The position numbers were made by a program, and so were the translations under genes. A stretch of 51,035 nt of DNA from a virus. Positions 1 to 51,035 of the stretch are shown piece by piece. The DNA is taken from the IMG/VR virus record IMGVR_UViG_3300040801_002481, positions 1-51,035 of that record; one strand, 5' to 3'. The notes under the pieces are model-generated. The model saw only the letters and a list, made by a program, of their open reading frames with translations. It ran no database searches and was not told where the DNA came from. Position 1 is the first letter of the stretch. Each line of letters begins with the position of its first letter.

Positions 1-45
1 TACAATGTACTCCCTTCCAGGAATTTCAAAAGGACTCTCACTCAT
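1..45 (-). CDS. Start of a leftward gene cut by the window edge
   Basis: An ATG at 45 (reading leftward) is preceded by an AGGAG ribosome site about 10 bases upstream and opens a frame (MSESPFEIPGREYIV...) that runs off the left edge. It overlaps the end of the preceding gene by 8 bases, as is usual in this operon. Only 15 residues are visible, so no function can be given. In N4 the genes beyond the gp24/gp25 pair lead towards the replication genes, so this is probably another middle gene. Confidence 0.6.
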   Translation of the reverse strand, partial: MSESPFEIPGREYIV

Positions 46-244
46 GATCGATATTCTCCTTAATCTCGTTGTAGTAGCTTTCTACCATGTCCTTGAACCC
101 ATCGTTGTTTCGGTTCTCACGGAAAGCACGTTTCAGCTCTTTTCGCTGGTGTTCGGGTAGAGCGTTGTAAATACGACGGACCTCCCTTTCCAGGGAGGTC
201 ATGTCGCCCATATTTAGTTCACCAAGTATGTCTTTGATATTCAT
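38..244 (-). CDS. Small hypothetical charged protein
   Basis: A 68-residue, highly charged, probably all-helical protein with no cysteines or membrane segment. I do not recognise the family. Its ATG overlaps the stop of the VWA/metallopeptidase gene (ATGA), and a GAAGGA ribosome site lies inside that upstream gene, so it is translationally coupled to it. This makes it the third member of the MoxR-VWA operon and a candidate partner of that complex, but that is inference from position only. Confidence 0.7.
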   Translation of the reverse strand: MNIKDILGELNMGDMTSLEREVRRIYNALPEHQRKELKRAFRENRNNDGFKDMVESYYNEIKENIDHE

Positions 245-1434
245 TTTTCCTTCTCAATGTGGATCACCTGATCTTTTTTACGATTAGAAGTGAAATTGGG
301 ATTGTTGATAATCACCCAGATTATGTCGGATTTGATATTAGACATGTCGGGCATGCTGAAGTAACCATCAGTCAGAATTACAGCAAATCGAGGATTTCTC
401 TCTTTCAGCTCTTCAAAGACTGGCTGGATAAGAGTGCCTCCTCCACCCACAAGCTCAATATCATCTAGACGTTGGCCTTGATTAAAAGTCTTGTTCAAAT
501 GAACTTTTGTATCGAAGGTCATAACGTGCAAGGAGTCAGGCTGGTGATGGTTAAAGAAATGGACCATCTCAGCCCAAATCTTGTCGAGATTACCTTTAGT
601 CATTGACCCAGAGACATCTGCGGCAAAGAAGCAGTGGCCCAGACTTTCACTATGCAAAGAGGGCAAATACAGCCCTCGCTGCAAGTAACGTCGATTGGGC
701 CTAGCCATGGTGTAGTCGTCCTTAGCCCATGCGTCAAGGTACTTAGCCAGAATGGCATTCCAAGGAAGCTTAGGATTATTCATCGCTTCCAAGGCGAGCT
801 TAACGTCACCCGGCAGCATTCCATAAGCTTTCTCATCAGTCATCTTGACAATAGTGGCTGCTTTAGCAATCTTGGCTTGAATGTTTTTCTTAGCAGCTTC
901 TACAGCTTGAGCAGGGCTTTGATCTTTCTTTGGCTCAACGATAACGTCAATCGCAAAGTCTTCCATGTCTTTCTCTTTAGGAGGATTCTTTTCAAGGATT
1001 TGATAAATCTCCATGGTAGACATGCCTTTAAACTTAGGATCAGCTAAGCCCATATTGCTGCCTTTCTTGTCTCCTTGTTTAATTTTCGGCATAGTGAAGC
1101 CTTGCTCAATAAGCCACAAATTGATCTTGTGGTCACCTGCAATGTTGAGAAGCCTGGGGTCCAGGTTTGGATAAAGCATCATGACTGTATGCTCGAGGAT
1201 TACATGATAGAGCTCGTGCATGATTACAAAGACTGTCTCGTCTACATTAAGCAAAGACAAAAAAGCTGGAGAAAAGAAGATACTGTTGCCGTCCGTGGCA
1301 GCAGTAGGTCTACTTTCATCCAGCACGATCCCAAGCATAGCGAGAAGAGCCGAAAAGAATTGGCACTTCTCTTTGTACTTGGGTTTCATCATAGCCACCT
1401 TAGCGTGGCTAATCTTTCTACGTGCTTCTTGCAT
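241..1434 (-). CDS. VWA-domain protein with N-terminal metallopeptidase-like domain (N4 gp25-like)
   Basis: This 397-residue protein has two parts. The N-terminal part looks like the DUF2201 metallopeptidase-like domain, with HELYH at residues 73-77 (HExxH zinc motif). The C-terminal part is a von Willebrand factor A domain with a complete MIDAS: DVSGS at 273-277, T334 in a glycine-rich loop and D356 in LTDG. The family pairs with MoxR AAA+ ATPases and is thought to act as a metal-dependent adaptor or remodelling module. The gene follows the MoxR gene directly (TAATG overlap), matching N4 gp24-gp25. The substrate is unknown. Whether the HExxH is catalytic or only structural cannot be told from sequence. 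Confidence 0.85.
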   Translation of the reverse strand: MQEARRKISHAKVAMMKPKYKEKCQFFSALLAMLGIVLDESRPTAATDGNSIFFSPAFLSLLNVDETVFVIMHELYHVILEHTVMMLYPNLDPRLLNIAGDHKINLWLIEQGFTMPKIKQGDKKGSNMGLADPKFKGMSTMEIYQILEKNPPKEKDMEDFAIDVIVEPKKDQSPAQAVEAAKKNIQAKIAKAATIVKMTDEKAYGMLPGDVKLALEAMNNPKLPWNAILAKYLDAWAKDDYTMARPNRRYLQRGLYLPSLHSESLGHCFFAADVSGSMTKGNLDKIWAEMVHFFNHHQPDSLHVMTFDTKVHLNKTFNQGQRLDDIELVGGGGTLIQPVFEELKERNPRFAVILTDGYFSMPDMSNIKSDIIWVIINNPNFTSNRKKDQVIHIEKEK

Positions 1435-2474
1435 TAGTTTTCTCCTGTAATGAACTCCTCAGAGCGTTGACGCATCCAGTCACGGAATTCCTTAGTCTGA
1501 ATGAGCTCAGATTTGCAGCGACGGTAAACCATCTTGGCTCCAACGAGTTCAAGGTCGATGTCCATGCGTTGCAGAAACTCAAGCGCAGGTCCAATGGTCT
1601 TTTGATCTGCCCGCTCTCCAACCAGAGTTGCAGCTGCCCAGTGAATGCCAGGCTCATCCGGAAGAGGACATCCCAGAGGGTCACGGATCATATCCTCAAA
1701 CTTAGGAAGGCTTGAGTAATAGTCACAATAAGCCAGAAAGTTCTGGGCAACGCCTTGACCAACAGAACCAGCAATAGCCGGAAGCATTTCTTCTGCAGTT
1801 GCTTTGGGGTTTTTCTTGAGAAGCTTGTTAACGAACTCCCACGTACGCTGACATGCGAAATTAGCATCGCTATGGTCAGGCTCGAAGTTGTTCAGCAAGC
1901 TGGGCTGGAAACCAATGAAACCGATAATACGGCTGTCCCATCGCTGCTCAGTCATGAAGTCGATGAACTGAGGTACGTCACGACCCATGTACAAATTAAC
2001 CAGGCGAGACTGCATTGCGGTACCAATCTCATTAACGATTGCGTTGTCGTTGGCAGAATTACCAGCAGTCATAATGACCAGCTTAGGGTGCAGCTTCTTG
2101 TTGCCAATCATCCTATCAAGGATGGTTTTGTAAGCTGATGCGACCACAGCACGGGAAGCTGAGTCGAGCTCATCAAGGTTCAGAAGGAACCCACTGTACC
2201 CTTCAGGGATTGGGTCACCTTCCAAAGGGAAAGTATCAAACGGAATGTATGAAGCTTTGTCCCCTTTGTAACCCGGCAATCCTTTCTGGTCAGTTGGGTC
2301 TGCTGTAGACAAACGTTCGTCAATAAGGAACAAGTTCCACTTGTCTGCGATGTAGCTGGCTACAGCGGATTTACCTTCCCCAGGACTGCCAATCAGGTGA
2401 GGAACCAGACCAGCTTTGAGGACGTAAATACACTGCTTCACCATTTCATTGAAGCTCAATTCGATGTGATTCAT
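1434..2474 (-). CDS. MoxR-type AAA+ ATPase (N4 gp24-like)
   Basis: A 346-residue single-domain AAA+ ATPase. The Walker A motif is GSPGEGKS at residues 29-36 and Walker B is LLNLDELD around 97-104, followed by a sensor-like TAGN segment further on. MoxR ATPases work with VWA proteins to remodel or activate target complexes, often inserting metals or disassembling proteins. The start has a strong AAGGAG site. The gene is the first of a new leftward unit, placed after an intrinsic terminator that ends the RNAPII unit, so a promoter probably lies in the 76-base gap. The cellular target in phage infection is unknown. Confidence 0.85.
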   Translation of the reverse strand: MNHIELSFNEMVKQCIYVLKAGLVPHLIGSPGEGKSAVASYIADKWNLFLIDERLSTADPTDQKGLPGYKGDKASYIPFDTFPLEGDPIPEGYSGFLLNLDELDSASRAVVASAYKTILDRMIGNKKLHPKLVIMTAGNSANDNAIVNEIGTAMQSRLVNLYMGRDVPQFIDFMTEQRWDSRIIGFIGFQPSLLNNFEPDHSDANFACQRTWEFVNKLLKKNPKATAEEMLPAIAGSVGQGVAQNFLAYCDYYSSLPKFEDMIRDPLGCPLPDEPGIHWAAATLVGERADQKTIGPALEFLQRMDIDLELVGAKMVYRRCKSELIQTKEFRDWMRQRSEEFITGEN

Positions 2475-2550
2475 TACTTAAATCTCCTTGTACATTCACT
2501 ATCAGGATTTTTGAGGATTTAGCAGAAAAATACTTCATACATTTAGAGAC

Positions 2551-2580
2551 GAAAAACCCCCCAAAATAGGGGGGTCTTTT
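2551..2580 (-). terminator. Intrinsic terminator after the RNAPII genes
   Basis: Six C and six G residues (2557-2562, 2569-2574) pair around a 6-base loop. On the minus strand the stem is followed by TTTTT, and on the plus strand by TCTTTT, so it could work both ways. It lies about 50 bases beyond the stop codon of the RNAPII catalytic subunit and ends the leftward unit. Confidence 0.8.
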
Positions 2581-2631
2581 CTATCTCCATGTACGAAACA
2601 AAAATTGATAACCACTGTTAAATGCGGAGCA

Positions 2632-3609
2632 TTAACTTAGGTGATAATCCATTCCCTGCATAGGTTTCACGATGTTTGCGATCTTTGAGTAGCTGTAATT
2701 GCTTTGAGTAATTTGTCCGAGGATGTCTGAAACTAAATTTCGTTCAGCAACCTCGATAAGCAGATCACGATAGTTCTCGCGTACACGTTGCATGTACTTT
2801 GGGGAAGTAAAGAAACAATCATGGATAGGAGCCAGTTGAAAGCCTTGCCTAGCAGCACGACGAACCATCTGACGACATACCCATGCATCTACTGAGTGGA
2901 CAATGTTAGCGGCGAGAGCCCTGCCATCTTCCCTGGGTTTCACTACACGAGTTCGGTAGGTGTAACGGAAATGGTCAAGCTCGTCGATCTCCATGCCCTT
3001 CTGTTCTACGTCAGTGACAGGGATAACAACGTGGTGTCCATCAGGCATAACCCAGCGATACTCTGTAGCTGTAGGATTCCAGTGAGCCTGGAACAGCTCC
3101 ATAAGTGAAGTAGGACCGGGCATACCTTTGTGCATTGCCTCAAAGAAGGAATCCACTGCTTCTCCGAATACTGCTCTAGGAGCGGCAACGGAGCCGTAAA
3201 AGAACGTCATCACAGGATGTTTAATTTCCCAACGGGGGATCATCCTACCTACCAATGAAGACATAGTAGAACTGACGTAGTTGTAAAGATCCTCTCGTTT
3301 GCCTGTGTTAACCAAGTTGACAGCTTCAGCTGAATGGATACATCCACTCATAGCTGCCATGAACTGAGGACCAGAAGAGGTCGCATCGAGTCCCATGATG
3401 TGGTTGGTTGGGTACCCGTCTTCTACCTTGCGTAGAGCACGTACCGCTTTACGGAAGAGGATTGGAGATTCAGCTGTATCGCTGAGTACTTCAAGAACAG
3501 AGTTGTTGTCTTTGACCCACTCGAGTCGGTTATTCCAAGTTTCTTTGTCTAAGCCAAAGCAATTGGCTACATCAATTTGAAGGTATTCGAGCGGCGTAAG
3601 TTCCTGCAT
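2632..3609 (-). CDS. RNAPII catalytic subunit, C-terminal part of a T7-like RNA polymerase (N4 gp16-like)
   Basis: This 325-residue protein corresponds to roughly the second half of T7 RNA polymerase. Motif A has GLDATSSG with D75 (T7 D537). Motif B has R126, K130 and Y138 (T7 R627, K631, Y639). The H-S-x-D segment lies at 238-241 and motif C is HD at 263-264 (T7 H811-D812), so all catalytic residues are present. The first residues align just after the point where the N-terminal subunit stops. I chose the ATG at 3609 because a GGGAG site sits six bases upstream; ATG 3615 and TTG 3630 are also in frame. In N4 the heterodimeric RNAPII transcribes middle genes. Confidence 0.9.
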   Translation of the reverse strand: MQELTPLEYLQIDVANCFGLDKETWNNRLEWVKDNNSVLEVLSDTAESPILFRKAVRALRKVEDGYPTNHIMGLDATSSGPQFMAAMSGCIHSAEAVNLVNTGKREDLYNYVSSTMSSLVGRMIPRWEIKHPVMTFFYGSVAAPRAVFGEAVDSFFEAMHKGMPGPTSLMELFQAHWNPTATEYRWVMPDGHHVVIPVTDVEQKGMEIDELDHFRYTYRTRVVKPREDGRALAANIVHSVDAWVCRQMVRRAARQGFQLAPIHDCFFTSPKYMQRVRENYRDLLIEVAERNLVSDILGQITQSNYSYSKIANIVKPMQGMDYHLS

Positions 3610-3775
3610 TGTCATCTCCCATTTCAGCAAACCACCGGATTGAATCTTCAGTCAGTGCAATAGCACAACGGATATAGCGTGATTGAAACTTTGTTGACTT
3701 CGTTTTGTAGCCTTCATAAAAAGCCGCTTTTTGCATAACTTCAGCAGTTAATGCAATGTGTTGGTTGTAAAACAT
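3572..3775 (-). CDS. Small hypothetical protein between the RNAPII subunit genes
   Basis: A 67-residue protein of unrecognised family. It has a strong AGGAG ribosome site, and its end overlaps the start of the RNAPII catalytic subunit gene by 38 bases. It is the last of four small genes separating the two polymerase subunit genes. The overlap means the polymerase subunit is probably translated by coupling to this gene. Confidence 0.65.
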   Translation of the reverse strand: MFYNQHIALTAEVMQKAAFYEGYKTKSTKFQSRYIRCAIALTEDSIRWFAEMGDDNAGTYAARIPSN

Positions 3776-4008
3776 CAGAATCTTTCTCCTGTGTAGAGTT
3801 TGCGAGCTACAAAGTAAGTAATCATTGAGACCGCCAAGACCCCTACAATTGGGTGTTTGATCACAATATCGACAAACAAAGTAGTCGTAAGAAACAGGCC
3901 AAGAAGCATGAGATAACCCGTCCCAATAGAGAACAGCAGGAGAGCAAGGTAACCCAATGCTCTGCCTGCCGCTCTTTTCAGGAGGGCATTACGTTCAGCC
4001 CGTTCCAT
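3775..4008 (-). CDS. Small membrane protein, two predicted TM segments
   Basis: A 77-residue protein with a short basic N-terminus followed by two hydrophobic stretches, roughly residues 18-45 and 52-68, so it is an inner-membrane protein. Its stop overlaps the next start as TGATG. I prefer the ATG at 4008 because GGAAGG lies just upstream; an ATG at 4035 would add nine residues but has no visible ribosome site. Function unknown. A membrane protein inside an RNA polymerase locus is unusual. Confidence 0.65.
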   Translation of the reverse strand: MERAERNALLKRAAGRALGYLALLLFSIGTGYLMLLGLFLTTTLFVDIVIKHPIVGVLAVSMITYFVARKLYTGERF

Positions 4009-4195
4009 GACCTTCCACTTCTGCACGGATGTCATACGCGATCTGAATAAATTTCTGAGACAGGTGTTTCAAGTACTTGTCCTGTGGATTCTTGTTATAG
4101 CCTTCAAACAAATGCAAGCCAATGGCCACACAATCATCATGGCTAAGTCCAAGTTCGCAGTTATGAATTTCTGCTCGTTGTTCATTCGTAATCAT
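3995..4195 (-). CDS. Small hypothetical protein between the RNAPII subunit genes
   Basis: A 66-residue protein of unrecognised family, with two cysteines near the start and no membrane segment. AAGGA lies about eight bases upstream of its ATG. Its 3' end overlaps the start of the membrane-protein gene. It is one of the four genes inserted between the two RNAPII subunits. Confidence 0.65.
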   Translation of the reverse strand: MITNEQRAEIHNCELGLSHDDCVAIGLHLFEGYNKNPQDKYLKHLSQKFIQIAYDIRAEVEGHGTG

Positions 4196-4199
4196 AGTT

Positions 4200-4481
4200 T
4201 TAGTCCTTATCAGTAAAGTAGATGAAATCGTGGGTAGTAAGAGCTACCACTAAAGAATCGTAGTAATAAGACCCCTCAGGATAGTCAAGCAAACGTGCAA
4301 GAAGCTTAAAAGGAATCCTGCCTTCACTTGCAGGTGCAAAATCATCACAAATAATGAAACACCTTGACTCGTCTATAAAATGAACTTTATTTTCAAGATC
4401 AGAAAAGTCACGAAGGTCAGACAAGTTTTGGTAAGGTATTGAGATTTCTGTGTAAGTACCGTCTTTCCAGTCAGTCTTCAT
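4200..4481 (-). CDS. Small acidic hypothetical protein next to RNAPII N-terminal subunit
   Basis: A 93-residue acidic protein rich in Asp, Tyr and Phe. I do not recognise the family. Its ATG overlaps the stop of the RNAPII N-terminal subunit gene (ATGA), so it is made in proportion to that subunit. It is the first of the four genes that separate the polymerase halves. Confidence 0.7.
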   Translation of the reverse strand: MKTDWKDGTYTEISIPYQNLSDLRDFSDLENKVHFIDESRCFIICDDFAPASEGRIPFKLLARLLDYPEGSYYYDSLVVALTTHDFIYFTDKD

Positions 4482-5374
4482 GTCAAATATTCCTGTTTAG
4501 CAAATGAAAGCGAAGCTTTCTTGTATTCGTAAGACTGCAGATTTACGTGGTACCCGTGAGAGTAGATACGACCACGAGAGTCATACTGCCAAGCAAGGTG
4601 AAAAGGCTTCTCACCCAATTCTTGGTAAAGCTTACGAGCTTGAGCTACGTGGTTAGCCGCGTTCTTACGAGCTTGAGCATCACCGTTTTCACAAGGATAC
4701 ACTTCAGGTTCTGCAAGCACATCCTGGTCGAGTTTCCACTTGATTCCATTCAAGGTATTCACAGTGGCGTAGTCGAGCGGGAGCTCATGCTGAGTGTATT
4801 GACCCAGAATTAACGGTTCTTGCACTGTGTAGTAGCCACAGTTCCCATTGTCCACAACTATCTTGGGCTTTTGGATAAGCGGAGGATTGAACATGACCAT
4901 TGAAATTTCATCGAAAAGGTCTCCAACGATGTCACGAATCAGTCCCCAGTGGCGTACACGAAGGTAAGGCTTTTCGTCGTCATCTCTCTCAACACCAAAA
5001 AGACCTTTTGAACACCCGATGGCAAGCATTTCACCTGCAGTACGGACACGATCCCAAACGTTTTTATGGGGCATGCTATTAGCGAGATAACCCACTGCTT
5101 CTTGGATCTTTTGATCTTTATTACGAATTACAGCAGCAGTAAGGATGTCTCCAACGAGTGAATCCATCCCTTTTTCAGCAATCATATCCTTTAATTCCTG
5201 GATACGAACTGTCTTTGAGTCGTAATAGCTCCCTTCAAGGTAGTTTATGAGGCGAAGGTATGCTCCCAAACACCAGTTTGAAAGTACACCGTCGAAGTTA
5301 TCAATCAATACTTCACGAACTTGCTTGTGAAGATTGGCTTGACCATAAGTCCATTCTAACTCTGACTGGTTCAT
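4478..5374 (-). CDS. RNAPII N-terminal subunit of a T7-like RNA polymerase (N4 gp15-like)
   Basis: This 298-residue protein corresponds to the T7 RNA polymerase region leading up to and just past the DxxGR motif. DSRGR is at residues 265-269, preceded by a helix segment resembling T7 around residues 300-320. The large T7 N-terminal promoter-recognition domain is mostly absent, as expected for compact N4 RNAPII. The protein stops 29 residues after DxxGR, exactly where the second subunit takes over by alignment to T7. In N4 the two subunits form one middle-gene polymerase recruited by accessory proteins. The start codon overlaps the upstream stop (TAATG). Confidence 0.87.
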   Translation of the reverse strand: MNQSELEWTYGQANLHKQVREVLIDNFDGVLSNWCLGAYLRLINYLEGSYYDSKTVRIQELKDMIAEKGMDSLVGDILTAAVIRNKDQKIQEAVGYLANSMPHKNVWDRVRTAGEMLAIGCSKGLFGVERDDDEKPYLRVRHWGLIRDIVGDLFDEISMVMFNPPLIQKPKIVVDNGNCGYYTVQEPLILGQYTQHELPLDYATVNTLNGIKWKLDQDVLAEPEVYPCENGDAQARKNAANHVAQARKLYQELGEKPFHLAWQYDSRGRIYSHGYHVNLQSYEYKKASLSFAKQEYLT

Positions 5375-5547
5375 TAGTCTTTTACCTCTTTAACCATGGC
5401 CTGATAAAACCATTCTGAGTTCGTATCGGGATCAATACTGGCGGAAACACCACCGAACGGAACCCAGCCTTGCTTAAGGTTTTCCTGAACAATGTGCTCC
5501 AGTTTTTCAAAATTTTGGTTCATAGTTATTTTGTAATCAACAATCAT
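5374..5547 (-). CDS. DUF1737-like small protein
   Basis: A 57-residue protein whose centre (LEHIVQENLKQGW followed by PFGGVS) matches the pattern of the DUF1737 family, a short alpha/beta domain common in phages and bacteria with no assigned function. AAGGAG precedes the ATG at 5547. Both ends overlap neighbouring genes: ATGA with the upstream gene and TAATG with the RNAPII subunit gene. It is therefore tightly coupled to RNAPII expression. Confidence 0.7.
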   Translation of the reverse strand: MIVDYKITMNQNFEKLEHIVQENLKQGWVPFGGVSASIDPDTNSEWFYQAMVKEVKD

Positions 5548-5783
5548 TTCTTGCTCCTTGCTTGCTTAACAAGCTCAAGGTCTGCTTTAAAAGACGAGTT
5601 GATCTGTTGCTTGGATCGGTCACAGAGACGGTTTTGATAAACAATCACTCTTGATCCAATGAGTTTTTCAACTGCCTTTACATCACCCATAGTGAATGAT
5701 GTTTTCTTGCTGGGCTTGACGACAGTCTTGGGTCTAACACTCCGAGCAATAGCAGAGTATTTAGCGAAAAGTTCATCCATCAT
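5544..5783 (-). CDS. Small basic hypothetical protein
   Basis: A 79-residue lysine/arginine-rich protein with AAGGAG upstream of two adjacent ATG codons (5783 and 5780). No recognised domain. Its basic character would fit nucleic-acid binding, but that is only compositional. It opens the coupled set that leads into the RNAPII genes. Confidence 0.65.
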   Translation of the reverse strand: MMDELFAKYSAIARSVRPKTVVKPSKKTSFTMGDVKAVEKLIGSRVIVYQNRLCDRSKQQINSSFKADLELVKQARSKK

Positions 5784-5795
5784 TTTCTATCTCCT

Positions 5796-6122
5796 TTATT
5801 TAATATGTTTTGGGTCTACTTCCCACTCATCGATCAATGTTTGAGAATCAGTTGAATTTGTTTCGTATTCTCTGATAATGGAAAGAAGCCATTGAACACG
5901 TTGAAACCTAGTCAGGTTTTCGTAGGAATAGATTGTCATGCTTGTGTCTTCATGAACTTTTTGCCATTTAAACTGAAAAGGCAACAAGTTCCACATAGGA
6001 ACCCATGATCTCCGTTTGTACAGCTTAAGAAGCAAGTAGCTCCAGCCGTAAGATGAATGGCAGCAAGCATACACACTGTCTTCGTTTGGCTTGATGTACA
6101 TAATTTTTGAGAATTTAAGCAT
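5796..6122 (-). CDS. Hypothetical protein rich in aromatic residues
   Basis: A 108-residue protein with many Tyr and Trp residues and no clear membrane segment; family not recognised. An AAGGAT ribosome site lies about eight bases before the ATG at 6122; an internal ATG eight codons later is a possible alternative start. It is the first gene after a 187-base non-coding region with two striking hairpins, so its expression probably starts there. Confidence 0.6.
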   Translation of the reverse strand: MLKFSKIMYIKPNEDSVYACCHSSYGWSYLLLKLYKRRSWVPMWNLLPFQFKWQKVHEDTSMTIYSYENLTRFQRVQWLLSIIREYETNSTDSQTLIDEWEVDPKHIK

Positions 6123-6166
6123 CTTTTATATCCTTAGGAGAGGTCGATACACTACAGAACTTCGTC

Positions 6167-6185
6167 GTAATTCCTACGGAATTAC
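6167..6185. promoter_or_regulatory. Perfect 8-bp hairpin with 3-nt loop, promoter candidate
   Basis: GTAATTCC and GGAATTAC pair perfectly around the loop TAC (GTA on the minus strand). It lies upstream of the leftward gene starting at 6122. N4 vRNAP promoters are hairpins with a 5-7 bp stem and a 3-nt loop with a purine in the middle. The loop centre is purine only on the plus strand here, so the direction is uncertain. Confidence 0.4.
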
Positions 6186-6247
6186 TCCTCGTTCTTACGT
6201 GTATCTCCCTCTCTATTTACTTTGTTTAAAGAAAGTGTTTATAATCC

Positions 6248-6262
6248 CTCTACGGAGTAGGG
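6248..6262. promoter_or_regulatory. 6-bp hairpin with 3-nt loop
   Basis: CTCTAC pairs with GTAGGG (one T-G wobble) around the loop GGA, TCC on the minus strand. It sits in the same non-coding region as the hairpin at 6167. It is either a second N4-type promoter element or another RNA structure. Confidence 0.3.
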
Positions 6263-6275
6263 AAGAGATAGATAA

Positions 6276-6305
6276 AGCTATCTTCTTAAAAATAAAAAGA
6301 TAGCT
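6276..6305 (-). terminator. Weak terminator-like hairpin after the SLOG gene
   Basis: A 9-bp perfect stem (AGCTATCTT and AAGATAGCT) with a 12-base A/T loop starts four bases beyond the stop codon of the leftward SLOG gene. There is no long U-tract after the stem (TTTATC), so termination would be weak. It may instead protect the transcript's 3' end. Confidence 0.4.
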
Positions 6306-6309
6306 ATAC

Positions 6310-6663
6310 CTATTTCATAAACCAAACTACTTGAAGGTACTTCATTCTTTCTGAGGCAAGTTCAAGAGAGTGTTTGGTTCCTTTGCTTTCACCATCCCAG
6401 AAAGCAATACCCATATCTGCGTAATCCCAAATATCGGCATTTCTTTTAAAGCCTGCTGACTTACCATGGACACTCCAAAGTGCTGGAAACACTTTGAGCT
6501 TAAGCCCGTGATATGCAGCAAAGTTTTCTGCCATGGTGTCAGCACCCTTAGCCCCACCTGAAACGATCTCCAGGTTATCGAACCTAAAAAGGTACTTTTC
6601 CAGCCAGTACTTAAAAAGATACTCGTCTTTGAAATCCCTACTTCCTACGACTGCCAGTTTCAT
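6310..6663 (-). CDS. SLOG-family (YspA/DUF2493-like) nucleotide-binding protein
   Basis: This 117-residue protein is a single Rossmann-like SLOG domain. VVGSRDF at residues 5-11 and SGGAKGAD at 35-42 are the signature strand-loop motifs that bind nucleotide-type ligands. Members of this superfamily bind cyclic ADP-ribose-type molecules, cytokinin-like nucleotides or other nucleotide derivatives. DUF2493 members are common in phages, but their ligand is mostly unknown. The start codon overlaps the upstream stop (ATGA), with GAGGAG upstream. A role in sensing or sequestering a nucleotide signal is an inference. Confidence 0.8.
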   Translation of the reverse strand: MKLAVVGSRDFKDEYLFKYWLEKYLFRFDNLEIVSGGAKGADTMAENFAAYHGLKLKVFPALWSVHGKSAGFKRNADIWDYADMGIAFWDGESKGTKHSLELASERMKYLQVVWFMK

Positions 6664-7070
6664 TGCGGACGCTCCTCGAGGTCATAAACTCGTTTAGCAA
6701 GCTCGATATGAGCTTCGTTTGATGGATTGAGACTGTTCTGAATAATGAAGTCAGCAACCCATTTTGCTTTTTCAATTTCTACAGAGCTAGGAAGCTGTGA
6801 TGTGAATTGGATTAGCTCTGCTACATCGTTTGAACTGATGTAAGCAAGAATTCCACTACTGTCTTGCTTGTCGTACAAAGGATGATCGTAAGGAAGAAAA
6901 ACAGCTTTCTTCTTTTGATCTTTGATAAGCACCTCAGCAGAGCAGGCAGTGTGGGTAACGTAATTGGAATAAGCTTGGGCGGAATAATGATCAGGACCAA
7001 ACTGAACTGAAATTGAACATTCGTTATCGAAAGTGATTACGAATCCCTGATTTCTTGTAACTGCGAACAT
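6660..7070 (-). CDS. Hypothetical protein upstream of the SLOG gene
   Basis: A 136-residue soluble protein of unrecognised family with an AAGGAG ribosome site. It is coupled by ATGA overlap to the SLOG-domain gene, so the two are made together and may act together. No catalytic motif can be seen. Confidence 0.7.
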   Translation of the reverse strand: MFAVTRNQGFVITFDNECSISVQFGPDHYSAQAYSNYVTHTACSAEVLIKDQKKKAVFLPYDHPLYDKQDSSGILAYISSNDVAELIQFTSQLPSSVEIEKAKWVADFIIQNSLNPSNEAHIELAKRVYDLEERPQ

Positions 7071-7193
7071 GTAAATCTCCTTTTTATCTATCTGAGAGGC
7101 GCTGAGAGCTCTTCTGAGGCCCTATCTCTTAAAATGAATACCACGGCAAGGGATAGAGGTAGTTAGCTCGTCTACGGACTCTGTAGAGCGGTC

Positions 7194-7556
7194 CTACACA
7201 TATCCCATTTCATCGGGATACGTGATGTACCACTTATCTTCTTCGACTTGCCAAACAAGGGCGTGAATCCAGCGGGTTTCAACAACACTGAATGTATTGT
7301 CCCACTGCGTGTGTATATGTTTATTTGGGTGAACAACATGAACAATGATTGGCTTTCCTGAACTGAAATCCATTTTGCCTTTCAGAATGATTGGAATGTC
7401 GTAGCCAAGGTGACTTTCAAGCTTTCCATGAAAATAAATGGAGCGAGGAGCGTTAATAATCTCTCTTTTTCCATTGTATTTGCGTTGATGGGGTAACAAG
7501 GGACCAACAGAGCCCATGAAGCCGGGTTCAGTTGTAGTAAGAATGGGAATTGACAT
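7194..7556 (-). CDS. Hypothetical protein, histidine/tryptophan-rich
   Basis: A 120-residue protein with start ATG at 7556, chosen because a GAGGAG site lies seven bases upstream; the frame stays open further upstream but overlaps the macro-domain gene and is not credible there. It has several His and Trp residues and no recognised domain. It is flanked on both sides by non-coding stretches of 120-140 bases with hairpins, so it appears to be its own unit. Confidence 0.65.
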   Translation of the reverse strand: MSIPILTTTEPGFMGSVGPLLPHQRKYNGKREIINAPRSIYFHGKLESHLGYDIPIILKGKMDFSSGKPIIVHVVHPNKHIHTQWDNTFSVVETRWIHALVWQVEEDKWYITYPDEMGYV

Positions 7557-7608
7557 ATCTATCTCCTCTTTCTCTTGGGGAACTCTATCTCGAGGTGTTG
7601 GCGGAGCC

Positions 7609-7623
7609 CTCCAGAGCCTGGAG
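7609..7623. promoter_or_regulatory. Perfect 6-bp hairpin with 3-nt loop
   Basis: CTCCAG and CTGGAG pair perfectly around the loop AGC (GCT on the minus strand), 53 bases upstream of the leftward gene starting at 7556. The geometry is that of N4 vRNAP promoters, but the central purine is on the plus strand. Confidence 0.35.
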
Positions 7624-7671
7624 AGCATGGTTTGACTCGTGTTGACCGGAGGACGTGTGCTTCTGATTGTG

Positions 7672-7691
7672 CCTCCCGGCGAACCGGGAGG
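7672..7691. other. Strong GC-rich 8-bp hairpin with CGAA tetraloop
   Basis: CCTCCCGG and CCGGGAGG pair perfectly around CGAA, seven bases beyond the stop codon of the macro-domain gene. No U-tract follows on the minus strand and only TTT on the plus strand, so it is probably a transcript-stabilising or processing structure rather than a full terminator. Confidence 0.5.
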
Positions 7692-7698
7692 TTTCCTA

Positions 7699-8139
7699 TT
7701 ACTTGTAGACCAGCACGTTGTCTGGTAGGGCGTTCTCGATGATGGGAAGCACCTGATCAGCACCCAATCCACCGTTCCCCACTCCGGGGAAGTTGAGGTG
7801 GAAGGTGATTTCAGGACGTTTCTCAGCAACTTCAGCAAGTGCGTGAGCACTACGCTCGATAAGCCCAACATCAGCTTCGGCTCTCCAGTGGTGCTTCACC
7901 TGAAACCAACCAATGAACTGGTGATTGGTCACAGATGCCCAAGCTAGTGGCATGTTGGGCTTAATCATACGGCCCATAACCACATCAATGCCTGGATAGG
8001 AGTCCCTGACTTGTTTAGCGGCACCACGTCCCATGACAATGGCACCGTTTTTCTTCTTTATAGGGTTACCCGTAAAGAGATAAACGTCAGGCAAGGTCCA
8101 AGGCTTGGAGTAGTCGAGTAGCCCAAGCTTAAGCTGCAT
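7699..8139 (-). CDS. Macro-domain-like ADP-ribose-binding protein
   Basis: This 146-residue protein has the layout of a single macro domain. GAIVMGRGAAKQ at residues 32-43 resembles the first ligand loop, and GVGNGGLG at 119-126 matches the glycine-rich loop that holds the phosphates of ADP-ribose. Family members bind or hydrolyse ADP-ribose derivatives, ADP-ribose-1''-phosphate or protein ADP-ribosylation. In a phage it may reverse host ADP-ribosylation defence or process NAD-derived molecules, but the substrate cannot be read from sequence. It has a clear GGAGG ribosome site. Confidence 0.75.
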   Translation of the reverse strand: MQLKLGLLDYSKPWTLPDVYLFTGNPIKKKNGAIVMGRGAAKQVRDSYPGIDVVMGRMIKPNMPLAWASVTNHQFIGWFQVKHHWRAEADVGLIERSAHALAEVAEKRPEITFHLNFPGVGNGGLGADQVLPIIENALPDNVLVYK

Positions 8140-8218
8140 AGAACCTCCAGATCACAGCGAGTGAAACAACAACAGATCCCCATGCACAGGCACGGAGAAA
8201 GCGACCACTGGCCCTCAA
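8129..8218 (-). CDS. Possible 29-residue membrane microprotein (TTG start)
   Basis: A short frame starting at a TTG that overlaps the stop codon of the preceding microprotein (TTGA, analogous to ATGA) encodes a basic N-terminus followed by a hydrophobic stretch ending in WRFYAA. There is no ribosome site of its own, so it would depend on re-initiation. It fills an otherwise empty gap between two genes. Existence is uncertain. Confidence 0.3.
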   Translation of the reverse strand: MRASGRFLRACAWGSVVVSLAVIWRFYAA

Positions 8219-8310
8219 AACGAGGACCAGCGTTGAACTTCGTGAATCATCGGACGAAGCACGAAGTAGATCCCCACAGCAGCGAGGATAAGGATTGCGA
8301 TGATGCTCAT
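8215..8310 (-). CDS. 31-residue single-pass membrane microprotein
   Basis: Starts at ATG 8310 with a strong GGAGG site seven bases upstream and begins MSIIAILILAAVGIYFVL, a clear membrane helix followed by a short polar tail. It lies one base after the previous membrane-protein gene. Function unknown. Such microproteins often modulate host membrane complexes, but nothing specific is visible. Confidence 0.6.
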   Translation of the reverse strand: MSIIAILILAAVGIYFVLRPMIHEVQRWSSF

Positions 8311-8311
8311 A

Positions 8312-8581
8312 TCAGCCTCCGAACATTCGGTTTTCCAGTGGTATAAGCCACTGGGGAGCAAGGTAGGAATGAAGCTTTACAGCACTTCGGTAACGTGCAT
8401 CAGCTTCGTTGAACTCGTCCCAGTCAGCGTATGCTTCAGCAGCAAGCTCGCTGTACCAGTCCTGCAACTCCTCTTCCCATTCTTCGAGCTCCACACCCCA
8501 GTGGTAGTCAACGAACATGACTACGATGGAGAGGATGAAAAGCCCGAAGAGGAAGAGCAGCGTCAGCTGAGAGGCGCTCAT
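8312..8581 (-). CDS. Small membrane protein with acidic helical tail
   Basis: An 89-residue protein with one N-terminal membrane helix (about residues 6-25) followed by a strongly acidic, tryptophan-containing helix. This fits a single-pass inner-membrane protein. It is coupled upstream by ATGA overlap. Family not recognised; an i-spanin-like role is possible by topology, but the lysis cassette lies elsewhere. Confidence 0.65.
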   Translation of the reverse strand: MSASQLTLLFLFGLFILSIVVMFVDYHWGVELEEWEEELQDWYSELAAEAYADWDEFNEADARYRSAVKLHSYLAPQWLIPLENRMFGG

Positions 8582-8730
8582 GAGAGCACCTCAAAACCAA
8601 CAGCCTTGAACTTGGCCGCATCTTTGCGGTCAGCCCAGACAGTCTGGAACCTGGGAACTGAGTAGATGATACCGTCGATATTAACGACGATACGACGGGA
8701 CGTACGGTTAACAAACTCGATGAACTGCAT
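8578..8730 (-). CDS. 50-residue hypothetical protein
   Basis: Starts at ATG 8730 with an excellent AAGGAGG site and ends by ATGA overlap with the acidic membrane-protein gene. The sequence has alternating hydrophobic strands and basic residues, suggesting a small beta-rich fold. No family recognised. Confidence 0.65.
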   Translation of the reverse strand: MQFIEFVNRTSRRIVVNIDGIIYSVPRFQTVWADRKDAAKFKAVGFEVLS

Positions 8731-8775
8731 GTCAGCCTCCTTGGCTAAGCGGTTGAAAGGTTTTGAGGGTATGGA

Positions 8776-8810
8776 ACGACAACAGCCTCAAACATCGAAG
8801 CTGTTGTCGT
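8776..8810 (+). terminator. Plus-strand terminator-like hairpin inside a leftward operon
   Basis: A 10-bp perfect stem (8776-8785 with 8801-8810) and a 15-base loop are followed on the plus strand by TTTTTC. It overlaps the end of the leftward DUF4326 gene. On the minus strand no U-tract follows. It would stop rightward, antisense transcription. Confidence 0.5.
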
Positions 8811-9123
8811 TTTTCTCCATTGCCCAGATCAAGCAAGCCTTAATCACATCACCGTGACAGGCTTTGGGTTTACACCAACACTCAATTTCCACAGCACCTT
8901 CATGGGCGTAGGTATTGAGCAGGTAGTTGAGCTGCTTCAGGACTGCAGGGTTCTTGCCCTGAATCTGAGCCCACAACCATTGACGGTACTCAGCAATAGC
9001 ACCTTCACGACCAAACTGCTTTACCGGGAAGGGATTACCAAGTGCCGTAGGTCTGCCCACATATACTCGATGGGCGTTGCTTGGGTCGCGTTTAGACACG
9101 ACCCTGATGTCGTCGAATGACAT
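8788..9123 (-). CDS. DUF4326 domain protein
   Basis: This 111-residue protein carries YVGRPTALGNPF at residues 21-32, the hallmark of DUF4326, and a C-terminal CWCKPKACHGD segment, also typical of the family. The family is common in phages and is of unknown biochemical function. An AGGAGG site precedes the ATG. It lies among other small nucleotide-related accessory genes. Confidence 0.8.
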   Translation of the reverse strand: MSFDDIRVVSKRDPSNAHRVYVGRPTALGNPFPVKQFGREGAIAEYRQWLWAQIQGKNPAVLKQLNYLLNTYAHEGAVEIECWCKPKACHGDVIKACLIWAMEKNDNSFDV

Positions 9124-9134
9124 GACGTTGCCTC

Positions 9135-9374
9135 CTAGTCACCATAGAAGCGACGAACAGACACAATTCTGTATCCTTTCGCTTCTATACGTGATTTCCA
9201 ATCCTCGAAGTTTTCTTCGGGCATTTCGATACCGTCAAGGACAAAATCATCCTTGACACACACTACATCGACCCATGCTTCAGGACCGTTGATTTCACGG
9301 TCCCAATTAGCTTGCATGAGTCGAACTTGCCACGAGGGTTTGTGGCGCTGAATGTTTTGAAAACGAGCTTTCAT
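9135..9374 (-). CDS. Hypothetical protein
   Basis: A 79-residue protein with an AAGGAGG ribosome site, eleven bases upstream of the DUF4326 gene in the same operon. It is rich in Trp, Asp and Glu and has no recognised domain. Confidence 0.65.
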   Translation of the reverse strand: MKARFQNIQRHKPSWQVRLMQANWDREINGPEAWVDVVCVKDDFVLDGIEMPEENFEDWKSRIEAKGYRIVSVRRFYGD

Positions 9375-9448
9375 GATGCCTCCTTGGCAAGTTAAGGAAA
9401 AAGGGTAGGTTTTGGGCGATAAGGATTACCTACGAACCTCAGAGACTA

Positions 9449-9577
9449 CTACTTACGGCCCTTCTTACGAGCCGTTTTGCCACCACGGAAGTGGGAGCAG
9501 CCACCGTCTTTGTGAGACGGAGGAATGCTGTTGGTACGGCAGTAGTCGCAAAGCTTGTCGTGCTTGTACTTAGCCAC
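9449..9577 (-). CDS. 42-residue basic protein with zinc-knuckle-like cysteines
   Basis: Starts at a GTG (9577) with AAGGAG upstream. It contains CDYC near the N-terminus, a later C-S-H group, and a basic GGKTARKKGRK tail. The CxxC...C-x-H spacing suggests a small zinc-binding, nucleic-acid-interacting peptide, which is inference from composition. It is the last gene after a 250-base stretch carrying a repeat element. Confidence 0.55.
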   Translation of the reverse strand: MAKYKHDKLCDYCRTNSIPPSHKDGGCSHFRGGKTARKKGRK

Positions 9578-9825
9578 GGTTATTCTCCTTTGGTGGGAAA
9601 GAAAGGGATGAGCAGTTTGCTACATGCTCAGGTAGTGGCCTTTTCCATGACGGTACCAAGGTCGAAGCAGATTTATGCAGCATGCTTAGGCTCCCGGCTA
9701 CCACGTCGGATACACTTGCGTAGGTCCACGACCATACGGGTTTAAGACGGTGCTTGGTTCTCGCACCGAATATTCAATATGTAGAGTGGTAGAGAGCCTG
9801 GTAGGCTCCCTACAACTCATACATT
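9578..9825. other. 248-base non-coding stretch with repeat and hairpins
   Basis: No credible gene is seen. The stretch holds one copy of the 21-base repeat (9778-9798) that also flanks ssb. On the minus strand the repeat is followed by a CGGTGC...GCACCG hairpin with a 9-base loop and preceded by a 7-bp hairpin just after the neighbouring gene's stop codon. It probably carries a promoter for the zinc-knuckle gene and those downstream. Confidence 0.5.
9778..9798 (-). repeat. Dispersed 21-base repeat, copy 1
   Basis: TATGTAGAGTGGTAGAGAGC (plus strand, positions 9778-9797) is nearly identical to elements at 10801 and 10858. All are intergenic and all are followed on the minus strand by a hairpin. 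Confidence 0.6.
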
Positions 9826-10155
9826 TTAGTCAGCCTTAGCCGCAGCGGCGTAAGGTGACAGGCCAGCAGCCCGATTGGCAGCTACCTGAGCAAGAAACTC
9901 TTTGGCAGCAGCAATGGACTGAGGGTTGGCTTGTTCAAACTTCTGAACAGCCTCGAACCTTTCAGCAACTCGCTGAAGGTTTTCCAGAGCTGACAGAGAG
10001 GCAGAAGTTTCTGCATTCTCTTCAACCGTACGGGCATGCACCTTGGCAGCACCAAGCAAGTGAGCACCGGCTTCGGCACCGTTGCACACAAGGTCAGCAG
10101 AGCTATTGACCATACGGTTGGCAGCGTTCAACATCGAGCGTCGAGTCGTTGACAT
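9826..10155 (-). CDS. Alanine-rich helical hypothetical protein
   Basis: A 109-residue Ala/Glu-rich protein predicted to be almost wholly alpha-helical and possibly coiled-coil. I chose the ATG at 10155, with AGGAG about ten bases upstream; an upstream in-frame start at 10185 lies inside the leader hairpin. Family unknown. It is preceded by a 176-base A/T-rich leader. Confidence 0.65.
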   Translation of the reverse strand: MSTTRRSMLNAANRMVNSSADLVCNGAEAGAHLLGAAKVHARTVEENAETSASLSALENLQRVAERFEAVQKFEQANPQSIAAAKEFLAQVAANRAAGLSPYAAAAKAD

Positions 10156-10331
10156 TGGGTAATACTCCTGTACAATCCACCCCAAGAAGGGTGGTTAAAA
10201 TAATACTTACCTACTACATAAGAGTAAGGTAAGAAGAAATTAATACAGGAAAGGGTAGATAATACTTAGGAAGTAGATAAACACTACAACCTAGAGTAAT
10301 TACCTACCCTTCCCTATATAAGAAGCACCCT
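10156..10331. promoter_or_regulatory. A/T-rich leader between ssb and the alanine-rich gene
   Basis: No gene. The decamer ATAATACTTA occurs twice (10200-10209 and 10259-10268), and a CCACC...GGTGG hairpin lies just before the ribosome site of the downstream gene. Repeated short motifs ahead of a leftward gene suggest a promoter, possibly for the phage RNAPII, but I cannot identify the polymerase from sequence. Confidence 0.35.
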
Positions 10332-10748
10332 TTAGAAGGGCAGTTCTTCTTCAGCAACTCCCTGATTGGGAGCATCACGGAAGCCCTGCGGAGCTTCTTC
10401 CTGCGGCTCGAGACGAGCCTTCCGCTGAGCGACGCTCTCCATGTTCTGGAAGGAGCGAACGTTCAGGGAGTTCTCCGTACGGTTCTCACCCCGATCTTTC
10501 CGGGTGTAAGAAGTGAGCTCGCCTTCGAGCATCACGGGAGAACCTTTGTCGCAGCGTTCCACGAAACGCTCAGCAGCCTTACCGGACACGATGAAGTTCA
10601 CCCAAGAGGTGGACTCGTGCCAGTTACCATCGCTGTCCTGCCAGCTGCGAGTGCTGGCAAGAGAGTTCAGGGTGAAGGTGCGACCGTTCTTGGTCTGCAG
10701 GGTGGGCTCACGCCCGATGTTGCCGGTGGCGATGACTTGAATAGCCAT
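10332..10748 (-). CDS. ssb: Single-stranded DNA-binding protein (bacterial type)
   Basis: A 138-residue protein with a bacterial-style SSB OB fold at residues 1-105 (opening IQVIATGNIGREP and later SWVNFIV), a Pro/Gln-rich linker, and a C-terminal acidic tip ending EEELPF. That tip is the standard partner-binding tail. It coats single-stranded DNA during phage replication. In N4 the unrelated-looking SSB (gp45) also activates late host-polymerase promoters; whether this protein does so is unknown. The start is at ATG 10748 with a GAGGAG site, downstream of two repeat/hairpin units. Confidence 0.92.
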   Translation of the reverse strand: MAIQVIATGNIGREPTLQTKNGRTFTLNSLASTRSWQDSDGNWHESTSWVNFIVSGKAAERFVERCDKGSPVMLEGELTSYTRKDRGENRTENSLNVRSFQNMESVAQRKARLEPQEEAPQGFRDAPNQGVAEEELPF

Positions 10749-10776
10749 GGTAAATCTCCTCAGTAGTCATGGCCAA

Positions 10777-10791
10777 GGGACACCATGTCCC
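10777..10791 (-). promoter_or_regulatory. Perfect 6-bp hairpin with 3-nt loop upstream of ssb
   Basis: GGGACA and TGTCCC pair around CCA (TGG on the minus strand, so the loop centre is a purine on the coding strand). It lies 29 bases before the ssb start and directly follows a copy of the 21-base repeat. The geometry matches N4 vRNAP promoter hairpins. Confidence 0.45.
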
Positions 10792-10800
10792 TCGATCCAG

Positions 10801-10821
10801 TATGTAGAGTGGTAGGGAGAC
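10801..10821 (-). repeat. Dispersed 21-base repeat, copy 2
   Basis: TATGTAGAGTGGTAGGGAGA (plus strand, positions 10801-10820). It differs at very few positions from the copy at 9778 and, on the minus strand, runs into the hairpin at 10777-10791. Confidence 0.6.
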
Positions 10822-10840
10822 GTGATCTCACCTACTACTC

Positions 10841-10855
10841 GGAGCACTATGCTCC
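10841..10855 (-). promoter_or_regulatory. Perfect 6-bp hairpin with 3-nt loop
   Basis: GGAGCA and TGCTCC pair around CTA (TAG on the minus strand, purine centre). It sits immediately after repeat copy 3 on the minus strand, giving the same repeat-plus-hairpin order as the unit next to ssb. Confidence 0.45.
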
Positions 10856-10857
10856 AG

Positions 10858-10878
10858 TATCTAGAGGGGTAGAGAGCC
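10858..10878 (-). repeat. Dispersed 21-base repeat, copy 3
   Basis: TATCTAGAGGGGTAGAGAGC (plus strand, positions 10858-10877). The third copy of the element, again adjacent to a hairpin on its minus-strand downstream side. Confidence 0.6.
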
Positions 10879-11092
10879 AAGGAGGAAACAGAAGAAGAAC
10901 GAACGTCATGTGGTCGTGTCGTTGGTGGTCAGTCGCCAGCTGGTAGCGGAGAGCAGACTCGATAGGACAGAGAGAGCTCGAACTACCGGGGGGGGTGTTT
11001 TGTTTTGATTTTGACCCACTGGCAGTCACTACACCTCTACCTAGATGAGATATTTCTGAAAAACCTGCAATTCGTGTTAAAGTCCCTCTGCG

Positions 11093-11108
11093 TCATACTG
11101 ACGTATGA
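11093..11108. other. Inverted repeat in the late leader
   Basis: TCATAC and GTATGA flank TGAC, 22 bases before the first late gene. It may be a leader hairpin or a binding site for a dimeric regulator. Confidence 0.35.
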
Positions 11109-11130
11109 ACCTATCTCTAGAGGAATTGAA

Positions 11131-11391
11131 ATGTCTAATAAAAGTGTTGAGCGCAAAGCTGCTCGTGATTCGATGACTATCCCTGGCGACAATGCAGCCC
11201 GTAAAGCTGCACTTCTGTCTGGTGAACGTGAACCTGCTACCCCTTCTGAAAAAGCGTATGTAGAACGTCACACCGCTGTAGAAGTTGAGGATAGTGATGG
11301 TGATGGTGTGTTTGAAGTTGATGAGTCAGTGACGGTTTCCGATGAGGAAGCAGAAGCTGTTCTGATTGAAACGCCCGACCTTGCTGGTTAA
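11131..11391 (+). CDS. First gene of the late block, small acidic hypothetical protein
   Basis: An 86-residue protein with a basic N-terminal third and a very acidic C-terminal half (many Asp, Glu and Val). Start ATG 11131 has GAGGAA upstream. Family not recognised. By position it precedes the terminase genes. Confidence 0.65.
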   Translation: MSNKSVERKAARDSMTIPGDNAARKAALLSGEREPATPSEKAYVERHTAVEVEDSDGDGVFEVDESVTVSDEEAEAVLIETPDLAG

Positions 11392-11578
11392 TCGATCTTG
11401 TGACTGTGACGGACGGTGTTTGCAACGAGGAGGGTTCTGTCCAAGGAACCCTTTTCGTGCTTACACCTGTCCTGTTTGTGCAACTCCGCACGATGAATTT
11501 GTCCCCTGTTGTTTTGGGGGAGAAGAATTTTTAAGGGATCACTATGGCAACCGTGAACGTACCCAAAAAAGTAAATGA
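11366..11578 (+). CDS. Possible cysteine-rich zinc-binding small protein
   Basis: A 70-codon frame overlapping both neighbours encodes a dense cysteine pattern: SCDCDGRC, a later FCPRN, a CPVC knuckle and a CC pair. The pattern looks like a treble-clef or ribbon zinc domain and fills the 150-base gap before the small terminase gene. However, no ATG/GTG start and no good ribosome site are visible; TTG at 11366 or 11381 would be needed. Treat as uncertain. Confidence 0.4.
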   Translation: MKRPTLLVNRSCDCDGRCLQRGGFCPRNPFRAYTCPVCATPHDEFVPCCFGGEEFLRDHYGNRERTQKSK

Positions 11579-12275
11579 ACTAGAAGAAGAAAAGCAGCTG
11601 ACTGTAGAAGCGTTGAGAGCTGTAGTGCCTCGGAAAAGTAGATCTGCTATTACGCCGAAGTTTGTAAAAAAGTTGAATGAATTGGTCGATGATCCGGAGA
11701 TTCGTGAGACCTTCCGGAATAACGTCATTGGCTATGTTGATATTCTGAATGAGCCTCATGTTTCGACCAAGGATTATATTCAGGCTGTCAGGTATGCCAG
11801 CTACAAGTTGATGGACTGCACCAACCAGGAAGCTTGGATCAAAACGTTTCCTGAGCGGTATGAAAGGATGCTCGAAGAAGGTAAAAGTCCTGATGCTATT
11901 AGGGCAGCAGTGTCTGCCTATGCCAAGGGTAAAGTAGTGAACATGGTGCTCGAGCAGAGCATGATCCCTGTTCATATTATGAATATGGATGTGTACCAGA
12001 AGGCAGTAAATACACAAGCTAAGTTGATGATGACTGCCAAGAGTGAGAAGGTTCGTTCTGATGCCGCTAACAGCCTCCTGACGCACCTTAAGCCGCCTGA
12101 AAGTAAGAAGGTGGACCTGAGTGTCAATATGAAAGAAGACGACTCTGTACGACAGCTTAGGAACGCTGTAACGGATCTGGCGAGAGCTCAGCAGGCAGCA
12201 ATTGAGCAAGGTACCCAGAACGCCAAGGAAATTGCAGAAGCAAAAATTATTGAAGGCGAGTTTGAACGTGAATGA
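11544..12275 (+). CDS. Probable terminase small subunit (N4 gp69-like)
   Basis: A 243-residue, mainly helical protein with a charged coiled-coil C-terminus. It lies directly before and overlaps the large terminase gene, the position of N4 gp69. Small terminases recognise packaging-site DNA and regulate the large subunit. I see no classic helix-turn-helix with certainty, so the call rests on position, size and helical make-up. AAGGGA precedes the ATG. Confidence 0.65.
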   Translation: MATVNVPKKVNELEEEKQLTVEALRAVVPRKSRSAITPKFVKKLNELVDDPEIRETFRNNVIGYVDILNEPHVSTKDYIQAVRYASYKLMDCTNQEAWIKTFPERYERMLEEGKSPDAIRAAVSAYAKGKVVNMVLEQSMIPVHIMNMDVYQKAVNTQAKLMMTAKSEKVRSDAANSLLTHLKPPESKKVDLSVNMKEDDSVRQLRNAVTDLARAQQAAIEQGTQNAKEIAEAKIIEGEFERE

Positions 12276-13890
12276 TTACGTTGATCATGTAGATCAGAAA
12301 AAGGTAGAGGATTACCTTAACGAGGTGAGTTACTCTGACCTTGATCATTATGTGCCTTCTCAGTTTGCGATTGAGTTTATCAACTTCATTAAGCTGGTGA
12401 ATGCTGAGCAAGGAGGTGAGGAGCATCCTTCTCCTGTTGTTCATATGCACATGCTGGACAAGATTACGAATGGTGGAAAAAACATCATTAATCTTTGTTC
12501 TCGTGGTTTGGCTAAAACTACAATGTTTGGTGAGTACCTGATTTTGTATATTGCCGTTTATGGCGAGTTGCCAGGATTCGGTAGGGTGGATTACGGACTG
12601 TATGTTTCGGATTCCATCGACAACGGTGTAAAGAAAATGCGGTACAGGTTGGAAAGGCGAAGAGAAAACTCTAGCTTCCTTCAAAGATACATCCCACATG
12701 CAAAGTTTACGGATATTCGTTGGTATTTTAAAAATGCTGAAGGAAAAGAATTGGTCTTTTCTGGACACGGTGCCAAGACGGGTGTTCGAGGTACGGTAGA
12801 ACTAAATACTCGTCCGCAAATCGCTATACTTGACGATTTGATTTCTGACGAAGATGCTCGCTCACCTACCGTAATCAACTCTGTAGAAGAGACAGTTTAC
12901 AAAGCAATCAAGTTTGCTCTTCACCCGACCCGGAACATGATTATCTGGAGCGGTACGCCCTTTAACTCAAAAGACCCGTTGTACAAAGCTGTGGAAAGTG
13001 GGGCTTGGACTGTAAACGCATACCCAGTTTGTGAGACTTTCCCGTGTACCAAGTCTGAATTCAAAGGGGCTTGGCCCTCTCGGTTCACATACGAGTACGT
13101 CAAGGATCAATATGACACCGCAATGAAGCTTGGGAGAGTGGATACTTTCAACCAAGAGCTCATGCTGAGGATTATGTCTGATGAAGATCGGTTGATTAAA
13201 GACCACGAGATTATCTGGTATAACCGTGATCGTTTGCTCGAGAACAGAGGGGCTTACAACTTTTACATCACGACTGATTTTGCTACTTCAGAGAAGCAGT
13301 CTGCAGATAACTCGGTCATTTCTGTGTGGGCTTACAACTCAAACGGAGACTGGTACTGGGTTGATGGTATTTGTGAACGTCAAAACATGAGCGAGAACTG
13401 GGAAGATTTGTTTAGGCTCGTGCTGATGTACAAGCCAATCTCTGTAGGAATTGAGATTTCAGGCCAGCAAGGTGGTTTCATCAACTGGTGTCAGGAAAAA
13501 ATGCAGGAAAGAAACATTTGGTTCAACCTTGCAAGCGACAAAAACAGCAAAACTCCGGGCATCAGGCCCAACACCAACAAGTTTCAGAGATTCAACGGTG
13601 TGGTTCCTTGGTTTAAGGCCCAGAAAATTCGTTTTCCTGCTCAAATGAAAGACTCGAAGCCCATGAAACAAGCGGTTGATGAACTTTCTTTGGTTAGTAT
13701 GTCCGGATTCAAAAGCAAACACGACGATTTCAGTGATACCATATCGATGTTGGCTGTTATGCCGACCTGGAAGCCCAGTGAACCCGCTCCTGAGGAAGGT
13801 TCGATGCAGAATAAGCGGGGTTCCCGCTATTTTGACGATTACATTCCCGATCACGTTGAAACATCGACCTTGGATAGCTATTTGGTATGA
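12268..13890 (+). CDS. Terminase large subunit (N4 gp68-like)
   Basis: A 540-residue packaging motor. The ATPase half has a terminase-type Walker A, SRGLAKTT at 78-85, and Walker B IAILDD at 185-190. The nuclease half has D337 (in TTDF), E396 (in VGIEIS) and the HDDFSD cluster at 485-490, consistent with an RNase H-like endonuclease. It cuts and translocates concatemeric DNA into the procapsid through the portal. I chose GTG 12268, which overlaps the upstream stop and has AAGGCGAG upstream; a TTG at 12202 would extend the protein without support. Confidence 0.9.
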   Translation: MNDYVDHVDQKKVEDYLNEVSYSDLDHYVPSQFAIEFINFIKLVNAEQGGEEHPSPVVHMHMLDKITNGGKNIINLCSRGLAKTTMFGEYLILYIAVYGELPGFGRVDYGLYVSDSIDNGVKKMRYRLERRRENSSFLQRYIPHAKFTDIRWYFKNAEGKELVFSGHGAKTGVRGTVELNTRPQIAILDDLISDEDARSPTVINSVEETVYKAIKFALHPTRNMIIWSGTPFNSKDPLYKAVESGAWTVNAYPVCETFPCTKSEFKGAWPSRFTYEYVKDQYDTAMKLGRVDTFNQELMLRIMSDEDRLIKDHEIIWYNRDRLLENRGAYNFYITTDFATSEKQSADNSVISVWAYNSNGDWYWVDGICERQNMSENWEDLFRLVLMYKPISVGIEISGQQGGFINWCQEKMQERNIWFNLASDKNSKTPGIRPNTNKFQRFNGVVPWFKAQKIRFPAQMKDSKPMKQAVDELSLVSMSGFKSKHDDFSDTISMLAVMPTWKPSEPAPEEGSMQNKRGSRYFDDYIPDHVETSTLDSYLV

Positions 13891-14603
13891 GCACACTTCA
13901 GCACATCTTTGAAGATCTCTCGCATGGGGAGTTCTCACAACTTCAATTGGGTTCTTTTGATCCAGATCAGTACGAGTCTGAGCCTGACCCGCGTCAGTAT
14001 GCTCAAATTAATTCGTACCTAAACTCAGCCCTTCGAGCAATTTACTCAAAGTTCTGGCTGCGAAGCGACGAAGCTATTATTCAGCTTTCCGAAGAAACGG
14101 AGATTTATCGGCTGGATTACAGGCATGCACTCTCCAACACGGCATCAAACGCTGCCAAGTACATCATGGATACTGTGGCTGACCCTTTCCTCGATAACGT
14201 GCTAAACATCGAGCAGATTTACAATGAAGGAGGTGAACTGGTATGTCTAAACGATGATTCAGCTGAAGTGAGTTATTACACTCCCAGCTACAACACAGTT
14301 CAGGTTCCCTGGCCAAACGATGACAACAGTATTGCAGTCGTTTACCGGGCGACTCATCCTCGTATCAACTTTTCTATTGGGGATCGTCCTGAAGACATTT
14401 ATATCGATATTCCTCCACAGCTGCACGATGCTTTGCTGTTCTACGTGGCCTCGAGGTTCCATTCAGGAAACGGAGCCAGTGAAGGAAAAGACACGCTGTA
14501 CTTCCAACGGTTCACTGAGCAATGCACTCAGGTGAGAGAATCAGGACTCTTCATTCAACCTACCGTGCAAGACTGGCGGTTTGAACGATATGGGTGGGTC
14601 TGA
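13887..14603 (+). CDS. Virion connector-type protein (N4 gp67-like by position)
   Basis: A 238-residue protein coupled to the terminase by ATGA overlap. It is acidic and soluble, with no catalytic motif. In N4 the gene next to the large terminase encodes the 30-kDa virion protein gp67. The assignment is by synteny and size. Confidence 0.55.
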   Translation: MSTLQHIFEDLSHGEFSQLQLGSFDPDQYESEPDPRQYAQINSYLNSALRAIYSKFWLRSDEAIIQLSEETEIYRLDYRHALSNTASNAAKYIMDTVADPFLDNVLNIEQIYNEGGELVCLNDDSAEVSYYTPSYNTVQVPWPNDDNSIAVVYRATHPRINFSIGDRPEDIYIDIPPQLHDALLFYVASRFHSGNGASEGKDTLYFQRFTEQCTQVRESGLFIQPTVQDWRFERYGWV

Positions 14604-15829
14604 TGAGAAATCGTAAATCTTCGCTTGAAGGGAAATCCAATGCAGGCTTAGTCGATGTTTTTATTGGATCGGCTTACGACATTGTAAAAACTGTTGCAGA
14701 CAACATCCAGGCCGTTATTGCTATTGGAGAAGTTATTGATGGTGGTGGAGATATTGCAACAACGGAGTATGTTGACCAAGCAATCGCTTTAGCTGTTGAT
14801 GGGTTTATTGAGCACAAAGGCGGATACAACGCTGCTACTAATGTTCCAGATTTGGCGACAGGCACAGGGATTGAAGCGGGCTGGCAATACATCGTCACTG
14901 ATGCGGGTAATGCTTTTTACGGTGTAGACCTGGAAGCCGGAGATGTGTTGAGCAGCACTGTAGACGACCCTGCTTCAGTTTTTGATTGGGTCATCGTTAA
15001 CAGAAACATTGATTCAACTGCTTTTGCTACAGCAGCACAGGGAGCTCTAGCTGACACAGCAGTACAACCCGCAGCTATTGCGGATATGGCTCTTGTAACT
15101 ACACCTGTGTCTACGTTCCCTAATGACGCTAATTATGCTGACGATCAGACCCCTGCAGAGATCAAAGCAGCTTACGAAAGCCTCGTACCTGCCGCAACGC
15201 TGGGAGAAGCTCAGGCCCCTGTAGAGACAGCCCTGAGAGCTTGGAGCCCCGTACGTATCAGTGATCTGGTTACAGCCATGTTGCCTGCTACTCCTGACCT
15301 TGGTGACCTTGGAAATGTTGATCTGGTCACCGACGCTCCTGCAATAGGACAAACAATTGTCTGGGATGGGTTTGCCTGGATTCCTGGAGACGTTGGAGCT
15401 GGTGGCGGAGCCACCGAGCTCAACGACCTGACAGATGTGAGTGCAACGCTCCCTATTGCAGACGGAGATGTATTAACGTGGGATAACCTAGCAGGAGAAT
15501 GGTATCCAGAAACTCCTTCTGGTTCAGGAGTCGGTTTTGAAAGTGTAATTACTGCTACCGCCGCTTACACGTTTGTAGCTGCTGATCTAAACAGGCTTAT
15601 AAGGGCCAGCTGGAATCTCGACACGACTTACACGATTCCTGATGGATTAGGTCAAGTAGGAAATACCATCAATCTTATTAACATAAATAATGGTGTAATT
15701 ACGATTGCTATGGCAGGAGGAGCTACAGACACCCTTTCATCTAGTAATAATAAATGTACTACTGACCATGGAATTACAATTGTTAAAGACACCGCGACAT
15801 CGTGGAGGGTAATTGGGGGATCTCCATAG
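14603..15829 (+). CDS. Tail fibre or tail-appendage protein
   Basis: A 408-residue Ala/Val/Thr-rich protein with many short beta-type repeats. An N-terminal helical region of about 60 residues (a likely virion-attachment part) is followed by segments such as GGYNAATNVPDL and AALADTAVQPA, commonly seen in phage tail fibres. It starts at ATG 14603 by TGATG overlap. It probably contributes to adsorption; the host receptor is unknown. Confidence 0.65.
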   Translation: MRNRKSSLEGKSNAGLVDVFIGSAYDIVKTVADNIQAVIAIGEVIDGGGDIATTEYVDQAIALAVDGFIEHKGGYNAATNVPDLATGTGIEAGWQYIVTDAGNAFYGVDLEAGDVLSSTVDDPASVFDWVIVNRNIDSTAFATAAQGALADTAVQPAAIADMALVTTPVSTFPNDANYADDQTPAEIKAAYESLVPAATLGEAQAPVETALRAWSPVRISDLVTAMLPATPDLGDLGNVDLVTDAPAIGQTIVWDGFAWIPGDVGAGGGATELNDLTDVSATLPIADGDVLTWDNLAGEWYPETPSGSGVGFESVITATAAYTFVAADLNRLIRASWNLDTTYTIPDGLGQVGNTINLININNGVITIAMAGGATDTLSSSNNKCTTDHGITIVKDTATSWRVIGGSP

Positions 15830-16155
15830 TGTTTTTACCGGGGTTTTTAGAAACTGCTGAAGTAACTGTAGAACAACTACTTGCTCCAACAGATGTAACG
15901 GCTCTTTTTGATCCTGATGATGTAGCACCAGTTGCTACAGATTTAGCGTGGACAGATACAAATACTACACCCAATGAAATTGGGTATGAGATTCAAGTAA
16001 GTTACGATAACGGAGTAAATTGGGAAGCAGTAACAATCACTGCTGCAGATGTGACATTATATCGACATCTTATTGGCTTTACGCTTTACACACTTGATTT
16101 AGAAACCACACCAAGGGCCGCGACAGGCGACACATTTATTTTGGATACGGAGTAA
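15829..16155 (+). CDS. Small fibronectin-III-like virion protein
   Basis: A 108-residue protein beginning at GTG 15829, which overlaps the previous stop (TAGTG) with GGGGGA upstream. DLAWTDTN, followed by GYEIQVSYDNG and W, has the strand pattern of a fibronectin type III-like Ig fold, a common decoration domain of phage tails. It probably attaches to or extends the preceding fibre. Confidence 0.5.
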   Translation: MFLPGFLETAEVTVEQLLAPTDVTALFDPDDVAPVATDLAWTDTNTTPNEIGYEIQVSYDNGVNWEAVTITAADVTLYRHLIGFTLYTLDLETTPRAATGDTFILDTE

Positions 16156-16158
16156 CAA

Positions 16159-17127
16159 ATGGCTGCTACGGGACATTTTTATAAAACCAGTGATAATGTA
16201 GGAGCTCCGGCTCTTACACAATCTGCTGGATCGCTTATTGCTGTACTTGATTGGGTACTTGATGTTGGTACAGGAACTCACTGGGAAAAAGTATTTTCTG
16301 GAACAAACAAAGCTGTTTATCGAGCCACGGCTGGGCAGAGGTACTACTTTCGTGTCGATGACACTATTGGCGAAGTAGCTAGAATTGAAGGCTACGAAAC
16401 CATGTCAGATGTAGACACAGGTACAGGTAAATTTCCCGGAGCTGGGCATGAACTAGGTTATGTATCAGTACCCAAAATAGATGATCCAGGAAACGCTGAC
16501 TATGTTTATGCAGGTGACAGCCGGTTTTTTGTAGGAGTGCATCGACACGACAATGCTTACTCTAATGTCAGCCATCCATATGGGTTTGGTGAAATCAATG
16601 GAGTAATTACTGCAGACGCATATCACACAGCTATTTTTGGAGCTAGTATTAGTGGTACTAATGCAGCCTGGAACATATTTGGCTCAGACGGTATTACTGA
16701 AGATGTGTGTACTCCAGGAATTAACGCAGCTGTATCCCCTAGCAGCAGTTCTATACACTTTGTAAAAAGTTATGATGGGCTGGTAGATCAACCCGCCGGT
16801 TTTTTACTAAGCATGGGCAAAGGAAGCAATAATTCAACTCCTGGATTAGAGTCGTCAGTAAATCCTGCCTTTGCTCTTCACCCGTTTTACGTACATGATT
16901 ATGCAGGAAATGCTAATGGAGACAGTCCTGCTACTTTTAGAGGTCACTTACCATATATTTATCTAGGTAATATGAACCCAGGCAGTAATTTTACATATGG
17001 TAATGAACTAACTCTTGATGGTAGTGATTTTTTTATTGCGACATTTCAGACAAGCTCTACTTTCTCGGCAACTAACGCTTGCCCGTACTACATTCGCAAA
17101 ACGGATGATGAACCTGGAAGAGTGTAA
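16159..17127 (+). CDS. Virion/tail structural protein
   Basis: A 322-residue Gly/Ser/Asn-rich, beta-type protein with no catalytic residues that I recognise. Start has GGAG upstream; the stop overlaps the next start (TAATG). Its place between fibre and propeller genes suggests a tail or host-recognition component. Confidence 0.55.
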   Translation: MAATGHFYKTSDNVGAPALTQSAGSLIAVLDWVLDVGTGTHWEKVFSGTNKAVYRATAGQRYYFRVDDTIGEVARIEGYETMSDVDTGTGKFPGAGHELGYVSVPKIDDPGNADYVYAGDSRFFVGVHRHDNAYSNVSHPYGFGEINGVITADAYHTAIFGASISGTNAAWNIFGSDGITEDVCTPGINAAVSPSSSSIHFVKSYDGLVDQPAGFLLSMGKGSNNSTPGLESSVNPAFALHPFYVHDYAGNANGDSPATFRGHLPYIYLGNMNPGSNFTYGNELTLDGSDFFIATFQTSSTFSATNACPYYIRKTDDEPGRV

Positions 17128-18842
17128 TGGCGACTGAAATTCCTACAGATTATGTGTTGGCCGTAAATGACTCAATTATTGAGTCTAAAAAAGGCGCTAT
17201 TCTTATTAACCCGCACAATTCTCCGGGAATAAAAAGAGATGCTGATCGGTATCCTGCGGCAATTGTGCCTCAATTTTCTGGAATAGTAGACCCAGCAAAT
17301 ACAAAAAAAGTCTATTTGAAAGACGCAGAAATGAACACTCTTGCAGGATGCGGTCCTGACCCTATTACAGGTGCTTTTGCTATGCCGGGGTACTGGCCTA
17401 TAGGCCCAAAATACTATTTTGCTTTCGTAGCTCCAACTGGGTACGTTCACAAAATCGAACGTGTTGCAGATCCAGAAGCAGCTGTCTACCGAGGCAATCC
17501 CGCAGTATTTGGAAATGATCCTGCTGTAGTTTTTCCTGGTGGTTTCATCGAGAACACCTCAGACACCAGCCTGCTTACGGCACGGGGGCCTATGTCCACG
17601 GCAACCATTGATGCCTTCCTACCAGCATCAGGAGCTCGTGGTGAGTTTACTTTCCCAAGCCCTTATGACACGGAAGGCGTTAGGCTCACGGCCTCAACTG
17701 ATGGCAGTGTGATACCGGGCCTGTACTCTTACTGGATGATTGCCAACAATCACGTAGGGTCTAATGAGATGAAAATTCTCTGCGTGTTTGACTCTGTAGA
17801 TGGCGGACCCTCCATCATCACGTATAACAAAGTCACCGGGACAGTCAGTGCGCCAGTACAGATCTTTGCGAATGGAGAGTTCTACCAGAATCACACGGCT
17901 TTTCAGAACGCCTACTTCTCCAAGACCGACCCGAACGTCATTTACTGGGCGCAAGGTGCCGACATCTTGAGCGTCAATGTGAGTAACCTCAGCACACCCC
18001 TGGTGGATGAGGATGTCACTGTGGTGTACAGCATGTCATCTGTCCCGGAAGCCTCGTTTATCAAACAAATTACCTCGAGCGCTGACGATAGGTACATCGC
18101 GGGGACGTATCAGGACGGAGCCTTTTCAGCACTGGGATGCATTGTGGTAGACACCGTGGCTAACAGCCACCAGTTGTTCCCGTCTATTGGTTCTTATGAT
18201 GAAGCTCAAATTTCACCAGACGGGGACTGGCTCGTAATCAAAGAGAACGTAGATGCCGCTCAGGGTGAGGACAACCGCATCTTCGACCTCACGGGAGGAC
18301 TCGCTGCTGCTCCGGCTACTGAAGTAGTATTGAACGACACGGCTGGCGCAGCCGGTCACTCCGACCTTGGTTACGACGGCTACATGGTAAACAAGGACAA
18401 CTACTGGGGCGGAGGTAACACTCCTGGAGCTACTACCCTTCGCAACTTGGCTACTCCAACAGTGGGAACCCTTGTACATCGTGGTGATACTTGGTCATTC
18501 CCCAGTATGACGCACGTTTCTTTCCAACACGCCAAGCCCATTGCCGAAGTTCCCATTGCCAGTCAGTATGTTGTGGGTGGACAGATTGATACATCTGACC
18601 CTGGTGTACACGAAAACGAAATCATCGCTGCACCGCTCGATGGATCAGAAGACTGTCTTGTGCTTGCGCCGTCCATGTCTCAGAACAGTGGAGCAGGCGC
18701 AGGCCATTATGAACGAGTACCCAAAGGGGTCACGGACATTACGGGAGACTACTTTTTCTGGACGGCCAACCGTGGTGGGTCGGCCCGCTTCGACTTGTTC
18801 ATGGTGAAAATTCCGTGGAGAGGAGTGGTACCTAGTGCCTAA
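17127..18842 (+). CDS. Tail protein with beta-propeller-like C-terminal region
   Basis: A 571-residue protein. The first 140 or so residues resemble the neighbouring tail proteins. The rest has repeated blade-like segments (SSADDRYIAGTY, ISPDGDWLVIKE, SFPSMTHVS) typical of TolB/WD-like propellers. Base composition changes near position 17,520: the propeller part is richer in G+C and uses different codons from both flanks. This suggests a swapped receptor-binding or depolymerase-like domain on a conserved anchor. No catalytic site is certain. Confidence 0.6.
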   Translation: MATEIPTDYVLAVNDSIIESKKGAILINPHNSPGIKRDADRYPAAIVPQFSGIVDPANTKKVYLKDAEMNTLAGCGPDPITGAFAMPGYWPIGPKYYFAFVAPTGYVHKIERVADPEAAVYRGNPAVFGNDPAVVFPGGFIENTSDTSLLTARGPMSTATIDAFLPASGARGEFTFPSPYDTEGVRLTASTDGSVIPGLYSYWMIANNHVGSNEMKILCVFDSVDGGPSIITYNKVTGTVSAPVQIFANGEFYQNHTAFQNAYFSKTDPNVIYWAQGADILSVNVSNLSTPLVDEDVTVVYSMSSVPEASFIKQITSSADDRYIAGTYQDGAFSALGCIVVDTVANSHQLFPSIGSYDEAQISPDGDWLVIKENVDAAQGEDNRIFDLTGGLAAAPATEVVLNDTAGAAGHSDLGYDGYMVNKDNYWGGGNTPGATTLRNLATPTVGTLVHRGDTWSFPSMTHVSFQHAKPIAEVPIASQYVVGGQIDTSDPGVHENEIIAAPLDGSEDCLVLAPSMSQNSGAGAGHYERVPKGVTDITGDYFFWTANRGGSARFDLFMVKIPWRGVVPSA

Positions 18843-20391
18843 TCCAGACTTATACAGAATCCGTGCTAAGGGCGACGGAGCAAACTTGCTGGACTCTGCT
18901 TGGGTTGAAGTTGCTCCTAGTTTGCCTATTTCTAATACTTTATTAGATAACCTGGCCCATTGGTGGGAGTTTGACGAAGCAAATGGCACTCGTGTGGACT
19001 CTCACGGAAGTGTTGACCTGCTAGTGATTAATGGGCTGGGTGTTAATGGGCGCGATATCATTGGCGGCGATGGCGTTGATTTGCCCGGAACGCCTGATGG
19101 TAGCGAAAACGCATATCTTGGGGCAGGTGTTGGTACTTACCCTGGCGAAGGACTATGGAATGACACGCTTTTCACCATTGCAGCATGGGTAAATGCAGAT
19201 TCATGGTCTGGGACTTTTCCGTGTATTTTGAGCCAAATCAATTTTGACAATTCGTCTATTTCTACGACTGACCGATGGTTGCTGTATTACGATTCTGGGA
19301 GTCTGTTTTGGGGTTACTACACTGGTGGAACGTTTAGATCAGTTAGCGTTGCAGCGCCCTCAACAGGAGCGTTGACTATGATTTCTTGCTTTTACGATCA
19401 AGCGTCTGGAGACTATGGAATATCGCTAAACGGAGGCGCTTACACTACGGCAAGCATCAGCGGCAACATAAACACGAACGGTGCAACAACGGTAATTGGC
19501 GCTTACAAAGATGCGTTTGAGTACCCGTTCAACGGCGGCGTGGCTCGAGTAGGCTACTGGACAAAAAAGCTGGATAGCACTGATCTGACTGACCTTTACA
19601 ACAACGGTACAGGACTACGGTATGCGGATCTCGGAGCAAGTCCTGTCTTTGATCCTCTTAGTATTCCTGATGCTATTGCGTGGCTAAACACTTCTGAAGA
19701 AATTCAGGATGATGCAGGAGTTGCTCTGACAAAAACAGATGGAACTGTTTTCCGAAGAGTACCTGATAAAGTTGATTCTGCAAATACTTGGTATGCACCA
19801 ACACTTAGTGCTTCAGGAAGATGGAAAGAAAACAGAAATGGAAGTCCCGCTTTTGAGTTACGCAACGGAGATTATCTTGATCTTGTTGATGGAACAGATG
19901 CTCGAATACTTTTTCCAAATGCCAATGAACGCACATTTTTTGTTGTTGCTAGTATTGATGGAGTAGATTTTCGGTACGCATTAAGTACTAATAGAGGAAC
20001 TAGTAATACTGGTTTTGAAATAATTTTTGACAGTCGAACCCAGTCAAGACTTGGAGGAATCAGGTCTGTAACCAACTTTACTAACTTTATCAATTACGAC
20101 AGTCAAGTTAATAATACTTTGGATCGTTTAAGCACTTTGGCCGGGACACAACAAGGCGGAACTTCTAGGAATGTAATGGATGCTTGGCATAATGGAGTTC
20201 TGCAAAGCGCATCACCATTTGTTACAACATTTAACTATGTGCCAGCAACCAGCTATTTAACTGCAGGTAATGGGTATCTTGCAGGTAACGCAACAATTTT
20301 TATTAAACATATCCTTGTTTATGGGCGTAGGCTGACTGCCCAAGAAATCACCGATGTAAATAATCATTTCGTTGGTTTGCTTAACCCATAA
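18835..20391 (+). CDS. LamG/concanavalin-A-like lectin tail protein
   Basis: A 518-residue protein starting at GTG 18835 with GAGAGGAG upstream. Residues about 40-260 have the LamG (laminin G/concanavalin A) strand pattern: HWWEFDE, FTIAAWVNAD, later MISCFYDQASG and VARVGYW. A second, diverged jelly-roll of the same type follows at about 275-518, ending with an HILVYGRRLTAQEI motif seen in such domains. It is likely to bind cell-surface glycans. Confidence 0.65.
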   Translation: MPNPDLYRIRAKGDGANLLDSAWVEVAPSLPISNTLLDNLAHWWEFDEANGTRVDSHGSVDLLVINGLGVNGRDIIGGDGVDLPGTPDGSENAYLGAGVGTYPGEGLWNDTLFTIAAWVNADSWSGTFPCILSQINFDNSSISTTDRWLLYYDSGSLFWGYYTGGTFRSVSVAAPSTGALTMISCFYDQASGDYGISLNGGAYTTASISGNINTNGATTVIGAYKDAFEYPFNGGVARVGYWTKKLDSTDLTDLYNNGTGLRYADLGASPVFDPLSIPDAIAWLNTSEEIQDDAGVALTKTDGTVFRRVPDKVDSANTWYAPTLSASGRWKENRNGSPAFELRNGDYLDLVDGTDARILFPNANERTFFVVASIDGVDFRYALSTNRGTSNTGFEIIFDSRTQSRLGGIRSVTNFTNFINYDSQVNNTLDRLSTLAGTQQGGTSRNVMDAWHNGVLQSASPFVTTFNYVPATSYLTAGNGYLAGNATIFIKHILVYGRRLTAQEITDVNNHFVGLLNP

Positions 20392-20408
20392 ACAAACTAC
20401 GTTACAAT
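20381..20408 (+). promoter_or_regulatory. Possible sigma70-type promoter before the lysis cassette
   Basis: TTAACC (20381-20386) and TACAAT (20403-20408) are separated by 16 bases, with 4/6 and 5/6 matches to the consensus. They lie 63 bases before the first lysis gene, in the only sizeable gap of this part of the late block. A bulged hairpin (TATTTC...GAAATA) follows in the leader. Confidence 0.35.
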
Positions 20409-20470
20409 CTAAAATATTAAAGGGGGTTATTTCAGCTGTGAGCGAAATACTAAAATAAGGGTCTTAAAGC

Positions 20471-20953
20471 GTGAACCAAGAAGATATGGATATCAAAGCC
20501 AAATATGAACATGAACTGCACAATCTTCGCGGGGAGATTAGTGACGTTCGTACTGAGTCACGAGAACAGCTTGCGGGAATTAAAGCTGATGTGGCTGTAT
20601 TGGCTAAAGCTCAAGGAAACACCAATGAGCTGCTTAATCGTCTCGACGGAAAACTGGATGAGCAGCGAACAAAGCGTCCAGACTTAGTAGCTATTACTGG
20701 GGCGCTTGTTTCATTGGTTGGTTTGGGTCTTATTATGTTGGGCGGTATGTGGACACTGTTTCAAGCTCAACTAGAACCAATTACCCAACTTCAGCAAATT
20801 CATGAAGATCGTCTTGAAAAAATACGAGAAAGCAGATGGTCAAGAGACGATATGCAAAGATATTCTGATTCTCATGAAAGAGTACATGATCGTAATGACC
20901 AACAGCATTTAAGAATGGACGAACGGATTAGAGATCTAGAGAAAAAGCAATGA
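20471..20953 (+). CDS. Coiled-coil membrane protein of the lysis cassette
   Basis: A 160-residue protein: N-terminal coiled coil (about 1-65), one membrane helix (about 72-97) and a charged C-terminal helix. GTG start at 20471 with AAGGGT upstream. It is coupled by ATGA to the endolysin gene. Topology and context suggest a spanin-like or holin-modulating protein. Which one cannot be decided from sequence. Confidence 0.55.
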   Translation: MNQEDMDIKAKYEHELHNLRGEISDVRTESREQLAGIKADVAVLAKAQGNTNELLNRLDGKLDEQRTKRPDLVAITGALVSLVGLGLIMLGGMWTLFQAQLEPITQLQQIHEDRLEKIRESRWSRDDMQRYSDSHERVHDRNDQQHLRMDERIRDLEKKQ

Positions 20954-21270
20954 GTCTTAGAAAGAAACAATCACTTTTTGTAAAAAAGTTAGCTTTGTTG
21001 ATTGAGTACGCTTACGACCAAGGCTACGAACTCACTTTGTCTAGAGGATATGCCTCACCAGCTGCAAATGCAGCAGATGGAGGACATCCTAACTCTTTGC
21101 ATACTAAGCGACTGGCTATCGATCTAAACCTTTTCAAAGATGGTGAATACCTAACACGAACAGAAGATCACAGGCCCCTTGGAGAATTTTGGGAATCTAT
21201 TGGCGGAACCTGGGGTGGTCGATTTAACGATGGCAACCATTACAGTCTTGAGCATCAGGGAATGAAATGA
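20950..21270 (+). CDS. Endolysin, M15-family peptidase
   Basis: A 106-residue peptidase with the VanX/M15 zinc motif SxHxxxxAxD (S49, H51, A56, D58) and a second zinc histidine at H97 in DGNHYSLEH. Family members cut peptide bonds in peptidoglycan cross-links, like the T5 L-alanoyl-D-glutamate peptidase. No signal peptide is present, so release needs the adjacent holin. N4 itself uses a different endolysin class, a muramidase, so this is a module difference. Confidence 0.85.
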   Translation: MSLRKKQSLFVKKLALLIEYAYDQGYELTLSRGYASPAANAADGGHPNSLHTKRLAIDLNLFKDGEYLTRTEDHRPLGEFWESIGGTWGGRFNDGNHYSLEHQGMK

Positions 21271-21698
21271 TTAGCTGGACCGACATTACAAATATTTTCA
21301 AACCGCTGGCAGATGTCATTGACAATCTGCACACGTCTGAAGAAGAACGACTGAATGCTCATGCAAACTTAGCTGCTGCACAGGCTGCTACGTATGCAAA
21401 AGTACTTGATTACGAAGCAAGGCTTGTAGAATCGAAACGAGACGTAATCGTTGCTGAAGCACAAGGACAGTCATGGCTCCAAAGAAACTGGAGACCAGTT
21501 TTGATGACAATCTTTGGATTCATCGTTTTGAATAACTACGTGCTGCTTCCTTATGCAGGACTGTTTAACGAGAAAATCAAACTGCTCGAGCTGCCTCCTG
21601 GTATGTGGACACTTCTTCAAATCGGTATTGGAGGGTATATTGTTGGCCGATCAGGCGAAAAGATCGTTCATAACCTTCAAGTGAAAAAGGACAAATAA
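21267..21698 (+). CDS. Holin, GTA_holin_3TM-like
   Basis: A 143-residue protein with a soluble helical N-terminus (1-70), the family-typical QSWLQRNWRP at about 68-77, and hydrophobic helices at about 77-98 and 112-128. The family forms inner-membrane lesions that release the endolysin. It overlaps the endolysin gene by ATGA, completing the lysis cassette. Confidence 0.8.
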   Translation: MISWTDITNIFKPLADVIDNLHTSEEERLNAHANLAAAQAATYAKVLDYEARLVESKRDVIVAEAQGQSWLQRNWRPVLMTIFGFIVLNNYVLLPYAGLFNEKIKLLELPPGMWTLLQIGIGGYIVGRSGEKIVHNLQVKKDK

Positions 21699-22322
21699 AT
21701 GTCAACCGAAAAGCTTCCCCAATTCGACATTACAGTTGAACCCGGAGCCGATCTGAACTTTACGTTCAATTGGTATGGGGGAGGCTTGCAGATGTTTCCT
21801 ATCGAAGACATTTATCCTGGGTATCCAACAGAGCTTCGAGTAACGGAACATGGCTTGCCAAGTGCTTCACCTACTCCGGTATTCATTCAAGGGGTTCAGG
21901 GTGATCTGAAAAAAGTGAATAGCAACAAAAGCGGAGTGCTTCATGCAACTCATATTGACGCTGACCACTTTTCTCTACCTATTAACACCTTGGGCATGGA
22001 ATGGGAAGACGAAGACAAGAGCGGAGCTCCTGTTGGAGCTTTCTCGTTTTACGCCCCTACAAATCTGACTGGATACGAAGGTCGATGTGACTTCAGAAAA
22101 AAGTGGCATGACGATGAACCTTTTCATAGTGCCACTACAGAAAATGGAGAAATGGTGCTTACTGTTGACGACGGATCGATCTCTGTAAGCGTCCCTGCGT
22201 CTATTACAGGGACTTGGGCAGTTTCTAGAGGGGTTTTCCAGGTAGAAGTATTTCAGCCCGGAGGGACAGTCGTGAGAGCCTGTGGAGGACGTTTGCTGTT
22301 TGATCAGGAGGTCACTCGATGA
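21699..22322 (+). CDS. Virion protein, beta-rich
   Basis: A 207-residue protein with FDITVEPGADLNF near the start and a pattern of beta strands throughout, like head-tail or tail-decoration proteins. Starts one base after the holin stop with AAGGA upstream. No specific family recognised. Confidence 0.55.
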   Translation: MSTEKLPQFDITVEPGADLNFTFNWYGGGLQMFPIEDIYPGYPTELRVTEHGLPSASPTPVFIQGVQGDLKKVNSNKSGVLHATHIDADHFSLPINTLGMEWEDEDKSGAPVGAFSFYAPTNLTGYEGRCDFRKKWHDDEPFHSATTENGEMVLTVDDGSISVSVPASITGTWAVSRGVFQVEVFQPGGTVVRACGGRLLFDQEVTR

Positions 22323-22894
22323 AACAGGATGACAATCCCAACAAGATTTACCTGAGACCTTCTGAAAAAACGACTCCAACAAAATACATCAGTTCTCCTG
22401 AAGAAGGCGGGTTAATTATTTATCCAGAAAAGTATCTGGGCATGTTTACGGCTAGGTCTACTCCAAATGCAGGCCCTCCAGGACCACCCGGAGTAGATAC
22501 AAATTCAAAGCTCGATACGATTATTGCTTCGTGTAGTGACGAAAATACTCCAATTGTTGCAGGAGCAGCTGCAAAGACAACCTTCAGAGCCCCTTATCCA
22601 ATGCGAATGGATGAGCCTGGATTTGAAGGCTACATTCGTGGAAGCCTAACGAATGCACCAACTGGTGGTCCGTTTCAATTTCGTGTGCAGCTTAACGGCG
22701 TAGACATGACTAACGTACCAATTCAAATTGATGCGGACTCACTTACGTCTGTCGGCTCTGTTGTGTCTGTGACGTACGTTGTTGCCAACATCCCAGATGA
22801 CGGTGAGTTCAGAGTGTACGTAGATCAAGTGGGAAGTACGTTTGCTGGGAGTGGTCTAAAAGTAGCTGTCACTGCTTACAAGATTGATCCGTAA
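22319..22894 (+). CDS. Virion protein with short collagen-like patch
   Basis: A 191-residue protein with GPPGPPG near residue 53, a short collagen-type stretch often used in phage fibres as a trimeric hinge, followed by a beta-rich C-terminal domain. Excellent GGAGG ribosome site; ATGA overlap with the previous gene. Confidence 0.55.
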   Translation: MKQDDNPNKIYLRPSEKTTPTKYISSPEEGGLIIYPEKYLGMFTARSTPNAGPPGPPGVDTNSKLDTIIASCSDENTPIVAGAAAKTTFRAPYPMRMDEPGFEGYIRGSLTNAPTGGPFQFRVQLNGVDMTNVPIQIDADSLTSVGSVVSVTYVVANIPDDGEFRVYVDQVGSTFAGSGLKVAVTAYKIDP

Positions 22895-22896
22895 CC

Positions 22897-23322
22897 ATGG
22901 CTGCGATTTATCAATGGTTTGTTGGGGGTCGTCTGATACTCACAACGGAGCCTTATCCGTATGAGTTTGAAGAAACTTTACAAACTGGTCTAGAGGGGCC
23001 TGTTGAAGTTATTTATAGGCAATGGCCTATTGATACTGTAGAACATACGTCAGTAGAGGTATTAGGCGGAGAACTAATTCCTATTCGCCTTGATATGCCT
23101 GCAGTAAACGATACAGTTGAACATACTCCTGTAAGCTTAATTGGCGGAGAATTAATAAACATTAGACTTGATTTGGAGCCGGTTAACAGCACAGTTGAAC
23201 ACACGCCTGTGGAGTTACTTGGTGGAGAAATACTAGACATTCTGATTAGAGCTCAAGGATCAGAAATTGATTTAGAAACATCACTATCTGTGGAAGAAAT
23301 TATTTATGAACCTAATACATAA
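22897..23322 (+). CDS. Virion protein with three 26-residue repeats
   Basis: A 141-residue protein whose centre is three tandem copies of a 26-residue unit: (D/S)TVEHTxVxxxGGEx, then a short strand and a Pro-Val-Asn-type turn. The unit looks like a beta-hairpin building block of a fibre shaft. Repeats start at residue 46. Function unknown; probably structural. Confidence 0.6.
   Translation: MAAIYQWFVGGRLILTTEPYPYEFEETLQTGLEGPVEVIYRQWPIDTVEHTSVEVLGGELIPIRLDMPAVNDTVEHTPVSLIGGELINIRLDLEPVNSTVEHTPVELLGGEILDILIRAQGSEIDLETSLSVEEIIYEPNT
23032..23265 (+). repeat. Three tandem 78-base coding repeats
   Basis: Units begin at 23032, 23110 and 23188. They are clearly related at protein level and partly at DNA level, so the duplication is not very recent. 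Copy number may vary among relatives. Confidence 0.75.
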
Positions 23323-24352
23323 AGATAATCAAGCTGAACTTGTTTTTGTCCCAAAAATTAAAAAGCGGGGTGAAGTTCGTCTTGTAGTCAAAGATTTGAT
23401 GGGAAACACCGTCAACGATACTGGCTACATAGCAAACAGTTTTACAACGTACGGTGATGAAAAAGCGTGGGATTCCATTGATGGTATGGATATTGGCGAA
23501 GGAGGAGGAGCAACTACAGCAGGAATGACTGATTTGGTAGGGCCTGTATTAACTGAGGGTACCCGAAAAAATATAAATGGAGGTACAACATGGAATACAC
23601 CCACAGCACCTACTTGGGAAATTTGGTCAGAAGTAGCTGCTCAGTTTGGTGATGGAGGTGTTCATGGTTCTTGGAAAAGTGGGTTTGTTTCTGGGACTAT
23701 CAGAGAAGTAGGACTTTTCAGAGATTGGACCTCTCGTACTCCAGATATGATGGCTAGACAAACTGTGCCTGATTTGCCAGTAACTGTTGATAACACAGTG
23801 TTTGTTTATTACCGCTTATATATGGATGTTCCCACAGCTCGAACATCCGGACAGGTGGTCATTGATGGAATAACTTACAACACCCTTGTTGGGTATGTTG
23901 GACTTAACGAAACAGAAGAAACATTTAATGGAATTCACCCAAGTACTCCTGGTGGCCCAAGTGTTTCCTCTATAGTAGCGGTAAATCATGATGTACTCGC
24001 TGGATTAGATGAGCGTTGGATTAGATCCGAAGCAGAAATCGGAAATGCATACACTGATCTAGACGATTCAACAGGGGAACTTGCAGATAATTCTGTTGTA
24101 ATTGATGAGCCAAATCGAACTGTTGATTGGACAACCCAGTTTCAATTAAGTTATGGAAATTTTCCTGTTAGAGGAGTTATGGGTGTTTACCATGGTTTAC
24201 GTAACCGAAGGCTTTCAGGATACAACTTCGGAGTTGGGTGTACATTTACAGCTGTAGATGGTCCTAACATTGGAGAGGGAATTCCTAAAGACAATACCCA
24301 ATGGCTAAACATTAATTGGAGGCTGGGCTATGGCGGAGTAATTGTGCCATGA
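23306..24352 (+). CDS. Tail/virion protein, paralogue of the next gene
   Basis: A 348-residue beta-rich protein. Its C-terminal half parallels the next protein: a VVIDGITYNTLVGY segment and an ending of the form GIPKxxTQxLxxxxRL. The pair therefore arose by gene duplication. The start overlaps the repeat-protein gene by 17 bases; ATGA overlap follows. Likely tail or fibre component. Confidence 0.55.
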   Translation: MNLIHKDNQAELVFVPKIKKRGEVRLVVKDLMGNTVNDTGYIANSFTTYGDEKAWDSIDGMDIGEGGGATTAGMTDLVGPVLTEGTRKNINGGTTWNTPTAPTWEIWSEVAAQFGDGGVHGSWKSGFVSGTIREVGLFRDWTSRTPDMMARQTVPDLPVTVDNTVFVYYRLYMDVPTARTSGQVVIDGITYNTLVGYVGLNETEETFNGIHPSTPGGPSVSSIVAVNHDVLAGLDERWIRSEAEIGNAYTDLDDSTGELADNSVVIDEPNRTVDWTTQFQLSYGNFPVRGVMGVYHGLRNRRLSGYNFGVGCTFTAVDGPNIGEGIPKDNTQWLNINWRLGYGGVIVP

Positions 24353-25281
24353 TGCTAAAACCGCAAGTTCAAACAGTATTTACTCTTACAGCAATTAAGC
24401 CTGATGGTCGTCGTCGTCCGTTGACTGGTGAATGTCCTAATATTTTCCTTAATGTCGGTAAGAACATTATAGGAAGTGTTAATTCGTGGTTTACTGCTGT
24501 GCATGTTGGTGTCTCAAATGTTGCACCAGACCCTACACAAGACCAACTGCAGGCGTGGAGAGGGGGCAGCAATAACGTTATTGCAGATGAATGGGGAGCT
24601 CAACAAAATCCTCCTTACTATGGTTGGAGAAAAAAGACTTTTCAAATTTCAGGAATTAGTAACGAAAACCTAAACGAAGTAGGAATTAGTAATAGTGTTG
24701 GCAATGACCCTGTTATGATTAGCCGCTCATTGCTCAGAAATCTTAATGGCGACATTGTAACAGTTACACTATTGCCTGGAGAAATTTTAGAAGTTCAAGC
24801 AGAATTGCGTGTATATCCGCCTTTGACAGATGTAACTGGGTCAATTGACATTAATGGAACAACATACAATTACATTGCTCGAGCTTCAGACGTTTTGAAT
24901 TCGTTTTGGTGGGGCCAACAGTTTGGACAAGATGTGTCAACTTACGATGTAGCAGCAGAGCATTGGGCTTGTTATGACAATGACATTGGCCCCATTACGG
25001 GACTTCCAAGTGGCCTTAGGTATAACACCTCAACTGACACAAAAATTAACGAGGCTTACCAAAACAATTCATTTTCTCGAGTAATTGGAACTGCAGTAGG
25101 TTCTTCAGGATGGAACGCTACTACAGGAAAGCTTGCGAGAAGTTTTCTTGTCGATACGACTTTAGGCCGTTACCAAGTGCAATTTGATAATACTGCTAAC
25201 CCTGGTTTTGGTATTCCAAAAGAGCCAACACAAAGTTTGCAAATGACGTATCGCTTAGCTTGGGATCAATACACTCCATGA
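24349..25281 (+). CDS. Tail/virion protein, paralogue of the previous gene
   Basis: A 310-residue protein starting at ATG 24349 (ATGA overlap). IDINGTTYNYIARASD and the ending GIPKEPTQSLQ match corresponding parts of its upstream neighbour, showing homology between the two. Function unknown; structural by context. Confidence 0.55.
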   Translation: MMLKPQVQTVFTLTAIKPDGRRRPLTGECPNIFLNVGKNIIGSVNSWFTAVHVGVSNVAPDPTQDQLQAWRGGSNNVIADEWGAQQNPPYYGWRKKTFQISGISNENLNEVGISNSVGNDPVMISRSLLRNLNGDIVTVTLLPGEILEVQAELRVYPPLTDVTGSIDINGTTYNYIARASDVLNSFWWGQQFGQDVSTYDVAAEHWACYDNDIGPITGLPSGLRYNTSTDTKINEAYQNNSFSRVIGTAVGSSGWNATTGKLARSFLVDTTLGRYQVQFDNTANPGFGIPKEPTQSLQMTYRLAWDQYTP

Positions 25282-25886
25282 GTATTCCCACAATGTCATC
25301 AGAACCAGTAGTTGATGATTTTCTGTTTCCAGAAGATCAAGAGAGACTGTTTTACCTCATTGATCACGAAGCAGGGCCATCAAATTTGTCCGTGACCGCA
25401 GACGGCATGCAGTTTCAGCACTGGTTATTGACGTACAATCAAGCTAATGGTGACGTAACACTTACACCACAAACATCGGGTACACCGATTATTTTGGCTG
25501 CATTAGCTCCAAATGCTCAGCAAGTTTCATTTTGCTTTGACCAGAATGCTCGACCTGCTGTGTGTTGGGCTACCGATAATGTTGGGTACCTTTATTGGTA
25601 CGACTCAGATTTAAATGATTTTACAATTGATACGTATAACGGCATTGTTTCTTGCATGCTAACGCTAGATGACAAGAGAACATCTCAAATCGAAAACAAC
25701 GATATACATTTCTGGTTTACTCGAGAAAGTTCTCCAAATGTTTATGATGTTTATGTTGCTGTTCAACGGGAAAGATTTACTAACGAGCGTTTAATGGCTA
25801 CTGACGTACCGCCCTTCCTACTAAAAAGTGGGATGAATGATGGTCTTCGTATCCAAATTGAATTGACGTATAAACCACCTGTTTAA
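25278..25886 (+). CDS. Virion-associated protein upstream of portal
   Basis: A 202-residue protein starting at ATG 25278 (ATGA overlap). It is rich in aromatic and acidic residues with a WYDSDLNDF segment. No family recognised. It ends the tail block before the head genes. Confidence 0.55.
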   Translation: MSIPTMSSEPVVDDFLFPEDQERLFYLIDHEAGPSNLSVTADGMQFQHWLLTYNQANGDVTLTPQTSGTPIILAALAPNAQQVSFCFDQNARPAVCWATDNVGYLYWYDSDLNDFTIDTYNGIVSCMLTLDDKRTSQIENNDIHFWFTRESSPNVYDVYVAVQRERFTNERLMATDVPPFLLKSGMNDGLRIQIELTYKPPV

Positions 25887-25923
25887 TAGGTAAAATTCCT
25901 TTTAACCACTATAATCGGCAACC

Positions 25924-28065
25924 ATGGCAATTGACCTTCAAGAAGAATATCCCAAAGAGATCGGATACGACCAGCTCACTGATTGGAAAAATGAGCCCAA
26001 AGTAGACGATCTTAAGGCGGATCTTACGGAAGCCCAGCCCCACCACGACCTGCATTGCAGCAGAGTGGAGAGGTGGCTGGATAATCTGTATGTCCGGGGT
26101 TCAGCTAAGCATAAGAAAAAAGAAGGGCGATCATCTATCACCCCAAAGCTGATTCGCAAACAAGCTGAATGGCGATATGCAGCCTTGTCAGAACCTTTCC
26201 TGGCCCAGGAAAATATTTTTACTACAGAACCTTTTACCTGGGAAGATAGGAAAAGGGCTGAACAAGCTGGATTGGTACTGAACTATCAGTGGAATACCCA
26301 GCTAGACAAAGTAAAGTTTATTGATGATTACGTGCGTACGCTTGTAGATGAAGGTACAGCTATTGTTCGTGTTGGTTGGAACTTCCAAGAAGAGGAAGTA
26401 CTTGAACCCAACTATGTAGAAACCCCCGCAAAAGGCCCTCAGGCTTTGGCTATCATCCAAACGGTGGGCCAGCTACAGGAGAATCCAGAGTTACTGGAAG
26501 AGCTCCCAGAAGACCTCAGAATGGATGTAGAGGCAACTATCAAAAACCAGACTCCTACAGATGTTGTTCGTAGGGGCTCAAAAATGGTGAAACGGATTGT
26601 TAAAGATCATCCGACAGCAGAAGTTTGTGAATACGATGCAGTGATTGTTGACCCGAGCTGCAAAGGCGATTTTTCTAAAGCACAATTCATTATCCAGCAG
26701 TTTGAAACTTCTCTTTCTGATCTGGAAAAAAGCGAAATTGAATACAAAAACCTCGACAACATTGATGTAGAAAAAGCTTCTATTAACGGTGCTGGAGTTG
26801 CCAGTGAAGCTGATGAAAAAAGCAGCAGCTTCAACTTTGCTGACCGAGCTCGTAAAAAATTCTTTATGTACGAGTACTGGGGTTACTGGGACATTGACGA
26901 TGACGGCAAAACAGAGCCGTTTGTTGCCACTTGGGTTGGCGACACAATGATCCGTCTGGAAAAGTCTCCGTACCCCGATCAGGGCCTTCCTTTTGTTGGC
27001 GTACAGTATTTGCCCCGTAGAAAAGAAATCTACGGTGAGCCTGATGGTGAGCTTCTCGAAGATAACCAAAAAATCTCTGGAGCTGTTACTCGAGGAATGC
27101 TGGACATCATGGGTCGAGCAGCAGTTGGACAAACTGGTATCCAAAAAGATTTGCTCGATGTTACGAACATGCGTCGGTTTGAAAGAGGTGAAGACTTTTA
27201 CTTCAATCCGATGATGAATCCAGAAGCAGGCTTTTGGACATCTACCTATCCTGATATTCCTCAGTCAGCACCTTTTATGCTGGAACTCCAAAACCAGGAT
27301 GCTGAAGCACTTACTGGTGTAAAAGCGTTTCATGGAGGTATTAGCGGCGAAGGGCTAGGTCGCTCTGCGACTGCAGCCCGAGGCGCTCTAGACGCTGCCA
27401 GCAAGCGAGAAGTAGGTATCCTTCGTCGCTTGGCTCAGGGAATGATAGAGATTGCTCGTAAGCATATTGCAATGAATGCAGTGATGCTTGAAGAAAATGC
27501 TGTTGTCAGGATTACTAACGACGACTACGTGTCTGTTAGCCGAGATGATTTGGCTTCTCGTGCCGACGTTAAATTGGATATTTCTACGGCAGAAACAGAC
27601 AATGCTAAAGCACAAGAACTAGCATTCATGCTTCAAACTATGGGTCCAAACCAGCCGTTTGAGATTACTCAGAAAGTTATGGCTCGTATTGCCAAGCTTC
27701 GTAATATGCCGGATCTGGCACGAGAACTGGAAGAGTACCGTCCAGAACCTGATCCGATGCAGGAAGAGCTACAGCAACTGGAGCTTGCTAAACTACAAGC
27801 AGAAATCCAAAAGCTTGAATCAGAAGCAGCAGAGAACTTTGCAGAGGCAGAGAAAGATCAAGCAGATGCTCGTCTTTCTTCTTCCAAAGCAGACAACGAA
27901 GATTTGAACTTCGTTGAAGAGCAGAGCGGAATCAAACACCAACGTGAGTTGGATAAAACCGTAAAGCAAGCAGAAGCTCAGGCAGGAGTTGAAACTGTCA
28001 AATCGCAACTATCGCAACCAGGGCAACAGCCCATTAGCCCAGAAGGCGAAGAACCGTTTTTCTAA
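25924..28065 (+). CDS. Portal protein (N4 gp59-like)
   Basis: A 713-residue protein in the N4 gp59 position and close to its usual size. It has an acidic N-terminus, the mixed alpha/beta clip and stem region common to podoviral portals, and a long Gln/Glu/Ala-rich C-terminal helical barrel (about 610-690). The dodecameric portal is the DNA channel at the capsid vertex, docks the terminase and connects to the tail. No clear ribosome site precedes the ATG at 25924, unlike most neighbours. Confidence 0.8.
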   Translation: MAIDLQEEYPKEIGYDQLTDWKNEPKVDDLKADLTEAQPHHDLHCSRVERWLDNLYVRGSAKHKKKEGRSSITPKLIRKQAEWRYAALSEPFLAQENIFTTEPFTWEDRKRAEQAGLVLNYQWNTQLDKVKFIDDYVRTLVDEGTAIVRVGWNFQEEEVLEPNYVETPAKGPQALAIIQTVGQLQENPELLEELPEDLRMDVEATIKNQTPTDVVRRGSKMVKRIVKDHPTAEVCEYDAVIVDPSCKGDFSKAQFIIQQFETSLSDLEKSEIEYKNLDNIDVEKASINGAGVASEADEKSSSFNFADRARKKFFMYEYWGYWDIDDDGKTEPFVATWVGDTMIRLEKSPYPDQGLPFVGVQYLPRRKEIYGEPDGELLEDNQKISGAVTRGMLDIMGRAAVGQTGIQKDLLDVTNMRRFERGEDFYFNPMMNPEAGFWTSTYPDIPQSAPFMLELQNQDAEALTGVKAFHGGISGEGLGRSATAARGALDAASKREVGILRRLAQGMIEIARKHIAMNAVMLEENAVVRITNDDYVSVSRDDLASRADVKLDISTAETDNAKAQELAFMLQTMGPNQPFEITQKVMARIAKLRNMPDLARELEEYRPEPDPMQEELQQLELAKLQAEIQKLESEAAENFAEAEKDQADARLSSSKADNEDLNFVEEQSGIKHQRELDKTVKQAEAQAGVETVKSQLSQPGQQPISPEGEEPFF

Positions 28066-28092
28066 ACGGCCCGCCCACTCAGGAGAAAAATT

Positions 28093-28434
28093 ATGAGCAA
28101 TAAAGAACGAATTGAACAGATCGAAATGGACATCAACCAAGCAGAAGATGCTGTGCGTGTGCGTGATGCACTAGGCCGTCTACAAGACAACGATGACTTT
28201 GACTACGTGTTTAACACCGTACTGTTTAAAGAAGAAGCGGCTCGTACAATTGCACTGCTTGCTGCTGACAATGTACAAGCTACTCCCAATATGGTTGAAA
28301 AGATCGAACGTACTATGAGCATGATCGGTCAGCTTCAAGTATGGCTTCGTTCCCAGTTCCAGCTGGGTGAACTGGCAGAACGTTCTTTGAAAGAACATCG
28401 CAATACTCGGGACGAACTTCAGGCCGAGGTATAA
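28093..28434 (+). CDS. Small helical virion/assembly protein (N4 gp58-like by position)
   Basis: A 113-residue, all-helical charged protein with AGGAG upstream. It lies between the portal and the scaffold-like gene, like N4 gp58. An assembly role is inferred from synteny. Confidence 0.6.
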   Translation: MSNKERIEQIEMDINQAEDAVRVRDALGRLQDNDDFDYVFNTVLFKEEAARTIALLAADNVQATPNMVEKIERTMSMIGQLQVWLRSQFQLGELAERSLKEHRNTRDELQAEV

Positions 28435-28437
28435 GCC

Positions 28438-29637
28438 ATGATTGCAACCCAGGAAAATACGAACGATAATTCCGGTATCGAGGGCGAGTCCCTCGGTGCG
28501 GATTTGGGAAGTTTGTCTGACGATGAATTTCTCGCTTTGGACCCAAATGAATTTTTGAGTCCCCAGTCTTCGGACTTTGAAACCGAAGAGGTCACCTCTG
28601 ACGAAGAAACGGGTGGTGCCGTCTCTGAAGAGCCCTCTGAAGGAGTAGAAGAAGGCGAAGATAGTACCTTTGACGAGGAAGAGGAAGAAGTCGGCACTGA
28701 CAATTCCCCTGACTCCGACCCTCAAGATCCCTATTCGGACGACCAATCCGTTCAGGACGAGATCGAAGAGGAGGAGCCAGAACAGGAAGAGCCATCCGAT
28801 GAGGAATCTTCTCCCGAGGCAGAGTTGGAGAAGGCTTTGTCGCCCCTCCGTGCATCAGGCAAAACGATTCAACCAAAGTCGGTGGATGAACTTCGTCGCC
28901 TCGCACAGATGGGTTACGACTACGGGCGAAAAGTTGCGGCACTGAAGCCACAACAAAAGCTTGTCCAAACCTTCGAGAAGAACCAGTTGACGTTGGAAGA
29001 CATCAACTACCTGGTTGATCTCCGGAAAGGAAATCCGGAGGCAATCAGGAAGCTCATCAAGGACAATAACATCGATCCAATGGATTTGTCTGACGATGAG
29101 GGTGCTGAATACCGGCCCACTGACCACAGTGTTACCGATGAACAAGTCGCGGTAAATGAAGTAATCCGTGAAATTGCTTCTACACCAAGTTACGACGACA
29201 TGGTTGAACGAGTTAAGACTTTGGATACGGCCAGTAAACAGGCACTGCAGAGAGAGCCGTCAGCTCTTCGCACGTTGAACGATCATGTGGACATTGGTAT
29301 TTACGATGAAATCATGGCCGAGGTAGAGCATAAACGTGCATTAGGAGAACTGACGGGCCTGTCTGATCTGGTTGCGTACGACCAAGTAGGTGCTGCAATG
29401 CAAGCTGCTGGAGCCTTCGACAAGTTCCAGCAACAAGCACCAGAAACTACTCGGAAGTCACAATCGGCAGCACAGGATTCTGGATCGTCTTCTCCCAAAA
29501 AATCGGGAGAGAACTTGCGGAATCGCAAGAAAGCTGCCGGAACCCCTCGGGGCAAGGCACCTACAGGGAAGCAGAAAGTCGATCTAAGTAGGCTCTCCGA
29601 TGAGGAGATTATGAAGTTGGACCCAAGCTCCCTGTAA
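28438..29637 (+). CDS. Acidic scaffold-like protein (N4 gp57-like)
   Basis: A 399-residue protein directly before the capsid gene. Residues 20-135 are extremely acidic and disordered, 140-320 are helical, and the C-terminus is basic then ends in a short motif. LSDDEFLALDP at 26-36 recurs as LSDEEIMKLDP at 386-396, so both ends carry the same linear motif. Acidity, disorder and position fit a capsid scaffold or internal head protein. Confidence 0.65.
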   Translation: MIATQENTNDNSGIEGESLGADLGSLSDDEFLALDPNEFLSPQSSDFETEEVTSDEETGGAVSEEPSEGVEEGEDSTFDEEEEEVGTDNSPDSDPQDPYSDDQSVQDEIEEEEPEQEEPSDEESSPEAELEKALSPLRASGKTIQPKSVDELRRLAQMGYDYGRKVAALKPQQKLVQTFEKNQLTLEDINYLVDLRKGNPEAIRKLIKDNNIDPMDLSDDEGAEYRPTDHSVTDEQVAVNEVIREIASTPSYDDMVERVKTLDTASKQALQREPSALRTLNDHVDIGIYDEIMAEVEHKRALGELTGLSDLVAYDQVGAAMQAAGAFDKFQQQAPETTRKSQSAAQDSGSSSPKKSGENLRNRKKAAGTPRGKAPTGKQKVDLSRLSDEEIMKLDPSSL

Positions 29638-29671
29638 TCATAACCTTTGTGACTTACAGGAGTAAGATAAA

Positions 29672-31186
29672 ATGAGTACTTTCGAGAACGCCCACCAGTA
29701 TCGTGATCCGATTGGTGGTACGGATTCTACCGTTGGCGGTCAGATCCGGGTTGACTACTACTACCGCATGGCGTTGGTAGAAGCAGCCAAAGAGTCCTAC
29801 TTTGGACAGATGGCTTCGGTAAAAAACATGCCGAAGAATATGGGTAAAACCCTGAAGATGTTCCACTATCTTCCGATTCTGGATGATCGGAACATCAACG
29901 ACCAGGGTATTGACGCTGCTGGTGTCTCTACCGCTGCTGGGTTTGTTGCTAACGAGACTCTCGTTAAAGCCACGATCCGCCTCGATGCCTCTCCGGCAGC
30001 TGGTGGTGACGACTACTACGTAGAAGGTCTTGCTACGGGCGTTGACTTTGCTACGGCAAAGGCTGCTGCTCTGGCAGATGCACAGGCTAACGCTTGGGCA
30101 TGGCTGATTCAGGAAGAGTGGGTTGCCGCTTCTACCCTGAACTACACTGCTGCTAAGGCCGCTGTTGAAGCTGACGGTTGGACCGTTACTGAGCTTCCTG
30201 CTACGGACGACGAGTACGTCAACTACGGTAACCTGTATGGTTCCAGCAAGGACGTGGGTACGGTTGCTTCCAAGCTGCCTGCTCTGTCTGAGAATGGTGG
30301 ACGAGTGAACCGAGTCGGTATGAAGCGTACTCAGATCGAAGGTTCTATCAACAAGTTCGGCTTCTTCGACGAGTACACCCAGGAGTCTCTGGACTTCGAT
30401 ACGGACGCTGCTCTTCTGGAGCACATCACCAAGGAATCGGTGAAGGCTGCTAACCAAATCACCGAAGATCAGCTGCAGATCGACCTGCTGAACGGTGCTG
30501 GTGTTGTTCGTTTTGCTGGCCTTGCTACGGCAGAAGACGAGCTGAGTGGTTCTACGGCTGCTGGCGGAACCGCCGACACCGTGACCTACGATGACTTCGT
30601 TCAGCTGGACATCGAGCTTGATAACAACCGTACGCCTAAGAACACCACGGTGATCGCAGGTTCCCGGATGTTTGATACGCGGGTTGTCAACGCTGCTCGT
30701 TACGCCTACATCGGCTCTGAGCTCCTGCCGACGCTGATGCGTCTGAAGGACTACCACGATGAGAAAGCGTGGATTCCGGTTGCCCACTACGCTCAGGCAG
30801 GCAATGTTGCTCGAGGCGAAGAAGGTGCCATTCACTCTTTCCGCTTCATCGTGGTTCCGGAAATGATGCATTGGAAAGCTGCTGGTGCAGTAGTTAGCGA
30901 TACTGCTGACGAGATCTGCAACTGGGGAGTAAACAGTGCTGGTGAAAACCGTATCAACGTTTACCCCATCCTTGTGGTTGGTGATGAATCCTTCGCCACT
31001 ATCGGTTTCCAGACCGATGGTAAGACGGTGAAGTTCAAGATCACCCACAAGAAGCCGGGTGTTGAAACGGCTGATCGTCACGATCCGTACGGCGAGGTTG
31101 GGTTCTACTCAATCAAGTGGTACTACGGCTTCATGGTGCTTCGTCCGGAGCGTCTTGCAGTCATCAAAACCGTTGCAACTCTCTAA
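29672..31186 (+). CDS. Major capsid protein, N4-gp56 family
   Basis: A 504-residue HK97-fold capsid protein of the N4-gp56 family, recognised by its place after the gp57-like gene and by segments such as GRVNRVGMKRTQIEG, VIAGSRMFDTR and the C-terminal FYSIKWYYGFMVLRPERLAV. It is about 100 residues longer than N4 gp56; the extra part is an Ala/Trp/Tyr-rich stretch at about 105-200, probably an inserted surface domain. Codon choice is visibly biased towards C/G-ending codons, fitting very high expression. Strong AGGAG site upstream; terminator downstream. Confidence 0.9.
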   Translation: MSTFENAHQYRDPIGGTDSTVGGQIRVDYYYRMALVEAAKESYFGQMASVKNMPKNMGKTLKMFHYLPILDDRNINDQGIDAAGVSTAAGFVANETLVKATIRLDASPAAGGDDYYVEGLATGVDFATAKAAALADAQANAWAWLIQEEWVAASTLNYTAAKAAVEADGWTVTELPATDDEYVNYGNLYGSSKDVGTVASKLPALSENGGRVNRVGMKRTQIEGSINKFGFFDEYTQESLDFDTDAALLEHITKESVKAANQITEDQLQIDLLNGAGVVRFAGLATAEDELSGSTAAGGTADTVTYDDFVQLDIELDNNRTPKNTTVIAGSRMFDTRVVNAARYAYIGSELLPTLMRLKDYHDEKAWIPVAHYAQAGNVARGEEGAIHSFRFIVVPEMMHWKAAGAVVSDTADEICNWGVNSAGENRINVYPILVVGDESFATIGFQTDGKTVKFKITHKKPGVETADRHDPYGEVGFYSIKWYYGFMVLRPERLAVIKTVATL

Positions 31187-31202
31187 GAGTTAAGCAACAC
31201 TA

Positions 31203-31229
31203 GGTGGGGGCTTCGGCCCCCACCTTTTC
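31203..31229 (+). terminator. Intrinsic terminator after the capsid gene
   Basis: A 9-bp stem (GGTGGGGGC and GCCCCCACC) with a stable TTCG tetraloop is followed by TTTTCT. Only 22 bases separate it from the next start codon, so downstream genes need read-through or a promoter inside the capsid gene. Confidence 0.9.
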
Positions 31230-31251
31230 TCTAAGCAACTGGAAATAAAAA

Positions 31252-31851
31252 ATGACAGACATGACTCGTAAAGAACTACTGAAAGAAGCTGAGGCCCTTG
31301 GCCTTGAAATTCATCATCGAGCCAATGAGGAAACGATCCTCAATAAGATTAATGCAGAACAGGCTCGTCGTTATAAGGAAATGGCAGAAGCTAAGAGCTC
31401 CTCAGACGTTGCTGAAGCCCCTGAAGAGGCTGAGGCTACCCCTAAGCTGCCTAAGACCAAAGTAAGGGCTAAAACAGGCGCTCAGTTCGCCCAAGAGCAG
31501 TTTAACGAGCGTAAGCAGAATGCCCGACGGCTGGTACGTGTTCGAATCACTTGCATGAACCCTGACAAGCGTAAGCTTCAAGGCGACTACTTCTCTGTTG
31601 GCTCAGCCAACATGGGAACTATTAAACGGTTTGTTCTCTTTAATAAGCCTTGGCATGTTGAGTCTGCTATTCTCAAAGAAATCCGGAACAAAAAGTTTTC
31701 AACGTATGTTGATGTTCCTGATGGTCAGGGTGGTACCCGACGTAAGTCTCAGCTAGTGGCTGAGTATGGTGTGGAAATCCTGCCTGGTCTTACGGAAAAA
31801 GAACTGGCAGACCTGGCTCGTGAACAAGCAGTATCAGATCGACTTTCATAA
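31252..31851 (+). CDS. HeH/SAP-like virion protein (N4 gp55-like by position)
   Basis: A 199-residue protein. Residues 1-35 (TRKELLKEAEALGLEI followed by a helix) resemble a HeH/SAP-type helix-extension-helix fold found in phage head proteins. A charged linker (45-75) leads to a conserved-looking beta domain (95-185). It is located directly after the capsid terminator, as expected for N4 gp55. Likely a head component. Confidence 0.6.
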   Translation: MTDMTRKELLKEAEALGLEIHHRANEETILNKINAEQARRYKEMAEAKSSSDVAEAPEEAEATPKLPKTKVRAKTGAQFAQEQFNERKQNARRLVRVRITCMNPDKRKLQGDYFSVGSANMGTIKRFVLFNKPWHVESAILKEIRNKKFSTYVDVPDGQGGTRRKSQLVAEYGVEILPGLTEKELADLAREQAVSDRLS

Positions 31852-31860
31852 GGAATAGGC

Positions 31861-32583
31861 ATGTCAGCTCCCCGAAAAACCGTTGGAATGTTTTACTCTT
31901 CTCTTGGAGAAGGTGATGAGGGTTTGCTTGACCAGCTGATGCTGGTCGTTGATGACAACCTGAAAAGTCAGTTTGATAAACAACGGCTTTCGGGGACTGA
32001 CTATGCCCGTGTTTACACGGCTCTGTTTGAAGCCGCAATGAGTACGACTACCCAGTACCTCATTGCAAATCTTCTCATTGAAGATAATCAAGCCAAAATT
32101 CAAAAAGAAATTGAACTGATGGACAAGCAAATGGAAGCTGTCGATCAGGATATTGAAAAAACCAAAGCTGAGATTGAAGTGCTCAAGCTTCAGCCTGCTC
32201 TGACTCAAGCACAAATTGAAAAAGTGCAGGCAGAGATTGCATTCCTCGATGCTCAAAAGCTGATGATGGATGCTCAGAAAGAGAAGATCGACAAAGAAAT
32301 TGAATTCATGAATGCCAAGATTCGTACGGAGTATGCGAATACTATTGGCAGCTATGCAGACACGACGAGCTTAATTGGTCGTCAGAAAGCTCTGCTACAA
32401 GCTCAGAAACTTGGATTCGCTGGTGACATTGAGGCTAAAGGTGCCAAGCTACATGCTGATTTCCAGTCAGTGCTTCTCTCTGTGTCTGAGAACCCTGAAC
32501 AAGTACAGTTGGTTAATGAAGGTACCAAGACTGATGCCAACGGGCTTTCGTTTATCAAACAAGCCATTCTGAACATTCCATAA
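31861..32583 (+). CDS. Coiled-coil virion protein (N4 gp54-like by position)
   Basis: A 240-residue protein with a long continuous coiled coil at about 75-165 rich in Gln, Lys, Glu and Ile, and helical flanks. AAGGAATAG precedes the ATG. In N4 the corresponding gene product is part of the virion. Likely an internal or connector protein. Confidence 0.6.
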   Translation: MSAPRKTVGMFYSSLGEGDEGLLDQLMLVVDDNLKSQFDKQRLSGTDYARVYTALFEAAMSTTTQYLIANLLIEDNQAKIQKEIELMDKQMEAVDQDIEKTKAEIEVLKLQPALTQAQIEKVQAEIAFLDAQKLMMDAQKEKIDKEIEFMNAKIRTEYANTIGSYADTTSLIGRQKALLQAQKLGFAGDIEAKGAKLHADFQSVLLSVSENPEQVQLVNEGTKTDANGLSFIKQAILNIP

Positions 32584-32587
32584 TGCA

Positions 32588-35179
32588 ATGGGACTTTTTT
32601 CAGGCCGATATGAATATTTTGCTTTTGTCGGGACATCTTCTTTATTTGAACTAGATCAGAGACCAGACACTCATAAGCAAAAGATTCTAGAAACTACCAT
32701 TCACGATGGCAATTCTTTTGCAGAAGCCATCGTGTTTAGCCTTAATACTGACTGGTACGCTCGAACGAAAGCGATGATGCGTTATGCAAGTCAGGAAAAC
32801 GGATATGTCCGTGGCTTTCCTACAGCAAGACTTGTCAGATTAGAAATTCCTGATAAATACATCATAGATGCTATTGAGCGTGAAACAGGCAATCGTCCTG
32901 AAGAGCTTCTTCTAAATGAATATGGAGGAACATTTGATGAAGATTTTTTCATCAAGCTCACGCTTCAACAAAACTGGTTGCCCGGAGGTGATGGCATAAA
33001 TGCTGACATCTTTGATTGGCAAAACGGCCCTCCTACTGAAAGCATTTGGTGTGAGACGTTTGAAAATATTGAAATCCCAGTATGGGATGGAAGTGCTTAC
33101 GTAACAGCCCCCAACGTTTACGAATTTGCTCGTAAAGCTGAAGAAGATCCTCCAATATTTGATCCAAACGATCCTGGCGGACTTGATCCTGTAGATCCAG
33201 GTTTAGGCGATCCTATTGGACCAATTAACCCAATTCAGTTAGAGCAGTTTATTTACGAACTGCAATGGACTTACGAAGACCCAAATACTTCAGAGCCCAA
33301 AGGTTTCATTGTAAACATGAACCTTGTTTCGTGGGCTTTAACATACTTGAATGAAGACATAATTCTTCGAGTTATTTATAGACTTCCTGGAGAGGATTGC
33401 CCTCGATACTGGGCTTATATTGTGGGGTCTAACGAAGACCCTATTTTGGAATCCCATATTCGTGTAATCAAAAGAAGAGAACAATTTTTGCCTGTTGCAG
33501 TATTGATGCAGGATAAAGTGTGGTTTGATGAAGACCCAGAATCTGACTTAGCAAAAACCACTAACAGACTGCTCAGTAAACTGAACCTCAGTGGAACTGA
33601 GATCAAAGAAGACTTTATTGAACAAGAAAATGAAGATGATGCTTCAGGGGATGAAGGTCGAGTAGACGCGGAAAAATGGGACGTATTTGTTCATTGTGCT
33701 GTTCCTATTAATAGCCAGATTCAAGCATCTAAACGTTATTTGCATGAGTTCTTTTCTAGGATGAAGCTATTTGATCGGTGGAACCGAGAAAAGTACGAAG
33801 AGTATCTTGTAAAAAGAGAAACTCAAGACCCCAATGATTTGTTTTCAATGATTCAGCCAATAACTGAAGTTCCAATTCAGGAGGCTGGTGATGGAGGCTA
33901 TAACGTTACGTATGCCTGGTCTTACATTGAGCAAAAAACAAACCCAGGACGTATTCTTAAAACAGCAAACTTTGAAACGTTTGATGCTCCGCTAGGCCAC
34001 ACTAATGTTGAAATTATTGAAAGAAATGACAGTGCAACCTTAAACCGTTATCAAGAAATCATCGATCTTTTTCACGGAGAAGGTTCTCCTATTGGGCCAG
34101 AAACAGAAGACCCAGAGACTGATGGTTATCACGATATTGTGTATATCGAGCACCAGACTTTGACACCGGGAACAGAACAAAATCCAGACTACCAAGTAAC
34201 AAGAACATTGATTATGGGCCTTTCTATGGCCTACCGCATCAACACGTCCCTGGACCTAAAACAAGGGTACAGATACCGTTATGCAGTGCCTGAATTGTTT
34301 GGTACCCAAGAAGAAACAAATGAATTCAGGATTCCAATACTTTTCCCTGCTCTAAAGCAAATTAAAGCAGTAGATAGGGAAGACGTGATTACCGATGGAT
34401 TGTGTGCAAGCGTATTTCTGGTTAAAGCTGTAAAACAAAAATGGTATCAAACAGGCTTTTTTAAATTCATTATCATTCTTATTGCTGTAATTTTGATCGT
34501 CACACTTGTATTTGCAAAAGTTGGTGGTGGCTTAATAGGTATTGCTACTAGCCTTGCAGGAGCAAATGCAACAGCAGCAACAATAACGTTGATCTACAGC
34601 GTTTTGTCATTTGCCGTTGGGTTCGTCATTTCTTTTGCTGGTTCTTTAATTGGCGGAACAGCAGGAATGCTTTTCTCTCTGATTGGTAACATTGCTTTGA
34701 TGGGAGCAGGCATGGCCGCAAATTACGGCACAAGTTGGGTTAATGCCTGGAAAACAATGGCAACGAATGCAACTGCAAGTTGGGGAGGAGCTATGACCTT
34801 CCTGACCAACGTTAGCAACATTGCCTCTGGAATACTAGAAGTCTACTCAAGCTATCAACTAGAACAATTGCAAGGAGAGCTTGAAGACTTTCTTAAATCA
34901 GCCAAAGAAAAGCAAGAAGAGCTCGAAGATGCTTGGAACAGCCTAGGTGTTGGACCTGATTGGCTAGATCCTATGAGCTTAACCAGAGCATTTATAATGC
35001 CTCCTGCAGAAACACCAAGAGCATTCTTTTCGAGAACTATCTCACTTAACCCCGGACTTATGGGGTATGATTTGATTACAGATTTTGCCGAAATGGCAAC
35101 TATGCCTCCGGAAAAACCCGGCGACAAAGATATAATCGAAGCACAGTTTGAAACTATGAAACGTCAGCGAGGACAGTAA
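32588..35179 (+). CDS. Large virion protein with C-terminal membrane region (N4 gp53-like by position)
   Basis: An 863-residue protein. Residues 1-610 are mixed, with an Asp/Pro/Gly-rich loop around 195-215. A series of hydrophobic segments at about 623-713, with glycine/alanine-rich helices, is followed by a coiled coil (about 755-785). Such a soluble-plus-membrane layout suggests an ejected protein that inserts into the cell envelope to form a DNA or vRNAP conduit; this is inference. The ATG lies five bases after the previous stop with no ribosome site of its own, suggesting coupled translation. Confidence 0.6.
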   Translation: MGLFSGRYEYFAFVGTSSLFELDQRPDTHKQKILETTIHDGNSFAEAIVFSLNTDWYARTKAMMRYASQENGYVRGFPTARLVRLEIPDKYIIDAIERETGNRPEELLLNEYGGTFDEDFFIKLTLQQNWLPGGDGINADIFDWQNGPPTESIWCETFENIEIPVWDGSAYVTAPNVYEFARKAEEDPPIFDPNDPGGLDPVDPGLGDPIGPINPIQLEQFIYELQWTYEDPNTSEPKGFIVNMNLVSWALTYLNEDIILRVIYRLPGEDCPRYWAYIVGSNEDPILESHIRVIKRREQFLPVAVLMQDKVWFDEDPESDLAKTTNRLLSKLNLSGTEIKEDFIEQENEDDASGDEGRVDAEKWDVFVHCAVPINSQIQASKRYLHEFFSRMKLFDRWNREKYEEYLVKRETQDPNDLFSMIQPITEVPIQEAGDGGYNVTYAWSYIEQKTNPGRILKTANFETFDAPLGHTNVEIIERNDSATLNRYQEIIDLFHGEGSPIGPETEDPETDGYHDIVYIEHQTLTPGTEQNPDYQVTRTLIMGLSMAYRINTSLDLKQGYRYRYAVPELFGTQEETNEFRIPILFPALKQIKAVDREDVITDGLCASVFLVKAVKQKWYQTGFFKFIIILIAVILIVTLVFAKVGGGLIGIATSLAGANATAATITLIYSVLSFAVGFVISFAGSLIGGTAGMLFSLIGNIALMGAGMAANYGTSWVNAWKTMATNATASWGGAMTFLTNVSNIASGILEVYSSYQLEQLQGELEDFLKSAKEKQEELEDAWNSLGVGPDWLDPMSLTRAFIMPPAETPRAFFSRTISLNPGLMGYDLITDFAEMATMPPEKPGDKDIIEAQFETMKRQRGQ

Positions 35180-35180
35180 A

Positions 35181-35657
35181 ATGACTATGGGTCTGTTTAA
35201 TAACAGTTTGATGGGAAACGGTCTCTTTGGGAATCAAACCCAAAGTATGGGACTGAATTACAATCAGCCTAACCCTGCAATGAACATTGTAGGTAATCAA
35301 AATCAAATGGGTTTTAACCCTTTAAACCTTACCGCAGGTGCAGGGCAAAATCCTAATGGTGGTGGTTTGCTGAATTGGTGGGGCAACAATGGGCAGAGTG
35401 TCACTCAAGGCATTGGAGCTCTGACTGGGCTTGCTAATCTGTATGCTGGATTTAAAGCATTGGGTATGCAAGAAGATCAAATGAACTTTTCAATGGATGC
35501 AACCCGCACCCAAATCAATAACAATGTACAGGATTACGAGAACAAACTCCGTGACCAGCACACCCAACGCTCTGCATGGCGAGAACGTGTAGGCGGAGAG
35601 CAGTTTGCCAGTTGGGACGATTGGTCCAAAGATCGTAAGCTTGAGAGAATGTCATGA
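35181..35657 (+). CDS. Asn/Gly/Met-rich internal virion protein (N4 gp52-like by position)
   Basis: A 158-residue protein. Its first 80 residues are low-complexity Asn, Gly, Met and Gln. Its C-terminal half is a helical MQEDQMNFSMDATRTQINN-type segment, commonly found in podoviral internal or ejection proteins. GAGGA lies eight bases before the ATG. Confidence 0.6.
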   Translation: MTMGLFNNSLMGNGLFGNQTQSMGLNYNQPNPAMNIVGNQNQMGFNPLNLTAGAGQNPNGGGLLNWWGNNGQSVTQGIGALTGLANLYAGFKALGMQEDQMNFSMDATRTQINNNVQDYENKLRDQHTQRSAWRERVGGEQFASWDDWSKDRKLERMS

Positions 35658-36979
35658 AACCAGTTTTTCGCCCAGTATCTATTAACGTAGGGCCTGCCCC
35701 TAACGGAGCCGCTGTACAGGCTTTTAGGGCTGCGGGCGAATCTATGCGGGCATACGGTGATTTCCTTGGTGCCGAACAGTCCAAGGCAGCTACTGCCAAC
35801 GCTCTTTCGCAAGCTCTAGAAACGGGAGTGATGCCTACTGATATTGACCCCAACGCTGACGTGGGTCTAATTTCAGATATGCTGAGTGAACGTAGTGGGC
35901 GAGAAACTGATGCAGCTAACCGAAATCTTCTTGGAGTACAGACTCAAAGAGAAGAGTTTCTTCGTGATACGGATGCTCCTCGTTTTGCTATGGACATGCT
36001 TGGAGCTAACAGTGATTTTGCTACTGATGCATCAACCAGAGAGACCCAGAAGCTACAGCAAGCATTGATTCGAGGGAACATGCAAGATGCTCAAAGGGAT
36101 CGAGCACATGAAGCTGCTGTGACCCAAGCAGAAAATGATTTGGCTCGTATGAGAACTACCTATATCGATCAGGCAATGGCCGGTATGGAAAATAACCCTA
36201 ATGCTCGTACTCATGCTATTGCCAACTGGCAGGAACATCTTGCTGAACTTACTGCAAGCGGTAAAATTTCTGAAGCACTAGGTATTAGTGAATCTGTGTG
36301 GCATGACACGGCTCCTGGAGCAGCTGCTCTGCGAGTTACGGAAGCTCGGCAGCAGTCTGCTGGTGAAGCCCTACTGGAAGGTGGTAACACTCAGTGGGGC
36401 ATGTCTGCCCAAGAAGTTGGTCAAAAAGTTGAGCAGTTCACTAAAGGGACTGATAATTATCTTGCCAACATTGGCTTTGACCAAAACGGTAACGCTGTTT
36501 TTGATCCCACTGGAAAACACATTACCCAAGATGAGGTAGAACAAATTCTAGTTAAAAACAAAGACAGCATTGGCGGAGAAGTATTTAACGAAAACTTCGA
36601 TAACAGAAAAGCCAGTATCAAACGACAGCTTGCTGCCTTTAACAAAAGCACAGCAGAAATGATAATTAAAAATGCTGCTAGATTGGCTGAGGGCAATCCA
36701 GAAAAATTTGGAGGGCTTGTTGAAGACCAAATCTCTTGGTATTTGCAGACTATGAGCACTCCTGAAACCAGGCAAGCAATGGTTAATGGAGTAATGCCAA
36801 TGAGCGAAAGTAAAGAAGCTTTGCTTGTTGCTCAACTAGAGGCAGGACAGGCTAATCCACAAGAAGCACCTAAACATCCGTTTACCCTTGGTGATTGGGA
36901 AGAAGCACGAGCAGTACCGTTCCTGGAAGCTTTTAACGAAGCAGTATCTGGATCACCTAACTTGCCAACTCTTAGATAA
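35654..36979 (+). CDS. Helical internal virion protein (N4 gp51-like by position)
   Basis: A 441-residue, almost entirely helical Ala/Gln/Glu-rich protein immediately before the vRNAP gene, overlapping its upstream neighbour (ATGA). No catalytic motif. The position and composition fit an internal protein ejected with or packing against the vRNAP. Confidence 0.6.
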   Translation: MKPVFRPVSINVGPAPNGAAVQAFRAAGESMRAYGDFLGAEQSKAATANALSQALETGVMPTDIDPNADVGLISDMLSERSGRETDAANRNLLGVQTQREEFLRDTDAPRFAMDMLGANSDFATDASTRETQKLQQALIRGNMQDAQRDRAHEAAVTQAENDLARMRTTYIDQAMAGMENNPNARTHAIANWQEHLAELTASGKISEALGISESVWHDTAPGAAALRVTEARQQSAGEALLEGGNTQWGMSAQEVGQKVEQFTKGTDNYLANIGFDQNGNAVFDPTGKHITQDEVEQILVKNKDSIGGEVFNENFDNRKASIKRQLAAFNKSTAEMIIKNAARLAEGNPEKFGGLVEDQISWYLQTMSTPETRQAMVNGVMPMSESKEALLVAQLEAGQANPQEAPKHPFTLGDWEEARAVPFLEAFNEAVSGSPNLPTLR

Positions 36980-36994
36980 ATTAGGAAGCAACCT

Positions 36995-39900
36995 ATGTCC
37001 TTTTTGGATGAACTGCTGGAAATCAATTCGAACGTAGCTGAGGAAAAGCGACGACGAGTTGAACAAAAAGCACGGGAAAAAGCTGAAGAACAGCGAAGAA
37101 ATAATCCTAGATTTCGCACAGTAGATCCTTCTCTTCTACAACGAGTAGACGGAGATACTTTTTACGATCCTGAACTGGGTCGTAATGTGCGTATTGCTCT
37201 GGGCGATACTTTCGAGTCTGAAAAGAAATATACCGATAGCAATGGTGAAGTACAAAGCTATAACCCTTACACGCATACTCTGAAAAATGGACAGCTTGTA
37301 GAAAAGGACTATGAAAACGATCCTTCCTACCAAGCAGACAAACGAGCTTTCGAGGAAATCTACGACAAGCGTGACGGCTTTTTCCGTAAAGGTGTAACCC
37401 CTGACCAGCTAATGGATGCAGGCAATGCTGCAACTGTAGCACTGGATCGTCGTTTCAGGGAGATGGCCGAACGCGGAGAAAAGTTTACGTATGAAGTAAC
37501 AGGTCTGGATGAATACGGACGAGCTTTGGCTCGTTCTGACGATTCCTTTATCCAGACTTTGGATGATTACGGAACCAGCGTTGGGTACAACGGTAGGTTT
37601 GGTGGACAGCAGCGAGTGACTGACATCCTCTCTGGTGAGATGCTCGAGCGGGAAGAAGCCAAAAGTAGTCGTGGGGCTATCCGGGCAGCAGGAGACTTTA
37701 CAGCACTAGCTGGAACAACTGTACTGAACATCATTGAAGAAGCTGTTCAGATGGTTGGTCAGAAACAGGGCAAAGACCTTGGACGTGTAGAAGATGTAGT
37801 GAATTACATCTTCAGCAGTGATATTGACTTGACGAGCAAGTTCAAAAAAGAGCGAGATGAGTTCTTTAAAAAGAGTTCAGCAGGTATTGAATGGTTCAAA
37901 GATAAAACTACGTCGAAAGCGTACAAGCAGAGCCAAGAAGCTGCTATGCGAGAGTCAATGCTCAATAATGACATCTACGCTTACAACGTGTCTCAATATC
38001 TGGAAAACGGCTACAACCTGACTCAAGCAAAGCTGGCTGCAGGTACAGAAGAAGCAGCAAACACTATCCGTAACCTTGCTCAGTCTCCCGGACGTGTATT
38101 GGATATGACCTTTGAGTCTCTTCCCTACATGTTTGGTGTAGCTGGTATTGGTCGTCTCACAATGTCTGTTGCCATGAGAGGAGTTGGTCAACGGGTTAAA
38201 GACCGTATGGTCAAAAAAGGCATTGATGTCACTACTAAAGAAGGAGCAGAGCTTTTGTCTGCTACCCAAGCAAGGTTTCTGGCATCGGAAGCTGGCAAGA
38301 AGTATCTCCAAAAAGTTGGATCATGGAGTGGTGTAGGAGCCATTGGTGTAACTGAGGGTATGTCTAACGCAGCAGCGGTCTATGACCGTATTTTTGCTAT
38401 GACTCCTGAAGAAGCAATGGAGTCTCAAAAATACCGAGACCTTATTGCTAACGACATGACGCACGAAGAAGCTCTAAGAGAGCTTGCTGAAGAAGCATAC
38501 GAAAACACTTTCTTGTTCACTACTTTGCTTGCTGGTTTTGCCAGTAAGGTGACTGGTATTGCTGGATGGGAATCACGTCTATTTACTACCATGGCAGACA
38601 CTCGAAAAGTTGTGCAAACAGCCACGACTCAAGGAGTGCAGCGAAGTGCCATGCAAAAAGCTCGAGGCTATGGAGTCGAGACTGCTAAATGGGCTGGACG
38701 CAGAGCAATCCCTGGTCTGGGAGAAGCGATAGAAGAATCTGTCCAAAGTGGTGGTGGTCAGTTGGTAAGTGATGCTGTAACGCAGAACGTTACAGGCATT
38801 GACCAAAACCTTGGACAAGGTATCGGTGAAGCAACAGCCACAGGGGCCGCTACAGGGGCTGTCTCGGGTACTGGCATCTCTACTGCTGGCTCTGGCCTTC
38901 GTGCAGCTGGTAGAGGCTTCCTACAAGCTATGGCAGCTGACCAGACGGGAGATGTGGTTACCCCCACTGCTGAACCTGTAACGTTTTCTAATGAACAAAT
39001 AGTCGCCACCCCAGTAAACGAATCGACGGTGCCTTTTGATGCCGATGACCCGGTTGCAGCTGTACAAGCAGCGCTTGAGCCAAACAACCCAGCTGATGGT
39101 CCTGTCATTTTGGCTATCGTTAATGATCTTATTGAAAAAGGTGTAGAGGTTCCTCCTGAAGTAATCCAGCATGCTGAAGCCTTGGATATGGTATTCCGGG
39201 AAAGTGCTTCTGCAGCTGTGGTTGAAGCCAATGACAATGAACAACCTGCTCCGAGAGAAGCAGCGTTCAACTCTGGCCGAGCTCAAGGTGCTGTACCTAA
39301 TGACGCAGAAGGCGCTGCTCTTTACAACATGGGTAAAGAGTTTGAAGAAGCAGCGGTAGAAGCTGCTATTGCACAGCAAGAAGCTGTAGAAGCACAGACA
39401 AAACTAGAAGGACTGGAGAAACCTACACCTGACATTCAGGAAGTACACGCTGAAGTGTGGGGACTTCGTGGCTCTAAAGGTCTTGGTATGCAAGGCTGGG
39501 CCAACAAAATTCAAGAACAAGTTATTGCTAATCGTCCTGGAATGGTCCGAAGTGCGATTGGCGGTATGCGTAATTTCATTGCCACGCAGAAAGCTAAAGC
39601 AGCACGATACCAAGAAGTGCTGAATGCTCCTGAAGCACAACGAGCAGAAGTAGCTGAAGCTAACGGTCTCAAATACGAGAACGAAGCTTCTTTTCAAGGC
39701 ATGGCAAACATCATCAATAAACAGATCTCTGAAATGGAAGCGTTTGCTTCTCGAGTAGAAGAGAGTGTTCCACAGAATTCCCTTTCCCAACAGGAATCTG
39801 GAGCTACTCAAACTACGGCGAGTAGCATTGAAAACGGGGCTGAGTCCCCCCGTGACAGTCAGAGCGTCCCCGAGGTTGCCGGAGAGACCGTGACACAGGA

Positions 39901-42900
39901 GAACACCTCTCCTCCTGTATCAGAGACCGGGGAAGGGCCTTTTACACCCAGCGAGGGACCGCAAGGCAATCAGTCGCAGCCGCAGGCGGAGACTGTGCAG
40001 CCTGGAGGTACCGAAGCTCTAACACTTGAACAGCAAGAAGCACCAGCAGAACTGAATCGTCCTGCAAGTGAAGACCCGAGAACACCAGAAGAAATCGCAG
40101 AATCAATGCGAGAACGCTTCATGCCGCCTAAATTTAGAGATGAAGACGGTAAGCCTGTTCCTGGTGATTCTCGCCTGAAGCGGTCCCTTTTCCGGGACGG
40201 TCTTCGTGAACTGGCAAGTCAGCTGGTACCAAACGGTGGTATTACTTACGTCCGTGACGAAAACGACCAAATTGTTGAACGTACCAAGTCAGAAAATCCT
40301 GACTGGTTCAAAGACAAAGGTTGGTCAATTGCTATCGTAAACAACGCTGTTGAAGCAGCATTGAGCAATAACCCAAATAAAGTTTTGGGCGCACGGCAGC
40401 AACTAATCATTGAAACAATGCTGAATGAGTTGTCAGAGCAGCGTACATTTCAAGGACCGGGACAGCCATACAATAATATGGCTGAACTTATGGCTGCTCA
40501 GCGAGCAGCTAGAGCAGTGTCTGAACAGCAAAACAACCAGACTGAAACAGATTTTACTGATGAAGGTCTGGGTACGCCTATAGAACCTGTTCCAGAAGCT
40601 CCTACAGACATTCCTGACGAGCTATTGGAAGCTCCCCCTATCGATGAGCCACCTCCGAACTTTGAAGAGTTTGCAGAAGAGCTCACGGGGCCTCCCATTG
40701 AAGACGTACCGTTTACTGATGACTTCGTGCCTGAAGACAATCAGGCTGTAGAAGTTGATGCAGACGGTAATCTTATATTTGAAGCTGATGAGGCTTACAG
40801 TATTGACCGTCCGGTTACCGATGAAGAGATTGCCTCACTGGAAGCAACCCTCGATCTCATCACGGAAGAAGAGGGTGCTCCTTCAGCTACCCAGGCAATT
40901 CTGGAGCGAGGCTCCGATATTGCAAGCCAAAATCCTGAGTCTGCTAACAAAATGGCAGGCCGTAGCAAAGCTACTCCGATCCAGGAAATCATTGAAGTAA
41001 CTAGAAACAAGCTCCGTGAATGGAAATTGCCGAGCCAGATTGCTGAAGCTTTCAAAGCCCGCTTTGAACGGACTACCAGTCTCTTTGCTGCATCAGAAAA
41101 CTTTCTCCCTTTACTGCTCAACAAAAGAGCACGGGAAAAGATGGCTGAGAAACTGGGCATGTCCAACAGAGAAAAACAAGGACTGCACAAGCTTGCAACA
41201 TTCACTGACACGTTCGTAGCGAGTCTGGATAAACTCCGCCTCAAGTGGGGAGAGACTGAAGGACAGTCTGCTACCAATAATGATCTGTGGGCAAACAAAG
41301 CAGGTAAGTTTGCTGCTGAGAAGCTTCGTGAATACGGACTCCAGTACTTTTATAACTCTGAAGGAGAACTGGATGGAAACGTAGCTGCAGCTATGGCTGC
41401 TGTAGGCTTTCAGTGGTTAGCTACTCGTGGTGCTGACAGCATGTCCAATGACGAGAAAGCAATCAACGATATACTTTCTCGTGATGAGGATGAAGAAATC
41501 AGCAATGAAGAGTGGGCAGCGTTTGGTCGAGGTACTCCTCGAGCAACTGTTGTACAAACACTTGGTAAGCAGGTTCTCCGTACTCTCAACCTCGAGTTGA
41601 CTAAAGACCCAAACATTGACCGTGCATTTGCCGAACGTATGGAAGTGTCCATCGGCAATATGATTCTAGCCAACATGGTTCAAATGGAAGTTGCTGAGCA
41701 AGTAGAGGTTTCAACCGAGTTTATGGCCGGAGCCTCTCTGAAGTCTGTCTACGAATACCTGGAGCAAAGTGATCCAGAAGGTAACGTTGACGAGGAATAT
41801 TTCAAAGAACTCTACGAAGATAAGCAAGAGCTGTTGAAACAACAATTTGGTATCGACGCAAAGACCTCGACCATGAATATGGTCATGGCTAAAAGCTCTG
41901 AAACTGACCCAGCAATTGCTTCAGAAGAGGTTTACAACATCAAAGAAAACTACCAGGAGTTTCAGGATACGTTCGAAAAGATTTTCAACATGCCTGTAAA
42001 ACAGCGTCCTCCGCTGTTCAAGGAACCGACTGAAGATCAGATCAGCAAGCGGTACAACAAAAAGCCGAACAGCATTCCCAAGAAACTTTTTGACCGCTTG
42101 GTCAAGCAGTCTAAACGTCAGTACTTTGCTGCCCAGCGGACTATTGACAGTTTGGATCGCTTTGAAGACGACGAAATCTACGAAAATATTCTGGGGGCTC
42201 CGAGCAAAGAAGACGTAGACAATGCTCAAGTAAATCGTCAAGCAAGTACCAAATCCAAGCGTGAGCAGGTGGTCCGTTCAGTTGACGGTCTTCGTAAGAC
42301 GGCAACGTTGGCCGCTGGTCGGGCTATGTACTTTATCCATTCTGTGACCTCCTCAGGCCGCATGAATATGGATAGCAATACGATCAACCCACAGAACAAC
42401 ACTATCCATCGCTTCCTGTTCCGTCAGAAAGAGTGGGAAGTGAATGTGCCTATCGGTGCTACCGATGCAGCTGGACGTGAACGTCAGAAAATGTTTCTAC
42501 TGACTGTCGGTCTTGGATTCGACATCGACTTTTCTAAGCAGAGCACGGAAGAAACGCTTCGGCTTATTAACGAAAAGTACCAAAAGCTCGTAGAGAACGG
42601 AACTATCGATGGGATGAATTCCGCAGATCTTACCAATACTCAAAAAGAGCTAATTTATGAGGCGGTTGGATCGCACGGAATGCATGCCTACGCAGCACTG
42701 GAAGCTCTAGCAGCTTGGCATAAAGCTAAAGCAGACGGACAGTCAGAATTCCTAAGTGACCTGCCTATCGAGATCGATGGTAAAACCAACGGGTTTTCTG
42801 CTGGTTTGTTGCAGACTCCTGCTGGGTCTGAACTGCTGAAGTTCCTCGCAGCTACAGGTGTGTACGCAGGACAGGTAGACGAGAACGGTAATCCGATCAC

Positions 42901-45900
42901 GAATTACCCTCAGTGGAAGCAAGGAGAAAACAGCCTCGACAACTACGAAAGTGTTGGAGAAACTTCCGGTAACACGCTTAAAGATTTGAGCCAGGGAAAT
43001 CGTCTCAGTGTCGAAGAAGACGTAGACCCCCCCGTAGAAAACACGGAAAAGAAACCGTTTGCCAAACAAGAGCGAGAAGTACGCCACAGCTTGAGAGATG
43101 TAAACGGAATCAATCTTGTTAATGATTTTGGATTGCTCCAAAAAATCCAAGAGCTGACTAATACCAAAGGCCGTAAATTTGCCAAAGGTCCATTGACTGT
43201 TTTTTCTTACATGGGTGGGATTGACGGTATCAAAGAATCTATTGCCAACACTGCAATGGACAATCTTTGGGAACGTCTCGAGAAAGTCAAAACGTGGGAA
43301 GACTTTGTTACGATTCAGAACCAGATTGCTGACATCGTTAACAACACAATCAACAAGGCTCAACTTGCTGCAGACTCTCCTCTGTACGAGAAGATTGCAA
43401 GTGAGCCCATGATGCCTAAGATGACCCTTGCCCAAGCACAGAAGCTTAACGCACAACCGACTGAATATGCTCAAAACTACACGCTGTCTCCGGGACGTAG
43501 AGATGCTCTGAAACTTGCATACAAAGAAACGTATGGCTATGCAGCACACGTTGCTCTAAACGAAAAAGTAGAAGACTTGAAAGAAGTTCGTTCTGCTGTA
43601 ACTGAAACGTATCAGGCAGCTAACAATCTCTTCCTTGCAATGTGGAGGACTCGGATTGAAGGACTTAAGCAAAAGAACACTACGGGACAAGTGAGTGACG
43701 CTGAACGTAGACAGCTGCTTCAACAAATGATCAAAGAGAGACAGGTTCCTTTTATTCGGAGCCCGCTGTCTGAAACTCAGCTGGATGCTTTGACAATTAC
43801 TGATGATGGTCTGGAGTATCTGGGTGGAACTGATGACTCACGTTTTAAAGGATCAGCGTTCTTTAATCAGCCTACTCAAACCAACACTGAGTCTATTGAT
43901 ACTGATGGGTCAATCGTAGAAAGCAAACCTCAGGCTAAATCTGGTAACCGTCTACGTGGGTTTGAGCCGGGTAGAAGCGTAGGAGTGAGAGCCATTGTGC
44001 AGGCTGTTCACTCTACGGATGGCACTGTAATGTCAAAGATAGTTGCAGAACATCCAGTACTGGGTGTGCATGATGCTGTAGTTGGAAACTTTGAAAACAT
44101 CTTACAGATTGCACAAGAAGCAAACCAAGAGTTTTTTGAGATAATGCGAGATTACGATCTTGTGCAGGAAGCCTGGACCGCAGCAGAAATTATGCTGACA
44201 GCGTTGGATAAAACGCAGATTGGTGTGCAGCCGGAGGTTCAAGCAGCAGCAGTCGCACTACAAAAAGTTATGTTTGTGGGCAAAGAAAATACAGCTTCCT
44301 TTGAGCAGCTTGTGATCAGGAACCGCAGATACAGAGAAAATCTGTTTAGCCGGATCACCGCAGTAAACCAATTTGCGATTGAAGGCGGAGAGTATTTGAC
44401 AAATGGTCAACCTACGCCTGTATCCGCCGAAAGTGCAGAGACCTCTCGACTGATTGACGAGATGCTTGCTCGAGGAGCAAACAAATCTCGAATAATTGTT
44501 GGAACGTGGCTTGCTGAGTCTCACACGGTAGGAGATTTTGTAGAGCTCTTCAGAGGCTTTGTGAACTCCCAGGAGCCCGGAAATGTCCGAGATCAGGGGT
44601 TGGCCTTCCTGGAAGATTTGAGGGCGGTAGACGGCTCTGTACGAGCTCTCCCCAGCAATAATATCCAAGGGAACGTACTGGTCGAGAATGGAATCCTGTA
44701 TTACAGCACTCGTCCGACGAAAACGTTTATTCCGGACATGCTGGAAGCCTTGAATGAAATGCAGGAAACTCCTGCTGAAACAGTGCCGGATCTGAATCTG
44801 GAAGACGACACCGATACGACGACTCACGAACAGCTGACGCTTGGTCTTGGTTCTAGCAACAGCACTATGGAAACCAACAAGTGGGTCAACAGACTTGAAG
44901 AATCTTTGACTGCTGACAACTTAAAAACGGTACTTAAAGGTATCCGTAGCATGGAAGCAGGTAAGCTCAGTGACGCTGGCAAAGCAATGTTGGAAGAACT
45001 GGTTAACACGTTCATTCTGCCTACGCTTACTGAAGCTGACAGAGTGAAGCTGAAGCTTGGCACTAATCCTGATGCTCGAGCCAACAATGGACTCGAAGTA
45101 AACGGGACTGTGTATGTGGAAGCAGCTGGTGCTGTGAACTCCAGTAACGTAGACATGAGCCTTGAAGAAGTTACGGTACATGAAGTAATGCATGCCATTA
45201 CTCGCCATGTACTTAATGATTCTCCTGAACTACAACAGCGTACTCAGCAACTGTTTAACATTGCTCTGGATGCTCTGGAGCAAAAATTTGATGGCAAAGG
45301 GTGGAAGGCATTTCTCACTGATCCAAACTCTTATAACAAGGCAGAAGAAGCAGCAGCAAAAGCTCGTTGGGACTATCTGTTTAAAAACACGAACCAGCAA
45401 GTTGGTAGAGAAGGCGAACAAGCTCCTAGATACTTGCATGAATTCCTCGCACTAGCTACGACGAACCCAGCGTTTAACGAAGCACTGAGTGGAGTTACTT
45501 GGGAAGCTACGCCTGACCGAATCTGGACTGGTGATTTGGTTGAGTCAATTGCTAACCTGGTTTCCATGGTATTCCATCATGCTCGCAAGATGCTGACTGG
45601 AGTGGACATCAACAAAGAGATGAACACTGAAGTGGCTGAACTTCTAAAAGACATCACAAAACTCCGAGCTCAGCAACAGCATCGCTTAAAATGGTTGTCT
45701 GACACTATACAGAATCTTGGTGATAAGTCTGATGACTTTGTACTGGGAATTGCAGAAAACATGACCAAAGCTCTTCGTAAATGGGGAGAGGGTAAAGAGT
45801 CTCCTAAGCTGGATAGTGATGGTAGGAATCGACTGCAGCGTACTGTACAAGCTCTGAAAAAAGCTGGTATTGACGGTGCTCAAGCTGACATTGATTCAGT

Positions 45901-48463
45901 GAGAGCAGTACTGGCTGACTACTTTGAAGATGTAAACCAAAACAACTGGTTCTTTGAAATTCTATCTGAAGTATTGCCGTACCCAGAGAAAAACAAATCC
46001 TGGATTAAGATGCTTCGTCGTTCAGTAGTTGCTATCGACATGGCACGACAGCAAGCTAACGAGCACACTCGTGACACACTGTTGAAAGCTTTTGATCCCA
46101 AGGTGAAGCTGGTAGAAAACCAGAGAGAAGCAGTTACTTACGCAATCCTGAAAACGGATCTTGGCGCTTTGTTCCGTAATCCAACCATTACGTACCCGGC
46201 GCTGCTGGAGCTCCTCAAGAGCGGAAGCAGCAGACGGGCAATGAGAACAAAGCTCCGAAATGATCTTAGAGCAATGCTTCCTCAAGGACGAGATGGAGAC
46301 GTTATCTATGAATACTTTTTGAAGCGAGCAGAAGGGTTGGGCCACCTGATGATTCACGGTATCCCGAAATTGCCTAACCAAGAACAAAATGCTCTGCAGA
46401 TCGCTTCGCAGGTATCATTGGATTCTCGAGACAGAGTAGACATTGGGGACGTTAACGATGACCTCGTGGCTGTATTGGATCAATTGGCTAGTCTTGATGC
46501 GATCAGCTCACAAGCATCGAAAGACCCCAAAATGCTAGACATGGGTGTCCGAGTGCTTGAGCATGAGATGAACCGTAACACTGACACTAACGGATTCACT
46601 GAACTGGTGAACCTGTCTATTGCTCATGTAGACAACTCAAAAGAGAAGCTGTTTGATAACAACCCTATGCAAATGGTTAAGGGTTACATGTACGAAGTGT
46701 ACGACGACAACATCGACATGGAAATTAACTTCGATGATGACGCTACCAACATAATGATGGAAGCCAAAGGCTATAAGCGTGTTGAGTCTCTGCCTCAAGA
46801 ACCTAACGACACCTCACAGCCTAAAGCTATGTACGTTTCTCTTGCTGGTTTGGCTACTTATCAGAAGTCGGTAATTTCCTTGACCAACCCAAGGAAACGA
46901 GGACAGAGCCTGTTGGATTCTTACAACGTAGGCATGGACGAGCAGGGCAGAAAAATGTCAAAAGTGCTGGCACGTCGAGCACTTGATGAAACGAAAAAAA
47001 GGCATGCTCGTAATGCTCGTGCAGTAAAGAACGGTCAGCCTATGGACGGTGACATCTTTATGCTGCCTATCTTCGACGACAAAGGTAACGTGGCTGATTA
47101 CCGTTACGTAATGAGCGAAGACACGAAAAAAGGAATCCTGAAAAAGAGGGATACTTTTGATGAAGTGTTCCCGCGTATGGTTGCTGCTATCGGTGACCGC
47201 AGAGCTACCCGAGACATCAACAGTCAAGTTGTAGAAATGCTTAAAGATGAGTGGGTACGCTTTGGTAAACCTGACGACAACGGCGTACCTCCTACAAAAA
47301 CTGTGTTCATCAGCATTAGCCCGAACTCGCAAGATGAACGAGCCAGGGAAATGTGGGCCTTGCTTCCAGATGAAACAAAGCGAGCAGCAGAACAAGAGTT
47401 TGGAAGAAAAGAACTGCGGGTACGTAGTGATGCAGTGAACCTCATCTTTGGTTTCCGCAAGCTTGCAATATCCAATAACGAATTTCTGGGACGCTCAGCA
47501 CCTGCTGTCAAAGTTGCTGAAACAGTGTGGCAAGAAGCTGTAAGCTTTCTCCGCTACAGCGTTGCAATCACTACACCTGCTGTTGTGGTTGGTAACATTG
47601 TATCTAACATGGCTGTATTGCTGACGGAGGGCATTCCTCCCAGTTACATCTACAAGCACTCCTTCACGGCAGTTAAGTCTCTGCGGAAGTACCAACGAGA
47701 AGTAAAAGAGTCTGATCACCTGAAGCGGCGGATTGAAAGTGAAAGGGTACGTGGAAGAGACACTTCCAAGATGGAAGCTCAGTTGGCAAGGTTGCAAGCT
47801 AACCTGCGAGCTAACCCCGTAGATCAGCTGGTACAGGAAGGACTGTTTACCTCTATCGTAGAAGACCTTGGATATGATCAGCAGAGAACGTCTACCAAGT
47901 TGCTCAACAAAGCAATGAACAAGGTGAGCAATACGACAGGACTAAATGCAGTTACCACTGTAGGAAAAGAACTGTTCATGGTTCCTGGTTCACAGACAGG
48001 TAATGCTGCACTGGTAGCAACTCAGATGGGTGACTTCACTGCCCGGTATGTCAAGATGAAATACGACATCGAAGAAAAGGGAGTCAGCAGAGATGATGCT
48101 ATTAATGATGCTCTGCAAAAGTTCATCTACTACAACATGCCTCAGAACAAGTACCTTCAGTGGATGAACGACAATGGCTTCATGATGTTCACTAAGTTCT
48201 TCCTAAGAATTCAGCCTGTAGCTATAAAACTATTCGCTGATAACCCTGCTCGAGCAATGACAGTACTAGCAGCCCAACGTGGTGTGTTGTCTAATATCGA
48301 CAGTGTGTGGGGTGAAAACACTGCAAATTATGCTTTCATGAACGGAGCTACTAGGAAATTTGAGCCAACTCCTTGGCAGCACTTCACAGGTGACGGGAAA
48401 TCAGACAGCATCCTGCGACCTGCTCTATTGGATTGGCTCTCAGTGTTTGGAATTGGAGATTAA
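36995..48463 (+). CDS. Virion-packaged RNA polymerase, giant single-subunit type (N4 gp50-like vRNAP)
   Basis: 3,822 residues with AGGAAG before the ATG. The polymerase core carries TSSGR at 1785-1789 (the TxxGR form typical of vRNAP), motif A D1928 (IEIDGKTNG), motif B R2060, K2064 and Y2072, an H-S-x-D segment at 2339-2342, and motif C HD at 2359-2360. It is packaged, ejected and transcribes early genes from hairpin promoters. The N-terminal arm has glycine/alanine-rich, membrane-like segments (about 350-420, 560-660) and two disordered linkers (about 927-1030 and 1175-1270). After the core, HEVMH at 2729-2733 and HEFLA at 2815-2819 look like a gluzincin metallopeptidase. N4 vRNAP is about 3,500 residues, so this one is longer, mostly before the core. 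Confidence 0.93.
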   Translation: MSFLDELLEINSNVAEEKRRRVEQKAREKAEEQRRNNPRFRTVDPSLLQRVDGDTFYDPELGRNVRIALGDTFESEKKYTDSNGEVQSYNPYTHTLKNGQLVEKDYENDPSYQADKRAFEEIYDKRDGFFRKGVTPDQLMDAGNAATVALDRRFREMAERGEKFTYEVTGLDEYGRALARSDDSFIQTLDDYGTSVGYNGRFGGQQRVTDILSGEMLEREEAKSSRGAIRAAGDFTALAGTTVLNIIEEAVQMVGQKQGKDLGRVEDVVNYIFSSDIDLTSKFKKERDEFFKKSSAGIEWFKDKTTSKAYKQSQEAAMRESMLNNDIYAYNVSQYLENGYNLTQAKLAAGTEEAANTIRNLAQSPGRVLDMTFESLPYMFGVAGIGRLTMSVAMRGVGQRVKDRMVKKGIDVTTKEGAELLSATQARFLASEAGKKYLQKVGSWSGVGAIGVTEGMSNAAAVYDRIFAMTPEEAMESQKYRDLIANDMTHEEALRELAEEAYENTFLFTTLLAGFASKVTGIAGWESRLFTTMADTRKVVQTATTQGVQRSAMQKARGYGVETAKWAGRRAIPGLGEAIEESVQSGGGQLVSDAVTQNVTGIDQNLGQGIGEATATGAATGAVSGTGISTAGSGLRAAGRGFLQAMAADQTGDVVTPTAEPVTFSNEQIVATPVNESTVPFDADDPVAAVQAALEPNNPADGPVILAIVNDLIEKGVEVPPEVIQHAEALDMVFRESASAAVVEANDNEQPAPREAAFNSGRAQGAVPNDAEGAALYNMGKEFEEAAVEAAIAQQEAVEAQTKLEGLEKPTPDIQEVHAEVWGLRGSKGLGMQGWANKIQEQVIANRPGMVRSAIGGMRNFIATQKAKAARYQEVLNAPEAQRAEVAEANGLKYENEASFQGMANIINKQISEMEAFASRVEESVPQNSLSQQESGATQTTASSIENGAESPRDSQSVPEVAGETVTQENTSPPVSETGEGPFTPSEGPQGNQSQPQAETVQPGGTEALTLEQQEAPAELNRPASEDPRTPEEIAESMRERFMPPKFRDEDGKPVPGDSRLKRSLFRDGLRELASQLVPNGGITYVRDENDQIVERTKSENPDWFKDKGWSIAIVNNAVEAALSNNPNKVLGARQQLIIETMLNELSEQRTFQGPGQPYNNMAELMAAQRAARAVSEQQNNQTETDFTDEGLGTPIEPVPEAPTDIPDELLEAPPIDEPPPNFEEFAEELTGPPIEDVPFTDDFVPEDNQAVEVDADGNLIFEADEAYSIDRPVTDEEIASLEATLDLITEEEGAPSATQAILERGSDIASQNPESANKMAGRSKATPIQEIIEVTRNKLREWKLPSQIAEAFKARFERTTSLFAASENFLPLLLNKRAREKMAEKLGMSNREKQGLHKLATFTDTFVASLDKLRLKWGETEGQSATNNDLWANKAGKFAAEKLREYGLQYFYNSEGELDGNVAAAMAAVGFQWLATRGADSMSNDEKAINDILSRDEDEEISNEEWAAFGRGTPRATVVQTLGKQVLRTLNLELTKDPNIDRAFAERMEVSIGNMILANMVQMEVAEQVEVSTEFMAGASLKSVYEYLEQSDPEGNVDEEYFKELYEDKQELLKQQFGIDAKTSTMNMVMAKSSETDPAIASEEVYNIKENYQEFQDTFEKIFNMPVKQRPPLFKEPTEDQISKRYNKKPNSIPKKLFDRLVKQSKRQYFAAQRTIDSLDRFEDDEIYENILGAPSKEDVDNAQVNRQASTKSKREQVVRSVDGLRKTATLAAGRAMYFIHSVTSSGRMNMDSNTINPQNNTIHRFLFRQKEWEVNVPIGATDAAGRERQKMFLLTVGLGFDIDFSKQSTEETLRLINEKYQKLVENGTIDGMNSADLTNTQKELIYEAVGSHGMHAYAALEALAAWHKAKADGQSEFLSDLPIEIDGKTNGFSAGLLQTPAGSELLKFLAATGVYAGQVDENGNPITNYPQWKQGENSLDNYESVGETSGNTLKDLSQGNRLSVEEDVDPPVENTEKKPFAKQEREVRHSLRDVNGINLVNDFGLLQKIQELTNTKGRKFAKGPLTVFSYMGGIDGIKESIANTAMDNLWERLEKVKTWEDFVTIQNQIADIVNNTINKAQLAADSPLYEKIASEPMMPKMTLAQAQKLNAQPTEYAQNYTLSPGRRDALKLAYKETYGYAAHVALNEKVEDLKEVRSAVTETYQAANNLFLAMWRTRIEGLKQKNTTGQVSDAERRQLLQQMIKERQVPFIRSPLSETQLDALTITDDGLEYLGGTDDSRFKGSAFFNQPTQTNTESIDTDGSIVESKPQAKSGNRLRGFEPGRSVGVRAIVQAVHSTDGTVMSKIVAEHPVLGVHDAVVGNFENILQIAQEANQEFFEIMRDYDLVQEAWTAAEIMLTALDKTQIGVQPEVQAAAVALQKVMFVGKENTASFEQLVIRNRRYRENLFSRITAVNQFAIEGGEYLTNGQPTPVSAESAETSRLIDEMLARGANKSRIIVGTWLAESHTVGDFVELFRGFVNSQEPGNVRDQGLAFLEDLRAVDGSVRALPSNNIQGNVLVENGILYYSTRPTKTFIPDMLEALNEMQETPAETVPDLNLEDDTDTTTHEQLTLGLGSSNSTMETNKWVNRLEESLTADNLKTVLKGIRSMEAGKLSDAGKAMLEELVNTFILPTLTEADRVKLKLGTNPDARANNGLEVNGTVYVEAAGAVNSSNVDMSLEEVTVHEVMHAITRHVLNDSPELQQRTQQLFNIALDALEQKFDGKGWKAFLTDPNSYNKAEEAAAKARWDYLFKNTNQQVGREGEQAPRYLHEFLALATTNPAFNEALSGVTWEATPDRIWTGDLVESIANLVSMVFHHARKMLTGVDINKEMNTEVAELLKDITKLRAQQQHRLKWLSDTIQNLGDKSDDFVLGIAENMTKALRKWGEGKESPKLDSDGRNRLQRTVQALKKAGIDGAQADIDSVRAVLADYFEDVNQNNWFFEILSEVLPYPEKNKSWIKMLRRSVVAIDMARQQANEHTRDTLLKAFDPKVKLVENQREAVTYAILKTDLGALFRNPTITYPALLELLKSGSSRRAMRTKLRNDLRAMLPQGRDGDVIYEYFLKRAEGLGHLMIHGIPKLPNQEQNALQIASQVSLDSRDRVDIGDVNDDLVAVLDQLASLDAISSQASKDPKMLDMGVRVLEHEMNRNTDTNGFTELVNLSIAHVDNSKEKLFDNNPMQMVKGYMYEVYDDNIDMEINFDDDATNIMMEAKGYKRVESLPQEPNDTSQPKAMYVSLAGLATYQKSVISLTNPRKRGQSLLDSYNVGMDEQGRKMSKVLARRALDETKKRHARNARAVKNGQPMDGDIFMLPIFDDKGNVADYRYVMSEDTKKGILKKRDTFDEVFPRMVAAIGDRRATRDINSQVVEMLKDEWVRFGKPDDNGVPPTKTVFISISPNSQDERAREMWALLPDETKRAAEQEFGRKELRVRSDAVNLIFGFRKLAISNNEFLGRSAPAVKVAETVWQEAVSFLRYSVAITTPAVVVGNIVSNMAVLLTEGIPPSYIYKHSFTAVKSLRKYQREVKESDHLKRRIESERVRGRDTSKMEAQLARLQANLRANPVDQLVQEGLFTSIVEDLGYDQQRTSTKLLNKAMNKVSNTTGLNAVTTVGKELFMVPGSQTGNAALVATQMGDFTARYVKMKYDIEEKGVSRDDAINDALQKFIYYNMPQNKYLQWMNDNGFMMFTKFFLRIQPVAIKLFADNPARAMTVLAAQRGVLSNIDSVWGENTANYAFMNGATRKFEPTPWQHFTGDGKSDSILRPALLDWLSVFGIGD

Positions 48464-48465
48464 AA

Positions 48466-49089
48466 ATGACGAGCATTGTACTTACTAAAACTCAGCTGGC
48501 TGACATCGAACGCCAGCTTCAGGGAGGGGAACCTCCGGTTGATCCTGGGGCTCCTGTAAGTGCTCCTACAATTGTCGTTCCTCCTACTCCTCCGGGAGCA
48601 GATGTAACGTACACGTTTGAATCACAATTCCAATTGCCTTGGCTAACTCACGGTAAAGGCTACCATGCGATCCTGGACGATCTGGATAACAACAGTACCT
48701 GGAAAGTTCGTATTTTTCGTAAAAATGATTTTGTAGTGTTTGGTGAAACTAAGTGGGGAACTCAGTCAAGACTTCGACTGGGCCAACTTGGTGCAGAAAA
48801 AGCTAGGTGGAATCGCCCTGCGTATGCTGACATCACAGCAAAACTGAATGCTTTGCAAAATGTGGCAGACAACGACCTCATGTGGTTTCCAGAACGTATC
48901 CGGTATGAGGCTGTCTATGATCAGCCCTGGGACGTAGGTGAATATATCTTTGAAGTAGTAGACGGAAGAGGGCAAGTGCTCAACATTGAGTTTGAGCAGC
49001 TTGCCTCCCCCTATCCTGCTGGAGTTACCTGGTATAGTGCTCAAGCAGGTCCAGTACGTCGAGTGTATTGCGGTTACAACGTGGTTTAA
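48466..49089 (+). CDS. Last gene of the late block, hypothetical virion-type protein
   Basis: A 207-residue protein starting at ATG 48466 with TTGGAG upstream, two bases after the vRNAP stop. A Pro/Val-rich linker at about 20-45 precedes a beta-rich domain. Family not recognised; by position it corresponds to the gene after vRNAP in N4-like phages. Confidence 0.6.
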   Translation: MTSIVLTKTQLADIERQLQGGEPPVDPGAPVSAPTIVVPPTPPGADVTYTFESQFQLPWLTHGKGYHAILDDLDNNSTWKVRIFRKNDFVVFGETKWGTQSRLRLGQLGAEKARWNRPAYADITAKLNALQNVADNDLMWFPERIRYEAVYDQPWDVGEYIFEVVDGRGQVLNIEFEQLASPYPAGVTWYSAQAGPVRRVYCGYNVV

Positions 49090-49331
49090 TCTTGAACGAT
49101 TGATTCAAGAAAATTTAAAACTTTATCGTGTAAATAATCCACCTGAAGAGGACCAACTTCAAATTTAAAAGTTAAGCCTTCTTCCATAAACAGACGTTGA
49201 TGAACTAGAACTTTAAGAGAACCGTACGCAATGTCCGGAGGGTACATAAATTGACAAGTAAATCCATGAGTGTCTAGAAGGTGCTCTACAGACTCAAGCA
49301 ACATTTGGTTATGTTTTGAATACTCAATCAT
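49086..49331 (-). CDS. Hypothetical protein converging on the late block
   Basis: An 81-residue protein, start ATG 49331, overlapping the upstream gene by 8 bases. Its stop overlaps the stop of the rightward late gene by 4 bases, so the two operons meet tail to tail. Hydrophobic strands alternate with charged helices. Family unknown. Confidence 0.6.
   Translation of the reverse strand: MIEYSKHNQMLLESVEHLLDTHGFTCQFMYPPDIAYGSLKVLVHQRLFMEEGLTFKFEVGPLQVDYLHDKVLNFLESIVQD
49090..49110. terminator. Weak hairpin between convergent genes
   Basis: TCTTGAA and TTCAAGA pair around a 7-base loop at the end of the late block. Only A/T-rich sequence follows, so termination in either direction would be weak. 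Confidence 0.35.
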
Positions 49332-49650
49332 CAGGGTTACTCTCTTCAATCATGCGTTCGAGACAATCCAGAGCTTCCTGATTGTTCTGGAGCTTCTGAG
49401 AGCCCGTATCAGGCCGTTTTTCTGCATAAGGGTCTCGTACTGTGTGTTGAATAGCTTTAGGACGCTCAGGAGCTTCTGAGGCCGTCTCAGGCTTACGTTC
49501 GACATAAGAGCCATCAGGATAAACAGTAATCCAGTGGCTTTTGCCATTAATCCAAACTTCTTTGTATTCTTGTCCTGCTGCTTCCCAGGCAGCACAAGTA
49601 AGAATAACTGTCATTAAGACAAGAAAAATTCTCTTTTCAATTTTGTTCAT
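49324..49650 (-). CDS. Secreted or membrane-anchored small protein
   Basis: A 108-residue protein starting at ATG 49650. A basic start, hydrophobic core and AAG-type cleavage site at about residue 26 make a typical signal peptide; the nearby cysteine does not fit the lipobox well. The mature part has WINGKSHWITVYPDGSY and a long Glu/Pro/Arg-rich tail. GGAGAAATAAA precedes the start, immediately after a terminator. Confidence 0.65.
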   Translation of the reverse strand: MNKIEKRIFLVLMTVILTCAAWEAAGQEYKEVWINGKSHWITVYPDGSYVERKPETASEAPERPKAIQHTVRDPYAEKRPDTGSQKLQNNQEALDCLERMIEESNPDD

Positions 49651-49664
49651 TTTATTTCTCCAAT

Positions 49665-49688
49665 AAAAAACCCCCTCAAAAGAGGGGG
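49665..49688 (-). terminator. Intrinsic terminator directly before a ribosome site
   Basis: On the minus strand CCCCCTC pairs with GAGGGGG around TTTT, followed by TTTTTTATT. The ribosome site of the next gene begins right at the end of the T-tract, so there is no space for a promoter. Confidence 0.85.
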
Positions 49689-49721
49689 TGTGGTTACGCA
49701 CCCAGTTTTGCAAGGACCGGC

Positions 49722-49913
49722 TTACTTTTTACGCTTTTTCTTTTCACCAACTACTTCAATGCTCTTGTCGTACCCAGCCAGTTGAGCATCCAATTGTGCG
49801 TCAAGTTGTGCTTGTCTATTTTGGATTGCTCGTCCTGCCATTGCAGCACCCCCTGATCCAAGCATGCCGGGGGTAGGTTTTTTGTGTGACTTCTTTTTCT
49901 TGGCTTTAGCCAT
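49722..49913 (-). CDS. Lysine-rich small protein
   Basis: A 63-residue protein with strongly basic ends and a central Ala/Gln-rich helix with the repeat LDAQLDAQL. It is basic enough to bind nucleic acid, but no family is recognised. Confidence 0.55.
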   Translation of the reverse strand: MAKAKKKKSHKKPTPGMLGSGGAAMAGRAIQNRQAQLDAQLDAQLAGYDKSIEVVGEKKKRKK

Positions 49914-49926
49914 CGATCTTTCCTCA

Positions 49927-50106
49927 TCAATAATTGAGATCCAATACTATCATTGGATCGTTGATGGCTGCAGGGTGTCTCGGAAGATGCGACACTTTTT
50001 CTTTAGAACGTAGCTCTTGTTCTACTTTCCTACGGCGAGAACGTTCGTACTCGACCTCTGCTGCAAGCTCTTCAATTTTCTGTAATGCCTTTTGAAAGTT
50101 AGTCAT
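49927..50106 (-). CDS. Small coiled-coil hypothetical protein
   Basis: A 59-residue protein starting at ATG 50106; residues 3-40 form a charged coiled coil (KIEELAAEVEYERSRRRKVE). The ribosome site is weak. It lies just upstream of the lysine-rich gene. Confidence 0.5.
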   Translation of the reverse strand: MTNFQKALQKIEELAAEVEYERSRRRKVEQELRSKEKVSHLPRHPAAINDPMIVLDLNY

Positions 50107-50171
50107 CTCACACCCCGCTGGGCCTTTGATATGCAGAGTGTACGACAGAAGTAGTAGTTAAATCAACTTGT

Positions 50172-50187
50172 ACGAACAAAAGTTCGT
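50172..50187. other. Hairpin after a small leftward gene
   Basis: ACGAAC and GTTCGT pair around four A residues, directly after the stop codon of the gene ending at 50188. No U-tract follows on the minus strand. Confidence 0.35.
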
Positions 50188-50379
50188 CTATGGGATTTCC
50201 ATGATAAGTAGTTGAACAACAGTAATATCTTCAGCAGCTTGCTCTCGAGCAGCTTTATCCTTGTGCTGATTAATTGCAGTTTGTCGATCCATCTCTGCGT
50301 GTTTTTGGGTATGTCGAATGCAGTTTGTTGAAATGCCTGACGGCCCTTTAATGCCCCAGGCTGTTTTTGAATCACTCAC
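50188..50379 (-). CDS. Small hypothetical protein (GTG start)
   Basis: A 63-residue protein whose GTG start overlaps the upstream stop codon (TAGTG), with AAAAGGAAA upstream. It is rich in Gln, Lys and Ala; function unknown. An overlapping frame in another phase (50163-50375) lacks these signals. Confidence 0.55.
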   Translation of the reverse strand: MSDSKTAWGIKGPSGISTNCIRHTQKHAEMDRQTAINQHKDKAAREQAAEDITVVQLLIMEIP

Positions 50380-50630
50380 TAAACTTTCCTTTTGGTTTTT
50401 ACGATAGGATTAAGAAGATGATTATATTCATCTATAAGTTTATCCATATCGCTAACCAAAATTTCTTTGTAAATAGTTGGAGGATAAGAATCAGGTATAG
50501 GTTCCATACCACGTATTCTGTTGACAAGTCTCAAAATAAACTCAGATCTGAGTTGAACAGTTTTTTTCCATTCATCAACTTCTTTCTCAAGATTGTCAAT
50601 GTGGTGAAGTAATACTTTAGTGTCACTCAT
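50379..50630 (-). CDS. Small coiled-coil hypothetical protein
   Basis: An 83-residue protein with an N-terminal coiled coil (HIDNLEKEVDEWKKTV) and a proline-rich hinge around residue 45. Coupled on both sides by overlapping codons. Family unknown. Confidence 0.55.
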   Translation of the reverse strand: MSDTKVLLHHIDNLEKEVDEWKKTVQLRSEFILRLVNRIRGMEPIPDSYPPTIYKEILVSDMDKLIDEYNHLLNPIVKTKRKV

Positions 50631-50850
50631 AATCTATTTCCGCAATATCGATTAACTGAGCAAACGGGTCATCAAACGAATGCCAGTTGTCATACAGGTA
50701 GTGTATGTCAGTTTGTAATTCAGCCAGTTTGGCCTTCAGTTCAGCTATGCGCTTAGCGTCAGGTGATTCCCAGCCAAGTGTTTTGAGATACGCAAACAAA
50801 GTTTCTGCGTACTCAACAATACCTTCCTTGCGTCTAGGCAGCTTACTCAT
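50623..50850 (-). CDS. Small hypothetical protein
   Basis: A 75-residue helical protein, start ATG 50850 with TGGAG upstream, overlapping the previous gene's stop. Aromatic residues are frequent in the second half. No family recognised. Confidence 0.55.
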   Translation of the reverse strand: MSKLPRRKEGIVEYAETLFAYLKTLGWESPDAKRIAELKAKLAELQTDIHYLYDNWHSFDDPFAQLIDIAEIDYE

Positions 50851-51035
50851 CGTCGTTCTCCAGCGCAGTCCATAGAGATTCGTCGTAGCAGGCAATACAA
50901 TCTTCATTCTGGAGACAATCACATTCAGGCCGTTTTTCGTAACCACCGTCTATTACTTCGCCAACTCGTTTTACCTTCATGGCGAATTTGTACTTCTCCC
51001 CCTCTAACCTAGTCACACGGGCTTTTAGCCTCTGA
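50843..51035 (-). CDS. C-terminal part of a cysteine-containing protein, cut by window edge
   Basis: The frame is open from the right edge to a stop at 50843. A basic helical segment (RLKARVTRLEGEKYKFAM) leads to CDCLQNEDCIAC, a four-cysteine cluster that could bind a metal. The internal ATG at 50980 has no ribosome site, so the true start is probably outside the window. Confidence 0.5.
   Translation of the reverse strand, partial: QRLKARVTRLEGEKYKFAMKVKRVGEVIDGGYEKRPECDCLQNEDCIACYDESLWTALENDDE

Follow-up and report, generated by a model that had tools for sequence, protein, structure and literature searches.

The question raised by this locus is whether the virion RNA polymerase (vRNAP) encoded in the window, the whole stretch of 51,035 nucleotides analysed here, carries a zinc peptidase-like site, and how this site is related to the one described in phage N4. 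By itself the window makes up a viral record of 51 kb. The polymerase gene and its catalytic motifs, which were read from the translation, are listed below.

36995..48463, plus strand: virion RNA polymerase (vRNAP, N4 gp50-type), 3822 amino acid residues, PHROG phrog_2206 'virion RNA polymerase' at E=0
42347..44077, plus strand: T7-type polymerase motifs
42347, plus strand: TSSGRM, at residue 1785
42770, plus strand: EIDGKTN, motif A, at residue 1926
43169, plus strand: GRKFAKG, motif B, at residue 2059
Residues 2358-2361, plus strand: VHDA (in GVHDA), motif C, with His 2359

The motif names follow those of T7-like RNA polymerases. The fragment HSTD at residue 2339 was considered as motif C and was replaced by VHDA. 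The family phrog_2206 matches the protein across three stretches, the best N4 PDB chain is found at E 1.4e-14, and in a phmmer comparison residues 2714-3757 align with N4 residues 2441-3448. This homology over the polymerase and C-terminal domains assigns the vRNAP to the N4 type (Schitoviridae). Upstream of the gene, PHROG matches reveal terminase, portal, tape-measure-like, major head and further late genes in the N4 order; the gene directly preceding the vRNAP has no PHROG match, and the late-gene neighbourhood is still N4-like. The overall layout of the protein is also that of N4: an N-terminal part, a T7-like polymerase, a zincin region and a large C2 region. Between the N-terminal and polymerase parts there is a long Pro/Glu/Gln-rich stretch (window 39782-40864, approximately residues 930-1290) with several PP pairs, which is absent from the relatives examined. 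A DNA search of phages for a near match to the gene, and an IMG/VR search for close relatives of its zincin region, returned none.

A zincin in N4-type vRNAP has already been published. Iyer et al. assigned the HExxH region of N4 vRNAP to the zincin metallopeptidases in 2017 and discussed both self-processing and host targets for it (PMC5512222), and a 2021 review restates the assignment (PMC8472413). The initial annotation, which knew of no peptidase in N4 vRNAP, was mistaken on this point; its central idea is not new, and the functions it proposed are the same as those of 2017. In a 2025 cryo-EM preprint on N4, residues 2124-2375 are designated C1 and the HExxH is noted, with zinc mentioned solely in naming the motif, while residues 2376-3500 are designated C2, for which no structural homologue was found (PMC12633501). 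What is new here is that the HExxH occurs at two tandem positions which, by their profiles, are homologous, and that the putative active site of the window protein lies in the copy other than that of N4.

The sample surveyed consisted of 19 annotated phage vRNAPs, N4, the window and 80 IMG/VR loci, the latter collected through the C2 region and not through the motif. The 82 non-redundant vRNAPs were aligned; their rows are not independent, 67 being left after merging at 85% identity or more. The conserved HExxH occupies two columns of this alignment, one approximately 1240-1353 residues from the C-terminus (Z1) and the other approximately 970-1115 residues from it (Z2). It is found at Z1 only in 52 proteins, at Z2 only in 28 (the window included) and at both positions in two; none of the 82 has neither. 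The third-ligand Glu accompanies the HExxH in all 84 domains (Z1 54/54, Z2 30/30). With a conservation cut-off of 85%, the Z1 columns which pass are H, E, H and E alone, and the same four stand at 100% in Z2. In the vRNAP of Alteromonas phage AD45-P1 (L014 840-12522), which is outside the 82 and carries a potential frameshift according to its annotation, the recognisable Z2 reads EEVVH, with the first His lost and the third Glu kept. The vRNAP of Roseovarius Plymouth podovirus 1 (L015) has an extra HExxH (VVIHEMAH) at residue 1291, in its N-terminal half, in addition to the one at Z1.

In the window the domain is found at the Z2 position, with the following parts.

44849..45574, plus strand: Z2 zincin-like domain, about residues 2619-2860, delimited by the Z2 profile, the aligned orthologues and an AlphaFold2 model
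45170..45199, plus strand: VTVHEVMHAI, with H2729 and H2733 as predicted zinc ligands and E2730 as predicted general base
45434..45475, plus strand: LHEFLALATTNPAF, starting at residue 2814, with E2816 as predicted third zinc ligand, followed by F2817
45575..48460, plus strand: C2 region, the remainder of the C-terminal domain, alignable across Schitoviridae and the basis of the tree

The Z2 profile, of whose 30 training rows the window is one, matches the protein at residues 2637-2853 with E 2e-51. The fragment HEVMH (residues 2729-2733, positions 45179-45193) is the sole HExxH in the chain. Its location 370 residues beyond His 2359 of motif C, together with E2816, was described in the initial annotation and is confirmed in the translation. 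The gluzincin-type role given there to E2816 agrees with its position on a later predicted helix and with the invariance of H, E, H and E in all 30 vRNAPs having an intact HExxH at Z2; coordination of a metal by this residue is predicted. The range 45122-45460 given for the feature contains the site, but its end cuts through the second motif.

The two positions were compared by hhalign. Intact Z1 and intact Z2, taken as non-overlapping cuts, align at 98.9% (E 3e-17) with the HExxH motifs matched to each other and likewise the Glu residues, intact Z2 aligns with the segment at the same place in the N4-type proteins at 99.8% (E 1e-30), and Z1 aligns with this ligand-less Z2, again in non-overlapping cuts, at 84.5% (E 7e-6). 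By these profile alignments Z1 and Z2 are homologous with their motifs in register, and the Z2 of the window type and of the N4 type are the same domain. The Z2 profile, which also includes N4-type Z2 rows, matches N4 itself at residues 2345-2613 with E 8e-32. This section of about 2345-2613 is thus, by homology, a Z2 without zinc ligands, lying largely within 'C2'.

In the Z2 of the N4-type proteins the site is lost as a whole. Among their 52 Z2 domains the two His residues are found together in none and the third-ligand Glu is absent from all, while the scaffold positions corresponding to E2725 (46/52), A2788 (47/52) and F2817 (51/52) are kept; in intact Z2, Glu and Phe at 2816/2817 are each present in 30/30. 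The second His and the third-ligand Glu are replaced by Glu and Arg in 22 of the 52. Such a pair could take over from the metal by forming a salt bridge, for which the count is weak evidence since many of the 22 rows are related. Conservation of H2729, E2730, H2733 and E2816, which the initial annotation proposed as a check, therefore holds without exception among intact Z2 domains and fails in the N4-type Z2. Loss of the ligands from an otherwise kept region, named there as an outcome that would speak against the site, is literally what the N4-type lineages display, but in these the motif is kept in the neighbouring copy.

The intact site of N4 is in Z1 (H2228, E2229, H2232 and E2310). The C1 or MPTase domain of N4 and the window domain are homologous, and in both an HExxH and, after it, a Glu occur in the stretch that separates the polymerase from the large C-terminal domain. 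However, the domain is present twice in N4-type phages, with the intact Z1 preceding a Z2 devoid of the metal site, and once in the window, as an intact Z2. In the window vRNAP no Z1 was found, the Z1 profile being significant at the Z2 site only, and the domain does not precede a ligand-less Z2 as an orthologue of C1 should. By its alignment position, then, the window domain is not the counterpart of the HExxH domain of N4, whose intact site lies in the preceding copy. The Z1 profile was also run at full length against 18 of the 28 Z2-only rows, as well as against L102, which duplicates pVa5; no second domain was found directly before Z2, the profile matching either the Z2 site or nothing at that place. 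In L077 (residues 1371-1526) and L093 (residues 656-811) a Z1-like stretch without HExxH occurs far upstream of Z2.

The vRNAPs of several Vibrio Schitoviridae (VCO139, phi50-12, VBP32, pVa5, PhiImVa-1 and D456) have an intact Z2 only, as does the window. Their third-ligand motif is similar, YLHEFVALGLTN in VCO139 and YLHEFLALATTN in the window; the identity over the domain is 19-26%, and the window protein is longer, with its Pro/Glu-rich linker. Vibrio phage PG11 and IMG/VR locus L033, the two proteins with both motifs, share the intact Z2 with the window but have an intact Z1 besides. A Z1-type zincin is also found (E 3e-19) in the internal virion protein of LUZ19 and other phages of the phiKMV type (residues 419-557 of chain G in PDB 9sfn; this 139-residue piece is 100% identical in LUZ19 gp37). 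Unlike the window protein, its carrier is not a polymerase and belongs to smaller podoviruses. Its presence there indicates that the module recurs in ejected proteins. The LUZ19-type protein is annotated 'with endolysin domain', and a weaker Z1-type relative occurs in the DarB-like protein of Serratia phage Parlo.

AlphaFold2 models of the window Z2 and of the Z1 of L034 are of moderate quality, with mean pLDDT of 70 and 71. In the window model HEVMH is located on a predicted helix (residues 2723-2742) and E2816 on another (residues 2812-2823), the arrangement expected of gluzincins; pLDDT is about 88-96 around the HExxH helix, while the β-sheet is ill-defined and its strands are poorly predicted. 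The L034 model (helix 42-57, strands 62-66, 88-91 and 96-100, helix 111-136) has the zincin order of a helix, three strands, the HExxH helix and the Glu helix. Pfam matches are all below cut-off: DUF2201_N for the window, and SprT-like, M91 and MPTase-PolyVal for relatives. In a Foldseek search of the PDB the top match is N4 vRNAP (E 0.1, poor superposition). With a tandem model, anthrax lethal factor is among the top matches (E about 1, prob 0.35-0.38); its catalytic domain, a gluzincin, has HExxH and a downstream Glu as in the window, and the fold match is non-significant here. An HHpred link of N4 to lethal factor is published. In the viral library, phage proteins including vRNAPs are on top; lower down, a crAss-like phage 'RNAP associated protein fused to zincin protease' (BFVD A0A345MT41_2) is a weak fold match to the window domain. 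The structural comparison advised in the initial annotation thus gave confident helices for both motifs, but an ill-defined sheet and weak Foldseek matches, which are consistent with a zincin fold without proving it. Taken together, the invariant H, E, H and E, the profile homology to Z1 and the confident motif helices in the model make it well supported that the window vRNAP carries a predicted zincin-type domain with Glu as third ligand.

It is most likely that H2729, H2733 and E2816 of Z2 would hold one zinc, that E2730 would serve as general base, and that the domain would act as a peptidase delivered together with the polymerase. Catalysis is favoured because E2730, which is not a ligand, is nevertheless invariant in 30/30. 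We give roughly even chances to a triggered, limited cleavage of either the vRNAP chain or its ejection partners, taking place while these enter the cell or thereafter; the polymerase could, for example, be freed in this way from the remainder of the chain. This possibility is preferred to a host target and to a non-proteolytic site. The C-terminal domain of N4 represses transcription by the polymerase in vitro (PMC12633501), so its release would be of use. N4 vRNAP is packaged unprocessed and full length (PMC5512222) and the recombinant full-length protein is not degraded (PMC12633501); self-cleavage would consequently need a later trigger. The weak structural matches, the ill-defined sheet and AD45-P1 without its first His count against this explanation.

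The same packaging of N4 vRNAP at full length, with no self-processing before delivery, would suit a peptidase aimed at a host protein as an injected effector. A host target has been proposed for the MPTases of polyvalent proteins (PMC5512222), and kindred domains occur in phage proteins that are likewise believed to be injected, the phiKMV-type internal virion proteins and the DarB-like protein. Since the zincin is present in nearly all sampled vRNAPs across very different hosts, a phage substrate may fit somewhat better, and we consider the host target rather unlikely. Less probable still is a metal site which is structural or non-proteolytic, serving fold support or other HExxH chemistry. 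The N4 authors raised the HExxH enzymes associated with radical SAM (PMC12633501), and neither proteolysis nor an activity assay for the vRNAP zincin is reported in the literature searched. However, the non-ligand Glu of the HExxH is invariant in 84/84 intact domains, which would not be expected if the site were purely structural; the third ligand is gluzincin-like, a Glu from a helix further along the chain; and the N4-type Z2 lost the whole site but kept scaffold residues, showing that the scaffold can persist without metal. HExxH by itself is short and might be suspected of having arisen by chance in a helical stretch. The composition-based expectation is 0.025 per protein, at least one HExxH occurs in 2.4% of shuffles, and the invariance of the motif with its third ligand over 30 divergent orthologues refutes this reading, to which we attach a negligible probability. 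A Pro-Pro endopeptidase, suggested by a published Phyre2 match of CB1 to PPEP-2 and by the Pro-rich linker of the window, was rejected as a general mechanism since the other 20 vRNAPs have 0-4 PP pairs.

A quick tree of C2 with the zincin columns excluded places the Z1-only rows on one side and the Z2 rows with both double proteins on the other, and requires three state changes; the split is weakly supported. So few changes do not support the idea that the active site has often moved from one copy to the other. A possible history, to which we give somewhat less than an even chance, is that vRNAPs descend from an ancestor with two tandem zincins. The N4-type proteins would have kept the catalytic site in Z1, and their metal-free Z2, the first part of 'C2', would persist as a pseudo-peptidase with a structural or regulatory role. 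In the lineage of the window, which has no Z1, the site would have been kept in Z2. Cutting would be required for the injected polymerase to work, hence the retention of at least one functional site.

The value of the tandem arrangement lies in the exact residues which it offers for a test. It predicts that E2229 of N4 should matter, while the second copy of N4 would already be a natural catalytic loss. The arrangement also accounts for the origin of about 240 residues of N4 C2, which is without a homologue in the structure paper (PMC12633501).
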